This document shows positions 1-64,000 of a stretch of DNA of 64,000 bases, one piece after another; within the stretch, counting starts at the first letter, position 1; every line of letters begins with the position of its first letter. Below the pieces are notes generated by a model. The model was given only the letters and a program-made list of their open reading frames with translations. It ran no database searches and was not told where the DNA came from. The stretch is from NCBI RefSeq assembly GCF_003584165.1, contig NZ_QXFJ01000030.1, positions 62,001 to 126,000 of the forward strand, in the 5' to 3' direction. Origin of the DNA: Flagellimonas aequoris (GTDB lineage: Bacteria; Bacteroidota; Bacteroidia; Flavobacteriales; Flavobacteriaceae). The translations under genes were made by a program, and so were the position numbers.

Positions 1-2
1 TT

Positions 3-1580
3 ATTTATTTGGTCCTTATTGCCCAAGTAATGCTTTTCTTGGGCCGTACCAGTGTGGATGTATTCAGGAGTTGGATATTGTTGCATTTGAGTACCCGTAT
101 CAATATATCCCTGGTATCCGATTTCTTTATCAAGCTTATGGCACTCCCTATAGCATTTTTTGATACAAGAATGACCGGAGACATCATGCAAAGGATAAAC
201 GACCATAACCGCATTGAAAGTCTCTTGACAGGCTCTACCTTGAACACTTTGTTCTCCATGTTCAATTTATTGGTATTTGGAGCGGTACTGATCTACTATA
301 GCCCTTTGATCTTTATGATTTTTGCTATCGGAAGCGTCCTATACGTACTGTGGATCATCTATTTTCTTAAGAAAAGAAAGGAACTGGACTATAAACGTTT
401 TTCCCAATTGAGCCAGGAACAGAGCACGGTCATTGAACTCATTAATGGTATGCAGGAGATTAAGATGCACAATGCCGAAAAACAAAAGCGATGGAAATGG
501 GAGTTTGTGCAGGCACGGTTGTTCAAAGTATCTATCCAAAGCTTGGTTTTGGAACAGACACAAGGGGTAGGGTCTTCCTTCATCAATGAGTTGAAGAACA
601 TTTTCATAACCTTCACTTCTGCAGTATTGGTCATTGAAGGGAATATAACATTGGGTATGATGTTGTCCATCCAGTACATCATTGGACAACTTAATTCACC
701 TATTGGGCAAATGGTCTCGTTTGTTCGCTCCTATCAAGATGCCAAGATAAGTATGGAGCGTTTATCGGAAATCCACGACAAGAAGGACGAGGAGGCAAGT
801 GAAATACAGATGATCAAAGATGTGAAGCCCGCACAAGACATAAGTCTAAAAAATATTTCATTTCGTTATTTGGGAAGTGAGGAAAATGTGATCAGCGATT
901 TGGATATGGTAATCCCGGCCAACAAAATTACAGCAATCGTTGGCGCTAGTGGAAGTGGTAAGACCACCTTGATGAAACTAATCCTAAAGTTCTACGAGCC
1001 TAGTAAAGGGAAGATATGCTATGGGGACCATTACCTGCAATCCATTTCCCATAAAGCTTGGCGACATCATTGTGGTGTGGTGATGCAGGAGGGATATGTC
1101 TTTAATGATACCATTGCCTATAACATAGCAGTGGGAGAGGATGTCATTGACCAAGAACGTTTGGTGAGGGCTACCAAAATGGCAAACATTTATGATTTTA
1201 TCCAATCCCTTCCTTTAGGATTCAATACCAAAATTGGAAATGAGGGAATCGGGATAAGTACGGGACAAAAACAACGACTTTTCATCGCCCGGGCAGTATA
1301 TAAAGATCCGCACATCCTGTGTTTTGACGAAGCTACGTCCGCTCTCGATGCCAAAAACGAAAAGATAGTCATGGAAAACTTGGGTTCCTTCTATAGTGAT
1401 AGAACAGTGGTCATCATTGCACATAGGCTTAGTACGGTCAAGAATGCGGACCAGATTGTGGTCATGGATGAGGGTAAGATCATAGAATCGGGAACACATA
1501 ACGAGTTGTTGGGGCTACAAGGAGCATACTATAATTTGGTAAGTAATCAATTGGAGCTCGAAAATTTGAAAGCAGGATAA
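3..1580 (+). CDS. ABC exporter, transmembrane + ATPase part (5' truncated)
   Basis: HlyB/bacteriocin-type ABC transporter that would move a peptide or protein across the inner membrane together with the HlyD-type adaptor encoded next. The frame is open to the left edge, so the true start lies outside the window. The first ~290 visible residues are hydrophobic helices of the transmembrane domain; the rest is the ATPase. Walker A GASGSGKTT is near visible residue 312, a variant signature GISTGQKQR follows, then Walker B with CFDEATSALD near 434-447 and the H-loop AHRLSTV. The Q-K-Q signature departs from LSGGQ but keeps the S-x-G-Q core. Full family members are about 700 residues and often begin with a C39 peptidase domain; whether this one does cannot be seen. 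The adaptor gene starts 3 bp after the stop, indicating one operon. Cargo is unknown. Confidence 0.9.
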   Translation: MYLVLIAQVMLFLGRTSVDVFRSWILLHLSTRINISLVSDFFIKLMALPIAFFDTRMTGDIMQRINDHNRIESLLTGSTLNTLFSMFNLLVFGAVLIYYSPLIFMIFAIGSVLYVLWIIYFLKKRKELDYKRFSQLSQEQSTVIELINGMQEIKMHNAEKQKRWKWEFVQARLFKVSIQSLVLEQTQGVGSSFINELKNIFITFTSAVLVIEGNITLGMMLSIQYIIGQLNSPIGQMVSFVRSYQDAKISMERLSEIHDKKDEEASEIQMIKDVKPAQDISLKNISFRYLGSEENVISDLDMVIPANKITAIVGASGSGKTTLMKLILKFYEPSKGKICYGDHYLQSISHKAWRHHCGVVMQEGYVFNDTIAYNIAVGEDVIDQERLVRATKMANIYDFIQSLPLGFNTKIGNEGIGISTGQKQRLFIARAVYKDPHILCFDEATSALDAKNEKIVMENLGSFYSDRTVVIIAHRLSTVKNADQIVVMDEGKIIESGTHNELLGLQGAYYNLVSNQLELENLKAG

Positions 1581-1583
1581 GGA

Positions 1584-2882
1584 ATGGAGGAAGAAAAGAA
1601 CCATGTGGAACTAAATCTCCGATCGGAGGAAGTGCAGGAAATTTTGACCAATCCTCCATCATGGCTGGTGCGATGGGGCATTACTATCGTTTTTGCGCTC
1701 ACGGGCATTATTTTGGCGTTGTCGTTCTTGATCAAATATCCTGATTACGTATCCGCTAAGGTGATCGTAACGACCAAAACCCCTACCGAACATGTTGTGG
1801 CGCGTTACTCAGGGGCGTTGGAGGACATTTACATAGAAAATGGGGATACCGTGGTTTCAGGCCAGCGTTTGGCAGTGTTCCGCAATGCTTCCAATGTAAG
1901 GGATGTCTATCAGTTGAAATTTATTTTGGATACCATACAGAGCAGTACCCCAAACCTTCAGTTTCCCATAACATTGGTATCCGGCTTTGTGCTGGGGGAT
2001 ATTGAACCTTCCTACATCAATTTTGAAAAAAACTATGTGGATTACCAGCTTTTGAAAGATTTAGATCCCTATATGACACGTCTTTCGGGCAATATGGAAT
2101 CCTTGGAAGAGATCAAGCTTCGGTTGCAAAGTCAGATTCGACAAAAAAAAGTATTGGAGCAGGAATATGAACTCCAAAAACGAGATTACGAACGATACGA
2201 GCAGCTCCACAAAAGCGGGGTGGTTTCACAGCAAGAATTTGAATCCAAAAAAATGGAATTTCTGCAGATGGAAAAGAACTTGAGCAACATGGCAATCTCC
2301 ATTTCACAGATGAGAGAGGCCGTGGCTTCTGCAGACCAAACACTGCGCACCACAAAAATAAACAAAGAGGAGGACCAAACCCGACTTTTGGTCAACCTGT
2401 CCCAATCGTTCAACACCCTTAAAAAGGCAGTGAGGGAATGGGAATACCAATATGTATTGCTTTCTTCCATAGATGGTGTGGTGGGATTTCAAGAATTCTG
2501 GGGGGAAAATCAATTCATCAATGCCGGGGAAATGGTATTTTCCATTTTGCCTACCAATACCTCCCAATTGGTGGGTAAGTTGGTATTGCCATCCCAAAAT
2601 GCGGGAAAAGTGGTCGCTGGGCAAAAGGTATTGGTCAAGTTGGATAATTTTCAGTACCAGCAATATGGCATGTTGGTAGGTAAGGTTGAAAACATTTCGG
2701 TGTCACCGGACAATGAGGGCAACTACTTTGTCTATATCTCCCTTCCCCAGGGAACGGTAACTTCCTATAACAAAAAGTTACCCTTTGAGCAGGAGCTTTT
2801 GGGAAATGCCGAGATCATTACGGAAAACCTGAGCGTGGCAGAAAGGATTTTCTATAAGTTTAAGGATTTGTTTAAGTATTGA
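1584..2882 (+). CDS. HlyD-family periplasmic adaptor (membrane fusion protein)
   Basis: Periplasmic adaptor that links the inner-membrane ABC exporter to an outer-membrane channel in type I-like secretion. The 432-residue protein has a short cytoplasmic N-terminus, one transmembrane helix at about residues 28-50, a lipoyl/barrel-sandwich half motif (ENGDTVVSGQRLAVF), a long coiled-coil hairpin at about 158-275 rich in Q, E, K and L, and the second half of the barrel near residues 290-380 (GKVVAGQKVLVKLDNF). This order is classical for HlyD. The ATG lies 3 bp after the exporter stop, so the two are probably co-transcribed. No TolC-like outer-membrane gene is visible in the window; it may be upstream or elsewhere. 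Confidence 0.9.
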   Translation: MEEEKNHVELNLRSEEVQEILTNPPSWLVRWGITIVFALTGIILALSFLIKYPDYVSAKVIVTTKTPTEHVVARYSGALEDIYIENGDTVVSGQRLAVFRNASNVRDVYQLKFILDTIQSSTPNLQFPITLVSGFVLGDIEPSYINFEKNYVDYQLLKDLDPYMTRLSGNMESLEEIKLRLQSQIRQKKVLEQEYELQKRDYERYEQLHKSGVVSQQEFESKKMEFLQMEKNLSNMAISISQMREAVASADQTLRTTKINKEEDQTRLLVNLSQSFNTLKKAVREWEYQYVLLSSIDGVVGFQEFWGENQFINAGEMVFSILPTNTSQLVGKLVLPSQNAGKVVAGQKVLVKLDNFQYQQYGMLVGKVENISVSPDNEGNYFVYISLPQGTVTSYNKKLPFEQELLGNAEIITENLSVAERIFYKFKDLFKY

Positions 2883-3233
2883 TTCCACCGAAGAATTAAA
2901 AGGTACGTCAATTAATGAATTTACGGCATAAAGAACCCATAAGTTTTGCCTAAGAATGTACTGTTTTGTAGATAGTTTAGAGTTAGCTTTTTAAAAAATC
3001 CATTTTATTGTCAATTTTCCAATTGTTGGCTTAAAAGACGTATCTTGTTCATAATTAGTAAGTTTACTGGAATAGATTTACGGATTTTCTAAAACTAAGT
3101 ACTCCTAGGTTTTATTTGGGCGTTGTCTAAGAGAACTCTTTTGATTGTATTTCAGTATATCAACTGGGCTTTATTTCCAAAGAGTGATATTATTATAAAT
3201 AATTGGATTAAAAGGTTTTAGTTTAAAAATCAC
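2883..3233. other. 351-bp AT-rich non-coding gap
   Basis: AT-rich gap between the exporter operon and the MG2/plug gene. I see no coding frame with plausible start and family resemblance, no tRNA and no strong terminator hairpin. It probably carries the promoter of the downstream gene, but I find no exact TAnnTTTG box with good spacing. Confidence 0.4.
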
Positions 3234-5684
3234 ATGAAACGAAAAACGATTCCAATACTAGTAATACTTGTTATAAGCTTGATTTCTTTCAACAGCCATG
3301 GGCAAGATGGAAATACAACAGAAATCCCCCTAACCGATAATATAAACTTCTATTCTCCGGAAAAAATCTATTTGCATACGGACAAGGATATGTACATGGC
3401 TGGGGACACCATTTGGTTCAAGGCCTACCTACTTGATGGTACTACCTATAAAAAAAGCACTAAAAGTAGCGTGGTCTATGTTGAGCTTTTGGATTCCAGA
3501 GACAGCATTGTAGATAAACGCAGGTTATATGTTGAAAATATCAGCAGTTATAGTGCAATACATTTGCCTAAAAAACCCCAAAATGGTTTTTACGGTTTAA
3601 GGGCTTATACCAAATCCATGTTGAATGGTACTGTTCCCTATTTTCAGAAGGTACTGCCCGTATTTCAGGATCATACCTCCCAAATGGAGTTCAGTGATGA
3701 TTTTGTACATAACCCGGATAAGATCAAAAACCCTTCAATGTCCGAAGAGGACAAAACCATCCAAATCGATTTCTTCCCGGAAGGAGGAACCTTGGTGGCT
3801 GGACTCTCAACAACCCTGGCCTTGAAAATCACCGATGCGGACGGAAATCCACTTGATTTGGAAGGGGCAATACTCGATTCTAACGGAAAAACAGTCGCAC
3901 ATTTCAAGAGTGATGAGGGACTGGCCCTGGTTTATTTTAAACCCGAGAGCAACACCTCATATTACGCCATGATCCATGATGATGCCCAAAGAAAATATTT
4001 TCTGCCTCCGGTTTCCGCCAAAGGGTATTCCTTGAGCGTCAAAAACCGTGACGAAAACATCATAGTACAAGTAGAAAGTACTGAAAGGAACGGGCTTGAT
4101 GGTACAGTCGTAAAGGGGTATATGAGAGGTGGAAAAATCATCGAACATAAAGTGGATTCCGGTCAAGAAAGTTTCTACGCCCTGAAAATACCTACCAAAG
4201 ACTTTCCCAATGGGATGGCACGATTCACCCTAGACAACAAAAAAGGGGAACCCATTTGCCAAAGAACCATCTTCGTTGATAATAAAACCAAGGAGCCTAG
4301 ATTATCCATCAACATTTCTCCCGACAAACCTTTCAAAAATGAAAGGACCAATTTATCGATAGCAATCAAAGACTCCATGGGAACACCGATAAAAGGGGAT
4401 TTCTCGGTAAGCATTACACCATTGGAGAACCAGATACACCATTCTGGAATGAAGGACTGGTTTTTATTGGAATCGGACTTTATTGGCACATTCAACAATC
4501 TGACGATAGATCGTATAGGTTTTGAATTATCGAAACCTATTATGGATGCCTTCATGTTGACCAAAGAGAGGGAAGGGTTTATATTGAACGACCTGGAGGA
4601 CAATAATAGATCGGTCGGCACATCCAATCAGGAAAAGGGCATCATGATCAGTGGAAAAGTGACTTGCTCGGCAAACAATGAAAAAATGAGCGAAAGGATC
4701 GTTTCGCTCAGTATTTTGGAAAATGCCTATAGTGAGACCCAAGTTGTGGACAAGAACGGTCATTTTAGTTTTGGCCCCTATGTCTTTAATGGCAAGGCCA
4801 CGGCAATACTTCAATTAAAAAATAAGGATGATTTTCTCAAGGATTCGATCATCGTAGATCCGACATGGCCAAAAATCACCAAAAACATGCCTCATAATAC
4901 AGAAAACCCGTATTTGATCGCTACTCATCATATCTCGAAAGATTACAATTCGGACTATGGCCATATCAAATCCGAGGATTACCAACCGGGTATGACGTAT
5001 TTAAATGAAGTGGTGGTCAAAGAAAAAAGAAAGACAATAGACCAAATCATAATGGAGGAAATCAATTCCTCCGTTCCATATAGCCATCCTGATGTTCGGG
5101 TTTTCAGGGATTCCATACCAGGTTGGTATGGGATGAGTGCCATAGATCTGTTGGCTCGCAAAGGCTTCCGTATATCAGGGGATTATCCAAATCAAAGTAT
5201 TAGTTTGTTAGGTGGAAGTCCCGGCAGTATAAAAAATGGGACAGGACCTTTGGTCTTGGTGGATGGGGTGCCCGCAAAAGGCCTTCTCAATACATTGCGG
5301 GCAAGTGAGGTGTTGTTCATCGACGTGCTCCGTTTTGCCTCGGCTACTTTATATGGGAGTAGGGCAGCTTCTGGCGTAATAGCGGTATATACCAATAGAA
5401 CACTTTTCAGTTCAGATTATGGGCCTTCTGATACTGGTATGGTAAAGCTGGAAATACAAGGATTTGATGAAAATGCAGATTTTAAACCGGCCACTCTTGG
5501 GTTACATGGTGACAATAGGGGAACACTGTATTGGGATCCCAAAATCGAAATGGATACATCGGGTACCTATTCAATGGAGTTTTTCAGTGGAAACCAAATT
5601 GGCAAATATGTTATTGAACTTAAGGGGATAACCGAAAATGGGCAAATCGTAAATGAATCAAGAACTTTTGAAGTTAGTTTATAA
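3234..5684 (+). CDS. MG2-domain / TonB-plug-like surface protein
   Basis: Secreted, probably outer-membrane-associated protein of a Bacteroidota family combining an alpha-2-macroglobulin MG2-like module with a TonB-receptor plug-like module but no beta-barrel. A signal peptide spans residues 1-23 (ending SHGQ). MG2-like sequence begins near residue 40 with YLHTDKDMYMAGDTIWFKAY. A carboxypeptidase-regulatory-like stretch is near 470-520 (SGKVTCSANNEKMSERIV). The plug-like segment is at about 669-720 (GPLVLVDGVPAKG, then ATLYGSRAASGVIAVYTN), as in SusC plugs. The C-terminus is a beta-sandwich-like tail (TLYWDPKIEMDTSGTYS). No transmembrane barrel follows, and the 816 residues are too short to contain one as well. 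Function is not established; binding or processing of a surface ligand is inference. Next downstream is another plug-containing protein. Confidence 0.75.
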   Translation: MKRKTIPILVILVISLISFNSHGQDGNTTEIPLTDNINFYSPEKIYLHTDKDMYMAGDTIWFKAYLLDGTTYKKSTKSSVVYVELLDSRDSIVDKRRLYVENISSYSAIHLPKKPQNGFYGLRAYTKSMLNGTVPYFQKVLPVFQDHTSQMEFSDDFVHNPDKIKNPSMSEEDKTIQIDFFPEGGTLVAGLSTTLALKITDADGNPLDLEGAILDSNGKTVAHFKSDEGLALVYFKPESNTSYYAMIHDDAQRKYFLPPVSAKGYSLSVKNRDENIIVQVESTERNGLDGTVVKGYMRGGKIIEHKVDSGQESFYALKIPTKDFPNGMARFTLDNKKGEPICQRTIFVDNKTKEPRLSINISPDKPFKNERTNLSIAIKDSMGTPIKGDFSVSITPLENQIHHSGMKDWFLLESDFIGTFNNLTIDRIGFELSKPIMDAFMLTKEREGFILNDLEDNNRSVGTSNQEKGIMISGKVTCSANNEKMSERIVSLSILENAYSETQVVDKNGHFSFGPYVFNGKATAILQLKNKDDFLKDSIIVDPTWPKITKNMPHNTENPYLIATHHISKDYNSDYGHIKSEDYQPGMTYLNEVVVKEKRKTIDQIIMEEINSSVPYSHPDVRVFRDSIPGWYGMSAIDLLARKGFRISGDYPNQSISLLGGSPGSIKNGTGPLVLVDGVPAKGLLNTLRASEVLFIDVLRFASATLYGSRAASGVIAVYTNRTLFSSDYGPSDTGMVKLEIQGFDENADFKPATLGLHGDNRGTLYWDPKIEMDTSGTYSMEFFSGNQIGKYVIELKGITENGQIVNESRTFEVSL

Positions 5685-5829
5685 AGACTTGTAAGAGAAA
5701 TATTGACGTGAAAAATTAATCTTGATCAAAATCGATTAAATTACATCCAATAAAGTATGTGATACAAGCCTTATTTTTTAAATAAGAAAATTAATCTGAT
5801 TATTTATAACCTTTAAAGTGTCATCGGAA

Positions 5830-6501
5830 ATGAAAACAAAACCGCCAAGATTATATTTTATCATTCTCTATTTTATGTTCGTAGGTACACTTATAGCTCA
5901 AACTGCTGAATCCAAATCGGTTAGGGTAAGCGGTGCCGTATTGGACCCAGGGCATAATCCCGTTAAAAAGGCCATTATCTATTTGGACTCGGTCAATACC
6001 AGGATCAGAACCGATAAAAAGGGCCATTTCGAAATTGACTTGAATCATGATAACAAAGTTATCATGGCATTTTCCTCGATTTATGGAATCCAATCCGTTG
6101 ATTTGGATGGAAGCGAAGAAATACAGATTGTTTTTCCTGAAGACGGCCCTGTCATCACCGAGGATAAATTGTCGGAACTTGGGTTCGATACGAAAGGAAA
6201 AGCACGGAGCAAAAGAGAGCCGAAAGATTATAGTAAATACCTGGATATGTATCAGTTGATTGCCACGGAAGTTCCGGGCGCCCAAGTGAACGGTACCAAA
6301 ATCCGATTAAGGGGCAATGCACTAAACTCAGTGAACAGTGGGCAGGAGCCGTTATTGATCGTAGACGGCACAGTGGTAAGCTCCATAGAGTATATCTTGC
6401 CCAGAGATGTGGCTTCCGTAGAGGTGATTCGAGATGAAAATGCCTCATTGTATGGTGCTCGTGGCGCCAATGGTGTAATTGTCATTAAAATGAAAAAATA
6501 G
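5830..6501 (+). CDS. Barrel-less carboxypeptidase-regulatory + TonB-plug domain protein
   Basis: Small secreted protein resembling only the N-terminal part of a SusC/TonB-dependent receptor. I chose the ATG at 5830, giving a compact signal peptide ending LIAQ; an in-frame GTG at 5818 would add four residues. After the signal peptide comes a CarboxypepD_reg-like beta-sandwich (about residues 28-105: VRVSGAVLDPGHNPVKKAII). Then comes a plug-type segment at about 155-223 (IRLRGNALNSVNSGQEPLLI, VASVEVIRDENASLYGARGA, ending GVIVIKMKK). The frame ends exactly where a receptor would enter its barrel. The ending is clean and the coding is intact, so it looks like a genuine plug-only protein rather than a decayed receptor. 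It could act with the preceding MG2/plug protein. Confidence 0.7.
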   Translation: MKTKPPRLYFIILYFMFVGTLIAQTAESKSVRVSGAVLDPGHNPVKKAIIYLDSVNTRIRTDKKGHFEIDLNHDNKVIMAFSSIYGIQSVDLDGSEEIQIVFPEDGPVITEDKLSELGFDTKGKARSKREPKDYSKYLDMYQLIATEVPGAQVNGTKIRLRGNALNSVNSGQEPLLIVDGTVVSSIEYILPRDVASVEVIRDENASLYGARGANGVIVIKMKK

Positions 6502-6582
6502 ATTGCTTGGCCAGCAAGCTTTTTTATTCCTGTATCACGCAACGTATTGAAAAAGAATCATCTTTATCGAAAAAATAAATTT

Positions 6583-7014
6583 ATGAAAAAGATGTTTTTG
6601 TTTCTACCTATTTTAATTTTTACAGTCTTCAATTCTTGTGACAAAGAAGATGACCTTAAAGGATTTGACCAAGATGCTTTTCCAATTGAAGGAACATGGA
6701 AATTGACCTCAGCCTATATCAGTGCAGGTGGCCCACAGTATTGGACCGATGTGGAGGATGGGGAAGAACTTAACTTTCTCAACAACGGCAGTTTTTCCTC
6801 AGATAAATTTGAAGGGTGTTCAACAGGTACGTACAGCATTGAAGATGGGAACCTTACCTTGGAATATGATTGTGATGGTTTTGAGTCGGGCACGGAAAAC
6901 GAAGAGGGCTTGATTACCTACAAGTTGGATTATGGCAAAAATGCAATCCTACTTACTCCCACAAGTATCCTTTGCATTGAAGGATGCAGCTATAAGTATA
7001 AGAGAGTGGATTAG
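6583..7014 (+). CDS. Small lipocalin-like lipoprotein
   Basis: Predicted outer-membrane or periplasmic lipoprotein of 143 residues. The ATG at 6583 gives a type II signal peptide with lipobox VFNSC (Cys19); a TTG at 6547 would only add a charged N-terminal extension. The mature part begins with acidic residues, then shows a lipocalin-like opening (IEGTWKLTSAYISAGG) and alternating polar/hydrophobic strands, with a GTYSIEDGNLTLEYDCDG section typical of small Bacteroidota lipocalin-like proteins. Four cysteines in the mature half (GCSTG, YDCDG, LCIEGCS) could form disulfides. It follows the plug proteins on the same strand after a gap of about 80 bp. Ligand and role are unknown. Confidence 0.7.
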   Translation: MKKMFLFLPILIFTVFNSCDKEDDLKGFDQDAFPIEGTWKLTSAYISAGGPQYWTDVEDGEELNFLNNGSFSSDKFEGCSTGTYSIEDGNLTLEYDCDGFESGTENEEGLITYKLDYGKNAILLTPTSILCIEGCSYKYKRVD

Positions 7015-7149
7015 ATTCCAATAACAAAAACCTCAATTTTTCTTAGGGGATTTGCGGTGTTGATTTCTGTCCTATGAAATTTTCCCCGCTAAAATTCTTT
7101 AAATCCATAATTCTGTATCTGTAATATTTCAGTTTGCCTCAGTATTTAG

Positions 7150-7157
7150 TAGATTTG
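7150..7157 (+). promoter_or_regulatory. Bacteroidota -7 promoter box for the BNR-repeat gene
   Basis: TAGATTTG matches TAnnTTTG exactly and lies 26 bp before the ATG at 7184. A TTTG at 7133-7136 could be the -33 element but the 13-bp spacing is short. Confidence 0.45.
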
Positions 7158-7183
7158 GGAAAACCAAACTATTCTACTGACTC

Positions 7184-10100
7184 ATGCGAACTTACTACCG
7201 ATTGTTACCATTACTTTTTACCTTTTTTCTCACTTCTGTCATTCTTGCCCAAGATTTTGATGCGTTTCAATACCGGACCATAGGCCCTGCTCGCGGCGGT
7301 CGTGTAACCACCGTTACGGGGACCGCCTTGGAGCCCGGTACCTTTTATTTGGGCGCTTCCGGTGGAGGAGTGTGGAAAACGGAGGATTACGGTACTTCGT
7401 GGTTCAATGTTTCCGATGGGTTTTTTGAAACGCCGTCCATTGGCGCTATCGAGATAGCGGAAAACGATGCCAACATTGTATACGTGGGTACCGGTTCCGA
7501 TGGTATCCGAAGCAATATCATTGCGGGGAAAGGGATGTACAAATCCATAGATGCCGGAAAAACTTGGGAACACATTGGGCTGGAAAACGTGGGTCAAATA
7601 GGGGCTGTAGAAATCGACCCGACCAATAACAATATTGTTTGGGTTGCTGCCATTGGTAATGCTTTCAAATCCAATCCTGAAAGAGGGATTTTTAAAACGA
7701 CGGATGGCGGCAAGACTTGGGAAAAAGTATTGTTCGTTTCCGATGAGGTAGGTTTTGCCGACTTGGAACTACTTCCGGGTAACTCCAATGTGGTGTACGC
7801 CGCGGCTTGGAAAGCTCGCAGAACGCCTTGGACCATCGATTCTGGAGGTGAAAACAAGGATGGCGGTATCTACAAATCCGTGAATGGAGGTAAGGATTGG
7901 GTGAAGTTGGAGGAAGGATTGCCCAAAGGACTGATCGGTAAGATTGATTTGGCCGTTTCTCCCGTAGATTCACGAATCCTATATGCGGTCATTGAAGCCC
8001 CGGACAAGGACAGGGGACTTTACAAATCGATAGATCAAGGAAAATCGTTTACCCATATTTCCGACAATGAAGATTTGGTGAACAGACCATTTTACTATAC
8101 CAATTTGGAATTGGATCCCACCAATCCCGATATCATTTATTCCAATGCCAATCCGTTGGTAAAATCTACCGATGGCGGTAAAACTTGGAAACGGATGAGC
8201 GTACCCCATGGCGACAACCACGATATATGGCTCAATCCCAACAATCCCGATCTGTTGATCCAATGTAACGATGGGGGTGCCAATGTTTCCCATAATGGAG
8301 GAAAAACCTGGTCTACCCAATTTAACCAACCAACTGCTGAAATTTATCAAGTGGCAGTGGATGAGCAATATCCATATTGGGTCTACGGTGCACAGCAAGA
8401 CAATACCACCATTGCCATTCCAAGCAAGGCACCTAGTGCCACCACCACTCCAGGAACACCAATCATGATGAACGTGGGCGGGTGCGAAACGGGACCAGTA
8501 ATCCCCATGCCAGGCAACCACTACATGGTGTACAACAACTGTAAAGGGCGTTTTAGCGTGTACAGCAAAAAGACGGGAATTGATCGTGAATACTCCATCG
8601 GGGCTTCCAATATTTATGGCCACAATCCGAAGGATTTAAAATATCGCTTTCAAAGGGTGGCACCCATCCACGTGTCACCATTCGACCCAGAAGTAGTGTA
8701 CATGGGCTCCCAATTCTTACATAGAACAAGCAACGGTGGAAAAAATTGGGAAATCATTTCCCCGGATCTTACGGCCAATGAACCTGATAAACAGGTTATC
8801 TCTGGTAATCCGATCACAAGGGACATCACTGGGGAAGAATATTACAGCACTTTGTATTCCATCAGGGAATCCAAGATTGCCAAAGGCACCATTTGGACGG
8901 GTTCCAATGACGGTGTCATTTCTGTAACCAAGGATGGTGGCAAAACTTGGAAGAATGTCACGCCTAAAAAATTGCCCAAAGGAGGAAGGGTGGAATCTGT
9001 GGAACCTTCTCAATTCAACCCGGCAAGGGCCTACATTGCTGTGGAACGTCACCTGCTTGGAGATAACAAGCCCTATTTCTACAAAACGGACAATTATGGT
9101 GAAAGCTGGGAATTGATCAGCACGGATTCCAATGGTATTCCTTCTGATTATTTTGCCCGAGTGCTAAGGGAAGATCCTTCTCGTGAAGGTCTCTTATACG
9201 CCGGTACGGAATATGGCATGTTCGTTTCCTTTGATGACGGGAAGAACTGGAAAAAGTTCCAGCAAAACCTTCCTGTAGTTCCTATTACCGATATCATCTT
9301 ATTTCGTGGGGACTTGATCTTGAGCGCCATGGGTCGCGGTTTCTGGATTATCGATAACATCACTTCTTTGGAAGATCAAAATATGAACAGTTTAGGGGAT
9401 TCGGCCGCACTGTTCAAACCGGCCAATACCATCCGTTATGACAGTCCAAGAGGAGGCGATTTCCCTGATTACCCATCCACTAGCGTACTCATCGATTACT
9501 ACTTGCCTAGCGATATGAAAAGCGGGGTGCAATTGGATATCCTCGACGTTCAAAACAAGGTGGTGGCCTCCATTGTCAGTGATTCTACACAGCTAAAATC
9601 AACCAAGGAAGAAGTGGAGGACATGGGGTTGAACATGACTTTTGTGTATTTGGATAAAAAATTGGAGACCAAAAAGGGCATCAACCGTTTTGCTTGGGAC
9701 CTTCGCCAAAAAGGACCTTGGGACAAGAACAAGAACAGAAGGTACAAAGGTGGTCCCATGGTTCCTCCCGGCATGTACAAAGCAAAATTAACGGTAGGCG
9801 GTGCTACTTTTGAACAACCTTTCGAAATTTTGATAGACCCTAGATTGAAGGATGATGGGGTGACCTTGGACAACATTTTGGAACAACAACAATTGGTTTT
9901 CAAGGTAATAGACCTATTGTCCGATGCCAAAATGCTTCAAGATAACTTGGAAAAGAAAATCAAGGAGCTTGAAAAATCCAAAATTGGCGATGCCAAATTG
10001 GATCACTACAAAACCATTTTAAAACAATTGAAAAACGAGGAAGGTGCCTATCCACAACCCATGATGGTGGGTCAAATCTCCTATTTATATTACATCTTGT

Positions 10101-10195
10101 CAGGAACCGACAAGGAGCCGGGCCAAGAGGAGAAGGAAAGATATTCCGAGCTGTTAAGCCAGTTTACGGAATTGAAACAAAAAGCGGGCATCTGA
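7184..10195 (+). CDS. Secreted BNR/sortilin (VPS10)-like repeat protein
   Basis: Large exported protein of the family usually annotated as VPS10/sortilin N-terminal domain or glycosyl-hydrolase-like. Residues 1-22 are a signal peptide (ending VILAQ). The body carries about eleven Asp-box/BNR repeats of the form S-x-D/N-x-G-x-x-W, for example SIDAGKTWEHI, TTDGGKTWEKV, SVNGGKDWVKL, STDGGKTWKRM, TKDGGKTWKNV and SFDDGKNWKKF, arranged as beta-propeller blades over roughly residues 40-730. A C-terminal part without repeats includes a beta-sandwich-like section and a helical tail near 900-1000. No glycosidase active site can be recognised, so the hydrolase label should not be taken literally. It is monocistronic, with a short gap before a convergent gene. 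Confidence 0.85.
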   Translation: MRTYYRLLPLLFTFFLTSVILAQDFDAFQYRTIGPARGGRVTTVTGTALEPGTFYLGASGGGVWKTEDYGTSWFNVSDGFFETPSIGAIEIAENDANIVYVGTGSDGIRSNIIAGKGMYKSIDAGKTWEHIGLENVGQIGAVEIDPTNNNIVWVAAIGNAFKSNPERGIFKTTDGGKTWEKVLFVSDEVGFADLELLPGNSNVVYAAAWKARRTPWTIDSGGENKDGGIYKSVNGGKDWVKLEEGLPKGLIGKIDLAVSPVDSRILYAVIEAPDKDRGLYKSIDQGKSFTHISDNEDLVNRPFYYTNLELDPTNPDIIYSNANPLVKSTDGGKTWKRMSVPHGDNHDIWLNPNNPDLLIQCNDGGANVSHNGGKTWSTQFNQPTAEIYQVAVDEQYPYWVYGAQQDNTTIAIPSKAPSATTTPGTPIMMNVGGCETGPVIPMPGNHYMVYNNCKGRFSVYSKKTGIDREYSIGASNIYGHNPKDLKYRFQRVAPIHVSPFDPEVVYMGSQFLHRTSNGGKNWEIISPDLTANEPDKQVISGNPITRDITGEEYYSTLYSIRESKIAKGTIWTGSNDGVISVTKDGGKTWKNVTPKKLPKGGRVESVEPSQFNPARAYIAVERHLLGDNKPYFYKTDNYGESWELISTDSNGIPSDYFARVLREDPSREGLLYAGTEYGMFVSFDDGKNWKKFQQNLPVVPITDIILFRGDLILSAMGRGFWIIDNITSLEDQNMNSLGDSAALFKPANTIRYDSPRGGDFPDYPSTSVLIDYYLPSDMKSGVQLDILDVQNKVVASIVSDSTQLKSTKEEVEDMGLNMTFVYLDKKLETKKGINRFAWDLRQKGPWDKNKNRRYKGGPMVPPGMYKAKLTVGGATFEQPFEILIDPRLKDDGVTLDNILEQQQLVFKVIDLLSDAKMLQDNLEKKIKELEKSKIGDAKLDHYKTILKQLKNEEGAYPQPMMVGQISYLYYILSGTDKEPGQEEKERYSELLSQFTELKQKAGI

Positions 10196-10328
10196 CCCAT
10201 AAGATCATGATGCCGACTTTTTTTGAAGGTTGGGTCTAATCGTCCAAAAACGAAGTGCGCGGTCAAAATCCCTTAATCGGTGGTTTTGGCCGTTTTCTTT
10301 TTCATCATTTGTGCTAGGGGAAGCATCT

Positions 10329-10547
10329 TCAATGGAGTTCTTCACAACTAAAGCCATTTTTTTCCAATAAGGTTGAAATTGTATGTGCCCGCACGTTCTG
10401 GGATTCGACCCGGAGAATGTTGTCACAATCCTCCAGGTCAAAATTCCACTGTCCGTTCTTGTTGATCAATTGGTTCAATAAAGGTTTCAATGCCCTAACA
10501 TGGCCTTTGCCCAATACCGAAGTCTTAAATACCAAAACGGTCTTCAT
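10329..10547 (-). CDS. Small conserved flavobacterial protein (72 aa)
   Basis: Compact 72-residue protein starting MKTVLVFKTSVLGKGHVRAL and ending with NGFSCEELH. The beta-alpha-beta pattern (a hydrophobic strand, a helix with LKPLLNQLINK, then WNFDLEDCDNILRVES, then a second helix) suggests a small ferredoxin/HMA-like fold, but it lacks the CxxC metal motif near the start. It lies 11 bp downstream of the DinB gene on the same strand, so both are probably transcribed together from the promoter region shared with the YafY regulator. It encodes a real-looking protein rather than a shadow: lysine-rich start, sensible ATG, operon position. Molecular function unknown. Confidence 0.65.
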   Translation of the reverse strand: MKTVLVFKTSVLGKGHVRALKPLLNQLINKNGQWNFDLEDCDNILRVESQNVRAHTISTLLEKNGFSCEELH

Positions 10548-10558
10548 TGTCTTGTTTT

Positions 10559-11056
10559 TTATCGCTCGTAGAAAAATGGCGGTTCAATGTTCAAGGAACG
10601 CAGGTAAACATAAGCTTGCCCCCTGTGGTGGATCTCATTATCGATAAAATAGAAAATCGATGATTGAACGGTGCCTTCATACTGCCCGAAGAGTTTGATA
10701 TACTCCTGAAAACGCTCTAAACCAATTTGGTTCCAGAGCTTGTTGATTTCTTCCGTGGATTCGTCCCACAGTTCCAAAACTTTGGCCTTACTGTGGCCAA
10801 AATCGCTTTTCTCCCTGAACTCCACTGTTTTTTTGCTCACGATTTCTTCCAGTCCCGGTACGGCAATGGCCAAAAGTTCAGCAACCATTTCGGAGAAGGG
10901 TCGCATACCTCCGATTTGATGCTCGAACAATTCTTTTTCGGGGAAGGCCTCAATGACCCTTCGGGTCAACCTTCGGTGTCCCTGCCAGTGCTCCAATAAT
11001 TGTGCGGGTGAAATAACTTGATCCATTGTTTGCTGTGTTGCTGTTGTTTTTTCCAT
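10559..11056 (-). CDS. DinB/YfiT-family four-helix protein
   Basis: Member of the DinB-like four-helix-bundle family, often metal-binding and used in thiol transfer or damage responses. I start at the ATG at 11056 (MEKTTATQQTMDQVISPAQL); a longer frame adds twelve residues of leader. Helical segments include the opening LLEHWQGHRRLTRRVIEAFP and, near the C-terminus, FIDNEIHHRGQAYVYLRSL, which has the conserved H-x-x-x-x-G-Q type ending of the family. The triad of metal-binding histidines can be partly seen (His at the first helix, HHRGQ at the last). It is divergent from a YafY/WYL regulator and upstream of a 72-residue protein, a layout that suggests regulator-controlled expression. Confidence 0.8.
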   Translation of the reverse strand: MEKTTATQQTMDQVISPAQLLEHWQGHRRLTRRVIEAFPEKELFEHQIGGMRPFSEMVAELLAIAVPGLEEIVSKKTVEFREKSDFGHSKAKVLELWDESTEEINKLWNQIGLERFQEYIKLFGQYEGTVQSSIFYFIDNEIHHRGQAYVYLRSLNIEPPFFYER

Positions 11057-11089
11057 GATGTTGTATTTAAAGGATTTTAGAATTTGAAT

Positions 11090-11097
11090 CAAAGGTA
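11090..11097 (-). promoter_or_regulatory. -7 promoter box for the DinB operon
   Basis: On the minus strand the bases read TACCTTTG, an exact TAnnTTTG match 34 bp upstream of the DinB ATG. No TTTG-type -33 element is seen in the expected place; that place is occupied by an inverted repeat (11109-11124). Confidence 0.55.
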
Positions 11098-11108
11098 GAA
11101 GGGGGGTG

Positions 11109-11124
11109 TGACAGCCCTTTGTCA
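11109..11124. promoter_or_regulatory. Inverted repeat TGACA-N6-TGTCA, operator candidate 1
   Basis: Perfect 5-bp inverted repeat with a 6-bp spacer, covering the -33 region of the DinB promoter. The same symmetric motif occurs again at 11158-11173. A probable binding site for the divergently encoded YafY/WYL regulator, by position only. Confidence 0.5.
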
Positions 11125-11157
11125 GTAGAAAAAAATGAGGTCGAAAAAAAATAATAT

Positions 11158-11173
11158 TGACAAACTGTTGTCA
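11158..11173. promoter_or_regulatory. Inverted repeat TGACA-N6-TGTCA, operator candidate 2
   Basis: Second copy of the same 16-bp symmetric motif, 49 bp from the first. It lies just upstream of a near-consensus -7 box TAATATTG (11185-11192) that could serve the regulator gene, so autoregulation is possible. Confidence 0.5.
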
Positions 11174-11314
11174 CTGTCCATAGGTAATATTGCTTGAAAA
11201 TAAAGGATATACATAGCGTTGTCCTGTTTAAATCAATGAAAAATGAAAAGGAAATCATCTCATGGCTTTGGGCTTAAGTCCTATCTTTGGGAGATAGCCT
11301 ACGCAATTATGGGA

Positions 11315-12271
11315 ATGGATACCGTGAAACGTTTTGATAGGATTGTTGCCATCTTGATCCAGTTGCAGTCCAAAAAGATTGTAAAGGCCCAGGAATTGGC
11401 CGACCGCTTTGAAGTGAGCCTTCGCACCATTTACAGGGATATCCGCACTTTGGAGGCTTCCGGGGTACCCATAGCGAGTGAGGCAGGTATCGGTTATTCC
11501 ATTATGGAAGGGTATCGTTTGCCACCTGTCATGTTCACCCGTGAAGAAGCTGGTAGTTTTGTGGCTGCCGAAAAGTTGATGCAAAAATTCACCGATAAAT
11601 CACTCGGGGCGTATTATGAATCGGCCATGTTCAAGTTGAAATCCGTGCTCCGTGGCAGTGAAAAGGATTGGGTGGAAGCCTTGGAAAACCAAGTTTCCAT
11701 AGTACCAGGACAGGAATTGTTCAACAAGGAGGTCCCGGATGCCCTTGAGATTTTGTTTGAAAGTATTGCAGAACGGAAACAGGTTTTTTTGCGATATGAA
11801 TCCCTTCGGGAAGATGATCCCTCGGAACGGAAGATAGAACCTGTAGGCCTTTTCCATGAGAATGGCTATTGGTATATTTTGGGATATTGCCACTTGCGGA
11901 TGGATTACCGTCATTTTAGAACGGATAGGATCCATCGGATCAAACGAACGCACGAACCTTTTGCCTTGGAACATGGCACCTTGGAAGAACACCGGGAAAA
12001 AAGGGAAAACGTGCAAAAGACCAAGGTGAAGATCTTGGTGGACAAGACCGTTGCCAAATACATCAGGAACGGGAAAAAATATTACGGATTTGTTTCTGAA
12101 AAAGCCACCGATAAAGGGGTGGAGATGACCTTTATGTCCATGGACATGAACAACGGTTTTGCCCGTTGGTACCTCATGTTTGCAGATTATGCCACTATTC
12201 TGGAACCCGAAGCTCTCAAACAACGTGTTGCCGATATCCTTCAGAAAAGCCAGGAAAGATTGTTGGGTTGA
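11315..12271 (+). CDS. YafY-type HTH/WYL transcriptional regulator
   Basis: DNA-binding regulator of about 318 residues. The N-terminus (MDTVKRFDRIVAILIQLQSK) starts a DeoR-like winged helix-turn-helix at about residues 5-60, with the recognition part DRFEVSLRTIYRDIRTLEAS. The C-terminal half holds a WYL ligand-sensing domain near 150-215, with a WYILGYCHLR segment and the basic RHFRTDRIHRIKRT. I placed the start at 11315 because YafY proteins begin with this M-D-x-V-K-R-F sequence; an in-frame ATG at 11243 would add a 24-residue extension. WYL domains bind nucleotides or related ligands, but the effector here is unknown. It is divergent from the DinB operon, which it probably controls together with itself. 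Confidence 0.85.
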   Translation: MDTVKRFDRIVAILIQLQSKKIVKAQELADRFEVSLRTIYRDIRTLEASGVPIASEAGIGYSIMEGYRLPPVMFTREEAGSFVAAEKLMQKFTDKSLGAYYESAMFKLKSVLRGSEKDWVEALENQVSIVPGQELFNKEVPDALEILFESIAERKQVFLRYESLREDDPSERKIEPVGLFHENGYWYILGYCHLRMDYRHFRTDRIHRIKRTHEPFALEHGTLEEHREKRENVQKTKVKILVDKTVAKYIRNGKKYYGFVSEKATDKGVEMTFMSMDMNNGFARWYLMFADYATILEPEALKQRVADILQKSQERLLG

Positions 12272-12323
12272 TGAGGTTATTTAGGTTCGCAAGATTCGGG
12301 TTTTAAACCCTGGGATACGCACC

Positions 12324-12331
12324 TACATTTG
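12324..12331 (+). promoter_or_regulatory. -7 promoter box for the alkylation-repair operon
   Basis: TACATTTG, an exact TAnnTTTG match, 18 bp before the ATG at 12350. The predicted leader is only about 10-15 nt. Confidence 0.5.
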
Positions 12332-12349
12332 CTCCAAACAATTTAGATC

Positions 12350-13204
12350 ATGACAAGTCAAGCAGAATTCAACTACAACCGGATTGCCAAGGCAATTGCG
12401 TTTATTCAGGAGCATTTTCAGGAGCAACCCTCCTTGGGAGAGATTGCGGAGACCATACATGTAAGCCCTTATCATTTTCAGCGTTTGTTCACCGAATGGG
12501 CAGGGGTAAGCCCTAAAAAGTTTATGCAGTACATCAGTGTGGAACACGCCAAACAACTATTGAAACAAAAAGGGGCCACCTTGGCCGATGCCGCATGGGA
12601 AACCGGGTTTTCTGGTACGGGCAGGTTACACGATCTTTTTGTGGGCATTGAGGGGATGACCCCAGGGGAGTTCAAAAATGGGGGTGAAAATCTACATATC
12701 AATTACAGTTTTGCCGAAAGCCCATTTGGTAAAATGATTGTGGCCTCCACCGAAAAAGGTATTTGTCACATGTCTTTTATGGAGGATGCACAGCTGGCCT
12801 TTAACGAACTGAAATCCCGATTCCCCAATGCCCATTACCAGCAATTGCTGGACAAACATCAGCAAGATGGCTTGTTCATCTTCCAGCATGATTGGAGCAA
12901 ATTGGATCAGATCAAACTGCATTTGAACGGTACCCCTTTCCAATTGAAAGTATGGGAAACTTTGCTCAAGATTCCCATGGGGAGTTTGGCCACCTATGGT
13001 GACATCGCTCAAAAGATAGAAAAACCAAATGCTTCAAGGGCAGTGGGGACTGCCCTAGGGAACAATCCCGTGGCATTCTTGATTCCTTGCCATCGTGTGA
13101 TCCAATCCACTGGAAAAATAGGAGGCTATATGTGGGGTAATACCCGAAAAACGGCTATCATTGGCTGGGAAGCCGCACAGACCGAAACCCATCCAGAAGC
13201 TTAA
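12350..13204 (+). CDS. AraC-type HTH + O6-methylguanine-DNA methyltransferase (Ada-like without N-terminal Zn domain)
   Basis: Two-domain DNA-alkylation repair and regulatory protein. Residues about 10-105 form an AraC/Ada helix-turn-helix region (SLGEIAETIHVSPYHFQRLF, then a second HTH ending PGEFKNGG). Residues about 118-280 are the suicide methyltransferase, with the alkyl-accepting motif IPCHRVI, nucleophile Cys247, and the upstream FQLKVWETLLKIPMGSLATYG. E. coli Ada additionally has an N-terminal Zn(Cys)4 domain that repairs methylphosphotriesters and triggers activation; it is missing here and a similar domain is encoded as a separate gene two genes downstream. Four genes run in the same direction to 14787 with gaps of 24 bp or less or with overlap, indicating an operon. 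Confidence 0.9.
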   Translation: MTSQAEFNYNRIAKAIAFIQEHFQEQPSLGEIAETIHVSPYHFQRLFTEWAGVSPKKFMQYISVEHAKQLLKQKGATLADAAWETGFSGTGRLHDLFVGIEGMTPGEFKNGGENLHINYSFAESPFGKMIVASTEKGICHMSFMEDAQLAFNELKSRFPNAHYQQLLDKHQQDGLFIFQHDWSKLDQIKLHLNGTPFQLKVWETLLKIPMGSLATYGDIAQKIEKPNASRAVGTALGNNPVAFLIPCHRVIQSTGKIGGYMWGNTRKTAIIGWEAAQTETHPEA

Positions 13205-13228
13205 TCGGTATAATTAATCTGAATAAGT

Positions 13229-13942
13229 ATGGACAGGATTTCAGAGCGAATCAAGCAACTGGATTGGGAAAACATTGGGGATGGTTTACACAACAAAGGG
13301 TATGGTTTGATATCGAACCTATTGGCCGATGCGGAAGTAGAGAGTTTGAAGAAGCTATATGATAAACCGGAAGGATACCGTAAAACGGTAGTGATGGAGC
13401 GCTACCGCTTCGGGTTGGGAGAATACAAGTATTTTGATTATCCCTTGCCGGAGATCATTCAAACGTTACGGACGGAACTTTATTCCCATTTGGCGCCAAT
13501 AGCCAATCTTTGGATGGGAGCATTGAAAATGGACACTCGTTTTCCCAATGTACATCAACAATTATTGGAAGATTGCTGGCAAAACTATCAAACCAAACCA
13601 ACACCGTTGATTTTGAAATATGGAGAAGGCGGATTCAACACCTTACACCGAGATTTATATGGCGAGGTTTATTTTCCCATGCAGGCTGTGCTATTTTTGA
13701 GCGAGCCTACAGTGGATTATGCTGGCGGGGAGTTTGTGTTGACCCAGCAAACGCCCAGGGCACAATCCAAGGCCATAGTTTTGCAGCCCAAAAAAGGGGA
13801 TGTGCTACTATTCACTACGAATTTTAGACCGGTTCAAGGAAAAAATGGCTATTACCGTGTGAGCATGAAACATGGGGTAAGTGAACTGCATTGGGGAGAG
13901 CGCTATACCTTAGGAATCATTTTTCATGATGCCATCAGTTGA
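13229..13942 (+). CDS. 2OG-Fe(II) oxygenase, Oxygenase-NA type
   Basis: Fe(II)/2-oxoglutarate dioxygenase of 237 residues. The double-stranded beta-helix shows the metal triad as HRD (His140, Asp142, in LHRDLYGE) and His215 (MKHGVSEL), plus the C-terminal GERYTLGIIFHDA where the Arg probably binds 2-oxoglutarate. The N-terminal WENIGDGLHNKGYGLISNLL and the central YKYFDYPLPEIIQTLRTELY match what I recall of the family often found beside or fused to Ada proteins (Pfam Oxygenase-NA, proposed to act on damaged nucleic acid). Position between the methyltransferase and the Ada-type metal-binding protein supports a role in the alkylation response. The substrate is not established. Confidence 0.85.
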   Translation: MDRISERIKQLDWENIGDGLHNKGYGLISNLLADAEVESLKKLYDKPEGYRKTVVMERYRFGLGEYKYFDYPLPEIIQTLRTELYSHLAPIANLWMGALKMDTRFPNVHQQLLEDCWQNYQTKPTPLILKYGEGGFNTLHRDLYGEVYFPMQAVLFLSEPTVDYAGGEFVLTQQTPRAQSKAIVLQPKKGDVLLFTTNFRPVQGKNGYYRVSMKHGVSELHWGERYTLGIIFHDAIS

Positions 13943-13943
13943 G

Positions 13944-14195
13944 ATGCTACATCATGCAGGTTTAGGTGATGATGAAGTCAGAAGGAAGATCAAGTCTGGG
14001 AAAATCCGATATGGAGGCAACAGCAAGTTGAAGATTTATGGTACCTTGAAATGTAAATCGGGCAAACGGATGAAAAGGGAAAACCGTGTTTTCTTTGAAT
14101 CTGAGAGTGAAGCCATAGCAATGGGGTATCGACCCTGCGGGCATTGTTTGCAAGGATTGTATAAAAAATGGAAGAATGGATTTGTTCAGCAATGA
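13944..14195 (+). CDS. Stand-alone Ada metal-binding-domain protein
   Basis: Protein of about 83 residues resembling the N-terminal Ada zinc domain: a sequence GTLKCKSGKRM, then KRENRVFFESESEAIAMGYR ending PCGHC, the same order as in Ada (Cys region, KREN-x-R-x-FF, EA, GYRPC-x-x-C). Only three cysteines align with the four zinc ligands of classical Ada; the C-x-x-x-C pair at the first site is reduced to one Cys. I start at the ATG at 13944, one base after the previous stop; a start at 13926 would overlap the oxygenase. It overlaps alkB by 20 bp. It may sense or repair alkylated DNA for the HTH-methyltransferase, but with the reduced cysteine set this is inference. Confidence 0.75.
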   Translation: MLHHAGLGDDEVRRKIKSGKIRYGGNSKLKIYGTLKCKSGKRMKRENRVFFESESEAIAMGYRPCGHCLQGLYKKWKNGFVQQ

Positions 14196-14787
14196 GGTGG
14201 ACCACAGCCACAATTGGTTGCCAAAGGATGGCACAGTAAACTACTACGGCACCATCATGGATCTGGATGAAGCCAATGCATATTATCAACAATTGATGGA
14301 GACCATTGCTTGGGAAAATGATGTGGCCTTAATTTTCGGAAAACGCATCGTAACCAAACGGAAGGTGGCTTGGTATGGTGACCAACCTTTCGATTACACC
14401 TATTCCAACAACACCAAGAAGGCATTGCCTTGGACCAAAGAACTTTTGGAGCTGAAAAAACTATCCGAAAGGATCACTGGTGAAACGTTTAATTCTTGTC
14501 TGCTGAATTTGTACCATTCTGGAGAAGAAGGTATGGCATGGCATAGTGATGCCGAAAAGGAACTCAAGAAAAATGGGGCCATTGCCTCGATGAGTTTTGG
14601 AGCGGAACGAAAGTTTGCCTTCAAACACAAACAAACCCAGGAAAAAGTAGGTTTGGTGTTGGAACATGGCAGCCTTTTGGTGATGAAGGGCACAACACAG
14701 ACCCATTGGTTACACCGACTGCCGCCCACCAAAATGATAAAGGCCCCAAGGGTGAATCTCACCTTCAGGGCCATTAATAGTCATTGA
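14176..14787 (+). CDS. alkB: AlkB-type alpha-ketoglutarate-dependent DNA dioxygenase
   Basis: Oxidative demethylase that removes methyl groups from N1-methyladenine and N3-methylcytosine in DNA or RNA. The 203-residue protein has the metal-binding H-x-D at His123/Asp125 (AWHSDAEKEL), the second His in WLHRLPP (His180), and the 2-oxoglutarate-binding RVNLTFRAI at the end, the layout of ALKBH2/bacterial AlkB proteins. The preceding substrate-binding region includes FGKRIVTKRKVAWYGD and FNSCLLNLYHSGEEGM. The start overlaps the Ada-domain gene by 20 bp, so this is the fourth cistron of the alkylation-repair operon. Its stop is only 9 bp from the stop of a convergent gene. Confidence 0.92.
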   Translation: MDLFSNEVDHSHNWLPKDGTVNYYGTIMDLDEANAYYQQLMETIAWENDVALIFGKRIVTKRKVAWYGDQPFDYTYSNNTKKALPWTKELLELKKLSERITGETFNSCLLNLYHSGEEGMAWHSDAEKELKKNGAIASMSFGAERKFAFKHKQTQEKVGLVLEHGSLLVMKGTTQTHWLHRLPPTKMIKAPRVNLTFRAINSH

Positions 14788-14796
14788 GTTTAGATT

Positions 14797-16347
14797 TTAA
14801 TTATCCGCTCCGTCCGCTTTGGCTCGGTCAATGGTATATTGGGCAACCTCCCTTCCTTGATCTGTGCCCACGAAGGCATCAAAGCTCCAGTGAATGCCTC
14901 CATATACCCTCGAAATGGCAGCTTCTTCGGCCCATCCACGGACTTTGGCCGCCTCATCAGGAAAAATATAGGCCAAAACTTCAGATGCTGCCGCTGAAAA
15001 CACACTGTGCCCGGATGTATAACTTGGAAAGTTCGGGGTACCCGCAATGGTCTCAAAATTCTCGATCATTTGTATTGGTCGCGGATAATGGTAATAGTAC
15101 TTGGCATCCCAACAGCTGATCCCGGAATCCATGATGGCCATGTTCATATAGGCCAAGGTTCGTGTGGTCTGCAATGGGTTCAGCTGGTGTTCCACAATGA
15201 TCTCATTGGCAATGCGGTTCCAGTGTCCGGGAGGGGTATAGGTGCCCAATCCGTCCTGCCAAAAATTAGCGATCCTTCGGTGCTCCTCGGTCATGTTACG
15301 GGCATAATCTTTGAGTAGTTGTACATCATCCAGAAACTCCTGTGAATCCAATTGTGGAGGAGCAATAGGGCGCACACTTTCCACATCAGCAATGCTCCAC
15401 ATGGTCACTTTTCCAAATAGAGGGGTAAGACCCACGGGACGTACTGGAATTTCCAAATTGTCCCATGCCCAGCCAAATCGGTCATAAGCTGCTTGCTTGA
15501 TGGAATCCGAAACAGCCTTTGGGGTTTGGGCATTTTTCATCCCATCGTTGGCAGCCCTTGCCAATCCAGTGGCAGAAACGGCATCACCGATGACAAGTCC
15601 CGCATCAATATCGCTCATTACATATCCTCCGGAAAGCAAGAGACTTTCCAAGTTTTCATCTTCCATTTCCTGGAGATATTCCGCTTCAAGAGGGAACATC
15701 GCCGTCAAAATTTTTCGAGAGGCCCTTGCAATCACGGCTCCATCCGAAGGATAGGAGGGAATGTTGTTCTCCTCATAGGCGTACTTAATAGCTTCATCCA
15801 GTTGGTAGGGTGCTACCCTGTTATACTCGTATTTATAATGCCAAGCTGTGATGAGTCCATCAAATTGGGCCACGGACATGTAGGCAAGTGCCCTGCACGC
15901 ATAAGGTGGGTGCGCAAAAGGGAAAGCTGGTGGGCCTTCAGGGTTGGCAGGATTGGGCAACGTATAGGTGCCATCGTCATTGGGACCAGGGATCAGGTTG
16001 TATTTGGCGATAAGCTCCAACGCGATCTCATTCCAGCGGATAGCCGGGTTATTGGTCCAATATTTTACAGCTTTTTTCTGCTCGGTGGTCATATTGGCCA
16101 TGGCTTCCTTCACTTCTGCAAGCTCATCTTGATAAGCCTGTGAATCCGTTGCATCTGGTTCATCCACTGCAATGGAAGCACCGGAATCCTCCAAAACCGG
16201 AGTCCAATCCCCCCCATTTTCATTGAGCTCGGTAAAACTATAGCTTTCATAGGGCAGATATCTTGGGGTATCCTTTTCGCAGGAAACAAAAATGGCTAGG
16301 CCCAAAGCTAGGACTATGGTGATAATTTTATTGCGCATCTTTTTCAT
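14797..16347 (-). CDS. Vanadium haloperoxidase/PAP2-type lipoprotein, internally duplicated
   Basis: Lipoprotein (lipobox IFVSC, Cys23) of the vanadium-dependent haloperoxidase/PAP2 phosphatase superfamily. The C-terminal half has a full active-site set: Lys416 and Arg423 (WDAKYYYHYPRP), PSYTSGHS at 441-448 with His447, and SRVYGGIHW at 479-487 with His486. The N-terminal half repeats the plan: HYKYEYNRVAP near 170-180 and PSYPSDG at 197-203, where the catalytic G-H is D-G, so this copy looks inactive. Segment pairs such as LAYMSVAQFDG / LAYMNMAIMDS confirm an internal duplication. Phosphatase or haloperoxidase activity cannot be told apart from sequence. It overlaps the start of its downstream position with the 3' end of the beta-barrel gene, implying one operon with that gene first. 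Confidence 0.8.
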   Translation of the reverse strand: MKKMRNKIITIVLALGLAIFVSCEKDTPRYLPYESYSFTELNENGGDWTPVLEDSGASIAVDEPDATDSQAYQDELAEVKEAMANMTTEQKKAVKYWTNNPAIRWNEIALELIAKYNLIPGPNDDGTYTLPNPANPEGPPAFPFAHPPYACRALAYMSVAQFDGLITAWHYKYEYNRVAPYQLDEAIKYAYEENNIPSYPSDGAVIARASRKILTAMFPLEAEYLQEMEDENLESLLLSGGYVMSDIDAGLVIGDAVSATGLARAANDGMKNAQTPKAVSDSIKQAAYDRFGWAWDNLEIPVRPVGLTPLFGKVTMWSIADVESVRPIAPPQLDSQEFLDDVQLLKDYARNMTEEHRRIANFWQDGLGTYTPPGHWNRIANEIIVEHQLNPLQTTRTLAYMNMAIMDSGISCWDAKYYYHYPRPIQMIENFETIAGTPNFPSYTSGHSVFSAAASEVLAYIFPDEAAKVRGWAEEAAISRVYGGIHWSFDAFVGTDQGREVAQYTIDRAKADGADN

Positions 16348-17338
16348 CAGTTTGTTTTTTGATTACGTTGAACTGGTAGGTGATCCCAAATCCGGTGTTG
16401 CTCAATTTTGGAGTGTTCCTTCCGTCCACCACTCGATTATGATAGGCGACGACACCCAACCCTTTTATCGATTTAAAGAAATATTGGGCAGATAACCCGA
16501 TCCTGTCTGACTCGACCTTGTTTGTGGGTTGCGCTGCATTGTAGGCCCTAATATCATCCCCACTGGTGGAATTCAGGCTGAAATAGCTCAGCTCGAGTTT
16601 TAAAGAAGTATTGAAGAACCATTTTCCAAGGATTCCTTCGTAGGTCCAGGCGTTGGGAACATCCATCCAGGCAGTGTAGTAGCTTCCATTGTTGTAATAA
16701 TAGTCGCGCTCCGCCTCGGTGTAACCTCTCCAAAGATGGGCCAATGCCGCACGTACATAAAATCCATTGTTCCATTGGTATTGTCCAATACCCCGGAGTG
16801 AAAATTCTGGTGCTCCAGACCCAATACTATATGGCCTATAATCCGAGAGATAATTGGTAAAGGGCGTGGAAAAACCGGCCGTAGCCAGCGCAGTAAGTTT
16901 GCCTCTCCCCAATGCTGTCTGTATGGCCCTATATTTTACCGCGAAGCCAATATCCTGAAAGCCTCGGGCCCCGGTAAATTTACCTCCATTGGGTTCTGAA
17001 GACTCTGTACTCACATAGGGGAGACTGATATAAAAGTTCAAATCGTCCAAAATACCGATGGCTGCCATGGGCATTATGGTATTCCGGTCAACTGTGGCCA
17101 CTGTTTGGTTGGATCTAAGATAAGATCCTTCCCAGTATCTGTCAAAAGTACCCATGTCATAAGAGAACAGTACACAAACGTTTTTGGAACGCATCATTAA
17201 TGCATCCGAAGGGGTCTGTGCTGAGAGCGAGTTTGGCAGGCAGAAGCCTACAAGTGCCAAAATAAAGGCACAGAATGTTGGGACTACCTTTTTTTTGTGC
17301 TTGGGGCACCGGTAGCGAAAATGCTTTGGAAATGTCAT
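16328..17338 (-). CDS. Outer-membrane beta-barrel protein (transporter-like)
   Basis: Probable outer-membrane channel or beta-barrel protein. I chose the ATG at 17338, which gives a long basic n-region, a hydrophobic core and cleavage after LSAQ; another ATG at 17374 adds 12 residues. The mature chain alternates polar and aromatic residues in beta strands (for example NFYISLPYVST, KLELSYFSLNS, IGLSAQYFF), and the C-terminal strand pattern TGFGITYQFN fits a barrel; it resembles MetA-pathway/phenol-degradation-like outer membrane proteins. Its end overlaps the haloperoxidase-like gene by 20 bp, so the two are probably co-transcribed and co-translated. Substrate unknown. Confidence 0.65.
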   Translation of the reverse strand: MTFPKHFRYRCPKHKKKVVPTFCAFILALVGFCLPNSLSAQTPSDALMMRSKNVCVLFSYDMGTFDRYWEGSYLRSNQTVATVDRNTIMPMAAIGILDDLNFYISLPYVSTESSEPNGGKFTGARGFQDIGFAVKYRAIQTALGRGKLTALATAGFSTPFTNYLSDYRPYSIGSGAPEFSLRGIGQYQWNNGFYVRAALAHLWRGYTEAERDYYYNNGSYYTAWMDVPNAWTYEGILGKWFFNTSLKLELSYFSLNSTSGDDIRAYNAAQPTNKVESDRIGLSAQYFFKSIKGLGVVAYHNRVVDGRNTPKLSNTGFGITYQFNVIKKQTDEKDAQ

Positions 17339-17715
17339 GTCAAAGTTTGGTTGAAAATTATAAGTGTTTAACAATCAGTTTTTTGGGGGAAATTTAGTTT
17401 GCGTGAAAAATCTTTCGAGGCTAAAATAGTTGTATGGAATACCAATTGGGATTAAGGTTTGGCCAAGAAGCATTATGAAAAAGGTAAACAGGTTGTGGAA
17501 GGATTAAGAAAGGTTAGGGAAAAGTAAATTTGATGCCCGATGACAATGCATTGGGTTAATAAAAACCAAACTTCCACATCAATTTTATGATAGGTGTTAG
17601 GTTTTTAGGCACAAAGCTTTCTGTTTTATCCAAAGAAAAAGATGTATTGCAATATGGTTAGTTTTGTATATTAAATGAAACAAAAGACCTTTGACCTAAG
17701 GCTAAACAGAACATA
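17339..17715. other. 377-bp divergent intergenic region upstream of the PUL regulator
   Basis: Non-coding gap between the divergent barrel gene and the regulator. It contains the -7 box at 17659-17666 and a second exact TAAATTTG match at 17525-17532 on the plus strand. No gene or terminator is visible. Confidence 0.45.
17659..17666 (+). promoter_or_regulatory. -7 promoter box for the PUL regulator
   Basis: TAGTTTTG matches TAnnTTTG exactly, 49 bp before the ATG at 17716. A good -33 TTTG is not evident. Confidence 0.45.
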
Positions 17716-20469
17716 ATGCTCAATAAGCTCGTTAGGATTATACTATTTTTTGTCCCTATATTCATTTTTGGTCAAAACCTGTTACCACCCATCTATAATT
17801 ATAAGTTGTCGGAATATAAGGGGGCTAGTAAAAATTGGGATGTTTCGGCCAATGACAATGGGGAGTTGTTCGTGGCCAACAACAAGGGATTGCTCTATTA
17901 CAATGGCGAGCAATGGACCCTCAACAAATTGCCAAATAATACCATTATAAGGTCCGTGGAATGTATTGGAGACAGGGTATACACGGGATCTTACGAAGAG
18001 TTTGGGTATTGGACCAAGAACGATATAGGGGAACTGGACTATACTTCGCTTACCTATTTGATCAAGGACCACACCTTTACCAGCGAGGAATTTTGGGAAA
18101 TTTACCCTTCAAAAGATGGGAACGTACTGTTCCGCTCCTTCTCTGCGGTATATTGTTACAAAGGTGATAAAATCGTTGTGGTGGATCCACCACATGTGGT
18201 TTCCGACATCATCGAGTATAATGATAAATTGATAGTTGCCGGGGGTTCCTTAGGACTTTTTGAGGTAAAGGATAAGGAATTGGTACCACTTCCCGATCAA
18301 GAGCCTCTATTGGGAAAAACCGTGACCGATATGGTCGTTTTTCAAGGAAAATTGCTGGTGGGTACCAAATTGAACGGATGCTATCTGTTCGATGGAGAAA
18401 GGATACAGCCCTGGGACGGTAAGATCAATAACGAGCTCAAACTGCACCAATTGAACAAAATATCCCTATTGGGCAAAGACCAAATTGGTTTTGGATCTAT
18501 TAAAAATGGGATTTATCTCTACAATACAAAAACAAAGAACTATCAGGTGCTTAACCGGGAAACGGGATTGGAAAACAACACCGTGCTGTCCATATTGTTG
18601 TTCAACGACCAGTTGTGGCTGGGGTTGGACAATGGGATTGCCCGTGTAAAACTCCACAACCCGATTACCTATTATACAGATTATTCCGGGACCTTGGGTA
18701 TGGTCTATGATGTGGCAAACTATAAGGGAAGGTTGTATTTAGGGAGTAATACAGGGGTTTTCTATTTTGATGGCGGCTTGCTACGGTTCGTAAACGGTTC
18801 TCAAGACCATGTTTGGGATTTGGTAGAATTGGAAGGGGATTTGCTCTGCGGCCATAATACAGGAACATATAAGGTTACCGAAAATAGTTTTCAACAAATA
18901 AGTAATATTGCCGGAGGTTATGAGATTATCAAAGTGCCAGACCATGAATCCACCTATGTTCAAGGCACTTACAATGGATTGGCAAAATTTGAAAAGTTGG
19001 ATAATGGGGAGTGGAGGATCCAAAAGATCCAAGGATTGGATTTCCCGGTAAAACAATTGTGTTTTGAAACGCCGAACATCTTATGGGTGGCCCATCCGTA
19101 TAAAGGATATTACAGAATCCATTTTGATGACACCTATGACAACGTAAGCAGCATTCAACAGTTTGATCAAGAAAACGCGCCGAGCGAATACAATATAAAG
19201 ATATACAACATCAAAAACCATATTGTGCTCAATAGTGAGGGCAATTGGTTCCGATACAATCCCATTGGCGATACCATTGTCCCGTTTGAAGAGTTCAAGA
19301 ACTATAGGAACAAGGAACTTTTGTTCTTTGATGAGGACTATTATTGGTTCGTGGATTCGGAAAATGAAAAAGCCATCATCCATACCAATTTAAAAGGAGA
19401 TAGTTTGGTCATTGCCGATGTTCCCTTAAGGGAAAGATTGGCGCCGGATTCCCAAAGTGTGATCAAAGTAAACGATAGTACTTCTTATATTACACTGACG
19501 GATGGATTCGCAAAGATCAATAATGAAAAGCTGGAGGATGAGACCGAAGAACAAGAGCTGCCAGCTCCCGATTTGATCGTATTGAAGGACCAAAGGAACA
19601 CCTATCCGGCCAAAGCACAAGAAATTGAGGTTCCGAACCGGTTTTCACAATCCCTTACCATAGAAGTTGCATCCCCACAGTACATTTCGCCTCATTTCTT
19701 TTTTGAATTGAGCGGCCCAAAGCAATATTCAGAATACGTTGAGAATGGGTTTATCAATTTCCAGAACCTTCCTTTTGGTGACTATATTTTTAGAGTACAT
19801 ACAGTGGGTATGGGCAATGAACTGTCAGAGGCCAGTGTTCTGGAGTTCACCATAGCTCCACCCTGGTATTTTTCATGGGCAAGTTTATTGCTCTATGCAG
19901 CGTTGGGGGTTTTGGTAATTTTGATGGTAAGACGTTACAACCGCAAAAAACTGCTTCGCAAGCAAATGGAACTTCAGGAGCAAATGGAAAAAGAACAACG
20001 GGAACGTATGGCCAAACTGGAAAAAGAGGAATTGGCCAAAGAAGTCCGGTTAAAACAGAACGAATTGGCCAGTACCACCCTCAATATTGCTAAAAAGAAT
20101 GAAATGATCCTGGAACTGAAGAATATGCTATTGGTGAACAAGGATAAGTTCTCCAATTCACAACGCTACAGGGCTTTCATCAAAAAGCTGAACAATTCCA
20201 TAGAGGACACCGAGGATTGGAAACGGTTCGAGGTTAATTTCAAAGAGCTTCACGAAGATTTCTTTGAACGGCTTTTAAAAGCATATCCATCCTTGACCCC
20301 CAAGGACCTTAAACTTTGTGCTTATCTTAAAATGAATCTTTCCACCAAAGAAATTGCTCCACTTATGGCCATTTCGGTAAGGGGTGTGGAAATACATCGC
20401 TACAGGCTCAGAAAAAAGCTTGAAATTGACAGTACTGAAAACCTTTCCAACTTCCTGATCACTTTTTAG
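17716..20469 (+). CDS. Membrane-spanning propeller/Y_Y_Y sensor with LuxR-type HTH (PUL regulator)
   Basis: One-protein signal transducer of the kind that controls Bacteroidota PULs. Signal peptide 1-20 (ending FIFGQ); a periplasmic beta-propeller over about residues 30-600 with repeated D-x-G/N-x-L-W-V/F motifs (ANDNGELFVANNKG, FNDQLWLGLDNGI); a Y_Y_Y-like beta-sandwich at about 630-705 ending FRVHTVGMGNELSEA; a transmembrane helix at about 718-737; a coiled coil of K, E and Q at 740-800; and a LuxR/GerE-type HTH at about 850-917 (LTPKDLKLCAYLKMNLSTKE). It has no histidine kinase domain, so it differs from hybrid two-component sensors. It lies directly upstream of, and reads toward, the SusCD operon; activation of that operon by a glycan fragment is inferred from family and position. 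Confidence 0.9.
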   Translation: MLNKLVRIILFFVPIFIFGQNLLPPIYNYKLSEYKGASKNWDVSANDNGELFVANNKGLLYYNGEQWTLNKLPNNTIIRSVECIGDRVYTGSYEEFGYWTKNDIGELDYTSLTYLIKDHTFTSEEFWEIYPSKDGNVLFRSFSAVYCYKGDKIVVVDPPHVVSDIIEYNDKLIVAGGSLGLFEVKDKELVPLPDQEPLLGKTVTDMVVFQGKLLVGTKLNGCYLFDGERIQPWDGKINNELKLHQLNKISLLGKDQIGFGSIKNGIYLYNTKTKNYQVLNRETGLENNTVLSILLFNDQLWLGLDNGIARVKLHNPITYYTDYSGTLGMVYDVANYKGRLYLGSNTGVFYFDGGLLRFVNGSQDHVWDLVELEGDLLCGHNTGTYKVTENSFQQISNIAGGYEIIKVPDHESTYVQGTYNGLAKFEKLDNGEWRIQKIQGLDFPVKQLCFETPNILWVAHPYKGYYRIHFDDTYDNVSSIQQFDQENAPSEYNIKIYNIKNHIVLNSEGNWFRYNPIGDTIVPFEEFKNYRNKELLFFDEDYYWFVDSENEKAIIHTNLKGDSLVIADVPLRERLAPDSQSVIKVNDSTSYITLTDGFAKINNEKLEDETEEQELPAPDLIVLKDQRNTYPAKAQEIEVPNRFSQSLTIEVASPQYISPHFFFELSGPKQYSEYVENGFINFQNLPFGDYIFRVHTVGMGNELSEASVLEFTIAPPWYFSWASLLLYAALGVLVILMVRRYNRKKLLRKQMELQEQMEKEQRERMAKLEKEELAKEVRLKQNELASTTLNIAKKNEMILELKNMLLVNKDKFSNSQRYRAFIKKLNNSIEDTEDWKRFEVNFKELHEDFFERLLKAYPSLTPKDLKLCAYLKMNLSTKEIAPLMAISVRGVEIHRYRLRKKLEIDSTENLSNFLITF

Positions 20470-20515
20470 ATTTGAGAAGCCCAAGCGTAGGGCCTGATTA
20501 GGGATCTAGTCACAT

Positions 20516-20556
20516 TACATCATCACTACATCACTATGTTAATTTTTTTTACATCA
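20516..20556 (+). repeat. Three TACATCA direct repeats upstream of susC
   Basis: TACATCA occurs at 20516-20522, 20527-20533 and 20550-20556, with 11- and 23-bp start-to-start spacing (one and about two helical turns). It lies 130-170 bp upstream of the susC -7 box and may be an activator site for the regulator just upstream. Confidence 0.35.
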
Positions 20557-20686
20557 AAGCGATGGATACTACTGCAAATACGGTGAAATAAGGCTTTTCA
20601 GAAGGTGGTGGAATGATGTATTTATTATGTATTCGGTCTGGAGCCCAGATACTTGCCTCTTTATTAATTTAGTAAAAATCTAACTC

Positions 20687-20694
20687 TATTTTTG
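20687..20694 (+). promoter_or_regulatory. -7 promoter box for the SusCD operon
   Basis: TATTTTTG matches TAnnTTTG exactly and ends only 7 bp before the susC ATG, predicting a nearly leaderless transcript. Confidence 0.5.
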
Positions 20695-20701
20695 CACAAT
20701 T

Positions 20702-23700
20702 ATGAAAATTAAAAGCAAACTATTGCTAATCTCGTTCTTGTTGTTTCAGGCGGTACTTTTCGCACAAAACAATACAACGATTTCGGGAACGGTGTACGAT
20801 GATCAGGGGCAGCCGTTGCCTGGTGCCAACGTCGTTTTAAAAGGTACTACTACAGGTATCCAGACTGATTTTGATGGAAATTATACTTTGGACAATGTGC
20901 CCGGAGATGGAATTCTGGTGTTCAGTTACATCGGATTTACAACCCAGGAGGTGCCTATTAATAATCGAGCGACTATTGAGGTAACCTTACAACAGGACAC
21001 CCAAAGCTTGGATGAAGTGGTGGTTGTAGGTTACGGTACGCAGAAGAAAGCGGACCTTACAGGTTCGATTGTGACCGTTGATTCGGAGCAAATCGAAAAG
21101 ACACCATCGGCCAACCCCGTTCAATCCCTTCAGGGAAAAGTAGCGGGTGTACAGATTGTTACCACAGGTTCGCCTGGCGCTTCACCAACGGTTAGAGTAC
21201 GTGGTCTGGGTACTTATTCAAATGCCACCAACATATTATATGTTGTGGATGGGATGTTCTATAGCAACATCGACTTTTTGAACCCCAACGATATTAAATC
21301 GATGAACGTATTGAAGGATGCCTCTTCCTCGGCTATCTATGGGGTAAGGGCTGCCAATGGGGTTATCATTATTGAGACCAAGTCTGGGGGTAAAAACAGG
21401 AAACCGCAGATTGAATATAATGGATATACTGGGGTACAACGAGCACAGAATGTGTTGAAGATGGCGAATGCCGAGCAATTTGTGACCATGGCGGTGGAAT
21501 CAGGTTCCACTGCGGATGTACAGTTTGTACTCAATGCCATGCAGCGATATGGTAGGAGTCGTATCAACCCCAATGTTCCTGCGGTGAACACCGATTGGTA
21601 CGATGAGATCATACGCGATGGGTTGATCCAAAACCATAGCTTGAGTGTAATGGGGGGAACAGACAATGTTTCCTATTCCATGGGAACCAACTATTTCTCC
21701 CAAGAAGGATTGCTCGATATGAAGAACGAGTACGAAAGGTTCAATATTAGATCAAAACTGGATATTGATGTTTTGGATAATGTGAAGGTTGGTGTAAATA
21801 CGGTCTTCAGTAATGCCACACAATACACCCCGGAAGACTCCGCATGGTTCAAAGCGTATTTTGCGGTGCCCATTCTTCCGGTATTTGATGAACTGAACAC
21901 GGATGCAACTCCTATTCAATATGCCAACGCCCAAGCTTTGGGCTACAGGGGAACCCAAAACCCTTTCCCGGATATGGAATACAACGAAAACAGGTTGAAA
22001 ATACGCAAGTTGCTGGCTAACATTTACTTGCAGACTGACCTGATTAAGGACAAACTGACGTTCAAAACCACCTATAATGTAGACTATTCTGCTTTGGAGG
22101 AACGCTACGTGAACCTTCCTTATAACATGGGATATGGAGACCAACGCATTTCATCTATCAATAGAAAGCAGAACAACTACTACAACCAAATTTGGGACAA
22201 TATCCTTACTTATAACGACACTTTTGCGGAAGACCATAATGTCACCATCATGGGTGGAGCATCTTATAGGGATGAGGCCGCGAACAGGTTTGAGGCAACA
22301 GGTAGCGATATTGTAGGAATCGATTATGATACCTCCCGTTATTTGGATTTTGCCGATCCCTTGTCTTTCAACAACAATGTGGAAGAAGAGAACAAAAGGA
22401 TTTACGGACAGTCTTACTTTGGCCGATTGTCATACAACTATAAGGACAGATATCTTCTCTATGGTACGTTTAGGGCGGATAGATCCTCCAAGTTCACCCA
22501 AGAACAGTGGGGTTACTTCCCTTCCGTGGGTGCAGGTTGGGTGATTTCCCAGGAGCCCTTTATGAAAAATAACAATATTTTCGACTTCTTGAAGTTGAGG
22601 GCTGCATGGGGACGTTTGGGTAATGATAATGTAGCGGCCAGTGCAGGTGCCAATACCATTAGTAATACCACTGTGGACTTAGGCGATTCGCCTGTAACCG
22701 GTATTACGGCTACCAGCACCTATACGGATCTTACATGGGAAGTTGTTGAGGAAACAGATTTTGGTATCAACATGAGGACCTTTAACAATAGGTTGTCCTT
22801 AGAAGCGGACTACTATATCAGGGATACCAAAAATGCCATTATGCCAGTGTACATCCCTATTGCCAACGTTACGGTGAGCAGGAACTCCGGTGTGATCAGG
22901 AACTCAGGTGTAGAGGTTGCCTTGAATTGGAGCAACGATATTTCCCCGGATTTCAATTACACGGTTGGGGCCAACTTTACCACAGTAAAAAATGAGATCT
23001 TGGAACTAGAAGATCCTAAGGGCTATATAGATTCTGGTTCGGCAGAGTTCCGTCAAAGAACTATTGTAGGGGAACCTTTGTATGCCTTCTACGGCTACGA
23101 GACTACAGGGGTTTATCAGAATCAGGCACAGATAGATGCCGATCCAACCGCCCAGAGTGCTATAGCTGATGGCCAGGACATTCAACCCGGGTATTTGATT
23201 TACAAAGATAGAAACGGTGATGGATCCATTACCGATGATGATAGGACCGTGCTAGGATCTTTCTTGCCTAAGTTTACTTATGGGGGAAATGTCGGCATCA
23301 ACTATAAGGATTTTGGTTTCTCCTTGAACTTCTACGGGCAAAGTGGTAACAAGATCTTGAATAGAAAACGCGGGGAGATCATCTTTACCAACGACACCAA
23401 TATGGATGCCGATTTGGCCAAAAATCGTTGGCATGGGGAGGGAACCAGCAACAGCTACCCTTCTTCTGCAGGTCTTAGGGACGGTTGGAACCAAAAACTG
23501 AGCAATTTTTGGGTAGAGGATGGGGACTTTTTCAGAATCCAGAACATCCAATTGGCCTATACCTTAAGAGGAGAGAAACTAAAAGGTAATGCACCTGATT
23601 TCAAATTCACCCTTACCGCTGAAAGACCATTGACCTTGTTCAACTATAATGGATTCAACCCTGAGGTTTCAGATGGTGTGGACCGTCAGACCTATCCGGT

Positions 23701-23740
23701 ACCAGCTATCTACACGGTAGGTGTTAATGTTAAACTGTAA
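20702..23740 (+). CDS. SusC/RagA TonB-dependent outer-membrane transporter
   Basis: TonB-driven glycan importer of 1012 residues. It has a signal peptide (to about residue 22, ending LFAQ), a CarboxypepD_reg-like domain at about 25-100 (TISGTVYDDQGQPLPGANVV), the TonB-box-like DEVVVVGYGTQKK near 103, a plug at about 115-230 (RVRGLGTYSNATNILYVVDG, SSAIYGVRAANGVIIIETKS), then a 22-strand barrel ending PAIYTVGVNVKL, the expected C-terminal strand. It forms a complex with the SusD protein encoded next and would import oligosaccharides released at the surface by the LamG protein and GH144 enzymes. It starts the PUL operon after a promoter and a membrane regulator gene. Confidence 0.95.
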   Translation: MKIKSKLLLISFLLFQAVLFAQNNTTISGTVYDDQGQPLPGANVVLKGTTTGIQTDFDGNYTLDNVPGDGILVFSYIGFTTQEVPINNRATIEVTLQQDTQSLDEVVVVGYGTQKKADLTGSIVTVDSEQIEKTPSANPVQSLQGKVAGVQIVTTGSPGASPTVRVRGLGTYSNATNILYVVDGMFYSNIDFLNPNDIKSMNVLKDASSSAIYGVRAANGVIIIETKSGGKNRKPQIEYNGYTGVQRAQNVLKMANAEQFVTMAVESGSTADVQFVLNAMQRYGRSRINPNVPAVNTDWYDEIIRDGLIQNHSLSVMGGTDNVSYSMGTNYFSQEGLLDMKNEYERFNIRSKLDIDVLDNVKVGVNTVFSNATQYTPEDSAWFKAYFAVPILPVFDELNTDATPIQYANAQALGYRGTQNPFPDMEYNENRLKIRKLLANIYLQTDLIKDKLTFKTTYNVDYSALEERYVNLPYNMGYGDQRISSINRKQNNYYNQIWDNILTYNDTFAEDHNVTIMGGASYRDEAANRFEATGSDIVGIDYDTSRYLDFADPLSFNNNVEEENKRIYGQSYFGRLSYNYKDRYLLYGTFRADRSSKFTQEQWGYFPSVGAGWVISQEPFMKNNNIFDFLKLRAAWGRLGNDNVAASAGANTISNTTVDLGDSPVTGITATSTYTDLTWEVVEETDFGINMRTFNNRLSLEADYYIRDTKNAIMPVYIPIANVTVSRNSGVIRNSGVEVALNWSNDISPDFNYTVGANFTTVKNEILELEDPKGYIDSGSAEFRQRTIVGEPLYAFYGYETTGVYQNQAQIDADPTAQSAIADGQDIQPGYLIYKDRNGDGSITDDDRTVLGSFLPKFTYGGNVGINYKDFGFSLNFYGQSGNKILNRKRGEIIFTNDTNMDADLAKNRWHGEGTSNSYPSSAGLRDGWNQKLSNFWVEDGDFFRIQNIQLAYTLRGEKLKGNAPDFKFTLTAERPLTLFNYNGFNPEVSDGVDRQTYPVPAIYTVGVNVKL

Positions 23741-23750
23741 AAAAATTGAA

Positions 23751-25295
23751 ATGAAAAATAGTATAAACCCAGTATATAAATTGGTATTTGTCTTGATGGC
23801 CATGCTTTTTGTGCAGTCGTGCGATGACAAATTCAATGACATTGAAGGTCAGCTCAATGCGGATGACCTGGATTACTCCGCTACAGAAGACATGGTCCAG
23901 GCGTTGGTGGGAGCTTATAACGTATTGGCAACCCGTGGGTGGGAAGAACCATTGTTGCTTTCCGTACGTGGTGATGATGTGAATGCAGGAGGTTTGGGAG
24001 ACCAACAACAATTTGCCGATACCGACAACTTTGTATATGACCAAGGATATTGGATGTATAACTCACTGTGGAACATACATTATGGTGATATCGTAAGTTT
24101 GAACACCGAGATCAGTCTTATTGAAAAATTCCAGGATTTTGCCTCTGAAGAAGGAAAAGCAACAGGAGACCAATATATTGCAGAGATCAAAGTGATGAGG
24201 GCTTGGCTGCATTTTAATTTGGCCAGGGTTTGGGGGGATGTATTCATCATCCAGACCAACCAACCTGATGCCGAAATTGCGGATGGTCCGGCATCCAAAA
24301 ATGATGTGATGCAGTTCATCTCCGATCAAATGGATGAAGTGATTCCGTTACTGCCCAACATGAGACCCAACGAAAGGACCGATATTCCAGGAGGGATAAC
24401 TAGATATACGGCCTATGCGTTAAAGGCATTGGCACATTTGGAAATGGAAGATTATCAAGGAGTGGCAGATGCCAGTGCGGCGATCATCAATTCCAACAAA
24501 TTCTCTTTGTACCCGGATTATTATAGCTTGTTCAAAAAACCGGGGGAGTTGAGTGATGAAAGTTTATTGGAACTGCAATTCTCAGATTATGGTTCCAGTA
24601 CAGGGGATACTTTTTATCACCTTTACGATCCCTTTGGACCTATTGGATGGACACCTGCAAGGGAAAACGCCGCTGGAGGTTGGGGGTTCTATGAGCCCAG
24701 TATGAAATTCATTAAGTTTATGTTGGACAGGGGGGAGACCGAGAGGTTGGAGACTAGTGTCCTTTGGACCGATAGGGGGATTGCTGAGCTTCAAACGGAC
24801 CCAAACTATGCTACCTTACCTTCATTCGTATCCAATACGACCAGGGATGGGGATGTCTTCAACGATTATGCAAGGGCTCTGTTTGCTAGCGGAAAGCATT
24901 ACTTACCATCCGTACAATTGACCGATGGTCGAAATCAGTACGCTGGTGGCAAGAACTTCATCGTGATTCGTTATGCTGAAATTCTTTTGATGTATGCCGA
25001 GGCGTTGACACGTGGAGCTTCCGGCTCCGGTATGACGGCAGATCAAGCCGTGAACCTGATCAGGGCCAGAGCCAATATGCCTGCAATTTCAGGAGTGTCT
25101 TCGGATGATGTAATGGACGAAAAATTTGCCGAACTGGGCATGGAGTGGGGTATTCGATTCTACGATATGATTCGTTTGGACAATTTCTCCGAGTTGAGCT
25201 ATGATGGAAGGACATTCTCTGCCGACAAGCAGTTTTTACCTTACCCACAAGCTCAAGTGGATGCACTTCCAACCCTATCCGGAAGTACCGATTAA
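23751..25295 (+). CDS. SusD/RagB-family surface glycan-binding lipoprotein
   Basis: Substrate-binding lid of the SusCD importer. The ATG at 23751 gives a type II signal peptide with lipobox LFVQSC (Cys near residue 23); a longer frame overlapping susC is not needed. TPR-like helical segments characteristic of SusD are visible (ATGDQYIAEIKVMRAWLHFN, ARVWGDVFI, VSSDDVMDEKFAELGMEWGI), and the end RLDNFSELSYDGRTF, KQFLPYPQAQVDA is the usual SusD C-terminal pattern. The gap from susC is 10 bp. The protein would sit on the cell surface and capture the oligosaccharide. Confidence 0.93.
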   Translation: MKNSINPVYKLVFVLMAMLFVQSCDDKFNDIEGQLNADDLDYSATEDMVQALVGAYNVLATRGWEEPLLLSVRGDDVNAGGLGDQQQFADTDNFVYDQGYWMYNSLWNIHYGDIVSLNTEISLIEKFQDFASEEGKATGDQYIAEIKVMRAWLHFNLARVWGDVFIIQTNQPDAEIADGPASKNDVMQFISDQMDEVIPLLPNMRPNERTDIPGGITRYTAYALKALAHLEMEDYQGVADASAAIINSNKFSLYPDYYSLFKKPGELSDESLLELQFSDYGSSTGDTFYHLYDPFGPIGWTPARENAAGGWGFYEPSMKFIKFMLDRGETERLETSVLWTDRGIAELQTDPNYATLPSFVSNTTRDGDVFNDYARALFASGKHYLPSVQLTDGRNQYAGGKNFIVIRYAEILLMYAEALTRGASGSGMTADQAVNLIRARANMPAISGVSSDDVMDEKFAELGMEWGIRFYDMIRLDNFSELSYDGRTFSADKQFLPYPQAQVDALPTLSGSTD

Positions 25296-25319
25296 CATTA
25301 ACTAAATAAACAACACAAG

Positions 25320-27692
25320 ATGAAATACGCAGTTAAATCCATATGGTTCCTTTTGGGTCTTCTGGTTGTTTCCTGTAACGAAGGGATCGACCCAATAACG
25401 GCGGTGGATGCCGGAGTGGACGAAACAGCCCCCCAGGTAACCATTACATATCCGACCGAAGGGGTGGAATTGATGCCCTTTGAGGAAGAGACATCCATTA
25501 CTATAAAGTTTGAGGTAAAGGATGATATAGAAGTGTCCAATGTGAAAGTATCGATGGATGGTTCGCAAATAGCTTCCTTTAGCACGTTCAAGGATTACCG
25601 GATCGTACTTGAAGAAGTCACATATAATGGATTGGGGAACGGAGATCACAAGGTCACGGTGTCCGCAACCGATTTGGAAGGAAAGACTACAACACAGGAA
25701 GTCAATTTTGCCAAATTGGCACCTTATAGCCCTCAATTTGATGGCGAGGTATTCTACATGCCGTTCAATGGGGATTATATGGACTTCATCAGTTTTGAGG
25801 AAGCCGGCGAAGTGGGCAATCCAAGTTTTGCAGGTGGCGGTTTCTTAGGGGCCGATGCCTATATGGGGGCCACGGATTCCTATTTGACCTTCCCCATGGA
25901 TAATTTAAAAAGCACCGAATTCAGTGCCGCATTCTGGTACAAGGTCGATCCCACACCAGATAGAGCAGGTATTTTGGTGGTTGGTGATGATGAAACCGAC
26001 CGATTCCAAGGCTTCCGTTTGTTCCGCGAGGGCAATGCGGATGAACAACGTATTAAGCTGAATGTAGGTACAGGTGCTGGTGAAAGTTGGAATGATGGAG
26101 GGGTTATTGATGTTACTGCAGGGGAATGGGTTCATGTGGCCGTTTCCATATCACAAACTCAAAGTACTATCTATTTTAATGGAGTAGAAATGTTGACTTC
26201 AACATTATCAGCGCCGATTGACTGGACAGGTTGTGAAGAATTGGTAATCGGTTCCGGCGGGCCAACGTTCTCTTATTGGGACCATGGCTATGATGCCAGT
26301 GAGTTGGATGAACTCCGCATCTTCAACAAAGCTCTGACACAGAGCGATGTGCAGATTATGATCAATGCAGCCAATCCTTATGTGCCACAATACGACGGAG
26401 AATCGTTATATATGCCGTTCGATGGCGATTATATCGATTTGATAGGAAGTAAGGCGGCCTCAAAAGTCGGCTCCCCAGGATTCACCGATGATAGCCAAGT
26501 GGGCAATCAGGCCTATATGGGAGCATTGGATTCCTATATCAACTATCCTGCTGAAGGTTTGATGACCCCAGAGTTCAGTGGCGCTTTCTGGTATAAGGTC
26601 GATGCCAACCCAGATAGGGCAGGTATCATAACCATTGGTGATGATGAGGTTGATCGTTTCCAAGGATTTAGATTGTTCCGAGAGGGTGATGCCACTTCGC
26701 AACGCATCAAACTCAATGTGGGCACAGGTGCAGGCGAAAGTTGGAATGATGGCGGTTTGATCGATGTTGCCGCTGGTGAATGGGTCCATGTGGCCTTTAC
26801 CATTGCCAGTGATAAGAGCACCATTTATTTTAATGGAGCGGAAGTATTGAGTTCTGCCATGTCCGCACCAATTGATTGGACAGGTTGTAACACCTTCACT
26901 ATTGGAGCAGGAGGCCCTACATTCTCATATTGGGACCATCTTTCAGACTATAGTGCCATAGACGACCTTAGATTTTTCAGTAAGGCCTTATCCGCTTCGG
27001 AAGTTGCGGAAGTGTATGGAGGACAGGTAACGCCCAAAAACTTTGGATCCACATTATATCTGCCTTTTGATGGTACAAATATCGATGCGAACAACAATTT
27101 GGCACCAACCGTTGTGGGAACTCCGGGATTTGCAGGGGAGAGCAATGTAGGTAGTGACGCCTATGCAGGTGCCACGGATTCCTATCTGACCTTCCCGATA
27201 GATGGATTGTTCAGCAATCAATTCAGTGGGGCATTCTGGTACAAAGTCGATGCCAACCCAGATAGGGCAGGAATATTAACAGTAGGCCCACCTATGAACG
27301 GTGCTGACAATGATCTTACTTCTGGTTTCCGACTTTTCCGCGAAGGAGATGCCACTTCACAACGAATCAAGTTGCATGTGGGTACTGATGGTGGTGATGT
27401 CTGGAATGACGGTGAGGTTATTGATGTGACCGCTGGTGAATGGGTCCACATTGCCTTTACCGTGACCGACACGGCCACCCAGATTTATTTCAATGGGGAA
27501 CCCGTAGCCAATATGGGCGATATGACTGGTAAAACCATTAGTTGGGCCAATTGTACCATCCTTTCTGTCGGATCCGGAGCTCCCAATTTCATTGGTTGGG
27601 GACATTTATCCGATTTAAGCTATATCGATGACCTATATCTGTTTGATAGAGCTTTGACACAAGAGGAAATTCAAGAAATCATGAACAAATAA
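25320..27692 (+). CDS. Triple LamG (concanavalin-like) surface lipoprotein, glycan-binding candidate
   Basis: Lipoprotein (lipobox VVSC) of 790 residues. After an Ig-like domain near residues 35-130 (PQVTITYPTEGVEL, SNVKVSMDGSQIA) come three tandem LamG/concanavalin-A-like lectin domains at about 135-350, 353-570 and 572-790. Each has a Y-M/L-PF-D/N-G-D opening, a GAFWYKVDANPDRAGI-like strand, DRFQGFRLFREGDA, RIKLNVGTGAGESWNDGG and a GEWVHVAF strand. The copies are close at protein and DNA level, indicating recent duplications. Position right after SusD is typical of surface glycan-binding proteins; three lectin units suggest avidity for a polymer. No catalytic residues are recognised. Confidence 0.8.
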   Translation: MKYAVKSIWFLLGLLVVSCNEGIDPITAVDAGVDETAPQVTITYPTEGVELMPFEEETSITIKFEVKDDIEVSNVKVSMDGSQIASFSTFKDYRIVLEEVTYNGLGNGDHKVTVSATDLEGKTTTQEVNFAKLAPYSPQFDGEVFYMPFNGDYMDFISFEEAGEVGNPSFAGGGFLGADAYMGATDSYLTFPMDNLKSTEFSAAFWYKVDPTPDRAGILVVGDDETDRFQGFRLFREGNADEQRIKLNVGTGAGESWNDGGVIDVTAGEWVHVAVSISQTQSTIYFNGVEMLTSTLSAPIDWTGCEELVIGSGGPTFSYWDHGYDASELDELRIFNKALTQSDVQIMINAANPYVPQYDGESLYMPFDGDYIDLIGSKAASKVGSPGFTDDSQVGNQAYMGALDSYINYPAEGLMTPEFSGAFWYKVDANPDRAGIITIGDDEVDRFQGFRLFREGDATSQRIKLNVGTGAGESWNDGGLIDVAAGEWVHVAFTIASDKSTIYFNGAEVLSSAMSAPIDWTGCNTFTIGAGGPTFSYWDHLSDYSAIDDLRFFSKALSASEVAEVYGGQVTPKNFGSTLYLPFDGTNIDANNNLAPTVVGTPGFAGESNVGSDAYAGATDSYLTFPIDGLFSNQFSGAFWYKVDANPDRAGILTVGPPMNGADNDLTSGFRLFREGDATSQRIKLHVGTDGGDVWNDGEVIDVTAGEWVHIAFTVTDTATQIYFNGEPVANMGDMTGKTISWANCTILSVGSGAPNFIGWGHLSDLSYIDDLYLFDRALTQEEIQEIMNK

Positions 27693-27709
27693 TGCTGTTA
27701 CAAGCATTA
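27690..27709. repeat. Small inverted repeat between LamG and GH144 genes
   Basis: TAATGC and GCATTA flank an 8-nt loop and overlap the LamG stop codon. A weak hairpin, perhaps involved in uneven expression of the operon; too weak and without a T-run to be a confident terminator. Confidence 0.25.
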
Positions 27710-27732
27710 ACGATTTGAGTTAGTTAGTTTTT

Positions 27733-29100
27733 ATGAGGTTAGTTTTAATTCCATTGGCCGTTGCATCCATGCTGATAGGGTGCAATGGCCATAAAACTGA
27801 AAAGGAAAAAGAATCAAGGACAAGTAAGGATACCATAGCGTACACTGATGAGGAGTTGATGGATTCTGTTCAGTACCAGACTTTTGAATATTTCTGGGAT
27901 GGTGCGGAACCCATATCAGGATTGGCAAGGGAGCGCCTCCATATGGACAATGTTTACCCGAGCCATGATAAGGATATCATCACCACAGGTGGTTCAGGTT
28001 TTGGCCTGATGGCTATTTTGGTGGGGGTGGAACGCAAGTTCATTTCACGTGAACAAGCACTGGAACGTTATGAAAAAATCGTTGACTTCTTAGAGAAGGC
28101 TGATCGCTTCCATGGAGCTTGGCCCCACTGGATGGAACCTACAGGGAAAGTATCGCCATTCAGTCCCAAGGACAATGGTGGGGATTTGGTGGAAACGGCA
28201 TTTTTGGTGCAAGGTCTTTTGGCTGTAAAGGAATATTTTAAGGACGGAAACGAACGCGAACAAGTCCTCGCAAAAAAGATTCAAGAGCTTTGGGAAGGTG
28301 TCGAGTGGGACTGGTACACCAAAGGTGGTCAGGATGTGCTCTATTGGCATTGGAGCCCGGAATATCAATGGGAAATGAACTTTCCTGTGGGAGGATACAA
28401 CGAATGTCTCATCATGTATGTTTTGGCGGCTTCATCACCAACACACCCCATCAAAAAATCGGTTTACGAAAAGGGATGGGCTTTGGACGGAGAGATTGCT
28501 AAGGACACGGTGTATTATGGCCTGAAAACAGAATTGAACCATTACGAACATGATAAGGCTCCTGTTGGACCTTTGTTTTGGGCGCACTATTCCTATCTGG
28601 GCTTAGATCCAAAAGGATTGACCGATCAATATGCCGATTACTGGAAATTGAACGTGAACCATGCCATGATCCATTACAAATATGCTTTGGATAACCCAAA
28701 AGGGTACAAAGGCTATGGGAAAGATAGCTGGGGGTTGACCTCCAGTTATTCCATGAAAGGTTATGCGGGGCACAGACCTGGTGAAGACCTGGGGGTCATT
28801 TCGCCCACCGCTGCGTTATCATCCATGCCCTATACTCCGGAGGAGAGCAAACAATTTTTAAGACATCTGTATACACAACAAGATAGTTTGATCGGGAAAT
28901 ATGGGCCGTATGATGCCTTTAGCGAGCAAAACCATTGGTATTTGCCCAGATATTTGGCCATAGACCAAGGACCGATACCGGTCATGATAGAAAATTACCG
29001 AAGCGGTTTACTTTGGAAGTTGTTCATGGCGAATACAGATGTACAGAACGGACTTAAAAAATTAGGGTTTCAATCCCCCTTCTTAAAAAATGATGATTAA
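27733..29100 (+). CDS. GH144-type (Glycoamylase-fold) glycoside hydrolase, first copy
   Basis: Predicted surface or periplasmic glycosidase. The 455-residue lipoprotein has lipobox MLIGC (Cys17) and an (alpha/alpha)6-barrel body of the family usually named glucoamylase-like, which includes GH144 endo-beta-1,2-glucanases. Hallmark segments are YQTFEYFWDGAEPISGLARE, TTGGSGFGLMAILVGVER, RFHGAWPHWMEPTGKVSPF, DNGGDLVETAFLVQGLL, VLYWHWSPEYQWEMN, PLFWAHYSYLGLDPKG, TSSYSMKGYAGHRPGEDLGV and IDQGPIPVMIENYRSGLLWK. Acidic residues in GDLVE and the D/E-rich stretches are candidate catalytic groups, but I cannot assign them safely. GH144 specificity for beta-1,2-glucan is known for the family; assignment of this protein to it is inference from these motifs and from the GH3 gene in the same operon. 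Confidence 0.8.
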   Translation: MRLVLIPLAVASMLIGCNGHKTEKEKESRTSKDTIAYTDEELMDSVQYQTFEYFWDGAEPISGLARERLHMDNVYPSHDKDIITTGGSGFGLMAILVGVERKFISREQALERYEKIVDFLEKADRFHGAWPHWMEPTGKVSPFSPKDNGGDLVETAFLVQGLLAVKEYFKDGNEREQVLAKKIQELWEGVEWDWYTKGGQDVLYWHWSPEYQWEMNFPVGGYNECLIMYVLAASSPTHPIKKSVYEKGWALDGEIAKDTVYYGLKTELNHYEHDKAPVGPLFWAHYSYLGLDPKGLTDQYADYWKLNVNHAMIHYKYALDNPKGYKGYGKDSWGLTSSYSMKGYAGHRPGEDLGVISPTAALSSMPYTPEESKQFLRHLYTQQDSLIGKYGPYDAFSEQNHWYLPRYLAIDQGPIPVMIENYRSGLLWKLFMANTDVQNGLKKLGFQSPFLKNDD

Positions 29101-30463
29101 AAAAACTTTATACCTGTCTACTCTGTTGCTGCTGTTCATAGCATGTGGTGGAGGGGACGATTATACCTATATACCCACAACACCTGAAATTCCAGATGAT
29201 GGCTCCAACGAGGTGCCTACCATAAGTGACGGTGATTTGCTAGACTTGGTTCAAGAGGAAACCTTTAAATACTTCTGGGATTATGCCGAAACGAATTCTG
29301 GCGGGGCCAGGGAACGGTATCATCCCAATGACCCAGGTCTCAATGCCGAAGTGGTTACCTCTGGCGGTACAGGTTTTGGTCTAATGGCCATTTTGGTGGG
29401 TATCGAACGCGGATTCATTACCCGAAGCGAAGCTGTGGACCGATTGACCACTCTTTTGGATTTTTTGGAAAATGCAGATCGTTTTCACGGAGCTTGGTCC
29501 CATTGGATCAATGGCTCAACCGGGGCCGTTATCCCATTTAGTAGTATGGATAATGGTGGGGACCTTGTGGAAACCGCATTTCTGACACAAGGGTTGATCT
29601 GTGTGAAGGAATATTTCAAAAACGGTTCCGATGCAGAAAAGGCATTGGCCCAACAAGCGGACGATCTCTGGAAAGGCGTGGAATGGAACTGGTATACACA
29701 GGACCAAAATGTTTTGTATTGGCATTGGAGCCCCAATTTTGGGTTCGACATCAACCTGCAATTAAAAGGCTATAATGAGGTATTGATTACCTACATTTTG
29801 GCAGCGGCATCACCCGATTTCAGTATTGAAAAACCTGTATACACTAATGGTTGGGCGTCTGGTGGCGGGATAAAATCCGCAAATACCCAATATGGTTTTC
29901 CCCTTTTGGTGAAACATAATGGTAACGAACAATTTGGTGGACCCTTATTCTGGGCCCACTATTCCTATTTGGGACTCAATCCCAAAACCCTTTCGGATGA
30001 ATATGTGGATTATTGGGATGTCAACGTAAACCATTCCAAGATCAATTACACCTATTGTGTTACCAATCCAAAAGGTTTTGAGGATTATGGGGAAGATTGC
30101 TGGGGATTGACCGCCAGTTATTCTAGGAACAATGATGGAAGCTTGGGATATAATGCCCACAGCCCTGCCAACGATACGGGTGTCATTTCGCCAACGGCGG
30201 CTATCAGTTCAATTCCGTACACGCCTGAAGAATCTTTGAAGGCAATGCATTATTTTTATAAAAATAAAGATAAACTTTTAGGTCCCGCTGGATTTTATGA
30301 TGCCTTCAGTCCCGAGTATAACTATTGGGTGGCCGAGGCCTATTTGGCCATAGACCAAGGTCCTCAGATCATCATGATTGAAAATTATCGATCGGGTTTA
30401 CTTTGGAACTTGTTCATGGGCAACGAAGATGTGAAAGCAGGACTTGTAAAACTCGGATTTTGA
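29090..30463 (+). CDS. GH144-type glycoside hydrolase, second copy
   Basis: Paralog of the preceding enzyme: 457 residues, lipobox LFIAC (Cys19), then the same motifs in the same order (ETFKYFWDYAETNSGGARER, TSGGTGFGLMAILVGIER, RFHGAWSHWINGSTGAVIPF, DNGGDLVETAFLTQGLI, NVLYWHWSPNFGFDINL, GPLFWAHYSYLGLNPKT, IENYRSGLLWNLFMGNEDVK). It is similar throughout and clearly arose by tandem duplication. Its ATG overlaps the end of the first copy by 11 bp (ATGATTAA context), so the two are translated together. The N-terminal linker differs, and the residues around the C-terminal substrate-contact part (PAGFYDAFSPEYNYWVAEAY versus YGPYDAFSEQNHWYLPRY) diverge. Different chain-length preferences are possible but not shown. 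Confidence 0.8.
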   Translation: MMIKKTLYLSTLLLLFIACGGGDDYTYIPTTPEIPDDGSNEVPTISDGDLLDLVQEETFKYFWDYAETNSGGARERYHPNDPGLNAEVVTSGGTGFGLMAILVGIERGFITRSEAVDRLTTLLDFLENADRFHGAWSHWINGSTGAVIPFSSMDNGGDLVETAFLTQGLICVKEYFKNGSDAEKALAQQADDLWKGVEWNWYTQDQNVLYWHWSPNFGFDINLQLKGYNEVLITYILAAASPDFSIEKPVYTNGWASGGGIKSANTQYGFPLLVKHNGNEQFGGPLFWAHYSYLGLNPKTLSDEYVDYWDVNVNHSKINYTYCVTNPKGFEDYGEDCWGLTASYSRNNDGSLGYNAHSPANDTGVISPTAAISSIPYTPEESLKAMHYFYKNKDKLLGPAGFYDAFSPEYNYWVAEAYLAIDQGPQIIMIENYRSGLLWNLFMGNEDVKAGLVKLGF

Positions 30464-30464
30464 T

Positions 30465-31253
30465 ATGAAAAAACAGGCAGTGTTCCTTTTGATGCTGTTG
30501 GTGTGCGGTTTTGCTTCCGCCCAATGGCAATCCAAGTATGAGGAAAAAAAGCTCGTACAAGGAAACGATACCTTAAGGTATCGGATCATGTACCCAAAAA
30601 ATTTCAAGGAAACGGAAAAATACCCGGTCATTTTGTTTTTGCACGGTGCTGGGGAAAGGGGTAATGACAACCAAAGTCAGTTGGTGCATGGGGGAAAATT
30701 GTTCGCAACGGACTACCTTCAAGAAAGGTATCCGGCCATCGTGATATTTCCACAATGTCCTAAAGAAAGTTATTGGTCCAATGTGGATGTGGATCGAAGC
30801 ACCTATCCTATCCATCTGAATTTCAAATACGACCAAGGACCGACTACACCTTTAAAAATGGTAATGGATTTGTTGGACAGTACCATCCAACAACCATATT
30901 CCGATGGCAATCAAGTTTATTTGATGGGACTTTCCATGGGCGGTATGGGTACGTTCGAACTCTTGAGTAGAAAACCGGATACTTTCGCGGCAGCCATTCC
31001 TATTTGTGGGGGAGGTGACCCCAATTCAGTTTCCAGTTATGCCAAAAACACTCCTTTGTGGGTTTTTCATGGGGCGCAGGACAATGTAGTAAACCCATTG
31101 CAGTCCATAGAAATGGTTTCGGCCTTGCTTAAGGCAGGAGCGTATCCAAAGTTCACCATCTACGATTTTGCCAACCACGGCAGCTGGGATCCCGCATTTG
31201 CAGAGCCAGAACTCTTACCATGGCTGTTTTCACACAAAAAGCAAAATCAATAA
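30465..31253 (+). CDS. Secreted alpha/beta-hydrolase, carboxylesterase/PHB-depolymerase-like
   Basis: Secreted esterase of 262 residues. The signal peptide ends at about residue 20 (SAQW). The alpha/beta-hydrolase core shows the oxyanion-hole motif LFLHGAGERG, nucleophile Ser157 in GLSMGGMGT, Asp206 in HGAQDNVV and His238 in NHGSWDP, a complete catalytic triad. The esterase group is often found in PULs, where such enzymes remove acetyl, feruloyl or other acyl groups from polysaccharides; here the acyl substrate is unknown. It begins 1 bp after the previous stop, so it is the third enzyme cistron of the PUL operon. Confidence 0.85.
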   Translation: MKKQAVFLLMLLVCGFASAQWQSKYEEKKLVQGNDTLRYRIMYPKNFKETEKYPVILFLHGAGERGNDNQSQLVHGGKLFATDYLQERYPAIVIFPQCPKESYWSNVDVDRSTYPIHLNFKYDQGPTTPLKMVMDLLDSTIQQPYSDGNQVYLMGLSMGGMGTFELLSRKPDTFAAAIPICGGGDPNSVSSYAKNTPLWVFHGAQDNVVNPLQSIEMVSALLKAGAYPKFTIYDFANHGSWDPAFAEPELLPWLFSHKKQNQ

Positions 31254-31257
31254 CCAA

Positions 31258-33027
31258 ATGGGGTCAAGAGCACTTTTAGGTTCTATATGTGCCGTGTTTT
31301 TGGCCTTATCACCTTTGTTGGTCAAGGCACAGCAAAAAACCTATTGTAATCCTATCAATATTGATTATGGGTATACCCCGATTCCCAATTTTGCCACCCA
31401 TGGCAAGCATCGGGCCACGGCGGATCCCGTGATTGTCACTTTTAAGAACAAATACTTTCTTTTCTCTACCAACCAATGGGGGTATTGGTGGAGTGATGAT
31501 ATGTATGATTGGAAATTTATCCCAAGAAAATTTCTTCGAGAACGCAACAAGGTTTACGACGAACTTTGTGCCCCGGCAGCTTTTGTGATGAAGGATGAGC
31601 TGTATTTGATCGGTTCTACCCACGGGCCCGCTTTTTCCTTATGGAAGAGCAAGGACCCTACCACTGACAATTGGGAAATTGCCGTGGATTCGTTAAAAGT
31701 GGGGGCTTGGGATCCTGGATTTTTATATGAGGAGGATACCGATAAACTATATTTGTACTGGGGCTCCAGTAATGTGTTTCCTATTTTGGGAACAGAGATC
31801 AACACCAAGACCCTGCAGTCAGAAGGTTATGTGAAACCCTTGATTTCCTTGGTTCCTGAAGACCATGGATGGGAACGTTTTGGGGAATATAACGACAATA
31901 CCTTTTTACAACCCTTCATGGAAGGTGCTTGGATGACCAAGCATAACGGCAAATACTACTTGCAGTATGGAGGACCCGGTACCGAATTTAGTGGTTATGG
32001 CGATGGGGTATATGTTAGCGATCAACCTTTGGATGGATTTGCCTACCAAGAACACAATCCGTTTTCCTACAAGCCTGGAGGTTTTGCCAGAGGAGCGGGT
32101 CATGGGGCCACTTATCAGGATACGTATGGAAATTGGTGGCATGTTTCCACCATGATCATCAACCAAAAGAACAGTTTTGAGCGCCGAATAGGGATTTGGC
32201 CGGCTGGGTTTGATGAAGAGGATGTGATGTATTGCAATACGGCCTATGGCGATTACCCAACCTATCTTCCTCAAGAAAATGCAGATCATGTTAAGGGCCT
32301 TTTCACCGGCTGGATGGTGTTGAACTATAACAAACCCGTTCAAACTTCTTCTACTTTAGGAGGATATCAACCCAATTATGCGGTGGATGAGGACATGAAG
32401 ACCTATTGGAGTGCCAAAACCGGAAATAAAGGGGAGTGGTTTCAGACCGATTTGGGTGAAGTTTCCAACATCCACGCTATTCAGGTGAACTATGCCGACC
32501 AGGATGCCGAATTTCTGGGAAAATCCGAAGGAGTTTATCATCAATACAAGATTTACAGTTCCAATGATGGGAAAAAATGGAGCCTTTTGGTGGATAAAAG
32601 CAAGAACCAGACCGATGTGCCCCATGACTATATCGAATTGAAACAACCGGCCAAAGCACGATTCCTGAAAATGGAAAATATCAAAATGCCTACGGGCAAG
32701 TTTGCACTTAGCGGTTTTAGGGTGTTCGGAAAGGGGACGGGAGAGAAACCAAAACCTGTGGAAGATTTTATAGTGCTAAGGTCTGACCCTAAAAAGTTTG
32801 GGGAACGCAGAAATTCATGGCTTCGATGGAAACAGAACGATTTGGCCGATGGCTACGTCATCTATTTTGGCAAGTCTCCTGACAAACTCTACGGAAGTAT
32901 CATGGTCTATGGGAAAAACGAATATTATTTTTCGGGAATGGACCGAACGGATGCCTATTATTTTCAGATTGAAGCATTTAACAACAATGGGATTTCGGAA
33001 CGGACACCCATTGTCAAATCAGAATAA
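31258..33027 (+). CDS. Family 43-type glycoside hydrolase with discoidin and FnIII-like domains
   Basis: Secreted five-bladed beta-propeller glycosidase of 589 residues. I chose the ATG at 31258 because the longer frame would overlap the previous gene heavily; the signal peptide ends LLVKAQ. GH43 catalytic residues are visible: Asp56 (RATADPVIV) as base, Asp152 (GAWDPGFL) as modulator and Glu222 (MEGAW) as acid. Beyond about residue 360 a discoidin/F5-8C-like module follows (NKPVQTSSTLGGYQPNYAVD, EWFQTDLGEVSNIHAIQVNY, ARFLKMENI), then an FnIII-like end (SWLRWKQNDLADGYVIYFGK). GH43 enzymes usually cleave arabinosyl, xylosyl or galactosyl links, so the PUL target may bear side chains. Specificity unknown. 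Confidence 0.85.
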   Translation: MGSRALLGSICAVFLALSPLLVKAQQKTYCNPINIDYGYTPIPNFATHGKHRATADPVIVTFKNKYFLFSTNQWGYWWSDDMYDWKFIPRKFLRERNKVYDELCAPAAFVMKDELYLIGSTHGPAFSLWKSKDPTTDNWEIAVDSLKVGAWDPGFLYEEDTDKLYLYWGSSNVFPILGTEINTKTLQSEGYVKPLISLVPEDHGWERFGEYNDNTFLQPFMEGAWMTKHNGKYYLQYGGPGTEFSGYGDGVYVSDQPLDGFAYQEHNPFSYKPGGFARGAGHGATYQDTYGNWWHVSTMIINQKNSFERRIGIWPAGFDEEDVMYCNTAYGDYPTYLPQENADHVKGLFTGWMVLNYNKPVQTSSTLGGYQPNYAVDEDMKTYWSAKTGNKGEWFQTDLGEVSNIHAIQVNYADQDAEFLGKSEGVYHQYKIYSSNDGKKWSLLVDKSKNQTDVPHDYIELKQPAKARFLKMENIKMPTGKFALSGFRVFGKGTGEKPKPVEDFIVLRSDPKKFGERRNSWLRWKQNDLADGYVIYFGKSPDKLYGSIMVYGKNEYYFSGMDRTDAYYFQIEAFNNNGISERTPIVKSE

Positions 33028-33051
33028 ATACCACAACAAAACAACCTGATC

Positions 33052-35319
33052 ATGTACTATAAAAAATTACTTTTCGCCGTAATGGCACTAACCTTTGGTG
33101 CTATCAGTGCCCAACAAAGGATTCCAGAAGTGGAGGCACTCTTACAAAAAATGACCTTGGAGGAAAAAATAGGTCAGCTGAACCTTTTGACACCAGGCGG
33201 AGGTGTGGCCACTGGCGAAGTAGTGAGCAAAAATGTGGAGGCCAAGATCAAGGCCGGGGAAGTGGGTGGCCTTTTCGGGGTGGCCGGACCAGACAAGGTA
33301 CGAGTGGCCCAAGAACTCGCCGTTAAAAAAAGTCGATTGGGTATCCCGTTGCTGATTGGTTCTGATGTGATCCATGGCTATAAGACCACCTATCCTATCC
33401 CTTTGGGATTAGCTTCCAGTTGGGATATGGATTTGGTACAACAGGCGGCCCAAATGGCAGCAAAGGAGGCCACTGCAGACGGTATCAATTGGAACTTTTC
33501 ACCTATGGTGGATATTGCCCGCGACCCGCGTTGGGGAAGGATTGCCGAAGGTGCCGGCGAGGATCCTTATTTGGGGTCCAGGATTGCCGAAGCATCCATA
33601 AAAGGATATCAAGGCGATGATTTGGCCGCAGCCCATACCATGTTGGCCTGTGTGAAACACTTTGCCCTTTATGGAGCAGCAGAAGCTGGTCGCGATTATC
33701 ATTCTGTGGATATGAGCAAAATCAAGATGTTCAACCAATACCTGCCACCGTACAAAGCGGCTGTGGATGCAGGAGTGGCCAGTGTCATGAGCTCTTTCAA
33801 CGATGTGGATGGTATTCCTGCCACGGGAAATAAATGGTTGTTGACCGATTTGCTTCGAGATAAATGGGGATTCAATGGATTTGTGGTTTCCGATTACACC
33901 TCTCTAAACGAAATGATTCCACACGGTTTAGGTGACTTGCAAGCAGTGTCAGCTTTGGCCTTGAATGCAGGGTTGGATATGGATATGGTAGGGGAAGGCT
34001 TCCTGACCACCTTGAAGAAATCCTTGGAAGAAGGAAAAGTGACCGAAGAAGCAATTACCAACGCCTGCAGAAGAATTTTGGAGGCCAAGTACATTTCAGG
34101 ACTTTTTGAGGACCCCTATCGTTATTTGGACAGCAAACGTCCTGCAAAGGATATTTTAACCAAGGAAAATAGGGCACTGGCCCGCACGTTGGCTGCCCAT
34201 TCCTTTGTACTGTTGAAAAATGAAAACAATATTTTACCCCTTCAAAAAAATAAAAAGATTGCCTTGGTAGGGCCATTGGCAGACAGCCGAAACAACATGC
34301 TCGGAACCTGGGCACCCACTGGTGATGTGAGTTTGGCCGTTACCATATTGGAAGGGTTCAAGAACGTGGCTCCAAATGCTACTATTCAATATGCAAAAGG
34401 TGCCAATATTTCTGATGATGAGGAATTTGCCAAACACGTGAATGTATTTGGGCCGAGGATAGAAATTGATGAGCGTTCCCCAGAAGTGATGGTGGACGAG
34501 GCCGTGGAATTGGCAAAGAACGCTGATGTAGTGGTAGCCGTTGTGGGAGAAGCTACGGAAATGACAGGTGAAGCGGCCAGCCGCACCGATATTTCAATTC
34601 CCGAAAGCCAGAAAATATTGATCCGTGCCTTAGTGGCGACCGGAAAACCTGTTGCCTTGGTATTGATGAGCGGTAGACCTTTGACCATCCCCGATGAATT
34701 GGGATTGCCTGTGGCCATTCTTCAAGTGTGGCACCCAGGGGTAGAAGCTGGAAACGCCATTGCCGATGTGGTTTTTGGCGATTACAACCCCTCTGGAAAA
34801 CTAACGGTTACCTGGCCAAGAAATGTGGGGCAAATCCCCATTTACTACAGTGCCAAGAATACCGGTAGGCCTGCCCCTGAAAATGACGAGTTCCAAAAAT
34901 TCAGATCTAACTACCTAGATTCCCCCAACTCTCCTTTATTACCTTTCGGGTATGGGTTGAGTTATACCAACTTTGAATATTCCAATCTTAAATTGGATAA
35001 AGCCAGCATAGGTCAGGGTGAATCGATTTCGGCAACCGTAACCGTGACCAACACTGGAAACTATGATGGGGAAGAAGTGGTGCAGTTGTATTTGAGGGAT
35101 GTGGTAAGAAGCATAACCCCGCCAAAACGCGAGTTGAAAGGATTCCGAAAGATATTGTTGAAAAAAGGGGAGAGTAAGGAAGTGACCATCACCTTGTCTC
35201 CTGATGATTTGAAATTTTACAACAGTCAATTGGACTTTGTGGCAGAGCCTGGTGAGTTTGTAGTATTTGTCGGGACCAATTCCGATGCCCAGCTTTCAAA
35301 ATCGTTTGTATTGAATTAA
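33052..35319 (+). CDS. GH3 beta-glucosidase
   Basis: Secreted or periplasmic exo-glycosidase of 755 residues. Signal peptide 1-22 (ending ISAQQ). GH3 N-terminal TIM barrel with LLIGSDVIHGYKTTYPIPLG and the nucleophile Asp281 in GFVVSDYTSLNE; the (alpha/beta)6 sandwich follows (KKIALVGPLADSRNNMLGTW, VVAVVGEATEMTGEAASRTD); the FnIII-like end has EVVQLYLRDVV and LKGFRKILLKKGESKEVTI. The domain set matches BglX-type enzymes. In some Bacteroidota a GH3 next to a GH144 degrades beta-1,2-glucooligosaccharides (sophorose series) to glucose; the same pairing here suggests this use. It follows the GH43 gene by 24 bp. Confidence 0.9.
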   Translation: MYYKKLLFAVMALTFGAISAQQRIPEVEALLQKMTLEEKIGQLNLLTPGGGVATGEVVSKNVEAKIKAGEVGGLFGVAGPDKVRVAQELAVKKSRLGIPLLIGSDVIHGYKTTYPIPLGLASSWDMDLVQQAAQMAAKEATADGINWNFSPMVDIARDPRWGRIAEGAGEDPYLGSRIAEASIKGYQGDDLAAAHTMLACVKHFALYGAAEAGRDYHSVDMSKIKMFNQYLPPYKAAVDAGVASVMSSFNDVDGIPATGNKWLLTDLLRDKWGFNGFVVSDYTSLNEMIPHGLGDLQAVSALALNAGLDMDMVGEGFLTTLKKSLEEGKVTEEAITNACRRILEAKYISGLFEDPYRYLDSKRPAKDILTKENRALARTLAAHSFVLLKNENNILPLQKNKKIALVGPLADSRNNMLGTWAPTGDVSLAVTILEGFKNVAPNATIQYAKGANISDDEEFAKHVNVFGPRIEIDERSPEVMVDEAVELAKNADVVVAVVGEATEMTGEAASRTDISIPESQKILIRALVATGKPVALVLMSGRPLTIPDELGLPVAILQVWHPGVEAGNAIADVVFGDYNPSGKLTVTWPRNVGQIPIYYSAKNTGRPAPENDEFQKFRSNYLDSPNSPLLPFGYGLSYTNFEYSNLKLDKASIGQGESISATVTVTNTGNYDGEEVVQLYLRDVVRSITPPKRELKGFRKILLKKGESKEVTITLSPDDLKFYNSQLDFVAEPGEFVVFVGTNSDAQLSKSFVLN

Positions 35320-35374
35320 TGATGGGGAAAGTGCTGTTCTAGCACGTTTGTTCCATCAACCTAAAACCGTAAAA

Positions 35375-37000
35375 ATGTATTGGAGAAGAGCCATTCTGCT
35401 GCTATTGTTGATTTCGGCCTGTAAACAACAGGAAAAACCAAAAGAAGAAGTGGCAGCTGGTCCACCGAACATTATTTTCATCATGTCCGATGACCATGCC
35501 TTTCAGGCCATTAGTGCGTATGGCCATGAATTGGGTAAATTGGCTCCTACGCCCAATATTGACCGTATTGCGAAAAACGGGGCCATTTTCAGGAATAATT
35601 TCTGTACCAATTCTTTATGTGGGCCAAGTAGAGCGGTGATCCTTACTGGAAAATTAAGCCACATCAACGGTTTTCGTATGAACGGGGAACGGTTTGATGG
35701 CAACCAACCAACCTTGCCCAAATATTTGAAAGAACTTGGGTATCAGACAGGGATTATAGGGAAGTGGCATTTGTACGGTGCACCTACAGGATTTGATTAT
35801 TGGGATATTTTGAATGATCAGGGCAACTATTACAATCCCGAGTTCATATCCGAAGGGGATACCACTGTGGTTGAAGGTTATGCCACGGATTTGATTTCCG
35901 ATAAAAGTCTGGATTGGTTGCAGCACCGGGACAGCACACAGCCTTTTTATTTGATGGTGCACCACAAGGCACCACACAGGAATTGGATGCCGGCCCTGCG
36001 ACATTTGAATGCCTACGACACCATTACCTTTCCGTTACCGGACACTTATTTTCCAGAGTTTGTAGACCAACAGGCGGCCGAGGAACAATTGCAAACCATT
36101 TATACAGACATGTACGAAGGGCACGATCTAAGGATGAGTACAGGCCCCGGAAGTACGGAACTGGCCCAAAATCCATGGACCATCGATTTTGATCGTATGA
36201 CACCCGAGCAACGTAAAATTTGGGACGAAGCCTATCTTCCCAAAAACAATGCCTTTTGGGAAGCCAATTTGCATGGTAAAGAACTGGCTGAATGGAAAGG
36301 ACAAAGGTTCCTTCAAGAATATTTGGCTACGATAAAGGCCGTGGATGAAGGAGTCGGACGAATCTTGGATTATCTGGAAAAAAAAGGGTTGGACAAAAAC
36401 ACCTTGGTAGTGTACACTTCCGATCAAGGATTTTATTTGGGCGAGCACGGTTGGTTTGACAAGCGGTTTATGTATGAGGAATCCATGAAAATGCCCTTGT
36501 TGATGCAGTTGCCAGGGGTTATCAAACCGGGAACGGAAATCGATGCGATGGTACAGAACCTTGATTTTGCCCCTACTTTTTTGGATTTGGCAGGCGGGAC
36601 CCAATATGCTTCGGATATGCAGGGTCGGTCCTTTAGGCATGTATTGGATGGAACTGAACACGATTTCAAGAATGCCGTGTATTACCATTATTATGATTTT
36701 CCGGCATTTCATATGGTGAAACGGCAGTACGGAGTGCGCACGGATCGCTACAAACTCATCCATTTTTATGATGATATTGATGCATGGGAGTTCTATGACC
36801 TTCAAAAGGACCCCCACGAAGTACACAATGCTATCAATGATGAAGAATATAAAGATATCATAACGTACATGCACCAAAAATTGGATAGCTTGCAAGCTGT
36901 TTACAAAGTAACCGAAAAGGAATTTGAGACCACTCCGAAGGAAAAAGTTGATAAAGCCTATGAAGTCTTTAAAAAATTGAGAGGAACACCTATCCAATGA
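35375..37000 (+). CDS. S1-family sulfatase, lipoprotein
   Basis: Formylglycine sulfatase that would remove sulfate esters from a glycan. I chose the ATG at 35375 (MYWRRAILLLLLISAC), giving a lipobox with Cys16; a TTG at 35348 only adds nine residues. The metal-binding start PNIIFIMSDDHAFQAISAYG is followed by the S1 signature NSLCGPSRAVILTGK with Cys82 (C-x-P-S-R) as the residue converted to formylglycine. Later motifs include GKWHLYG, VVYTSDQGFYLGEHGWFDKR and YHYYDFPAFHMVKRQYGVRT. Maturation needs a sulfatase-modifying enzyme not seen here. Its presence says the PUL substrate is probably sulfated, a marine trait. The next gene overlaps it by 4 bp. Confidence 0.92.
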   Translation: MYWRRAILLLLLISACKQQEKPKEEVAAGPPNIIFIMSDDHAFQAISAYGHELGKLAPTPNIDRIAKNGAIFRNNFCTNSLCGPSRAVILTGKLSHINGFRMNGERFDGNQPTLPKYLKELGYQTGIIGKWHLYGAPTGFDYWDILNDQGNYYNPEFISEGDTTVVEGYATDLISDKSLDWLQHRDSTQPFYLMVHHKAPHRNWMPALRHLNAYDTITFPLPDTYFPEFVDQQAAEEQLQTIYTDMYEGHDLRMSTGPGSTELAQNPWTIDFDRMTPEQRKIWDEAYLPKNNAFWEANLHGKELAEWKGQRFLQEYLATIKAVDEGVGRILDYLEKKGLDKNTLVVYTSDQGFYLGEHGWFDKRFMYEESMKMPLLMQLPGVIKPGTEIDAMVQNLDFAPTFLDLAGGTQYASDMQGRSFRHVLDGTEHDFKNAVYYHYYDFPAFHMVKRQYGVRTDRYKLIHFYDDIDAWEFYDLQKDPHEVHNAINDEEYKDIITYMHQKLDSLQAVYKVTEKEFETTPKEKVDKAYEVFKKLRGTPIQ

Positions 37001-37839
37001 AAAAACTACTTTTTACCCTATTACTTTTTGTGGTGATGGTAGGCGCTAATGGCCAGACCATAGATGTGATCACCTATAACATCCGTTATGACAATCCCAA
37101 TGACAATCCCAACAATTGGGACAACCGAAAGGCATTCCTGATCTCGCAATTGCAATTTTATGCCCCGGATGTTTTTGGGACCCAAGAGGGGTTGGTGCAT
37201 CAACTCAAGGATATTGACCAAGGGCTTGAAGATTATACTTATGTTGGCATAGGACGCGATCATGGAGATGATCGTGGCGAGTTTTCGGCTCTTTTCTATA
37301 ACACCAAAAAACTGAAGGTGTTGAAACAGTCCACGTTTTGGCTGTCCGAAACCCCGGATGTTCCATCCAAAGGATGGGATGCCGCCTTGCCCCGTATCTG
37401 TACCTATGGACTTTTTGAAAATAAGGCGGATGGGAGCAAGTTCATGGTCTTCAATACGCATTTTGATCATGTGGGGGTAACGGCAAGGGCAGAGAGTTCC
37501 AAACTCATCCTAAAAAAAATGAAAGAATTGAATCCTGATGGATTGCCTGTTATTTTGACCGGGGATTTCAATTTGGAAAGTGATAGTTCGGGAGTACAGG
37601 TAATCTTGGGAGAAATGACGGATACCCATGTCGCTGTGGGAAAAAATGCCTTTGGTCCCAATGGCACCTTTAACGGGTTTGAGTTCAATAAACCTGTGGA
37701 ACGGAGAATCGATTACATCTTTGTTTCTCCTAATAATGTTGAGGTGCTAAAAAGTGCCATTTTGAGCGATTCCAAGGATTGCAGATACCCTTCGGATCAC
37801 CTTCCGGTATTTGCACGGTTACGTCTCGTAGCACCTTAA
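36997..37839 (+). CDS. Secreted endonuclease/exonuclease/phosphatase (EEP) family protein
   Basis: DNase I-like-fold hydrolase of 280 residues with a signal peptide ending NGQ (about residue 20). Motifs: ITYNIRYDNPND, FGTQEGLVHQ (metal Glu), NTHFDHVGVTARAE, ILTGDFNLESD (Asp/Asn) and PSDHLPVFARL (catalytic His). The fold includes nucleases, phosphodiesterases and sphingomyelinase-like enzymes; the substrate cannot be read from sequence. The ATG overlaps the sulfatase stop (ATGA), so it is the last cistron of the PUL operon. A secreted phosphodiester-cleaving enzyme would fit a glycan carrying phosphodiester groups, but this is speculation. Confidence 0.85.
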   Translation: MKKLLFTLLLFVVMVGANGQTIDVITYNIRYDNPNDNPNNWDNRKAFLISQLQFYAPDVFGTQEGLVHQLKDIDQGLEDYTYVGIGRDHGDDRGEFSALFYNTKKLKVLKQSTFWLSETPDVPSKGWDAALPRICTYGLFENKADGSKFMVFNTHFDHVGVTARAESSKLILKKMKELNPDGLPVILTGDFNLESDSSGVQVILGEMTDTHVAVGKNAFGPNGTFNGFEFNKPVERRIDYIFVSPNNVEVLKSAILSDSKDCRYPSDHLPVFARLRLVAP

Positions 37840-38077
37840 AACCCGTTTCTTCGACCTCAAAACATCAGTTGTTTGAATTTTTTGGGTTTGGTCTTAAAAC
37901 CCATATTACTTCCAATAGATTAATTGCTTTTAACCAAGGCTAGTGTTGACGTTGTTATTTATATTAAATTTAAGTAACCTCAAAAAATGTAAAAACAATG
38001 TTAATTTTTTTGGGATGCTCTACATTTATAAATGCATTTTAAGAGTAAATCCATAACTTCAAAGGAATTTTTATATC

Positions 38078-38533
38078 ATGGCACTATTTACACTGAACAT
38101 CAACGGAAAGGAACAAGAGGTGGATGTGGATCCTACCACGCCAATGCTCTGGGTTTTAAGGGACCATTTGAACTTGGTCGGAACAAAATATGGTTGTGGG
38201 ATCGCGCAATGCGGGGCATGTACCATCCATTTGGACGGCACTGCAACACGGGCATGCATGCTGCCTGTATCTTCTGTAGGCAACCAGAACATCACCACTA
38301 TTGAAGGATTGTCTGAGAATGGCGATCATCCGGTACAAAAAGCATGGCTGGAAGTGGACGTTCCCCAATGCGGGTACTGTCAGGCAGGTCAGATCATGAC
38401 CGCGGCATCACTTTTGGAAAAAAATCCAAATCCAACGGATGAAGAAATTGAGATGGCCATGAATGGCAACATTTGCCGATGTGGTACCTATCTGAGAATC
38501 AGGAAGGCCGTAAAAATGGCAGCGAACTCATAA
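38078..38533 (+). CDS. (2Fe-2S) subunit of a molybdenum hydroxylase (IorA type)
   Basis: Small electron-transfer subunit of the xanthine dehydrogenase superfamily, 151 residues. The plant-type ferredoxin cluster is formed by [15 protein letters not shown]; the second cluster by [10 protein letters not shown] and ICRCGTYLR, the standard two-cluster order. It has no signal peptide; such subunits are exported folded together with the large subunit, whose N-terminus has a twin-arginine motif. The gene precedes the large subunit with a 26-bp gap. No FAD subunit is present, the hallmark of the isoquinoline 1-oxidoreductase type. No cytochrome or maturation gene is nearby. Confidence 0.9.
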
Positions 38534-38559
38534 TCCAATTCATCTGAAAACCTAAAAAC

Positions 38560-40764
38560 ATGACACTAGTTAAAACAAAAATAGGAAGACGGGCCTTTAT
38601 CAGGAATACTGGATTGGCCAGTGGCGGACTGGTATTGGGCTTCAATTGGTTGGCCTCATGCAAAATGACACCGGAACAGGTCAACAGTTTACCCAACGAA
38701 TGGTTCGACCTGAACGGATTCCTTAAAGTAGGGGATAATGGACTGGTGACCATTATGTCGCCAAACCCTGAGATAGGACAGAATGTAAAAACAGCTATGC
38801 CCATGATCGTAGCTGAAGAGTTGGATGTGGCTTGGAAAGATGTCATCGTTGAACAGGCGCCTTTAAATACCGATATTTTTACCCGTCAATTGGCGGGAGG
38901 TAGCCAATCCATCCGTCAAGGGTGGGAAAGTCTTCGTATGGCGGGCGCAACCGCTAGACACATGTTGAAGGAAGCTGCAGCCCAGGCTTGGCAAGTTCCC
39001 GTAAGTGAGATTACCACCAAGGAAGGCCAATTGATGCACGAAGCGAGTGGCAAATCCGCAGGGTATGGCGAAATGGCATCAGCCGCTACGGCTATTGAAG
39101 TGCCCGAGGAAGTGGAACTTAAGGATATCAATACCTTTAGCATCATTGGTACGGACAAGAAAAATGTGGATGGACCCAAGATCGTCACCGGTCAGCCCCT
39201 TTATGGATTGGACGTTCAGAGGGAAGGAATGCTCATAGCCATGATTGTGCACCCACCTGCATTTGGGATGAAGTACAAAAGCATGAACGCCGAATCGGTG
39301 AAATCCATGCCAGGTATAAAGGATGTGTTCCATTTTGAACCCTATACTGATGAGGTTGAAAAGCAATGGTCCGATGGCGGAGGAATCCCCGAATTGGTGG
39401 CCATTGTAGGCAACAGCACGTGGGAGTGCATGCAGGCCAAAAAAGCTTTGGAAGTGGAATGGGAAGAAGCGTCCAAATTGGAGAGCACCGCTTACCATGA
39501 TGAGGCTTTGGCCGCCCTATTGGAAAAACCTACGGAACAACCCGCAAGGAAGGATGGTGATGTGGACGCGGCCTTTAAGAAAGCGGCCAAGATAGTGGAA
39601 AGCACGTATTCTGCTCCCTATCTGGCACACAATACCATGGAGCCCATGAACTTTTTTGCCCATGTTACGCCAGAGAAGGCAGAACTGTTGGGCCCCATCC
39701 AAACCCCGGAATTTTTGGAAAAGACCTTGGTATCCCGATTGGGAATGCCAGCGGAGAAAATAGATATTATGATGACCCGTATGGGAGGTGGCTTCGGCCG
39801 TCGTCTCTACGGAACCTTCGCCGTGGAAGCAGCGGTCATATCCCAAAAAATGAACGCACCGATCAAATTGGTGTATTCCAGGGAAGATGATATGACCCAG
39901 GGAACGTATCGCCCTTCGTACAAAGTAAAATACAAAGCAGGATTGGATGAAAATGGCAACCTGATCGCTTGGCATGTGCGAGGTGCCGGTACCAATGATG
40001 ATTTGGTTTGGGAACACAGGTTTCCAGCTGGGGCCGTCGATAATTATTTGGCAGAAAAACATGTCCTCCCGACCAATGTGACCACAGGGGCATGGAGGGC
40101 GCCACGATCCAATTTTATTGCGGGAGCCGAGCAGGCTTTTATGGATGAGGTTGCCGAAGCATCAGGCAAAGATCCCATCGAGTTCCGTTTGGAGCTGTTC
40201 GATCGTGCCATCAACAATCCTGTGGGAGACCCAGAGAAGAATGATTACGACCCAAAACGTTATGCAGGGGTTTTGAAACTCGTCAAGGAAAAAGCCGATT
40301 GGAACGGCACGGACAATGGCAAATCCAGAGGGGTTTCGGCCTATTACTGCCATAATTCCTACGTGGCCCAGGTATTGGATCTTGAAGAGGGCAGTGGAAC
40401 CCCAAGAGTAGGTAAGGTATGGTGTGCCGTAGATTGCGGAATAGTCATCAACCCATTGAGTGCCAAGAACCAAGTGGAGGGAGGTATTGTGGATGGTATT
40501 GGCCATTCCACCTTCAGTGCCATGACCTTCACCGATGGTAAACCGAACCAAAGCAATTTTGATAAATACCGTTTGATCAGGAATATGGAGGCGCCCAAAG
40601 AGGTGGAGACCTTCTTTGTGGACAACGGCATTGACCCAACTGGATTGGGAGAACCATCGCTGCCACCTATTATTGGGGCATTGGCCAATGCGCTGTATAA
40701 AGCTACGGGAAGAAGGCATTACAGCCAACCTTTCATTAGCGATAGACCGCCCTTGGTAGGATAA
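38560..40764 (+). CDS. Molybdopterin-binding subunit, isoquinoline 1-oxidoreductase (IorB) type
   Basis: Catalytic subunit of a periplasmic molybdenum hydroxylase, 734 residues. A Tat signal is present near residues 8-30 (IGRRAFIRNTGLASGGLVLG), so the protein with its bound iron-sulfur subunit is probably exported folded. Molybdopterin-binding segments include GGGFGRRLYGTFAVEAAVIS and TGAWRAPRSNFIAGAEQAFM, and the C-terminal GLGEPSLPPIIGALANALYK contains the conserved catalytic Glu of the family. Family members oxidise heteroaromatics or aldehydes; the substrate here is unknown. No terminator is obvious between this gene and the long gap that follows. Confidence 0.9.
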   Translation: MTLVKTKIGRRAFIRNTGLASGGLVLGFNWLASCKMTPEQVNSLPNEWFDLNGFLKVGDNGLVTIMSPNPEIGQNVKTAMPMIVAEELDVAWKDVIVEQAPLNTDIFTRQLAGGSQSIRQGWESLRMAGATARHMLKEAAAQAWQVPVSEITTKEGQLMHEASGKSAGYGEMASAATAIEVPEEVELKDINTFSIIGTDKKNVDGPKIVTGQPLYGLDVQREGMLIAMIVHPPAFGMKYKSMNAESVKSMPGIKDVFHFEPYTDEVEKQWSDGGGIPELVAIVGNSTWECMQAKKALEVEWEEASKLESTAYHDEALAALLEKPTEQPARKDGDVDAAFKKAAKIVESTYSAPYLAHNTMEPMNFFAHVTPEKAELLGPIQTPEFLEKTLVSRLGMPAEKIDIMMTRMGGGFGRRLYGTFAVEAAVISQKMNAPIKLVYSREDDMTQGTYRPSYKVKYKAGLDENGNLIAWHVRGAGTNDDLVWEHRFPAGAVDNYLAEKHVLPTNVTTGAWRAPRSNFIAGAEQAFMDEVAEASGKDPIEFRLELFDRAINNPVGDPEKNDYDPKRYAGVLKLVKEKADWNGTDNGKSRGVSAYYCHNSYVAQVLDLEEGSGTPRVGKVWCAVDCGIVINPLSAKNQVEGGIVDGIGHSTFSAMTFTDGKPNQSNFDKYRLIRNMEAPKEVETFFVDNGIDPTGLGEPSLPPIIGALANALYKATGRRHYSQPFISDRPPLVG

Positions 40765-40926
40765 CATATTGGGATTTTATAGATAAAACTTTAGGAATTA
40801 TTCATTGCTCAGTAGTATCTTTATAAAGATATGGCTATATTGAATAGCGACGTTCTTGGATTTGTGTGTATGTAAATCATTGAATTACAACTACTTATTA
40901 TTGAAAATAATTTTTCTGTAAAAAAG

Positions 40927-40955
40927 TTGCGGTATTTGTTTTTTGTTTATGTTTG
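40927..40955 (+). promoter_or_regulatory. Promoter upstream of arginine decarboxylase (long leader)
   Basis: TTG at 40927-40929 and an exact TATGTTTG at 40948-40955, with an 18-bp spacer as in Bacteroidota promoters. The predicted start lies about 280 nt before the decarboxylase ATG. Confidence 0.5.
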
Positions 40956-40959
40956 ATCC

Positions 40960-41175
40960 ATGAATGGGTCCCTTATGTTTGGACGCATTTGCCTATTAGC
41001 GTTGAAATTTTTTTTCATGTTCGGGCTTTTGGGAAAAAGGAAGTCTATCCCCCAAGCCGTCTTAGGGATAAGACACCGAATCTCTGGGCTGACTTCCGAA
41101 AAACACTCCTTGATCCGTGATTTCTCGCGGACCCCTAACTTTGTTCCATACACAGTTTTTGAATTTCGTATCTGA
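40960..41175 (+). other. Small 71-codon frame in the leader (doubtful)
   Basis: Begins 5 bp after the -7 box, so it would be nearly leaderless, with a hydrophobic N-terminus (MNGSLMFGRICLLALKFFFM) and basic remainder. I recognise no family; it may be a leader peptide, a remnant or chance. Listed only because its start coincides with the promoter. Confidence 0.2.
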
Positions 41176-41240
41176 GAACCAGCTATTGGCTTGGCTTTAA
41201 GAATTTTATTGTATCAATTAATCATCAATACGAAATTATA

Positions 41241-42695
41241 ATGAAAACGAAATATATCGATTTGATCGAACAGACCTATGATTTTCCACAAGAGGAGTTT
41301 CAGTTGGAAGACAACAAGCTGCAATTCCACGGCATAGATCTTTACGGTTTGATCCAACAATACGGCACCCCTCTCAAATTCACTTACCTGCCCAAAATTT
41401 CAGATAACATCCAGAGGGCCAAAAAGTGGTTTAAGAGCGCCATGAAAAAGCACAGATATGCGGGCAGCTATCATTATTGCTACTGCACTAAAAGCTCCCA
41501 TTTTGAGCATGTACTGAACGAAGCCCTTAAAAATGATATCCATATCGAAACCTCCTCTGCATTCGATATAGACATTGTGCAACATTTGATGAAGGCCGGA
41601 AAGATTACCAAGAATACCTATGTAATCTGTAATGGGTTTAAAAGGGACCAATACATCAAGAATATTGCAGGATTGATCAACAACGGTCACAAGAACTGTA
41701 TTCCCATTATCGATAATTATGAGGAAATAGATTTGTTGAGTGACGTTATCGAGGGCAACTTTAAAGTTGGGATCAGGATCGCTTCGGAGGAAGAGCCCAA
41801 ATTTGAGTTCTATACCTCGCGATTGGGAATCGGGTACAAGAATATTGTTCCCTTTTACAATCAATCCATCAAAACCAATGAAAAGGTGGAGCTGAAGATG
41901 CTTCACTTCTTCATCAATACCGGAATCAGGGACACGGCCTACTACTGGAACGAATTGTTGAAATGTCTCAAGGTGTACATCAGTCTTAAAAAGGTGTGCC
42001 CAACATTGGACAGTTTGAACATCGGAGGCGGATTCCCGATTAAAAATTCCTTGGCCTTCGAATATGATTATGAGTATATGGTGGACGAAATTATTCATCA
42101 GATCAAGCAGGCCTGTGACGAAGCAGAGGTAGATGTACCCAATATCTTTACCGAGTTTGGAAGTTTTACCGTTGGCGAAAGCGGGGGTACCATTTATGAG
42201 GTGTTGTACCAAAAGCAACAGAACGATAGGGAAAAATGGAACATGATCAACTCGTCATTCATTACCACCATGCCCGATTCATGGGCCATTAGCAAACGCT
42301 TCATTACCCTATCCATCAACCGTTGGAACGATGAGTACGAACGCGTGTTGTTAGGTGGATTGACCTGTGATAGTGACGATTACTACAATTCGGAACAGCA
42401 TATGAATGCCATCTATCTTCCCAAATACCGAAAGGACAGACCACTCTATATCGGGTTCTTCAACACGGGAGCCTATCAAGAGACCATTGGTGGCTTTGGA
42501 GGATTGCAGCACTGTTTGATTCCCCATCCCAAACACATCCTTATCGATAAGGACGAAGAGGGAAACATGAAGACAACCGTTTTTGCTGAGCAGCAGACCG
42601 CACAGCAATTCCTGTCCATTTTGGGTTATGGCACCCAGAAGGAAGCGGGTTCCATGGTCAAATCAAAAGCATTGCCCGTACCCAGCAAAAATTAA
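41241..42695 (+). CDS. PLP-dependent arginine decarboxylase (SpeA-like)
   Basis: Fold-type III decarboxylase (alanine racemase-like barrel plus beta domain) of 484 residues, predicted to convert arginine to agmatine for polyamine synthesis. The PLP lysine is Lys84 in YCYCTKSSHFEH, the counterpart of YAVKAN in related enzymes. Further landmarks are the barrel segments LKMLHFFINTGI and SLNIGGGFPIKNS, and EFGSFTVGESGGTIYEVLYQ carrying the phosphate-binding glycines. The protein is shorter than the long E. coli-type SpeA (about 650) and matches the flavobacterial arginine-decarboxylase type. A deoxyhypusine-synthase-like gene follows after 119 bp. No agmatinase gene is seen. Confidence 0.8.
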   Translation: MKTKYIDLIEQTYDFPQEEFQLEDNKLQFHGIDLYGLIQQYGTPLKFTYLPKISDNIQRAKKWFKSAMKKHRYAGSYHYCYCTKSSHFEHVLNEALKNDIHIETSSAFDIDIVQHLMKAGKITKNTYVICNGFKRDQYIKNIAGLINNGHKNCIPIIDNYEEIDLLSDVIEGNFKVGIRIASEEEPKFEFYTSRLGIGYKNIVPFYNQSIKTNEKVELKMLHFFINTGIRDTAYYWNELLKCLKVYISLKKVCPTLDSLNIGGGFPIKNSLAFEYDYEYMVDEIIHQIKQACDEAEVDVPNIFTEFGSFTVGESGGTIYEVLYQKQQNDREKWNMINSSFITTMPDSWAISKRFITLSINRWNDEYERVLLGGLTCDSDDYYNSEQHMNAIYLPKYRKDRPLYIGFFNTGAYQETIGGFGGLQHCLIPHPKHILIDKDEEGNMKTTVFAEQQTAQQFLSILGYGTQKEAGSMVKSKALPVPSKN

Positions 42696-42814
42696 ATTTG
42701 GAACAAAGGGTCTACAGGGTCGTTAAATAGAAATCAATAAAGAAAATAGGGATTACGGATTTTGAGAAAACAATGATATATTTAGGTAGTCCGGAAACCT
42801 CATAGACAATAGAA

Positions 42815-43789
42815 ATGAACAATAAAGGAGCAATATCACAATTTATTCAAAAGTATTACTTGCATTTTAATGCAGCCGCTTTGGTGGATGCCGCCAAAGG
42901 TTATGAGGACCAATTGAACCAAGGTTCCAAAATGTTGGTGTCCTTGGCCGGCGCCATGAGTACAGCGGAACTGGGCAAGATCTTTGCGGAGATCATCCGC
43001 ACGGACAAAGTCCATATCGTATCATGTACCGGAGCCAATCTGGAAGAAGACCTGATGAACCTCGTGGCGCATTCGCACTATAAAAGAGTGCCCAATTACA
43101 GGGACCTGACCCCAAAGGAAGAGTGGGATCTGTTGGAAAAGGGGTTGAACCGGGTTACGGATACCTGTATCCCCGAAGAAGAGGCGTTCAGGAGATTGCA
43201 AAAGCACATTTTTGAGATTTGGAAGGATGCAGAGGCCAAGGGAGAACGCTATTTTCCGCACGAGTACATGTACAAATTATTGCTTTCCGGGGTTTTGGAG
43301 CAATATTATGAGATAGACATCAAGGATTCATGGATGTACGCTGCTGCAGAAAAAAATCTACCCATTGTGGTTCCCGGATGGGAAGACAGCACCATGGGCA
43401 ACATTTTTGCCAGTTATGTGATCAAGGGAGAGTTGAAAGCAAGCACCATGAAATCGGGAATTGAATACATGACCTTTTTGGCGGATTGGTACCAGAAAAA
43501 TTCCGAAAAAGGAATCGGTTTCTTCCAAATAGGCGGAGGTATCGCAGGGGATTTTCCTATTTGTGTGGTGCCTATGCTATATCAAGATCTGGAGCAGACA
43601 GAAACTCCATTTTGGAGCTATTTCTGCCAGATCAGTGATTCCACAACCAGTTATGGATCCTATTCGGGGGCGGTGCCCAATGAAAAGATCACGTGGGGCA
43701 AGTTGGATATTGACACGCCCAAGTTCATTGTGGAATCCGATGCTACGATTGTGGCTCCCTTGATATTTGCATACCTCCTAGATATGTGA
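42815..43789 (+). CDS. Deoxyhypusine synthase-family protein
   Basis: NAD-dependent enzyme of 324 residues related to eukaryotic deoxyhypusine synthase. The active-site lysine region is ITWGKLDIDTPKFIVESDAT (Lys296, equivalent of the catalytic Lys in WGKI), and FQIGGGIAGDFPICVVPMLY corresponds to the glycine-rich catalytic loop. The N-terminal part contains SLAGAMSTAELGKIFAEIIR and IVSCTGANLEEDLMN, the family NAD-binding landmarks. Bacteria have no eIF5A to modify, so the real acceptor is unknown; homospermidine- or agmatine-related chemistry has been considered for bacterial relatives. The position after arginine decarboxylase points to polyamine metabolism. Confidence 0.88.
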   Translation: MNNKGAISQFIQKYYLHFNAAALVDAAKGYEDQLNQGSKMLVSLAGAMSTAELGKIFAEIIRTDKVHIVSCTGANLEEDLMNLVAHSHYKRVPNYRDLTPKEEWDLLEKGLNRVTDTCIPEEEAFRRLQKHIFEIWKDAEAKGERYFPHEYMYKLLLSGVLEQYYEIDIKDSWMYAAAEKNLPIVVPGWEDSTMGNIFASYVIKGELKASTMKSGIEYMTFLADWYQKNSEKGIGFFQIGGGIAGDFPICVVPMLYQDLEQTETPFWSYFCQISDSTTSYGSYSGAVPNEKITWGKLDIDTPKFIVESDATIVAPLIFAYLLDM

Positions 43790-44106
43790 TGATGAAGAAC
43801 AGACAAACAGTAGCTTTGAAACGTGTAATCGTAGATTACAAAAAGCTGGACAACCATATGCTAAACCTTTTGGTGGAAAAATTTCCGGATGGGTACGATG
43901 ATGACGATATTGTTACCTACCGCAATGCCAACAATGAGGTGGTGGAATGTATAGAGGTACGTACCGAGGATACAGCATATCTGGTAAAAGTGAGCAAACG
44001 ACTGGTAATGGCCATGGAAGATTACGACGACTCCGACAATGATTCGGACAGTGATGAAGAAACATCACTGGATACGGAGGGATTGGAAAGCTCTGAAGAG
44101 GAGTAG
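43789..44106 (+). CDS. Conserved acidic small protein, function unknown
   Basis: Protein of about 105 residues with a basic N-terminal half (RQTVALKRVIVDYKKLDNHM) followed by a compact mixed segment LLVEKFPDGYDDDDIVTYRN and a strand TAYLVKVSKRLVMAM, then a very acidic disordered tail of D, S and E residues. Homologs in Flavobacteriaceae keep the F-P-D-G-Y-D-D-D-D motif; some are mislabelled DNA primase. I start at the ATG at 43789, overlapping the last base of the preceding stop (TGATG), which suggests coupled translation; another ATG follows at once. The acidic tail could bind a basic partner such as polyamines or RNA-binding proteins, but nothing in sequence proves it. Confidence 0.7.
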   Translation: MMKNRQTVALKRVIVDYKKLDNHMLNLLVEKFPDGYDDDDIVTYRNANNEVVECIEVRTEDTAYLVKVSKRLVMAMEDYDDSDNDSDSDEETSLDTEGLESSEEE

Positions 44107-44129
44107 AACAAAAACCAAAAGGGATCTTT

Positions 44130-44582
44130 ATGAAAAAATTGATCAAATCCCGCTTGATAGCCGTTCACAAGGATCAGGTCCTAGTGCTTAAGAAAGTGGA
44201 ACGCCCACTGAGATATACGTTGCCCGGAGGTGTAAAGAAGAAGAAGGAGACAGAATCGGAAACACTCATCAGGGAGGTAGGGGAAGAAATAAAACTGAAA
44301 CTGTCCCACAGCCAGTTCAATTTTTACCTCTCCCACATCAAAAAAGGCAAATTCCAGACCGTACTGAAAAACTATTATTTGGTACAGTTGAAGCCAAAGC
44401 CCATCAAGGTGAAGGAAACACATAAGTTTGAAGAGGCCCTGTGGTTGGAATGGAAGGAAGCATTGCCGTTTATGGACAAAATGGACCGCATGGCCGTTAG
44501 GTCCTATTTCAAGAGTTTGGGAAGAAAATTAAAGAAAGAAAAATCAAATGGATATAAAGTTCCACCTCGCCTTGCCATGTAA
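44130..44582 (+). CDS. Nudix hydrolase
   Basis: Nucleoside-diphosphate-linked pyrophosphatase family protein, 150 residues. The Nudix box reads G-V-K-K-K-K-E-x7-REVGEE, with all catalytic Glu present (TLIREVGEEIKL), but the final Gly of the box is Lys. The N-terminal strand MKKLIKSRLIAVHKDQVLVL and the end RSYFKSLGRKLKKEKSNGY are basic. Substrate unknown. It begins 23 bp after the acidic-protein stop, and the end overlaps the next gene by 35 bp, so it belongs to the same operon. Confidence 0.85.
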   Translation: MKKLIKSRLIAVHKDQVLVLKKVERPLRYTLPGGVKKKKETESETLIREVGEEIKLKLSHSQFNFYLSHIKKGKFQTVLKNYYLVQLKPKPIKVKETHKFEEALWLEWKEALPFMDKMDRMAVRSYFKSLGRKLKKEKSNGYKVPPRLAM

Positions 44583-44961
44583 GGACATAGCAGAAACCAG
44601 GGCTTTTTATTTGGATGTTGTAAAGGCGGGCCTGGGTAGGCAGACCGAGCATTGGCTCGACATCGACCTTTTTGGAAACCAATTGACCTTTACCCAATCC
44701 GGTAGTTTCAATTTTGATTTCAAGAACTATCGGTTGGAAGACTATATCTTGCCATCCTTCCATTTTGGGGTTATCGTGCCCGTGGAGGTTTGGGGGGAAC
44801 TATATGCCAGATTGTTCCAAATGGACTTGGAGATTACCACGGAAGCCACCTTTATGCAGGATAGGACAGGGGAACATCTTTCCTTTTTTATACAAGATCC
44901 CAATGGTTATATGGTGGAGTTCAAAAGCTTTAAGGAACCCAAGGATATTTTTGCAACGTAG
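44548..44961 (+). CDS. VOC-superfamily (glyoxalase/bleomycin-resistance-like) protein
   Basis: Small metal-dependent vicinal-oxygen-chelate-fold protein, 137 residues. Paired beta-alpha-beta-beta-beta modules are seen: MDIKFHLALPCKDIAETRAF, WLDIDLFGNQLTFTQ, HFGVIVPVEVWGELYARLF and HLSFFIQDPNGYMVEFKSFK. Metal-binding candidates are His in the first strand (KFHLALP), His in SFHFGVI and Glu in MVEFK, as in glyoxalase-like proteins. No antibiotic-resistance or glyoxalase activity can be inferred. It overlaps the Nudix gene by 35 bp in another frame and ends 3 bp before the next ATG. Confidence 0.85.
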   Translation: MDIKFHLALPCKDIAETRAFYLDVVKAGLGRQTEHWLDIDLFGNQLTFTQSGSFNFDFKNYRLEDYILPSFHFGVIVPVEVWGELYARLFQMDLEITTEATFMQDRTGEHLSFFIQDPNGYMVEFKSFKEPKDIFAT

Positions 44962-44964
44962 ACA

Positions 44965-45753
44965 ATGGACTCAAAAGCCATAGCCTTACATCTAGCAGAG
45001 AGCATCGATATATCTGGTTGCAGACAGGCCATGGATAAAGAACTTGTTTATGGCGATAGGGACGAACTGTTCTATTCGGATGGAACGTTGGGCTATCTGT
45101 ATATTTTCAAATATGGGATTGTATCGTTCTATGGGTTTGATGAAACGGCCATCTCCAATATTTTGATGGAACTAAAACCCTTTTGTGAAGAATGGCGCCA
45201 GTCAGAACTCACGGAGGAAATGGAAATTGAACTGGTTTCGGGAGAGCTGGCATCAAAAGTGACCAACAACAAAATAGTACTGTCAAAATCCAATGTGGAG
45301 GGCATGCGCTTGGCATTGTTACACTTATCACAATCGGTGGCCTTGGATTACTTTGCGGGGTTGTCGGACCAAATCATGAAGGAGACCCGAATCCACACAT
45401 CCTACTTGGAGCACAACGGTAAATTGGACCTTGGAGGAAAAAAACTGAAGAAATACATTGCCAGGGTGCTGAACATCAACAACCAGATTTCGGAAAACCT
45501 CTATATTTTCGATTCCCCAGAATCGGCTTGGGAAGACGAATATCTGGACAGACTGGACAAAAGCCTCAAACAGATCTTTGATCTGAAAGAGCGTTACCGT
45601 ACCATTAAGGAGCAGGGGTACATCATAAAAGAAAACTTAAGCCTTTTTAAGGACATAATGGACCATAGGGAAAGCAGCAGATTGGAATGGATCATCATCA
45701 TTCTGATCTTGGTGGAGGTCATGGACCTGTTCATTATGAGATTAATCAATTAA
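44965..45753 (+). CDS. RMD1/YagE (DUF155) family membrane protein
   Basis: Protein of 262 residues of the RMD1/SIF2/DUF155 family, known in yeast mitochondria and in bacteria as inner-membrane proteins of unknown function. The family pattern appears in [20 protein letters not shown] near the N-terminus and [33 protein letters not shown] in the centre. A C-terminal membrane anchor is present near residues 240-260 ([19 protein letters not shown]). It sits between the VOC gene and the RimB-RimK fusion, with an 11-bp gap to the latter. Operon position suggests a shared process. Confidence 0.85.
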
Positions 45754-45764
45754 CAACAATTATT

Positions 45765-47135
45765 TTGGACGATTTTAAAATATTGGGCAGCGAGGAGTGG
45801 TGCCGCTTCGAGGAATTGGGAATACCCGCCATCAAGGCTAGGGTGGATTCCGGGGCAAAGACATCATCCATGCAGGCCAACAAGATCAAGATTTTTAGCA
45901 AGGGGCTGGAAGATTGGGTACGGTTTGAGGTGAACCCGTTGCAGGACAACAGGAGCATCTCCATTCTGTGCCAGGCCAAACTGGTAGATGTTCGCAGTGT
46001 AAAGAGTTCACAAGGGATTTCCGAGGAGCGCCCCGTAATCAAGACCCCGGTGAACATTGGGGGCAATGTTTTTGAGATCGAGGTTACCCTAGCCAACAGG
46101 GATACCATGGAATATCGGATGTTGTTGGGCCGTGAGGCACTTAATGCAAGATATTTGGTGGATCCTTCCCAAAGTTTTTGCCAAGGTGATATTTCGGATG
46201 AAGAGATGTCACACAAATATAGACCCTACCAATCCGATAAAACCGGGTTGAGTATTGGGTTATTGGCCAGTAATCCAGAGCTTTACAGTAATAAGAGAAT
46301 CATTGAGGCAGGGGAAATACGAGGGCATAAAGTGGTTTTTTTAAACGTGGAGAACGTTTATATGAAACTGGATGCCAGTTCTCCGGAAATACGATATAGA
46401 GGAGGTAACATTCTGGATAAGTTCGATGCCGTGATTCCTAGGATCAAGCCTTCCGTGACCTTTTATGGTTGCGCCTTGTTGAGGCAGTTTGATACTCTGG
46501 GAGTCTATTGCCTGAACTCTGCGGATTCCATCAGTAAATCCAGGGACAAACTGTTTGCCTCCCAGTTGTTCTCCAAACATGATATTCACATTCCCATTAC
46601 CGGATTTGCCAAATCACCGATGGATACCAAGGACTTGATCCGGATGGTAAACGGGGCCCCCTTGATCATCAAATTATTGGAAAGTACCCAAGGGAAAGGT
46701 GTGGTCTTGGCAGAGACCAATAAAGCAGCGGAAAGTGTCATCAATGCGTTCAAAAGCGTACAGACCAATATTTTGGTGCAGGAGTTCATCAAAGAGGCGA
46801 ACGGTCAGGATATCCGATGTTTTGTGGTCAATGGTAAGGTGGTGGCCTCTATGCAGCGGCAGGCACAAAAGGGAGAGTTTAGGGCCAATATACACCAAGG
46901 AGGTGCGGCTTCTTTGATAAAGATCACTTCGGAAGAGCGAAAACTGGCCATAAAATCGGCAAAAGTGCTTAATCTCGATGTGGCCGGGGTGGATATCATC
47001 CGCTCCAATCGCGGACCTTTGTTACTTGAAGTGAATTCTTCCCCTGGACTGGAAGGCATCGAGAACACCACAGGGATGGATATCGCCAACGTGATGATCG
47101 AAACCATAGAAAGAAAACTAAAATATGCCCAGTAA
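45765..47135 (+). CDS. RimB-RimK fusion: retropepsin-like domain + ATP-grasp glutamate ligase
   Basis: Fusion of two modules usually separate. Residues about 10-145 match RimB/DUF785 ([20 protein letters not shown], Asp28 in DSGAKTSS, the retropepsin-like active site). Residues about 155-457 are an ATP-grasp ligase of the RimK type: [60 protein letters not shown]. RimK ligases add glutamate to a carboxyl terminus (ribosomal S6 in E. coli). The frame is open back into the RMD1 gene; no ATG is available, so I chose the TTG at 45765, giving [12 protein letters not shown] as in RimB proteins, 11 bp after the previous stop. The target protein here is unknown. Confidence 0.85.
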
Positions 47136-47227
47136 AAACATAGTTGGTTAACTAATTTATAATCAATCAATTGAGTTTTAGCCGGTAATTTCCTACACAC
47201 CGTGCGCATTTTAGAGCCATAAATTGA

Positions 47228-47261
47228 AATGGGGCATCCGTTAAAGCAGATGCCCCATTTG
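47228..47261 (+). terminator. Terminator-like hairpin after the RimB-RimK gene
   Basis: Twelve-base inverted repeat AAATGGGGCATC / GATGCCCCATTT with a 10-nt loop, about 95 bp downstream of the stop. The T-run on the plus strand is short, so it could act in either direction. Confidence 0.6.
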
Positions 47262-47295
47262 TTAATTGGCCCCACTTCAAATCTCATAGCCATAG

Positions 47296-47303
47296 TATGT
47301 TTG
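47296..47303 (+). promoter_or_regulatory. -7 promoter box of a candidate small RNA gene
   Basis: TATGTTTG is an exact TAnnTTTG match following the terminator hairpin and preceding a structured, ORF-free stretch. Expected start near 47309. The -33 element is unclear (TTG at 47267-47269 is 26 bp away). Confidence 0.45.
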
Positions 47304-47308
47304 TCCCA

Positions 47309-47525
47309 GTTAACACACAAACCTCCTAAAAATAGGACGGGGTGATTGTAGGGACCAAGTGTTCTTTTCCCCATATCTTATCATGAACGAGGTTTTACGT
47401 TGCGCCATGGGGGTTTTTGAGGTTGAGCCCCCTTGGTTGCAGCGGTTTACAGATCAAATATATGTTTCCCATAAATTTGACCTACTTTATTAGGAAAGGA
47501 GCTATGGAAATGGCTCCTTTTGTTT
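47309..47525 (+). ncRNA. Candidate structured small RNA (~215 nt)
   Basis: Lies between a promoter box (47296-47303) and a rho-independent terminator (47495-47525) in a 525-bp gene-free gap. A strong long hairpin spans 47398-47444: CGTTGCG-CCA then GGGGG pair with CCCCC then TGG-TTGCAGCG around the 14-nt loop 47414-47427, with one bulge and one T-T mismatch. An upstream 7-bp pairing AAACCTC (47319-47325) with GAGGTTT (47389-47395) encloses a GGGG/CCCC helix; an alternative pairs AAACC with GGTTT at 47444-47448. I see no ORF. The size and bulged long hairpin recall 6S-type RNA, but no family signature is certain. Confidence 0.4.
47495..47525 (+). terminator. Rho-independent terminator
   Basis: AAAGGAGC (47495-47502) pairs with GCTCCTTT (47513-47520) around a 10-nt loop, followed by TGTTTTTCTTT. 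It ends the candidate small RNA transcript. Confidence 0.7.
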
Positions 47526-47625
47526 TTCTTTCCTTTTGAATGCCATTAATCTTATTCACGGAAATTGTTCACATCTTTTAAGAAAAGGGGAAAGCACCTT
47601 AATGTAAGTTTTTGCACAAAAAACC

Positions 47626-47633
47626 TACTTTTG
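47626..47633 (+). promoter_or_regulatory. -7 promoter box for trxB
   Basis: TACTTTTG matches TAnnTTTG exactly; it lies 27 bp before the chosen trxB ATG (47661), with a TTTG 11 bp upstream of it at 47611-47614, too close for a standard -33. Confidence 0.5.
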
Positions 47634-47660
47634 TAAGATAATGCATTGAGGATTTTTGTT

Positions 47661-48629
47661 ATGTCAGAACAAGTAGAAAGAATAAAAACATTGATCATTG
47701 GGTCTGGTCCAGCTGGGTATACAGCAGCAATCTATGCTTCTAGGGCCGACTTGAAACCTGTAATGTATACAGGAATGGAGCCAGGAGGACAATTGACCAC
47801 CACAACCGAAGTGGATAATTTTCCAGGGTATCCTGAAGGTATAGATGGCCCAACCATGATGATGCAATTGCAACAGCAAGCAGAACGCTTTGGTACCGAT
47901 GTGAGGATCGGAATGGTGACCGCTGTTGATTTTAGTGACGAGATTGGTGGCCTGCACAAGATTACCGTGGACGATTCCAAGTTTATAGAAGCTGAAACGG
48001 TGATCATATCCACTGGGGCATCTGCAAAATACCTGAACATCCCGAGCGAACAACGTTTACGTGGTGGTGGTGTCTCTGCCTGTGCCGTTTGTGATGGTTT
48101 CTTTTACAAAGGCCAGGAAGTAGCCATTGTTGGGGCAGGGGATACCGCTGCGGAGGAGGCATCCTATTTGGCCAATATCTGTAAAAAGGTGACCATGTTG
48201 GTGCGTAAGGACCATATGCGTGCTTCAAAGGCCATGCAGCATAGAGTGAACAGTATCGATAATATCGAGATCAGATACAATACCGAAGTGGATGAAGTAT
48301 TGGGTGATCAAGTGGTCGAGGGAATAAGGATTGTGGACAACCAAACCGGGGAGAAGGAGGAGATTTCTGTTACGGGATTGTTCATAGCGATCGGGCACAA
48401 ACCCAACACCGATATTTTCAAGGGACAATTGGATATGGATGAAACAGGATACATCATCACCCAGCCCAAATCCACGAAAACGAATAAGCCAGGAGTTTTT
48501 GCCAGCGGTGATGCCCAGGACAAGATTTATAGACAGGCCGTTACGGCTGCAGGTACAGGGTGTATGGCAGCTTTGGATGCCGAGCGGTACTTGGCCGCGG
48601 TAGAAAGCAAGGAAATGATGGCTTCCTAA
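47661..48629 (+). CDS. trxB: Thioredoxin-disulfide reductase
   Basis: FAD-dependent NADPH:thioredoxin reductase, 322 residues. FAD-binding GSGPAGYTAAIYAS is near residue 13, the redox-active CAVC pair is Cys141/Cys144, the NADPH-binding motif GAGDTAAEEA is close after, and the second FAD motif GVFASGDAQDKIYRQAVTAA is near the end. The start was set at the ATG at 47661 (MSEQVERIKTLIIG); the longer frame from a TTG at 47646 adds five residues. It is monocistronic, with a promoter box upstream and a strong terminator downstream. Confidence 0.96.
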   Translation: MSEQVERIKTLIIGSGPAGYTAAIYASRADLKPVMYTGMEPGGQLTTTTEVDNFPGYPEGIDGPTMMMQLQQQAERFGTDVRIGMVTAVDFSDEIGGLHKITVDDSKFIEAETVIISTGASAKYLNIPSEQRLRGGGVSACAVCDGFFYKGQEVAIVGAGDTAAEEASYLANICKKVTMLVRKDHMRASKAMQHRVNSIDNIEIRYNTEVDEVLGDQVVEGIRIVDNQTGEKEEISVTGLFIAIGHKPNTDIFKGQLDMDETGYIITQPKSTKTNKPGVFASGDAQDKIYRQAVTAAGTGCMAALDAERYLAAVESKEMMAS

Positions 48630-48652
48630 ACGGAAAATCCACAGAACAGATT

Positions 48653-48683
48653 AAAAAAGGCACTGAAATTCAGTGCCTTTTTT
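48653..48683 (+). terminator. Bidirectional terminator between trxB and the convergent secreted-protein gene
   Basis: GGCACTGAA and TTCAGTGCC form a near-perfect palindrome flanked by A6 and T6, placed between the two convergent stops; it can end both transcripts. Confidence 0.85.
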
Positions 48684-48697
48684 CGTGGAATGCTAAC

Positions 48698-49141
48698 TCA
48701 ATCAATCCGTCTGTAGTTTTCTGAAAAAGTCCGGTTGCCATCGGCGTCGACCGAAATCTGGCTAAAGGTATCCTCATTCAAGATCAACTCGAATGTAAAA
48801 TTCCTCATAGTGTCCAAAGCCTTCATCATTTCATCATCCCCATATTCGATGACTTCAACCAGTTGGCCATCGGTAACACGGTAAGAACCATAGCCAAATC
48901 TGCCATTGGGATCATCTGGAACATACCGCGTCCACATGATTTTTTCCTTGGAGTACATCTTGACCTGCCTGTACCCATCCGATTTTGGAATGGTATCGAT
49001 GACGTTCTGTCCGTCATAATTATAAAAACTTTGGAGTTCCCAAGTTCCCTCAATAGTGGGATCGTAATGTTCGAGTCCCTTAAAGCTTCCCGCCATTAAG
49101 AACACAACACAACATACAATAAGCAAAATTGATTTTTTCAT
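48698..49141 (-). CDS. Small secreted lipocalin-like protein
   Basis: Exported protein of 147 residues: a basic start and hydrophobic core in MKKSILLIVCCVVFLMAGSF, cleaved before or near SFKGLE. A lipocalin-like opening (TIEGTWELQSFYNYDGQNVI) and repeated short strands follow; a sequence EKIMWTRYVPDDPNGRFGYG and acidic EYGDDEMMKAL are notable. It is annotated in relatives as membrane or secreted protein. The lipoprotein Cys is not in a standard lipobox. It is divergent from the second SusC gene, sharing a 297-bp promoter region. Function unknown. Confidence 0.65.
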   Translation of the reverse strand: MKKSILLIVCCVVFLMAGSFKGLEHYDPTIEGTWELQSFYNYDGQNVIDTIPKSDGYRQVKMYSKEKIMWTRYVPDDPNGRFGYGSYRVTDGQLVEVIEYGDDEMMKALDTMRNFTFELILNEDTFSQISVDADGNRTFSENYRRID

Positions 49142-49360
49142 ACGGTTTGACTTAATGGAGATTAAAGAATATACAAAAGATAGTGATATTTTATGAAAAT
49201 ATTAAATTATTACACTTAAAATTTTAACATATAGGCAGTTGTTAAAAGTATAAGCAAAAGCGAAGAGATGTTCTTTAAACTATAAAAGTGCTATATCATC
49301 TTCAATAGATTCCTTTGGAATTTGAAAAAAAAGGGATAATCCTATTATTTTTTTACAAAA

Positions 49361-49376
49361 TGAACATTTCTGTTCA
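49361..49376. promoter_or_regulatory. Inverted repeat TGAACA-N4-TGTTCA, operator candidate
   Basis: Perfect 6-bp inverted repeat 63 bp before the susC ATG, in the divergent region between the small secreted protein and the second SusC gene. It overlaps a second hairpin (AACATTT / AAATGTT at 49363-49384). A likely transcription-factor site; the factor is unknown. Confidence 0.45.
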
Positions 49377-49438
49377 AAAATGTTTGATTTGTAAATTTTT
49401 TTGGACAAATTTCGGTAGTATTAACACAAACTTAAGTA

Positions 49439-52400
49439 ATGAGAAACATTTATTTGACATTTGTTGCAGTGTTTTCTTGTATTGCTGCGTTTGGGCAGAC
49501 CATTACGGGGACCGTATCCGATACTTCGGGTACTCCTTTGCCTGGGGTGACCATAGTAGTAAGTGGTACAAACAATGGTACAACTACCGATTTCGATGGA
49601 AATTACACCATCAATGCCTCCAGTGGGCAAGTGCTGAGATTTTCCTATTTGGGGATGAAGCCAAAAGACATTACCGTAGGGTCCGAAACAACCATCAATG
49701 TAGCTTTGGAAGAAGATTCCACACAGCTTGATGAGGTTGTGGTGACCGCATTTGGTGTGGAACAAAAGCAGAAGTCGTTGGGATATTCAGTGACCAAGGT
49801 CAATACCGAGGACCTTAACTTGGCCGGCCAGTCCAATCCTATCGAGAGCCTTCAAGGACGTGTGGCCGGGGTACAGATCAATCGTTCTTCCGGTACATCA
49901 GGAGGCGGTGTGGATATTCTGATCAGAGGTGTTACCTCTATCAATCCTAACAGGAGTAACCAACCCTTGATCATTGTGGACGGACTTGCGTTGAACAACG
50001 ATACTTTTGCCGGGGAGGTTAGACCCAGTTCGGGGTCGAACTCGCCTAGCAGTTCGGAGCAGTTCGCCTTTTCCAATAGGGCAATGGATTTGAACCCTGA
50101 GGACATTGAAAGTTTCAACGTACTGAAAGGAGCGGCGGCGACTGCCCTTTATGGTGTGAGGGCATCCAATGGTGCTATTGTGATCACTACCAAAAAAGGA
50201 AAACAGGGCAAGGCCAAGATTAATTTGACGGCATCCACGACTTTTAGAAATGTTACAACTACGCCACCTTTACAAACCACCTATAGGGAAGGATTTAATG
50301 GGGCACCCAGAACGTTGTATGATCCAAACTCAGAAACTGGGTTCGATAGGGTCCAAAATGCAACTTCTTTCTATTCTTGGGGTCCTGAATATGCCTTGGA
50401 TTCCTATGATTTAGGTGAAGGCAACATAGTTGACCTGTCCAACGATCGCTTTTATAGCCCTTATGATATTTTTAGAACAGGTTTTAATTCACAGCTCAAT
50501 CTCAGCCTTAGTGGGGCCAACGATCGTTTGAGCTATTATTTTTCCTTGGGGAACAACAATGAACAGGGGATTTTGCCGAATACGGATTATAAAAAGACCA
50601 ACTTCAGGTTGAAAGCTGGGTATAAGGTAACCGACAACTTCTCTGTGGATGGTTCTGTAGCTTTTACCAATTCGGGGGGAAGAAGGGCTAACGGAGGTGA
50701 TAAATCGGTGATGAGTGCACTGTCCTATTATTCTGGCACATTCCCGATCAATGATTATATGAACCCTGATGGTAGCGAAAGGGACTATTCTTTTGGTATC
50801 ATTGATAACCCTAGGTATTTGATGGAAACCAGTAATTTGGAGGACGATGTAAACCGTTGGATTGGAAATACCACCCTCACCTGGTCTCCTAAGGATTGGG
50901 TAACAGTTACCTATGCCGCCCAAATAGATAATTATTCCGATGTCAGGAACCGCTACGTGGGACCCGATTTGGATGGCGGTTCACAAGTAGGTGGTTTCAT
51001 CCTTGAGCAGAATATCAATTTTACTGGGTTGGAATCCAACTTTTTGGTGGCATTCAATAAATCCTGGTCAGAGGATTTTACCACGGACCTTACATTGGGT
51101 CACCAACTTTCCGATACCAAGAGAAACTACTTGGAGGCAAGGGGTGAAGGTTTGAACATCCCTGGTGTCAACGAAATTGGAAACACCACCAATTTTTTTA
51201 TCAATAAAAGCATTGTACAGAATAGGACAGTTGGTGTTTTCGGTGAGTTGAAGTTTGGTTATAAAGATAAATTGTTCCTTTCCTTGACAGGTAGGAACGA
51301 CTGGATTTCCACCTTGCCCAAAGAAAACAGATCGTTCTTCTACCCATCAGCGAGTTTGGCATACGATGTATCCGATTTGTTCGGGGACAACGATATTTTT
51401 ACTTTTGGAAAACTCCGTGCATCTTGGGCCGAGGTTGGTAAAGGGCCCGGCTTTGGAGATGTGGGCCAATATTTCGTAGTGGATGGTGATTTTCCTTTCG
51501 GTGGCGTTGGTGGCTACAGGAGAAGCACCTTGTTGGGCGATACCAACATAAAACCGGAAAGAAACCAGTCTACGGAATTTGGAGCGGATCTTAGGTTCTT
51601 CGATAACCGTATCCGTGTGGATTATGCATATTACAACACGCGTGTAAAAGATCAAATCTTCACTGTGGGCACCGCTTACTCTTCCGGTCTTTCGGGAATT
51701 ACCAGAAACGCAGGCGATTATAAAGTATTCGGACATGAACTGTTGTTGAGTGCCGATGTTATTAGAAATCAAGATTTACGATGGGAGTTGATATTGAACT
51801 GGTCTACCAGCGAGGGAGAGGTATTGGAAATACCTGACGACATTGAAGCCATCATCTTTGCTGATTCAGGATTTGCGGGAGTAACTTCCGAAGTTCGCGC
51901 CGGCGATAAAATGGGTAACCTCTATGGGTACAAATGGGTCTATGAAAATGGACAAAGATACATAGGTCCGGATGGTTATCCCGTAATCAATACGGATGAA
52001 AGGGTTGTGGTGGGCAACGCGTTCCCCGACTTTATCTCATCCATTGGAAGTAACTTGAAATATAAAGGTATTGGCCTTAACTTCTTGTTGGAGTGGAAAA
52101 AAGGAGGTGACCTCTATGATGCTGGTTTGAGAAACTCCATCCGTAACGGTAACCCATTAAGCACGCTTCAAAGAGACGTAAATGTGGTGTTGGATGGTGT
52201 TATGGATGACGGGAATGGTGGTTTTGTGCCCAATACCACAGAGGCATTGATCGACCAAAACTATTACCGTAACTCCAATGTGTACAACCGAGCTTCTGAA
52301 GTTTTGGTACAGGATGCATCATGGGTTAAGATTCGTAACATTTCCTTGTCCTATGACTTTCCTGCCAAGTTGATCAAAAATTTCAATCTGGAAAAGGTAA

Positions 52401-52561
52401 GTGTTTCGGCAAGTGCCAACAACCTTTTGCTATGGACTCCTTTTGATGGGTATGACCCTGAAGGTAACCAGTATAGTGCGGGCAGTAATGTATATGGTTT
52501 CACTGGATTGAATATTCCATTATCTGAAAGCTATTCATTGGGATTGAACATTGCATTTTAA
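49439..52561 (+). CDS. SusC/RagA TonB-dependent transporter, second copy
   Basis: TonB-dependent importer of 1040 residues. Signal peptide to about residue 20 (ending AFGQ), CarboxypepD_reg-like domain at about 21-100 (TITGTVSDTSGTPLPGVTIV), then a DEVVVTAFGVEQKQKSLGYS junction, plug (LQGRVAGVQINRSSGTSGGG, ATALYGVRASNGAIVITTKK) and barrel with C-terminal SYSLGLNIAF. It differs from the first SusC over the barrel. The SusD-like partner starts 10 bp after its stop. No glycosidase or regulator is next to it, so the substrate may be a peptide or other small nutrient. Confidence 0.93.
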   Translation: MRNIYLTFVAVFSCIAAFGQTITGTVSDTSGTPLPGVTIVVSGTNNGTTTDFDGNYTINASSGQVLRFSYLGMKPKDITVGSETTINVALEEDSTQLDEVVVTAFGVEQKQKSLGYSVTKVNTEDLNLAGQSNPIESLQGRVAGVQINRSSGTSGGGVDILIRGVTSINPNRSNQPLIIVDGLALNNDTFAGEVRPSSGSNSPSSSEQFAFSNRAMDLNPEDIESFNVLKGAAATALYGVRASNGAIVITTKKGKQGKAKINLTASTTFRNVTTTPPLQTTYREGFNGAPRTLYDPNSETGFDRVQNATSFYSWGPEYALDSYDLGEGNIVDLSNDRFYSPYDIFRTGFNSQLNLSLSGANDRLSYYFSLGNNNEQGILPNTDYKKTNFRLKAGYKVTDNFSVDGSVAFTNSGGRRANGGDKSVMSALSYYSGTFPINDYMNPDGSERDYSFGIIDNPRYLMETSNLEDDVNRWIGNTTLTWSPKDWVTVTYAAQIDNYSDVRNRYVGPDLDGGSQVGGFILEQNINFTGLESNFLVAFNKSWSEDFTTDLTLGHQLSDTKRNYLEARGEGLNIPGVNEIGNTTNFFINKSIVQNRTVGVFGELKFGYKDKLFLSLTGRNDWISTLPKENRSFFYPSASLAYDVSDLFGDNDIFTFGKLRASWAEVGKGPGFGDVGQYFVVDGDFPFGGVGGYRRSTLLGDTNIKPERNQSTEFGADLRFFDNRIRVDYAYYNTRVKDQIFTVGTAYSSGLSGITRNAGDYKVFGHELLLSADVIRNQDLRWELILNWSTSEGEVLEIPDDIEAIIFADSGFAGVTSEVRAGDKMGNLYGYKWVYENGQRYIGPDGYPVINTDERVVVGNAFPDFISSIGSNLKYKGIGLNFLLEWKKGGDLYDAGLRNSIRNGNPLSTLQRDVNVVLDGVMDDGNGGFVPNTTEALIDQNYYRNSNVYNRASEVLVQDASWVKIRNISLSYDFPAKLIKNFNLEKVSVSASANNLLLWTPFDGYDPEGNQYSAGSNVYGFTGLNIPLSESYSLGLNIAF

Positions 52562-52571
52562 AAAAAATACT

Positions 52572-54053
52572 ATGAAGAAAATAAATATAATTAAGGTTTT
52601 TCTGTTATGTGCCACGATAACCTACGTGGGATGTAGCGAAGATTATTTTGATGTGAACACGCCTTCCAATACGGCTAAACTGGAAGACTTGCGAATGAAA
52701 GATCTAATAGCTCCCGTTATTCACAGCACTATGGAGGGACAGCGTTCCGCGGAATTGTCATTTGGCAATTATGTGCAGAATTTTGTGTCCGCTGGGGGTG
52801 GCGCTGCCGGGCAGACCTCTGTGAGTGGTCTTTGGAGTCAGGTCTATCTGTATGTTTTGCCCAATCTTGAAGCGGTGAAGGACAAGGCAGCGGAAACCGG
52901 GGCAACGCATATTGACGCCATTGCGGATATATTGATTGCGGCCAATATTGGAATTGCTACGGATTCTTGGGACAATATCCCATATTCTGAGGCCAGTGGT
53001 GGTCCTGACAACAATTTTGCGACTTTTGATACCCAAGAGACCATTTACACCGAGATTTTTAGTTTGTTGGATGGAGCCATTGCCAAATTGAGTGCTGCCG
53101 ATAATTCAGGATTTGAGCTGGGTTCTTCCGATTTGATCTATGGCGGTGATTCAGCCAAGTGGTTAAGGGCCGCCTATTCCCTTAAGGCACGCTATCAGCT
53201 TCACTTGATGAACAAAGGGCTAATTTCCGCTTCGGAAGTTCTGGCAACCGTGGATAACGGATTTACTTCAAATGATGATAATTTCGCTATGTACTATGAT
53301 GAAAAGAATATCAACCCATGGTACTCGTCCGAAATTTTGGCGAGAAATACGGGAAATTTGAGCAACGACATTGCCAGCCAGTTGGTAAGCTCCATGAACG
53401 GTGATTATTACCCATTCCAAGGAGGCTTGGTTGAAATAGACCCAAGACTACCCTTGTTTGCCCAAAATGATGATGAGGCCGAATACAAAGGTTTTGTGAG
53501 CGGCGGCGGCGGTATTGCACCTGATGGTACGGATGCCAATGCAAGGTTCAGGACCGGCGGTTTTTATACTAGTGTTGACTCCCCATTAATGTTGATTACT
53601 TATGCAGAAGTATTGTTCATTAAGGCGGAAGCGGCTTTTATGGCCAATGGCGGTACCACTACAAGTGTAGGATCAGATGCAACGGCTTATGCCGCTTATA
53701 TGGATGGTATTGCAGCCAGTATGGATATGTATGGTGTGGAGGGAACGGATTACATGGCCGATGGAGCAGTGGATGTCGGTGAGGCATCCTTGAGCTTGCA
53801 CCATATCATGAAGGAAAAGTACATTCACAATTTCTTGAATCCAGAGACCTTCGTGGATTACAGGCGTTATGACTTTTCAGATGATGTGTTTACCGGTCTA
53901 CAGATTAGAAGTGAAGAGGACAGTGCCGATAATGAATTCTTGGGTCAATGGTTCCGAAGGGCCAATTACCCTGATACGGAATTGACCAGAAATGAAGCCA
54001 ATGTATTGGCCAACCAGCAAACACCGGTAACCCCAGTTTGGTGGGATGAATAA
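52572..54053 (+). CDS. SusD/RagB nutrient-binding outer-membrane lipoprotein (SusD-like_2 type)
   Basis: Surface lipoprotein partner of the second SusC, 493 residues. The ATG at 52572 gives lipobox TYVGC. The opening after the Cys (SEDYFDVNTPSNTAKLEDLR) and the centre (NNFATFDTQETIYTEIFSLL, SAKWLRAAYSLKARYQLHLM) fit the shorter SusD-like_2 class, often called nutrient-binding outer membrane lipoprotein, which is not limited to glycans. The end NFLNPETFVDYRRYDFSDD and LTRNEANVLANQQTPVTPVW is typical. The stop is followed by a terminator that overlaps the convergent gene. Confidence 0.9.
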   Translation: MKKINIIKVFLLCATITYVGCSEDYFDVNTPSNTAKLEDLRMKDLIAPVIHSTMEGQRSAELSFGNYVQNFVSAGGGAAGQTSVSGLWSQVYLYVLPNLEAVKDKAAETGATHIDAIADILIAANIGIATDSWDNIPYSEASGGPDNNFATFDTQETIYTEIFSLLDGAIAKLSAADNSGFELGSSDLIYGGDSAKWLRAAYSLKARYQLHLMNKGLISASEVLATVDNGFTSNDDNFAMYYDEKNINPWYSSEILARNTGNLSNDIASQLVSSMNGDYYPFQGGLVEIDPRLPLFAQNDDEAEYKGFVSGGGGIAPDGTDANARFRTGGFYTSVDSPLMLITYAEVLFIKAEAAFMANGGTTTSVGSDATAYAAYMDGIAASMDMYGVEGTDYMADGAVDVGEASLSLHHIMKEKYIHNFLNPETFVDYRRYDFSDDVFTGLQIRSEEDSADNEFLGQWFRRANYPDTELTRNEANVLANQQTPVTPVWWDE

Positions 54054-54070
54054 AAAGTAAAATACAATCC

Positions 54071-55117
54071 TTAAGTCAAGAGGGTGTTCAAGCAGTGGAC
54101 CAATTGCTGAACATCCTCTTTTTTATGGTAGGCACTCAATACGATCCTACTAATCAAAAGACCATTGGCATCAGGATAATTGAAGTTCGTAATGATAAAA
54201 CCTTGGTCTTCCAGTTCCTGGGCCAAGGAGGCATTTTCAAATTCAAAGGTGGGATGCCCTTTCATATGTTGAAAATATTGGGGTTGATCTAGGGAACCCA
54301 AGAACAATTGATAATTTTCCATCAATGTGATTAAGCGTTTCCCATAAATAGGTTCCGCATCAATTAAAGTTCCCATGAATGCAGGCAGTGCCGGACTTGC
54401 CCCGCCATAAAAAGGTGTGGCCTTTAATGATTCAATAATTTCCCAATCACCAAAAACAGCTCCGGCCTGTATGCCCAATCCTTTTCCCAAAGAACAACAG
54501 ACCAATAATTGGGCAGGGTTCAGTTTCTGCAAAAAGCCATAGCATCCTTTTCCCTGGTCGCCAACAATTCCAATGCCATGGGAATCATCGCCCACCAGCA
54601 TGATCTTATCCAAGGGAAGTTGTCGCAAAGCCTCAAAGTGTGGATATTGTTTCGCCGTAAAATCGATGGTATCAAAAAGGAGCACGGGCATGGGGCCGTT
54701 GTTTGAAATTTGCTGCTCCAAGGCCAGGTTCAGTTCCTCAAAACTATGCGTTCTGATCACCCCATTCATGAGCATGGCTGTGTGCGCGTTCGGCGCCGCG
54801 AACAAGGTATGCCCTTTATGTAATAAATGTTGAATGACCAATTGCGCCGCCAGATATCCCGAAGACATGGTCAGGCTAGCTTCACTACCCACCCAATTAG
54901 CCAAGTGCTCCTCTGCTTGTTTATAAATATCCAATGCTACATTAGACCGACGCGAGGCCCCATAATGCATTCCATACCGTTCCACATTTTTTAGGAACAG
55001 ATCCTTAAATGGAGCATAGGCTTGAAGACCTAGATAAGCTGTCCCCCCAAAATAGAGAGATTCCCTGCCGTTGGCATGGATTGATCTGTCCGGTATTCTA
55101 GGAAGGGGAATGGCCAT
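54071..55117 (-). CDS. Alpha-oxoamine synthase-like PLP enzyme (BioF/Kbl-related)
   Basis: PLP-dependent class I/II aminotransferase-fold protein of 348 residues, related to 8-amino-7-oxononanoate synthase and 2-amino-3-ketobutyrate CoA ligase. The PLP lysine is Lys212 in CCSLGKGLGIQAGAVFG; the preceding GDDSHGIGIVG (Asp178, His180) binds the cofactor. The start is RIPDRSIHANGRESLYFGGT. It is shorter than BioF (about 390). Its ATG overlaps the stop of the epimerase gene (TAATG), so the two are made together. It lacks an obvious CoA-substrate assignment; biotin synthesis is unlikely because no other bio gene is nearby. Confidence 0.75.
   Translation of the reverse strand: MAIPLPRIPDRSIHANGRESLYFGGTAYLGLQAYAPFKDLFLKNVERYGMHYGASRRSNVALDIYKQAEEHLANWVGSEASLTMSSGYLAAQLVIQHLLHKGHTLFAAPNAHTAMLMNGVIRTHSFEELNLALEQQISNNGPMPVLLFDTIDFTAKQYPHFEALRQLPLDKIMLVGDDSHGIGIVGDQGKGCYGFLQKLNPAQLLVCCSLGKGLGIQAGAVFGDWEIIESLKATPFYGGASPALPAFMGTLIDAEPIYGKRLITLMENYQLFLGSLDQPQYFQHMKGHPTFEFENASLAQELEDQGFIITNFNYPDANGLLISRIVLSAYHKKEDVQQLVHCLNTLLT
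54078..54124. terminator. Terminator hairpin inside the 3' end of the convergent PLP-enzyme gene
   Basis: AAGAGG-G-TGTTCA.AGCA pairs with TGCT.GAACA-TCCTCTT around a 10-nt loop, followed by TTTTT on the plus strand. It ends the SusCD transcript while its stem also encodes the last residues of the minus-strand gene. Confidence 0.7.
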
Positions 55118-56127
55118 TATAACAAAGCTATACCGCTGCCTGGCAGTTTAGAGAAAATCACTTCGCCATCATCCAATATCGTAACTCCGGTGGCAATGTC
55201 GTCTTTAAGAAGCATGGCCCCGTCCATATCCACAAAATCCAATTGGGGAAGTAATTGGGCAATCGCCGAAATTCCTACGGTGGATTCCGTCATGCACCCG
55301 ACCATAATCTTTAGTCCCAACTCCTTGCCTTTGGCAATCATCCGCCTTGCTGGGGTCAGACCTCCACATTTGGTCAGTTTGATATTGATGCCGTCAAAAT
55401 AAGGCCCGCATTTTTCCACATCGCTTTCCACGATACAGCTCTCATCTGCAATGACGGGGAGCACACAGGATTCCTTTACCTTTTTCATTCCTTCCCAATT
55501 GTCGGCCTTAAGGGGCTGCTCCAAAAACTCCACCCCAAGTTCCTTGAGTATCGGGGCATTTTTAATGGTTTCTTCAGCGGTCCAGGCACAATTGGCATCA
55601 ATACGGAATATGCTGTCGGTATGTTTCCGAAGTTCCCTCACTATGGCCACATCATCCTTGGTGCCCAATTTGATCTTGTACAAGGGCCATGGTTTTTCTT
55701 TCAGTTTTTCTACCATTTTTTCAATAGTATCGATACCGATGGTGTAGTTGGTGGTAGGGTAATAACTCGTATTGGTGCCCCAAATCTCGTACAAGGGTTT
55801 TCCTTGTAGCTTTCCATATAGATCATTGGCTGCCAAATCCAGGGCGCAAAGGGTAAAGTTCTGCAATCCCAATGATTCCAGATGTTTGTAGAAATTTTCA
55901 GGATTGTCAAAGTCGTATGCCTCAATGGAATCTCGCACAGCTTCGATTTCTGCCGTCATGCTTTCCACAGTGCTGTTATAATAGGGATTAGAGGTGGCTT
56001 CACCATACCCGGTTTTTCCATTGAGGGTCAGCCCAACGATCATGGTGTCTTGGGTATCGTGGGATTCCCGTGAAATGGTGAAAGTATGCGCTAACCGAAG
56101 GGTGTATTTTTTGATTTCTATCTGCAT
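55117..56127 (-). CDS. Dipeptide epimerase (enolase superfamily, L-Ala-D/L-Glu type)
   Basis: Enolase-superfamily epimerase of 336 residues that inverts a dipeptide stereocentre, classically L-Ala-D-Glu from peptidoglycan. The lysine pair KIK is at 151/153 (YKIKLGTKDD), metal ligands are Asp177 (FRIDANCAW), Glu203 (FLEQPL) and Asp228 (IADESCIVES), and the opposite lysine is in NIKLTKCGG near 250. The start is the ATG at 56127, one codon inside the longest frame. It is the first gene of a two-gene operon with an alpha-oxoamine-synthase-like enzyme and could recycle murein peptides. A terminator separates it from the GIN gene upstream. Confidence 0.88.
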   Translation of the reverse strand: MQIEIKKYTLRLAHTFTISRESHDTQDTMIVGLTLNGKTGYGEATSNPYYNSTVESMTAEIEAVRDSIEAYDFDNPENFYKHLESLGLQNFTLCALDLAANDLYGKLQGKPLYEIWGTNTSYYPTTNYTIGIDTIEKMVEKLKEKPWPLYKIKLGTKDDVAIVRELRKHTDSIFRIDANCAWTAEETIKNAPILKELGVEFLEQPLKADNWEGMKKVKESCVLPVIADESCIVESDVEKCGPYFDGINIKLTKCGGLTPARRMIAKGKELGLKIMVGCMTESTVGISAIAQLLPQLDFVDMDGAMLLKDDIATGVTILDDGEVIFSKLPGSGIALL

Positions 56128-56182
56128 CAAGGACCTATTTTATAAAGATGCTAAGATAGGGTTTCGGCTACGGTTTATAAAG

Positions 56183-56215
56183 ACAAAGGCCCATTGAAAT
56201 TTCAATGGGCCTCTC
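56183..56215 (-). terminator. Terminator after the GIN-domain gene
   Basis: GGCCCATTGAA (56188-56198) pairs with TTCAATGGGCC (56201-56211) around a 2-base centre; on the minus strand it is followed by TTTGTCTTT. It separates the GIN gene from the epimerase operon. Confidence 0.75.
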
Positions 56216-56236
56216 ATTTTTTGATTGGTTTTGATA

Positions 56237-56959
56237 TCAATATTTGCGAACGCTACCGGATACCGATTTTTTGGTCTGTACACTGGCTTCTCCTGTGTAG
56301 GAAATGTCCGCTCCACTACTGGCGTCGGCCACTAGGGATTCGGTCACATTCACCGTAATATCGGCCCCACTGCTGGCATCGGCATTGCAACGTTTCACCA
56401 GAAGGTCTCTTGCCTTGATATCGGAACCGCTACTGGCATCGGCATACAACATATCTGCCTTGCCAGAAACTTTGATGTCCGCACCGCTACTGGCATCCGC
56501 AGTAACTTCCCTTGCAGACAATTCTACGGTAAGATCGGATCCACTGCTGGCATCCAGTTCAATGCTTTCAGATTCCACAACATTCTGTACGATGAGGTCC
56601 GCCCCGCTGGAACTCTTCAAAGCAGTAATTTTGGGAAGGGATACGTAAACATTCTTTGTGGCCCTACCAATGTTTTCAATGGCATGGATCTTTAATTTGC
56701 CATCCCTTACATCGGTACCGATCAGGTCAATGATATTTTCATCACCCTCCACCTTAATCCGGAACTCGGAGTCTTGGGTTACAAATACATCGATACCCTC
56801 GGAGGCCAAAACTTCGGTAAAGTTTTCGGGAATGTTTCGGGTTTCTTCTACAACCTGGCCGTTACCGGTTTTGCCGTGTCCAAAGTTCACATCCATCATA
56901 CAGGACGATGCGAACAGGGATAGGAGTGCTACGATTGCTAATCTTGCTAGTGTTGTCAT
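56237..56959 (-). CDS. GIN-domain (DUF2807) beta-solenoid lipoprotein
   Basis: Lipoprotein of 240 residues (lipobox FASSC, Cys20) of the head-GIN/DUF2807 family, a beta-solenoid without known enzymatic activity, formerly called putative auto-transporter adhesin. After an N-terminal part (GNGQVVEETRNIPENFTEVL) come regular rungs. The C-terminal half has five to six repeats of the type DASSGADI/DASSGSDL spaced 17-22 residues apart, including TADASSGADIKVSGKADM and YADASSGSDIKARDLL. It is separated from PspC by 152 bp, which contains the hairpin ACTGAA-N4-TTCAGT at 57032-57047. Role in the envelope is inferred from lipidation and neighbours. Confidence 0.88.
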   Translation of the reverse strand: MTTLARLAIVALLSLFASSCMMDVNFGHGKTGNGQVVEETRNIPENFTEVLASEGIDVFVTQDSEFRIKVEGDENIIDLIGTDVRDGKLKIHAIENIGRATKNVYVSLPKITALKSSSGADLIVQNVVESESIELDASSGSDLTVELSAREVTADASSGADIKVSGKADMLYADASSGSDIKARDLLVKRCNADASSGADITVNVTESLVADASSGADISYTGEASVQTKKSVSGSVRKY

Positions 56960-57111
56960 GATTGTTGTTTTTTGTGCCTAGCTTCACTGGGCACCTATTA
57001 TTGATTGATTTTGAAAATTGATTTGATCCATACTGAAATAATTCAGTGTAAATGTCTATTTAATTGTGTTTGATATGAATTTTGATTGACCCAACTGTCG
57101 AATAATGCCTC

Positions 57112-58848
57112 TCAATTGTTGTTTTTCTGTCCTGCCTTCATTTTGATGCCATCCTCATCGATTTTCATCTGAAAGGAATCTTGATTATCCTTGATGTCTA
57201 TATCGATGCCATCTTCATTGATGATGATTTTGTTGTTGCCATCCCCATCATCGCTGTCGTCCAATTCCGGGCAGTCCAGACACTTCAATTCGCCATCCTT
57301 GCCCATTTTCCATAGATATCCAACAATACCGCTTCGGTAATAATCCCTGTCGTTTTCAATACCTCTGGCGATGTGGTATTTAGTGGATTGTTCAAAGCGT
57401 ACTATTTTGCCTTCAGGGACATGGATGGTAACGGAAACTTCTTGGTTTCTGGCCTTATTGGAAGTGTCGGTGGTCAAATATTCGTCCAAGATGATCTGGT
57501 TGCCCACCAACTCATAGCCAAAATCAATTTTTTTGGCCCTTTCACGGGCGGCCAAGGAAGAACTTCCATTGGCGTCTTTGCGAACAGTGATGTTCACCAA
57601 GCTATCCTCGGATTTTCTGACACGGATTTCCACATCATCCGAAATGAGCATTCTTTTATCGTTTTGGTCATAGGCGAAGGACATGCGACCGAAATGGACA
57701 TCGTCTCTGGTATACTCATAGCCCGGGTTCTTCATTTTGATGACCAAGGTATCGGATACATTTTCCAATGCCAGTTCATTGCGCTCATGTACGCTTCCCG
57801 TGTTCGAGAATTCTGCCGCTTGACGAATACCCAGGGCAATCAAGATACCCACGGATATCAACCAAAGCCCCAAAAGGGTAAACTTGGCAATGTTCCCGAT
57901 GGATTTTAGGTTGTTCACCAAAATCTTCAGGCCTAAATACAGGACAAAGAAGAACGGAATGCCCACGGCAAAGAACAACAGGATGGATACCACCCAAACC
58001 GGTGCCCCCGTGGTATTCACGATTTCATAAAAATCCACTCCGGGAAAATGTACCGCATCGAACATACCAACTGTGAAAAGAGCAAAAAACAGACCTATCA
58101 AAGTGGCTGCGCCGATGATGATCAACAAGATGCCGATGAACTTACCGAATACCTTAAATAGGAACAGGATAATATCCCCGATGGTATCAAAAAAGGTCTT
58201 GGAGCTGCTTTTGACCTTGTTGCCCATTTTTTCATAGTCAACACTTTTTACCTTGTCGGCAACATCATCAAACCCCTCTTTAACTTTGCGTTCTATATTG
58301 CTGATGTTGACAGGCTCCCCCCGCATATCCAATTTTTGCGAAGTGGTCACGGCCTCGGGAACCAAGATCCAAAGTAGAATGTAGGCAATCAACCCAAAAC
58401 CGCTGGTGAATACGGCCAAAAGGATAAAGATCAACCGGATCCAAAGGGCATCGATGCCCAAGTAGTGCTCCAGACCGGCACACACACCACCAATATATTT
58501 ATGGTCAATGTCCCTATAAAGTTTTTTGTTTCGGGTCTCTTGTTGGGGACGGGATTTTTTGGGCTCGTCCTCAAAAATGTCCTCATCGACCATATAATCT
58601 TCAGGCTGCCCCATAACATCGATCACCTGATCTACTTCCTTGTGGGTAATTACCTGTCTTTCGTTCTCCATTTTCTCTAGAAAGAGCTCGGCGATCCTTG
58701 CTTCAATGTCGGCTATGATCTCATCGCTCCCAGTGGTACCAGCAAAGGACCTTTTAATGGACTCAAGGTACCGCCTCAGCTTGTTATACGCATCGTCGTC
58801 TATGTGGAAGAGCGTATTTGCCAAATTTATGTTTACTGTCTTGTTCAT
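57112..58848 (-). CDS. PspC-domain membrane protein
   Basis: Inner-membrane protein of 578 residues. The N-terminal 105 residues carry a helical segment (MNKTVNINLANTLFHIDDDA, YNKLRRYLESIKRSFAG) without membrane spans. The PspC domain is at about 108-165 (KLYRDIDHKYIGGVCAGLEH, LFILLAVFTSGFGLIAYILL region) with two hydrophobic helices. Four further membrane helices follow between about 205 and 335. A large C-terminal domain (about 350-578) of beta type is acidic at the end. PspC homologs take part in phage-shock or envelope-stress sensing, and in Bacteroidota they are fused to such extra domains. It is probably co-transcribed with the PadR gene 10 bp upstream. Confidence 0.88.
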   Translation of the reverse strand: MNKTVNINLANTLFHIDDDAYNKLRRYLESIKRSFAGTTGSDEIIADIEARIAELFLEKMENERQVITHKEVDQVIDVMGQPEDYMVDEDIFEDEPKKSRPQQETRNKKLYRDIDHKYIGGVCAGLEHYLGIDALWIRLIFILLAVFTSGFGLIAYILLWILVPEAVTTSQKLDMRGEPVNISNIERKVKEGFDDVADKVKSVDYEKMGNKVKSSSKTFFDTIGDIILFLFKVFGKFIGILLIIIGAATLIGLFFALFTVGMFDAVHFPGVDFYEIVNTTGAPVWVVSILLFFAVGIPFFFVLYLGLKILVNNLKSIGNIAKFTLLGLWLISVGILIALGIRQAAEFSNTGSVHERNELALENVSDTLVIKMKNPGYEYTRDDVHFGRMSFAYDQNDKRMLISDDVEIRVRKSEDSLVNITVRKDANGSSSLAARERAKKIDFGYELVGNQIILDEYLTTDTSNKARNQEVSVTIHVPEGKIVRFEQSTKYHIARGIENDRDYYRSGIVGYLWKMGKDGELKCLDCPELDDSDDGDGNNKIIINEDGIDIDIKDNQDSFQMKIDEDGIKMKAGQKNNN

Positions 58849-58858
58849 TTTTTGATTC

Positions 58859-59188
58859 TTATTTTGTGTTGGTTACCAGATTGACTGCATTTCTAAGTTC
58901 ATCCCAGGTACCGTTCAGTTCTTTGAGGAACAACCGGCCCGTTTCGGTAAGGGCGTAATATTTACGGGGAGGTCCCGATGTGGATTCTTCCCAACGGTAG
59001 TTGAGCAATCCAGCATTTTTAAGCCTTGTGAGCAATGGGTATATGGTACCTTCCACTACTAACATCTTAGCGTCCTTTAAGGCATCCAGAATCTCGGAGG
59101 CATACTTGTCGTCATCCTTGAGGATGGACAGGATGCAGTATTCTAGAACCCCTTTGCGCATCTGTGCTTTTGTGTTTTCTATGTTCAT
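58859..59188 (-). CDS. PadR-family transcriptional regulator
   Basis: Winged-helix repressor of 109 residues: VLEYCILSILKDDDKYASEI, then DAKMLVVEGTIYPLLTRLKN, ESTSGPPRKYYALTETGRLF, the full PadR N-terminal domain without the long C-terminal domain (PadR-s2 type). Such short PadR proteins often repress membrane-protein or stress operons in response to small molecules or envelope perturbation. It is immediately upstream of pspC with a 10-bp gap, a layout common in Bacteroidota, so it probably regulates its own operon. Confidence 0.9.
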   Translation of the reverse strand: MNIENTKAQMRKGVLEYCILSILKDDDKYASEILDALKDAKMLVVEGTIYPLLTRLKNAGLLNYRWEESTSGPPRKYYALTETGRLFLKELNGTWDELRNAVNLVTNTK

Positions 59189-59250
59189 AACTTCATGGTT
59201 CTATTAAATTAACTGTTCGTTTTTGATTTACCAAACTGGGTCTGGTCCGG

Positions 59251-59290
59251 TTTCCACTCCATTCCCCTGTGATGAGCAGGGGAGTGGAAA
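59251..59290. repeat. Inverted repeat upstream of the PadR gene
   Basis: TTTCCACT (59251-59258) pairs with AGTGGAAA (59283-59290) and CCCCTG (59264-59269) with CAGGGG (59277-59282), with a CCATT bulge and a 7-nt loop. It may be a terminator of the NTF2 transcript or a control site for PadR. Confidence 0.45.
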
Positions 59291-59293
59291 CGC

Positions 59294-59354
59294 TTTTTGA
59301 TTGATGATCTCGTTTTTTGATTGATGATTAAACTCCTTTTTTTTGATTGATGAT
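59294..59354. repeat. Three copies of a 15-bp element TTTTTGATTGATGAT
   Basis: Identical copies at 59294-59308, 59314-59328 and 59340-59354; another at 60640-60654 touches the DUF4870 start codon. On the minus strand each reads ATCATCAATCAAAAA, and the DUF4870 copy is followed directly by ATG. They probably are leader/start-context copies or duplicated unstructured 5' regions. Confidence 0.6.
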
Positions 59355-59366
59355 TTTTATGATTGA

Positions 59367-60158
59367 TTACGTTTTTTGCGCTTCGTCCACGATTTGGTCG
59401 TTTTCCAGGATCACCATTTTGCTCACCTTTTTATCGGTTTTCACAAATTTGAAGGTGGTACCCCTTTCCTTTATAAAAAAGGTGTCCTCGGATTGTGGGT
59501 AAAGGGTTGCCTGAAATCCTTCCGATTGCAAAAGCAAGTGGTCCGATTCCCTTTTAATGCTCACATTACCCACTTGGGGAGATTTATAATTACCCTCGTA
59601 CTGGTCCAATACTTCTGTCGCAAGAGAGACCATGGTTTGGTGTTCGTCGGTTTCAGAGTTATGATGGTCATAGCTCAGTTCCCGTTTTATTTTCCATTCA
59701 CCGTTCACCAACATCCATACATGGGTGAATTTTGCGATGTCCCCTTTTTGGTATTCGTTCTTATCGTTCAAAAACTCAAAACGATGTATCCCATGCTGGA
59801 TGGCCCCATAAAGTTCACCGTCTTTTTTTAGTGGATACACTTCCAAACTGCCATCGATCAATATCCTTTTGGCGTATTGGGGAGCTGAAGGATCTCTTTT
59901 TTCACAGTTCTCACGAGTGGGTCTAAGGAATTCTTCTTTGCCATCCGTAAAACCACCACGATCGTGATAGAATTCAAAATCTTCAGTGAATAAAGATGCC
60001 ATGGTATCGGTATCGCATCGATTGAATGCGGCATCGAACAAAAGGCTGTCCTTTGATTTTAGGATTTTATAGAGTTCGGTATCCTCCGCAACCTGCGCAC
60101 TGGCCAATGTTGTCATTCCAACAAGTGCAAGGGCCATGATGTTTTTAGTCCTGTTCAT
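59367..60158 (-). CDS. Secreted NTF2-like (DUF4440-type) protein
   Basis: Protein of 263 residues with signal peptide to about residue 22 (ending LASAQ). The first half is an NTF2/SnoaL-like cone: LYKILKSKDSLLFDAAFNRC, DTMASLFTEDFEFYHDRGGF, then VWMLVNGEWKIKRELSYDHH at the end of the fold. The second half (TMVSLATEVLDQYEGNYKSP, FIKERGTTFKFVKTDKKVSK) is a small beta domain like those in DUF4440-linked or lactamase-associated proteins. No enzymatic residues are certain. The ATG overlaps the DUF4870 stop (TAATG), so the two genes are coupled. Confidence 0.8.
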   Translation of the reverse strand: MNRTKNIMALALVGMTTLASAQVAEDTELYKILKSKDSLLFDAAFNRCDTDTMASLFTEDFEFYHDRGGFTDGKEEFLRPTRENCEKRDPSAPQYAKRILIDGSLEVYPLKKDGELYGAIQHGIHRFEFLNDKNEYQKGDIAKFTHVWMLVNGEWKIKRELSYDHHNSETDEHQTMVSLATEVLDQYEGNYKSPQVGNVSIKRESDHLLLQSEGFQATLYPQSEDTFFIKERGTTFKFVKTDKKVSKMVILENDQIVDEAQKT

Positions 60159-60640
60159 TATTTGATGAATTTAATGGTGAAAGGATATTTAAAATATTGT
60201 CCCTCATTGGTCCTGATGGTGGCCAAAATGGTAAAAACGATGTTTACAACGGCCAAACCTACCTGTAGCAATCCAGTAATGCTGGCAGGCCAAAAAAGTC
60301 GCCCAAACCTAAAGTCATCACTACTGATGTGGATGTTCAGGTTGTTTAGGTTGCTCAACCTATGGAAGCCGAAAACATCCCAGTCGAAAAGGTCGGGCAA
60401 GAACCCGATAAAGAAAGGAATGGTGATCAAGCCGGCCACGATGGCGTACAATAGCATGCTGATTTGGAAATTGAGTGCCTGTTTGCCATTGTAATCGACA
60501 AAGTCGTACTGCTTTTTGTTGGACATCCAAAGGATCAAGGGCACGATAAAGTTTCCGAAAGGAATAAAGTACTTCGAGAACGTGGATGCGTGGATGATCG
60601 CGGATAAGTTTCGTTCGTGTTTGGTTAATGTAGTTGCCAT
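60158..60640 (-). CDS. DUF4870-family membrane protein
   Basis: Small integral membrane protein of 160 residues. It has a DUF4870-type region: ATTLTKHERNLSAIIHASTF near the N-terminus, SNKKQYDFVDYNGKQALNFQ, then hydrophobic helices AIVAGLITIPFFIGFL, GLLQVGLAVVNIVFTI and the basic end FKYPFTIKFIK. The family is found in many bacteria and archaea; its function is unknown. A consensus promoter lies about 55 bp upstream, and the ATG is directly preceded by the ATCATCAATCAAAAA element. It is the first gene of a pair with the NTF2-like gene. Confidence 0.85.
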   Translation of the reverse strand: MATTLTKHERNLSAIIHASTFSKYFIPFGNFIVPLILWMSNKKQYDFVDYNGKQALNFQISMLLYAIVAGLITIPFFIGFLPDLFDWDVFGFHRLSNLNNLNIHISSDDFRFGRLFWPASITGLLQVGLAVVNIVFTILATIRTNEGQYFKYPFTIKFIK

Positions 60641-60692
60641 TTTTGATTGATGATTTTGATGTATAAATGGGTAAACCTATTAGCTTACGATG

Positions 60693-60725
60693 CAAATATA
60701 TATCCAAAGGATGGTACTATGCAAA
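60693..60725 (-). promoter_or_regulatory. Consensus Bacteroidota promoter for DUF4870-NTF2 operon
   Basis: On the minus strand TTTG (60725-60722), 21-bp spacer, TATATTTG (60700-60693), the best full match to the -33/-7 pattern in this window; expected start near 60687. Confidence 0.65.
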
Positions 60726-60807
60726 ACAAAGTACTATAAATTAACATATTTTTAACAATAAATAATAACGGTAATTTGCCTATTTTTAAGCCATAGAACA
60801 ATCCATT

Positions 60808-61263
60808 ATGGCACTGACACCCAGTAAAATCAATACATTCACGTTTCTAAAGCTCCCTTCGGCCTGGTGGTGCGGGGTTCGTCTTAAATATATCGATGAG
60901 CAAAAGGCCGTCACCTCGGTAAAGCACAAATGGGTGAATCAAAATCCATTTAAATCCATGTTTTGGGCCGTACAGGGGATGGCCGCCGAGTTGAGTACGG
61001 GCGCTTTGGTTATGAACGAGATCCAAATAAGTGGCAAAAAAATCTCCATGCTCGTGGCCAATAACAAGGCCACCTTTACTAAAAAGGCTACTGGTCGAAT
61101 ATCATTTACTTGTGAAGACGGACCATTGATTGCCGATGCCATTCGAAAAACCGTGGAAACCGGAGAGGGACAAACCTGTTGGATGAAGTCCGTAGGGATT
61201 AATGCGGATGGGGTAGAGGTTTCTACCTTTCATTTTGAATGGACGGTGAAGGTTAAGGAGTAA
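60808..61263 (+). CDS. DUF4442 hotdog-fold protein (thioesterase-like)
   Basis: Protein of 151 residues with a hotdog fold of the PaaI/DUF4442 type: KLPSAWWCGVRLKYIDEQKA, QNPFKSMFWAVQGMAAELST and ISMLVANNKATFTKKATGRI, ending FHFEWTVKVKE. The central QGMAAELSTGAL helix corresponds to the long hotdog helix. Relatives include acyl-CoA thioesterases, but the catalytic Asp/Glu is not definite in this family, so enzymatic activity is only possible. It is followed by a 137-bp gap and the AIM24 gene. Confidence 0.82.
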   Translation: MALTPSKINTFTFLKLPSAWWCGVRLKYIDEQKAVTSVKHKWVNQNPFKSMFWAVQGMAAELSTGALVMNEIQISGKKISMLVANNKATFTKKATGRISFTCEDGPLIADAIRKTVETGEGQTCWMKSVGINADGVEVSTFHFEWTVKVKE

Positions 61264-61400
61264 AAGGTGAACGGGTGAAAGGTAAAGGTATTCAACAATA
61301 ATCGTCTGCCTGAATATGTAACAAAACCGAGAACAGAGCAACATATAAACAGTGAAACCAGATACCCAGTCAAGCTGGGCATAAAAAAACAATCAAAAAA

Positions 61401-62201
61401 ATGAACGCACACGAAATAGACTATCACATTTACGGAGAGGAAATGCAATATGTACAGATCGAACTGGATCCACAGGAGGCCGTTGTGGCCGAAGCTGGTA
61501 GTTTTATGATGATGGACACCGATATTAAAATGGATACCATCTTTGGGGATGGCTCCAATCAAGAAACCGGGGTCCTTGGAAAACTGTTTTCAGCGGGCAA
61601 GCGCTTACTTACAGGCGAGAGTTTGTTCATGACCGCTTTCCTGAATGTGGGCCAAGGTAAAAAACAGGTAAGCTTTGCTTCTCCCTATCCCGGTAAGATC
61701 ATTCCTATCGACCTTTCAGAAAAAGGAGGGAAGTTCATCTGTCAAAAAGATGCCTTTTTGTGTGCCGCGAAAGGAGTTTCCATTGGTATCGAGTTTTCCA
61801 AGCGTTTGGGTCGTGGACTTTTCGGTGGGGAAGGTTTCATCATGCAAAAGCTGGAAGGGGATGGTATGGCCTTTGTTCATGCGGGTGGTACCATGGCCAA
61901 AAAAGTGCTGGCTCCCGGAGAAGTCTTAAAGGTGGATACCGGTTGTATTGTGGGCTTCTCCCATACCGTCGATTACGATATTGAATTTATTGGAGGTATC
62001 CGAAACACCGTTTTTGGCGGGGAAGGTTTGTTCTTTGCTACCCTGCGTGGACCAGGTACCGTCTATATTCAATCTTTGCCTTTTAGCCGATTGGCCGGTC
62101 GCGTTTGGGCCGCAGCTCCAAAAGGAGGTGGAAAAGACAAAGGGGAAGGCAGTATTTTGGGCGGCCTTGGCGATTTATTAGATGGGGATAATAGGTTTTA
62201 G
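61401..62201 (+). CDS. AIM24/TIGR00266-family protein
   Basis: Protein of 266 residues of the AIM24 (TIGR00266) family. Core motifs: VQIELDPQEAVVAEAGSFMM, TGESLFMTAFLNVGQGKKQV, EFSKRLGRGLFGGEGFIMQK, AHAGGT-like (FVHAGGTMAKKVLAPGEVLK) and the glycine-rich VFGGEGLFFATLRGPGTVYI at the end. It folds as a double-stranded beta-helix/tubby-like barrel; bacterial members are cytosolic or membrane-associated and of unknown function. Its ATG is preceded by the AT-rich CAATCAAAAAA context seen at several starts here. No clear operon partner follows. Confidence 0.9.
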   Translation: MNAHEIDYHIYGEEMQYVQIELDPQEAVVAEAGSFMMMDTDIKMDTIFGDGSNQETGVLGKLFSAGKRLLTGESLFMTAFLNVGQGKKQVSFASPYPGKIIPIDLSEKGGKFICQKDAFLCAAKGVSIGIEFSKRLGRGLFGGEGFIMQKLEGDGMAFVHAGGTMAKKVLAPGEVLKVDTGCIVGFSHTVDYDIEFIGGIRNTVFGGEGLFFATLRGPGTVYIQSLPFSRLAGRVWAAAPKGGGKDKGEGSILGGLGDLLDGDNRF

Positions 62202-62432
62202 GAGTTAGTGGTTAGTAGTTGGTAGTTAGGCCGTTTCAATGTCATTCTGAACAGAGAGAAGAATCTCAGCTATCCTTTTTTCAATAATCAATAAACAATA
62301 ATCAATAAACAATGAACAATAATCAATTGACAAGGTGCACTGTTTCCTTGTTATCATTTAGACAGTGAAGAATCTCTCCAAAACTCTAAAAATCCAATGA
62401 TCCATTCATTTATTTCCTTTCTTTTGTAGCCT
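62202..62432. repeat. 231-bp gap with dispersed-repeat fragments and 14-bp tandem repeats
   Basis: Contains the stuttering GTTAGTGGTTAGTAGTTGG, the motif GAAGAATCTC at 62258-62267 and again at 62367-62376 (after GTCATTCTGA at 62241-62250), and the 14-bp unit CAATAATCAATAAA twice in tandem (62282-62309) followed by a variant. No gene is seen. Confidence 0.6.
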
Positions 62433-63086
62433 ATGGATTTCAAAGACCTATTCCGTTTTCTGGAAGAACTACAGCAAAATAACAATAAGGAATGGATGGA
62501 TGCGAACCGTAAATGGTACCGCTCCCTTCGACATGATTTCATCGCCTGGTTGGACGATTTGGACCTGACCATGGCACAATTGCACGATGATTATTACCCG
62601 ACTCCGGGCAAAAAGGGCATTAACCGCATCAACAACAACCTAATGTTCCATCCCAATAAACCGGTGTACAAGGACCATTTTGGGGCGGGGTTGGACAAGG
62701 CTCCCCATTCAGCGGATTTTTATATTGAAATCGGCCTAAAAAACTGTTTGTTGGCTGGTGGTTTTTGGCGTCCCGACCCGAAAACCCTTCGTAGTATTCG
62801 GGAAGGCATTGATTATGATGGGGAAGTGTTACAGGAAATATTGGACAAGCCTTCCTTCCAAAAAACGTTCGGTAATTTGTACGAGGATGAAAAATTGACC
62901 AACGCTCCGAAAGGGTTTTCCCATGACAACCCCCACATCGACCTATTGAAAAACAAAACCTTTGCCGTGGTGCATGAAATGACCCAAAAAGAAGTCCTTC
63001 AACCCAATTTCAAGGAAAAAATCGTGGAAGTGTACCAAGAAATGCTTCCCTTCCGTCGGTATTTGAACCGAACGGTAACGGTTTAA
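62433..63086 (+). CDS. DUF2461-family protein (TIGR02453)
   Basis: Protein of 217 residues: MDFKDLFRFLEELQQNNNKE, WMDANRKWYRSLRHDFIAWL at the start, RINNNLMFHPNKPVYKDHFG, then HSADFYIEIGLKNCLLAGGF and WRPDPKTLRSIREGIDY, all landmarks of DUF2461. The family is widespread in Bacteroidota and Proteobacteria and is cytosolic; its function is unknown. It ends 3 bp before the stop of the convergent M81-peptidase gene. No operon partner on its strand. Confidence 0.9.
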   Translation: MDFKDLFRFLEELQQNNNKEWMDANRKWYRSLRHDFIAWLDDLDLTMAQLHDDYYPTPGKKGINRINNNLMFHPNKPVYKDHFGAGLDKAPHSADFYIEIGLKNCLLAGGFWRPDPKTLRSIREGIDYDGEVLQEILDKPSFQKTFGNLYEDEKLTNAPKGFSHDNPHIDLLKNKTFAVVHEMTQKEVLQPNFKEKIVEVYQEMLPFRRYLNRTVTV

Positions 63087-63089
63087 GCA

Positions 63090-64000
63090 TTAATCCAGTT
63101 GGTCCGAAGCACGCAACAGGCGTGCAGACAGGTCGGGATGTTCCATATCCGCATCCAAGGGAAACATGGGGCGGATAATCCGTTTGTGTCCCAGTCGTTC
63201 CAAATCTTGGTCTACGCCGCCTGGTGTCAACGCCATGATCCAATCGCCCCTCATGTTGTATAATTCAGGTACCAGATAACCAATTTTTACCACCACAATA
63301 TCAGTGTTTCTTGGGTCAAGATCCAACGCTGTAAAATCAGATTCATTGTGGTACGGCTTTCTTTTTTTGGTGACGATAACGCTGGCATTGCCCACTTTCA
63401 CGACTACTTCGGTTTCTGCATGAACATCCCCCTTTTTTATGGCAGTTACCTCTCCTGCCAGTAAAAGGGGTGGAGCAAATCGGTTATCAATTGTGGCTCC
63501 TACTGGTGCACTGACCTTACCACCCACGCCGACTTCAAGGGCCTGTTCTACCAATTCTGGTCCTGGAATGGAGGCATAAATCAATGATTTACCCCCTGGT
63601 TCGTGGAATTCATCTCTTTTTAAAAGCTCTGTCAAGGTCCAGGTTACATCCCCAGCGCCTCCTGCTGTGGGATTATCGCCCATATCACTCAACATAAAGG
63701 GCTTCTTATCACTTGTCAAAGCAAGCTCCAAGGCCTCTTCATATGATTTTGTTGGAGCCACAAACTCAAATTCCTTGCGGACACCCCAGAAACTCTCGGC
63801 CAATTTTTCGGCACCGGCAACTACCTTTTCTTTATCATCGCCCGTGACCATAACCACAGCATGGTTTCGGGGTTCATCGGCCCAAGCGTACCCGATCCAA
63901 ATGGCGGCATCTACCACACCTTCTTGGTTGGCCACTCCGGGCACTTGAGCGTACAAACTTTTTCCGGGTTCCACACGGGTACTCGTTTTTTCTCCAGGTA
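63090..64000 (-). CDS. MlrC-family (M81) metallopeptidase, C-terminal part (truncated by the window)
   Basis: C-terminal part of an M81/MlrC peptidase, the family of microcystin-degradation protein MlrC and of related amidohydrolases. The frame is open through the right edge (…GEKTSTRVEPG), so about the first half is outside. The DMGDNPTAGGAGDVTWTLTE segment is the MlrC C-terminal domain signature; it is followed by SLIYASIPGPELVEQALE, then GYLVPELYNMRGDWIMALTP and MFPLDADMEHPDLSA. No microcystin use is implied; family members act on varied peptide or amide substrates. Confidence 0.9.
   Translation of the reverse strand, partial: PGEKTSTRVEPGKSLYAQVPGVANQEGVVDAAIWIGYAWADEPRNHAVVMVTGDDKEKVVAGAEKLAESFWGVRKEFEFVAPTKSYEEALELALTSDKKPFMLSDMGDNPTAGGAGDVTWTLTELLKRDEFHEPGGKSLIYASIPGPELVEQALEVGVGGKVSAPVGATIDNRFAPPLLLAGEVTAIKKGDVHAETEVVVKVGNASVIVTKKRKPYHNESDFTALDLDPRNTDIVVVKIGYLVPELYNMRGDWIMALTPGGVDQDLERLGHKRIIRPMFPLDADMEHPDLSARLLRASDQLD

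Follow-up and report, generated by a model that had tools for sequence, protein, structure and literature searches.

A conserved, structured small RNA gene with a probably activator-dependent promoter, predicted upstream of trxB in Flagellimonas aequoris

The gap upstream of the thioredoxin reductase gene trxB in Flagellimonas aequoris harbors a conserved, structured RNA gene with its own predicted promoter and terminator. Judged from its sequence, this RNA, here called RNA A, is a genus-specific regulatory RNA that is almost certainly free-standing and probably acts in trans. Taken as a whole, a free-standing, activator-switched regulatory RNA appears reasonably likely, its best reading being a trans-acting small RNA that displays an invariant GAGGUUGA loop. 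A paralogue, RNA B, is found at other places in most genomes of the genus and appears to share the promoter design.

We analysed a window of 64,000 nucleotides (positions 62,001 to 126,000 of contig NZ_QXFJ01000030.1), to which all coordinates below refer. Direct reading of the sequence places a 525-bp gap at 47136-47660. It follows the stop codon of an ORF at 45687-47135 that carries RimK and zinc-protease domains, and runs up to the trxB start codon (ATG at 47661). The trxB gene lies on the same strand (+) as the RNA, and both genes were named by domain search. The gap, the promoter box, the AAACCTC/GAGGTTT pairing, the hairpin and the terminator listed in the initial annotation are all present, their coordinates agreeing with it exactly or to within a few bases. 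The features, including matches of two covariance models (R1, comprising helices P1-P4 and built from 28 loci, and R2, comprising P4), are as follows.

47236..47245, + strand: direct repeat 1, ATCCGTTAAA; initial AT in 68/68 aligned loci (67 genomes), core G in 59/68
47240, + strand: G of repeat 1, at about -68
47257..47266, + strand: direct repeat 2, ATTTGTTAAT, 21 bp past repeat 1; second base T in 68/68, core G in 42 and A in 26
47261, + strand: G of repeat 2, at about -47
47296..47303, + strand: -7 box TATGTTTG of the TAnnTTTG type in the sRNA promoter, from alignment conservation
47308..47525, + strand: predicted sRNA of ~218 nt, from promoter and terminator; start placed by taking the -7 box to span -12 to -5, the position given in PMC9723704 for F. 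psychrophilum
47316-47448, + strand: match of model R1, 113.6 bits, the locus itself being among the model sequences
47319..47325, + strand: 5' strand of helix P1, AAACCTC, pairing with 47389-47395; C-G/U-A and A-U/G-C swaps
47331..47382, + strand: helices P2/P3, enclosed by P1; 82.6% and 79.5% of cells paired, two-sided changes in 6/11 pairs
47331-47337 and 47376-47382: P2/P3 strands AATAGGA and TCTTATC, with one mismatch in the window copy
47339-47342 and 47369-47372: P2/P3 strands GGGG and CCCC
47389..47395, + strand: 3' strand of helix P1, GAGGTTT, from the alignment of 28 loci
47389-47449, + strand: match of model R2, 60.9 bits
47398..47444, + strand: hairpin P4, CGTTGCGCCA..TTGGTTGCAGCG, common to RNA B
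47416..47427, + strand: apical loop of P4, TTTGAGGTTGAG, a candidate seed from conservation and predicted openness
47494..47531, + strand: intrinsic terminator of the sRNA, with its stem at 47494-47521 and a T-rich tail to 47531; stem pairs covary (alignment columns 278-305)
47609..47633, + strand: trxB promoter-like element, with TTTTTG (47609-47614) and TACTTTTG (47626-47633)

What defines a small RNA, namely its own promoter, its own terminator, a conserved fold and no conserved ORF, is found here in the sequence. The earlier proposal of an independent, possibly new small RNA of about 215 nt is thereby supported, with a predicted start at ~47308, a predicted end at ~47525, and conserved promoter, structure and terminator. 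A terminator scan is weak by itself: 901 bases gave two hits against 0.8 expected, and one of the two falls within the upstream gene. That the locus is real is settled, at the level of sequence, by conservation.

A blastn search of 148 relatives with 241 bases found matches in 68, each of which belongs to the 71 genus genomes (Flagellimonas/Allomuricauda). One of these matches, in G062, proved spurious and lacks trxB; the true copy of this genome lies at C1:181806. Model R1 detected RNA A in 70/70 genus genomes, with the best E-value per genome between 1e-24 and 2e-8, and the 71st genome (G070) has a blastn match. Outside the genus, neither R1, run on 349 family genomes (237 genera), nor R2, run on 259 (235 genera), matched anything; weak relatives may have been missed in both searches because the filters were strict. 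Applied to the trxB loci of 29 other genera and our own, R1 returned the own locus and otherwise chance-level matches (L334, E 3.6; L309, E 4.8). A pattern for the loop had 21 matches in 19 of 397 family genomes, three of which are RNA A; the 18 others compare with 5 for the reversed control. None of 4227 Rfam families matched anywhere in the 64-kb window at gathering score, and a search with E up to 10 over 46900-47800 yielded no 6S-Flavo match and a highest sub-threshold score of 19.5 bits against a cut-off of 56. An Rfam/Infernal search with 6S-Flavo included was the check proposed at the outset, and it points to no known unrelated element at the locus. RNA A would accordingly appear to be new, a genus-wide small RNA absent from Rfam.

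The 230-nt stretch folds with a minimum free energy of -75.3, compared with -58.15 ± 4.46 for shuffled sequences (z = -3.85; 0/200 shuffles as low). Folding alone cannot fix the strand, because the reverse complement also folds better than its shuffles (z = -3.32); promoter, U-tailed terminator and conservation together assign it. The predicted fold consists of P1 enclosing P2/P3, followed by the long hairpin P4, and the best-conserved part of RNA A is the P4 stem with its apical loop. Covariation across genomes had also been suggested as a check, and compensatory changes do support the helices across the genus genomes. A first alignment kept 55 of 69 loci, leaving out L044 (short), L016 and L022 (contig ends) and loci more than 95% alike. 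From it, unguided RNAalifold recovered P4 and the terminator, with 26 pairs, 11 of them with two-sided changes; P1-P3 were not recovered from these 55 sequences, as the variable 5' part blurs the region.

A second alignment, of 28 of 68 loci, starts from the P1 strand. Here 92.4% of cells are paired in the proposed structure, falling to 39-57% after sliding by 1-3 columns, and there are 28 two-sided cells vs 9.2 ± 2.5 in shuffles that ignore relatedness. P1 displays C-G to U-A and A-U to G-C swaps, although its counts lean towards pairing because the P1 strand in these loci was located by complementarity; the inner pairs of P4 display G-C to A-U swaps in the same 28 loci. The third alignment covers P4 in 35 of 59 distinct sequences (18 from RNA A and 17 from RNA B). 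In it, 97.7% of cells are paired and two-sided cells number 40 vs 13.8 ± 6.5, again in shuffles that ignore relatedness. Further pair types show no excess (15 vs 15.1), and the 5 two-sided pairs, vs 2.9 in shuffles, were reached in 30/500 shuffles.

Upstream of the -7 box, the genus promoters carry two direct repeats, ATYCGTTAA-like and ATTGRTTAAT-like, at a pitch of 21 bp, a feature absent from the initial annotation. Repeat 2 lies 39 bp from the -7 box in 64/68 loci and 38 bp in the other 4 (a count that excludes L016, includes G049 twice and lacks G026, G034, G056 and G062). With the -7 box set to -12 to -5, the GTT cores of repeats 1 and 2 have their G at about -68 and -47, respectively. 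An alignment of the genus promoters reveals no conserved -33 element between the repeats and the -7 box. A sigma-A polymerase would need an activator at such a promoter, since the -33 element is missing and the two repeats are present, and we regard activator dependence as very probable.

Within the own genome, the two-repeat pattern has an exact match at this promoter only; allowing two mismatches adds 15 more, a total of 16 vs 17 for the reversed control. A conserved block, TRAATTCAAAA or, in relatives, TTGATCCAAAA, is seen at 47220-47230, just 5' of repeat 1, and resembles the final part of a third 21-bp unit. A pattern of 21-bp units, which does not match RNA A's own site, has two more places in the own genome, compared with none for the reversed control. 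One array (L114, G000:C30:814468-814497) has TATTTTCC at 38 bp and stands 5' of a long ORF. The other (L106, G000:C15:271453-271482) stands 5' of an ORF with a lipoprotein-like start and has a TACATTTG box at another spacing. Both proteins look exported, their starts having been judged by eye, and the two genes may belong to the same regulon.

The same promoter design recurs at RNA B, likewise absent from the initial annotation. In most genomes R1 also had a second match with a lower score, and of 36 such places read (one per genome, two in G065), 35 are RNA B (L262-L289, L291-L293, L298-L301); L290 was rejected as a chance match. By R2, RNA B is present at a place besides RNA A in 57/70 genus genomes, 35 of these 57 having been read. 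The own genome is among the 13/70 without it, as neither R2 nor blastn with the RNA B of G047 gave a match there. The two RNAs have GAGGTTTCCGTTRCGCCAAGG...CCTTGGTTGTAAYGG in common; the 5' part of RNA B differs and its P4 loop is variable, with a near-invariant core of AUAUAGCAAU.CACUUUU..UUGGUCA..AAAGUGUUUAGUUUAGUUGAGGUUUCC. In many loci a U-tract follows its P4 hairpin without a break, and this hairpin may serve as the terminator of RNA B.

Promoters of RNA B were compared at 34 of the 35 loci (L263, with no -7 box found, was left out). Although they lie elsewhere in the genomes, the best repeat pair has a pitch of 21 bp in 34/34, and the spacing is 39 bp in 32/34; two differ in spacing, one of them L286, whose 60 bp corresponds to 39 plus one 21-bp unit. 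Two other promoters score below the 99th percentile of shuffles and 32/34 score above it, percentiles that flatter RNA B somewhat because the -7 box was chosen for the best repeat score, the shuffles lacked that choice and the pattern was widened for L276. Since RNA B uses the same promoter design, RNA A and RNA B would form a small regulon. These promoters are the strongest argument from sequence comparison that the repeats matter and that both RNAs probably share a regulator. Further repeats (CATCCGTCAATTCAAAA..CATTCGTTTATT, for example) are seen 3' of RNA B in L267, L269, L299, L300 and L301, suggesting a possible further promoter of the regulon at that place.

Compared with what we take to be the LytTR 9-mer consensus, repeat 1 of the window agrees at 8/9 positions and repeat 2 at just 7/9. 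A LytTR domain (PF04397, E 9.7e-22) occurs in a response regulator of the own genome; no regulator is linked to the RNA locus. LytTR sites are defined in the available part of PMC11347149 as pairs of 9-bp direct repeats 10-13 bp apart, and the pitch of 21 bp (9 + 12) falls within this definition in the 68 RNA A loci and in 34/34 RNA B loci. The resemblance makes a LytTR-type activator somewhat likely. Alternatively, the RNA might be as described here and the 21-bp repeats be bound by a regulator of another family, a sizeable minority possibility that would fit the arrays that reach a third unit or part of one (the TRAATTCAAAA block, L106, L286), as well as the poorer agreement of repeat 2. The pitch, the position near -47/-68 and the missing -33 element agree, however, with the promoters described in PMC4227749, PMC11347149 and PMC10602386, and three-repeat operators of LytTR regulators are on record too (PMC11347149).

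Under the reading of an activator-switched, trans-acting RNA, a signal-responsive LytTR-type response regulator would bind the two repeats and let sigma-A polymerase fire the promoter that lacks a -33 element, so that the RNA would accumulate while the regulator is active. Its loop, (UU)GAGGUUGA, might then pair with mRNAs bearing AACCUCAA near the start codon, the weakest step of the scheme, and change their translation or stability. The P4 loop reads GAGGTTGA in 70/71 RNA A loci and TTTTGAGGTTGA in 64/71, and the mean predicted unpaired probability of UUGAGGUU within it is 0.91 (62 sequences). Pairing with mRNA through this element is favored because the loop is kept in 70/71 loci and predicted to be open, and we consider it nearly an even call, leaning slightly against. 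The same letters recur in the linker of RNA A, where they are predicted to be mostly paired in P1 (0.19 unpaired; n = 29 fitting the search string), so that GAGGUUU would be held in P1 while the loop displays the same letters. In RNA B the linker carries UUGAGGUU in 32/34 loci and is predicted to be half open (0.41; n = 34, including two variants).

The complement of the loop, a 12-mer, has 119 matches in 25 genomes. The RNA itself accounts for 24 of these, and the 95 non-self matches compare with 50 obtained with the reversed pattern, whose dinucleotides differ. Among the 90 matches fetched (84 non-self), a few lie near start codons and serve as target leads. In five genomes (L345, L349, L358, L386, L389) the 12-mer coincides with codons 3-7 of a gene whose product is likely exported; this may reflect a target site or simply conservation of the coding sequence. 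At L365 (G000:C30:594594, own genome) and L393 it starts 21 nt 5' of the start codon (ATG) of a 55-codon ORF that likely encodes a membrane peptide.

A free-standing RNA could also act by protein binding through the P4 stem-loop, as a sponge or as a binder of polymerase or an RNA chaperone, in place of pairing with mRNA. We consider this unlikely. The letters of P4 are conserved (7/17 pairs are invariant among the 28 RNA A loci and 3/15 over RNA A and RNA B), the loop of RNA A barely varies, and the target search established no mRNA, all of which would be consistent with a bound protein. Between RNA A and RNA B, however, the stem is retained but the apical loop changes in both sequence and length. 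A protein that reads the loop could not bind both alike because of this difference, whereas one that reads the stem could.

Its position makes a link between the RNA and trxB worth weighing. RNA A precedes trxB on the same strand in 70/71 genus genomes (66 loci, one per genome, plus 4 added); in the exception, G067, the contig ends first. The distance from the P4 loop to trxB is 161-248 bp, with a median of 228 (66 loci). The RNA is linked more closely to trxB than to the RimK-like gene, since the latter is within reach upstream in just 43/70 loci. This arrangement would suit a 5' leader, attenuator or riboswitch of trxB, which we nonetheless regard as very improbable: the RNA has its own predicted terminator, followed by a separate trxB box. 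A TAnnTTTG box lies within the last 110 nt 5' of trxB in 66/66 genus loci (leaving out L022, and also L076 and L044, whose genomes were already represented by another piece) and in 21/29 other genera, none of which shows the RNA. Paralogue B, moreover, has the same design at other genome places. No 21-bp repeat pair was found within 500 nt upstream of trxB in the 29 other genera. This genus therefore seems to have gained the RNA upstream of trxB, as the other genera lack both RNA and repeat pair and many have the trxB box. Hence RNA A is probably not part of the trxB message.

The initial annotation had considered a 6S-type RNA, which mimics an open promoter, on the grounds of length and the long bulged hairpin. 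This identity was rejected and is barely credible, as 70/71 genus genomes have a 6S-Flavo gene (in the own genome on another contig, G000:C27:107572-107681, with 99.5 bits vs a cut-off of 85), no Rfam family matches at the trxB locus, the predicted fold lacks a large central bubble, and the best-conserved part is the P4 stem and loop. 6S-Flavo (RF01685) is likewise a Bacteroidetes RNA; it spans 108 positions. An mRNA for a small peptide is equally hard to believe and was disfavored: a 44-codon GTG ORF does cross the region, yet over ~141 nt of the RNA core the three frames are open in 4, 2 and 0 of 71 loci (leaving out L076 and L044, second pieces of genomes already counted). At a minimum of 40 aa, the only ORFs listed in the gap on the RNA strand are one of 44 aa with a GTG start and one of 40 aa with a TTG start.

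VirR and RgaR carry LytTR domains, and RNAIII of Staphylococcus aureus, which is transcribed from P3, is longer than RNA A and encodes a peptide, unlike RNA A, which is without a conserved ORF. In the available text of PMC10602386, RgaR drives the sRNA SpoZ of Clostridioides difficile via VirR-like repeats with key Gs at -51/-72, 21 bp apart. SpoZ and RNA A would thus be alike in having repeats upstream of the core promoter at the same 21-bp pitch (about -47/-68 here), and in a regulator with few targets. In contrast, SpoZ belongs to the Firmicutes, the likeness rests on the promoter description and not on RNA sequence, and the regulator here is a candidate. The agr P2/P3 promoters are similarly switched on via direct repeats, being bound by the LytTR response regulator AgrA at repeats centred near -60, as far as the accessible part of PMC4227749 goes. 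Within the Flavobacteriaceae, Rfp18 of Flavobacterium psychrophilum is, in the accessible part of PMC9723704, also a structured, genus-conserved sRNA with a stem-loop predicted to pair with mRNAs. R1 and R2 matched nothing in the other genera searched under strict filters, which gives no sign of homology.

We tentatively hypothesize, while considering it rather unlikely in full, that agr/RNAIII and RgaR/SpoZ have a counterpart in Bacteroidota. In it, a LytTR two-component system would switch on, via 21-bp repeats without a -33 element, paralogous genus-specific sRNAs that expose the same UUGAGGUU letters (in the apical loop of RNA A and the linker of RNA B) and act on overlapping sets of mRNAs; a few genes for exported proteins would also answer to these repeats. 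A table in PMC5395568 gives counts of LytTR response regulators for Flavobacterium genomes, and in the literature searched no title or start of abstract described a DNA site for such a regulator in Bacteroidota. Likewise, titles and abstract starts of the Muricauda small-RNA literature mention no small RNAs of this genus among the matches listed. The accessible text of PMC9723704 calls the Flavobacteriaceae understudied, and that of PMC5395568 points at a paucity of sRNA data in the group. In a family where RNA regulation is little studied, the locus would provide a structured sRNA, a defined promoter design and a paralogue for comparison, along with the concrete prediction that a LytTR regulator reads the 21-bp repeats.
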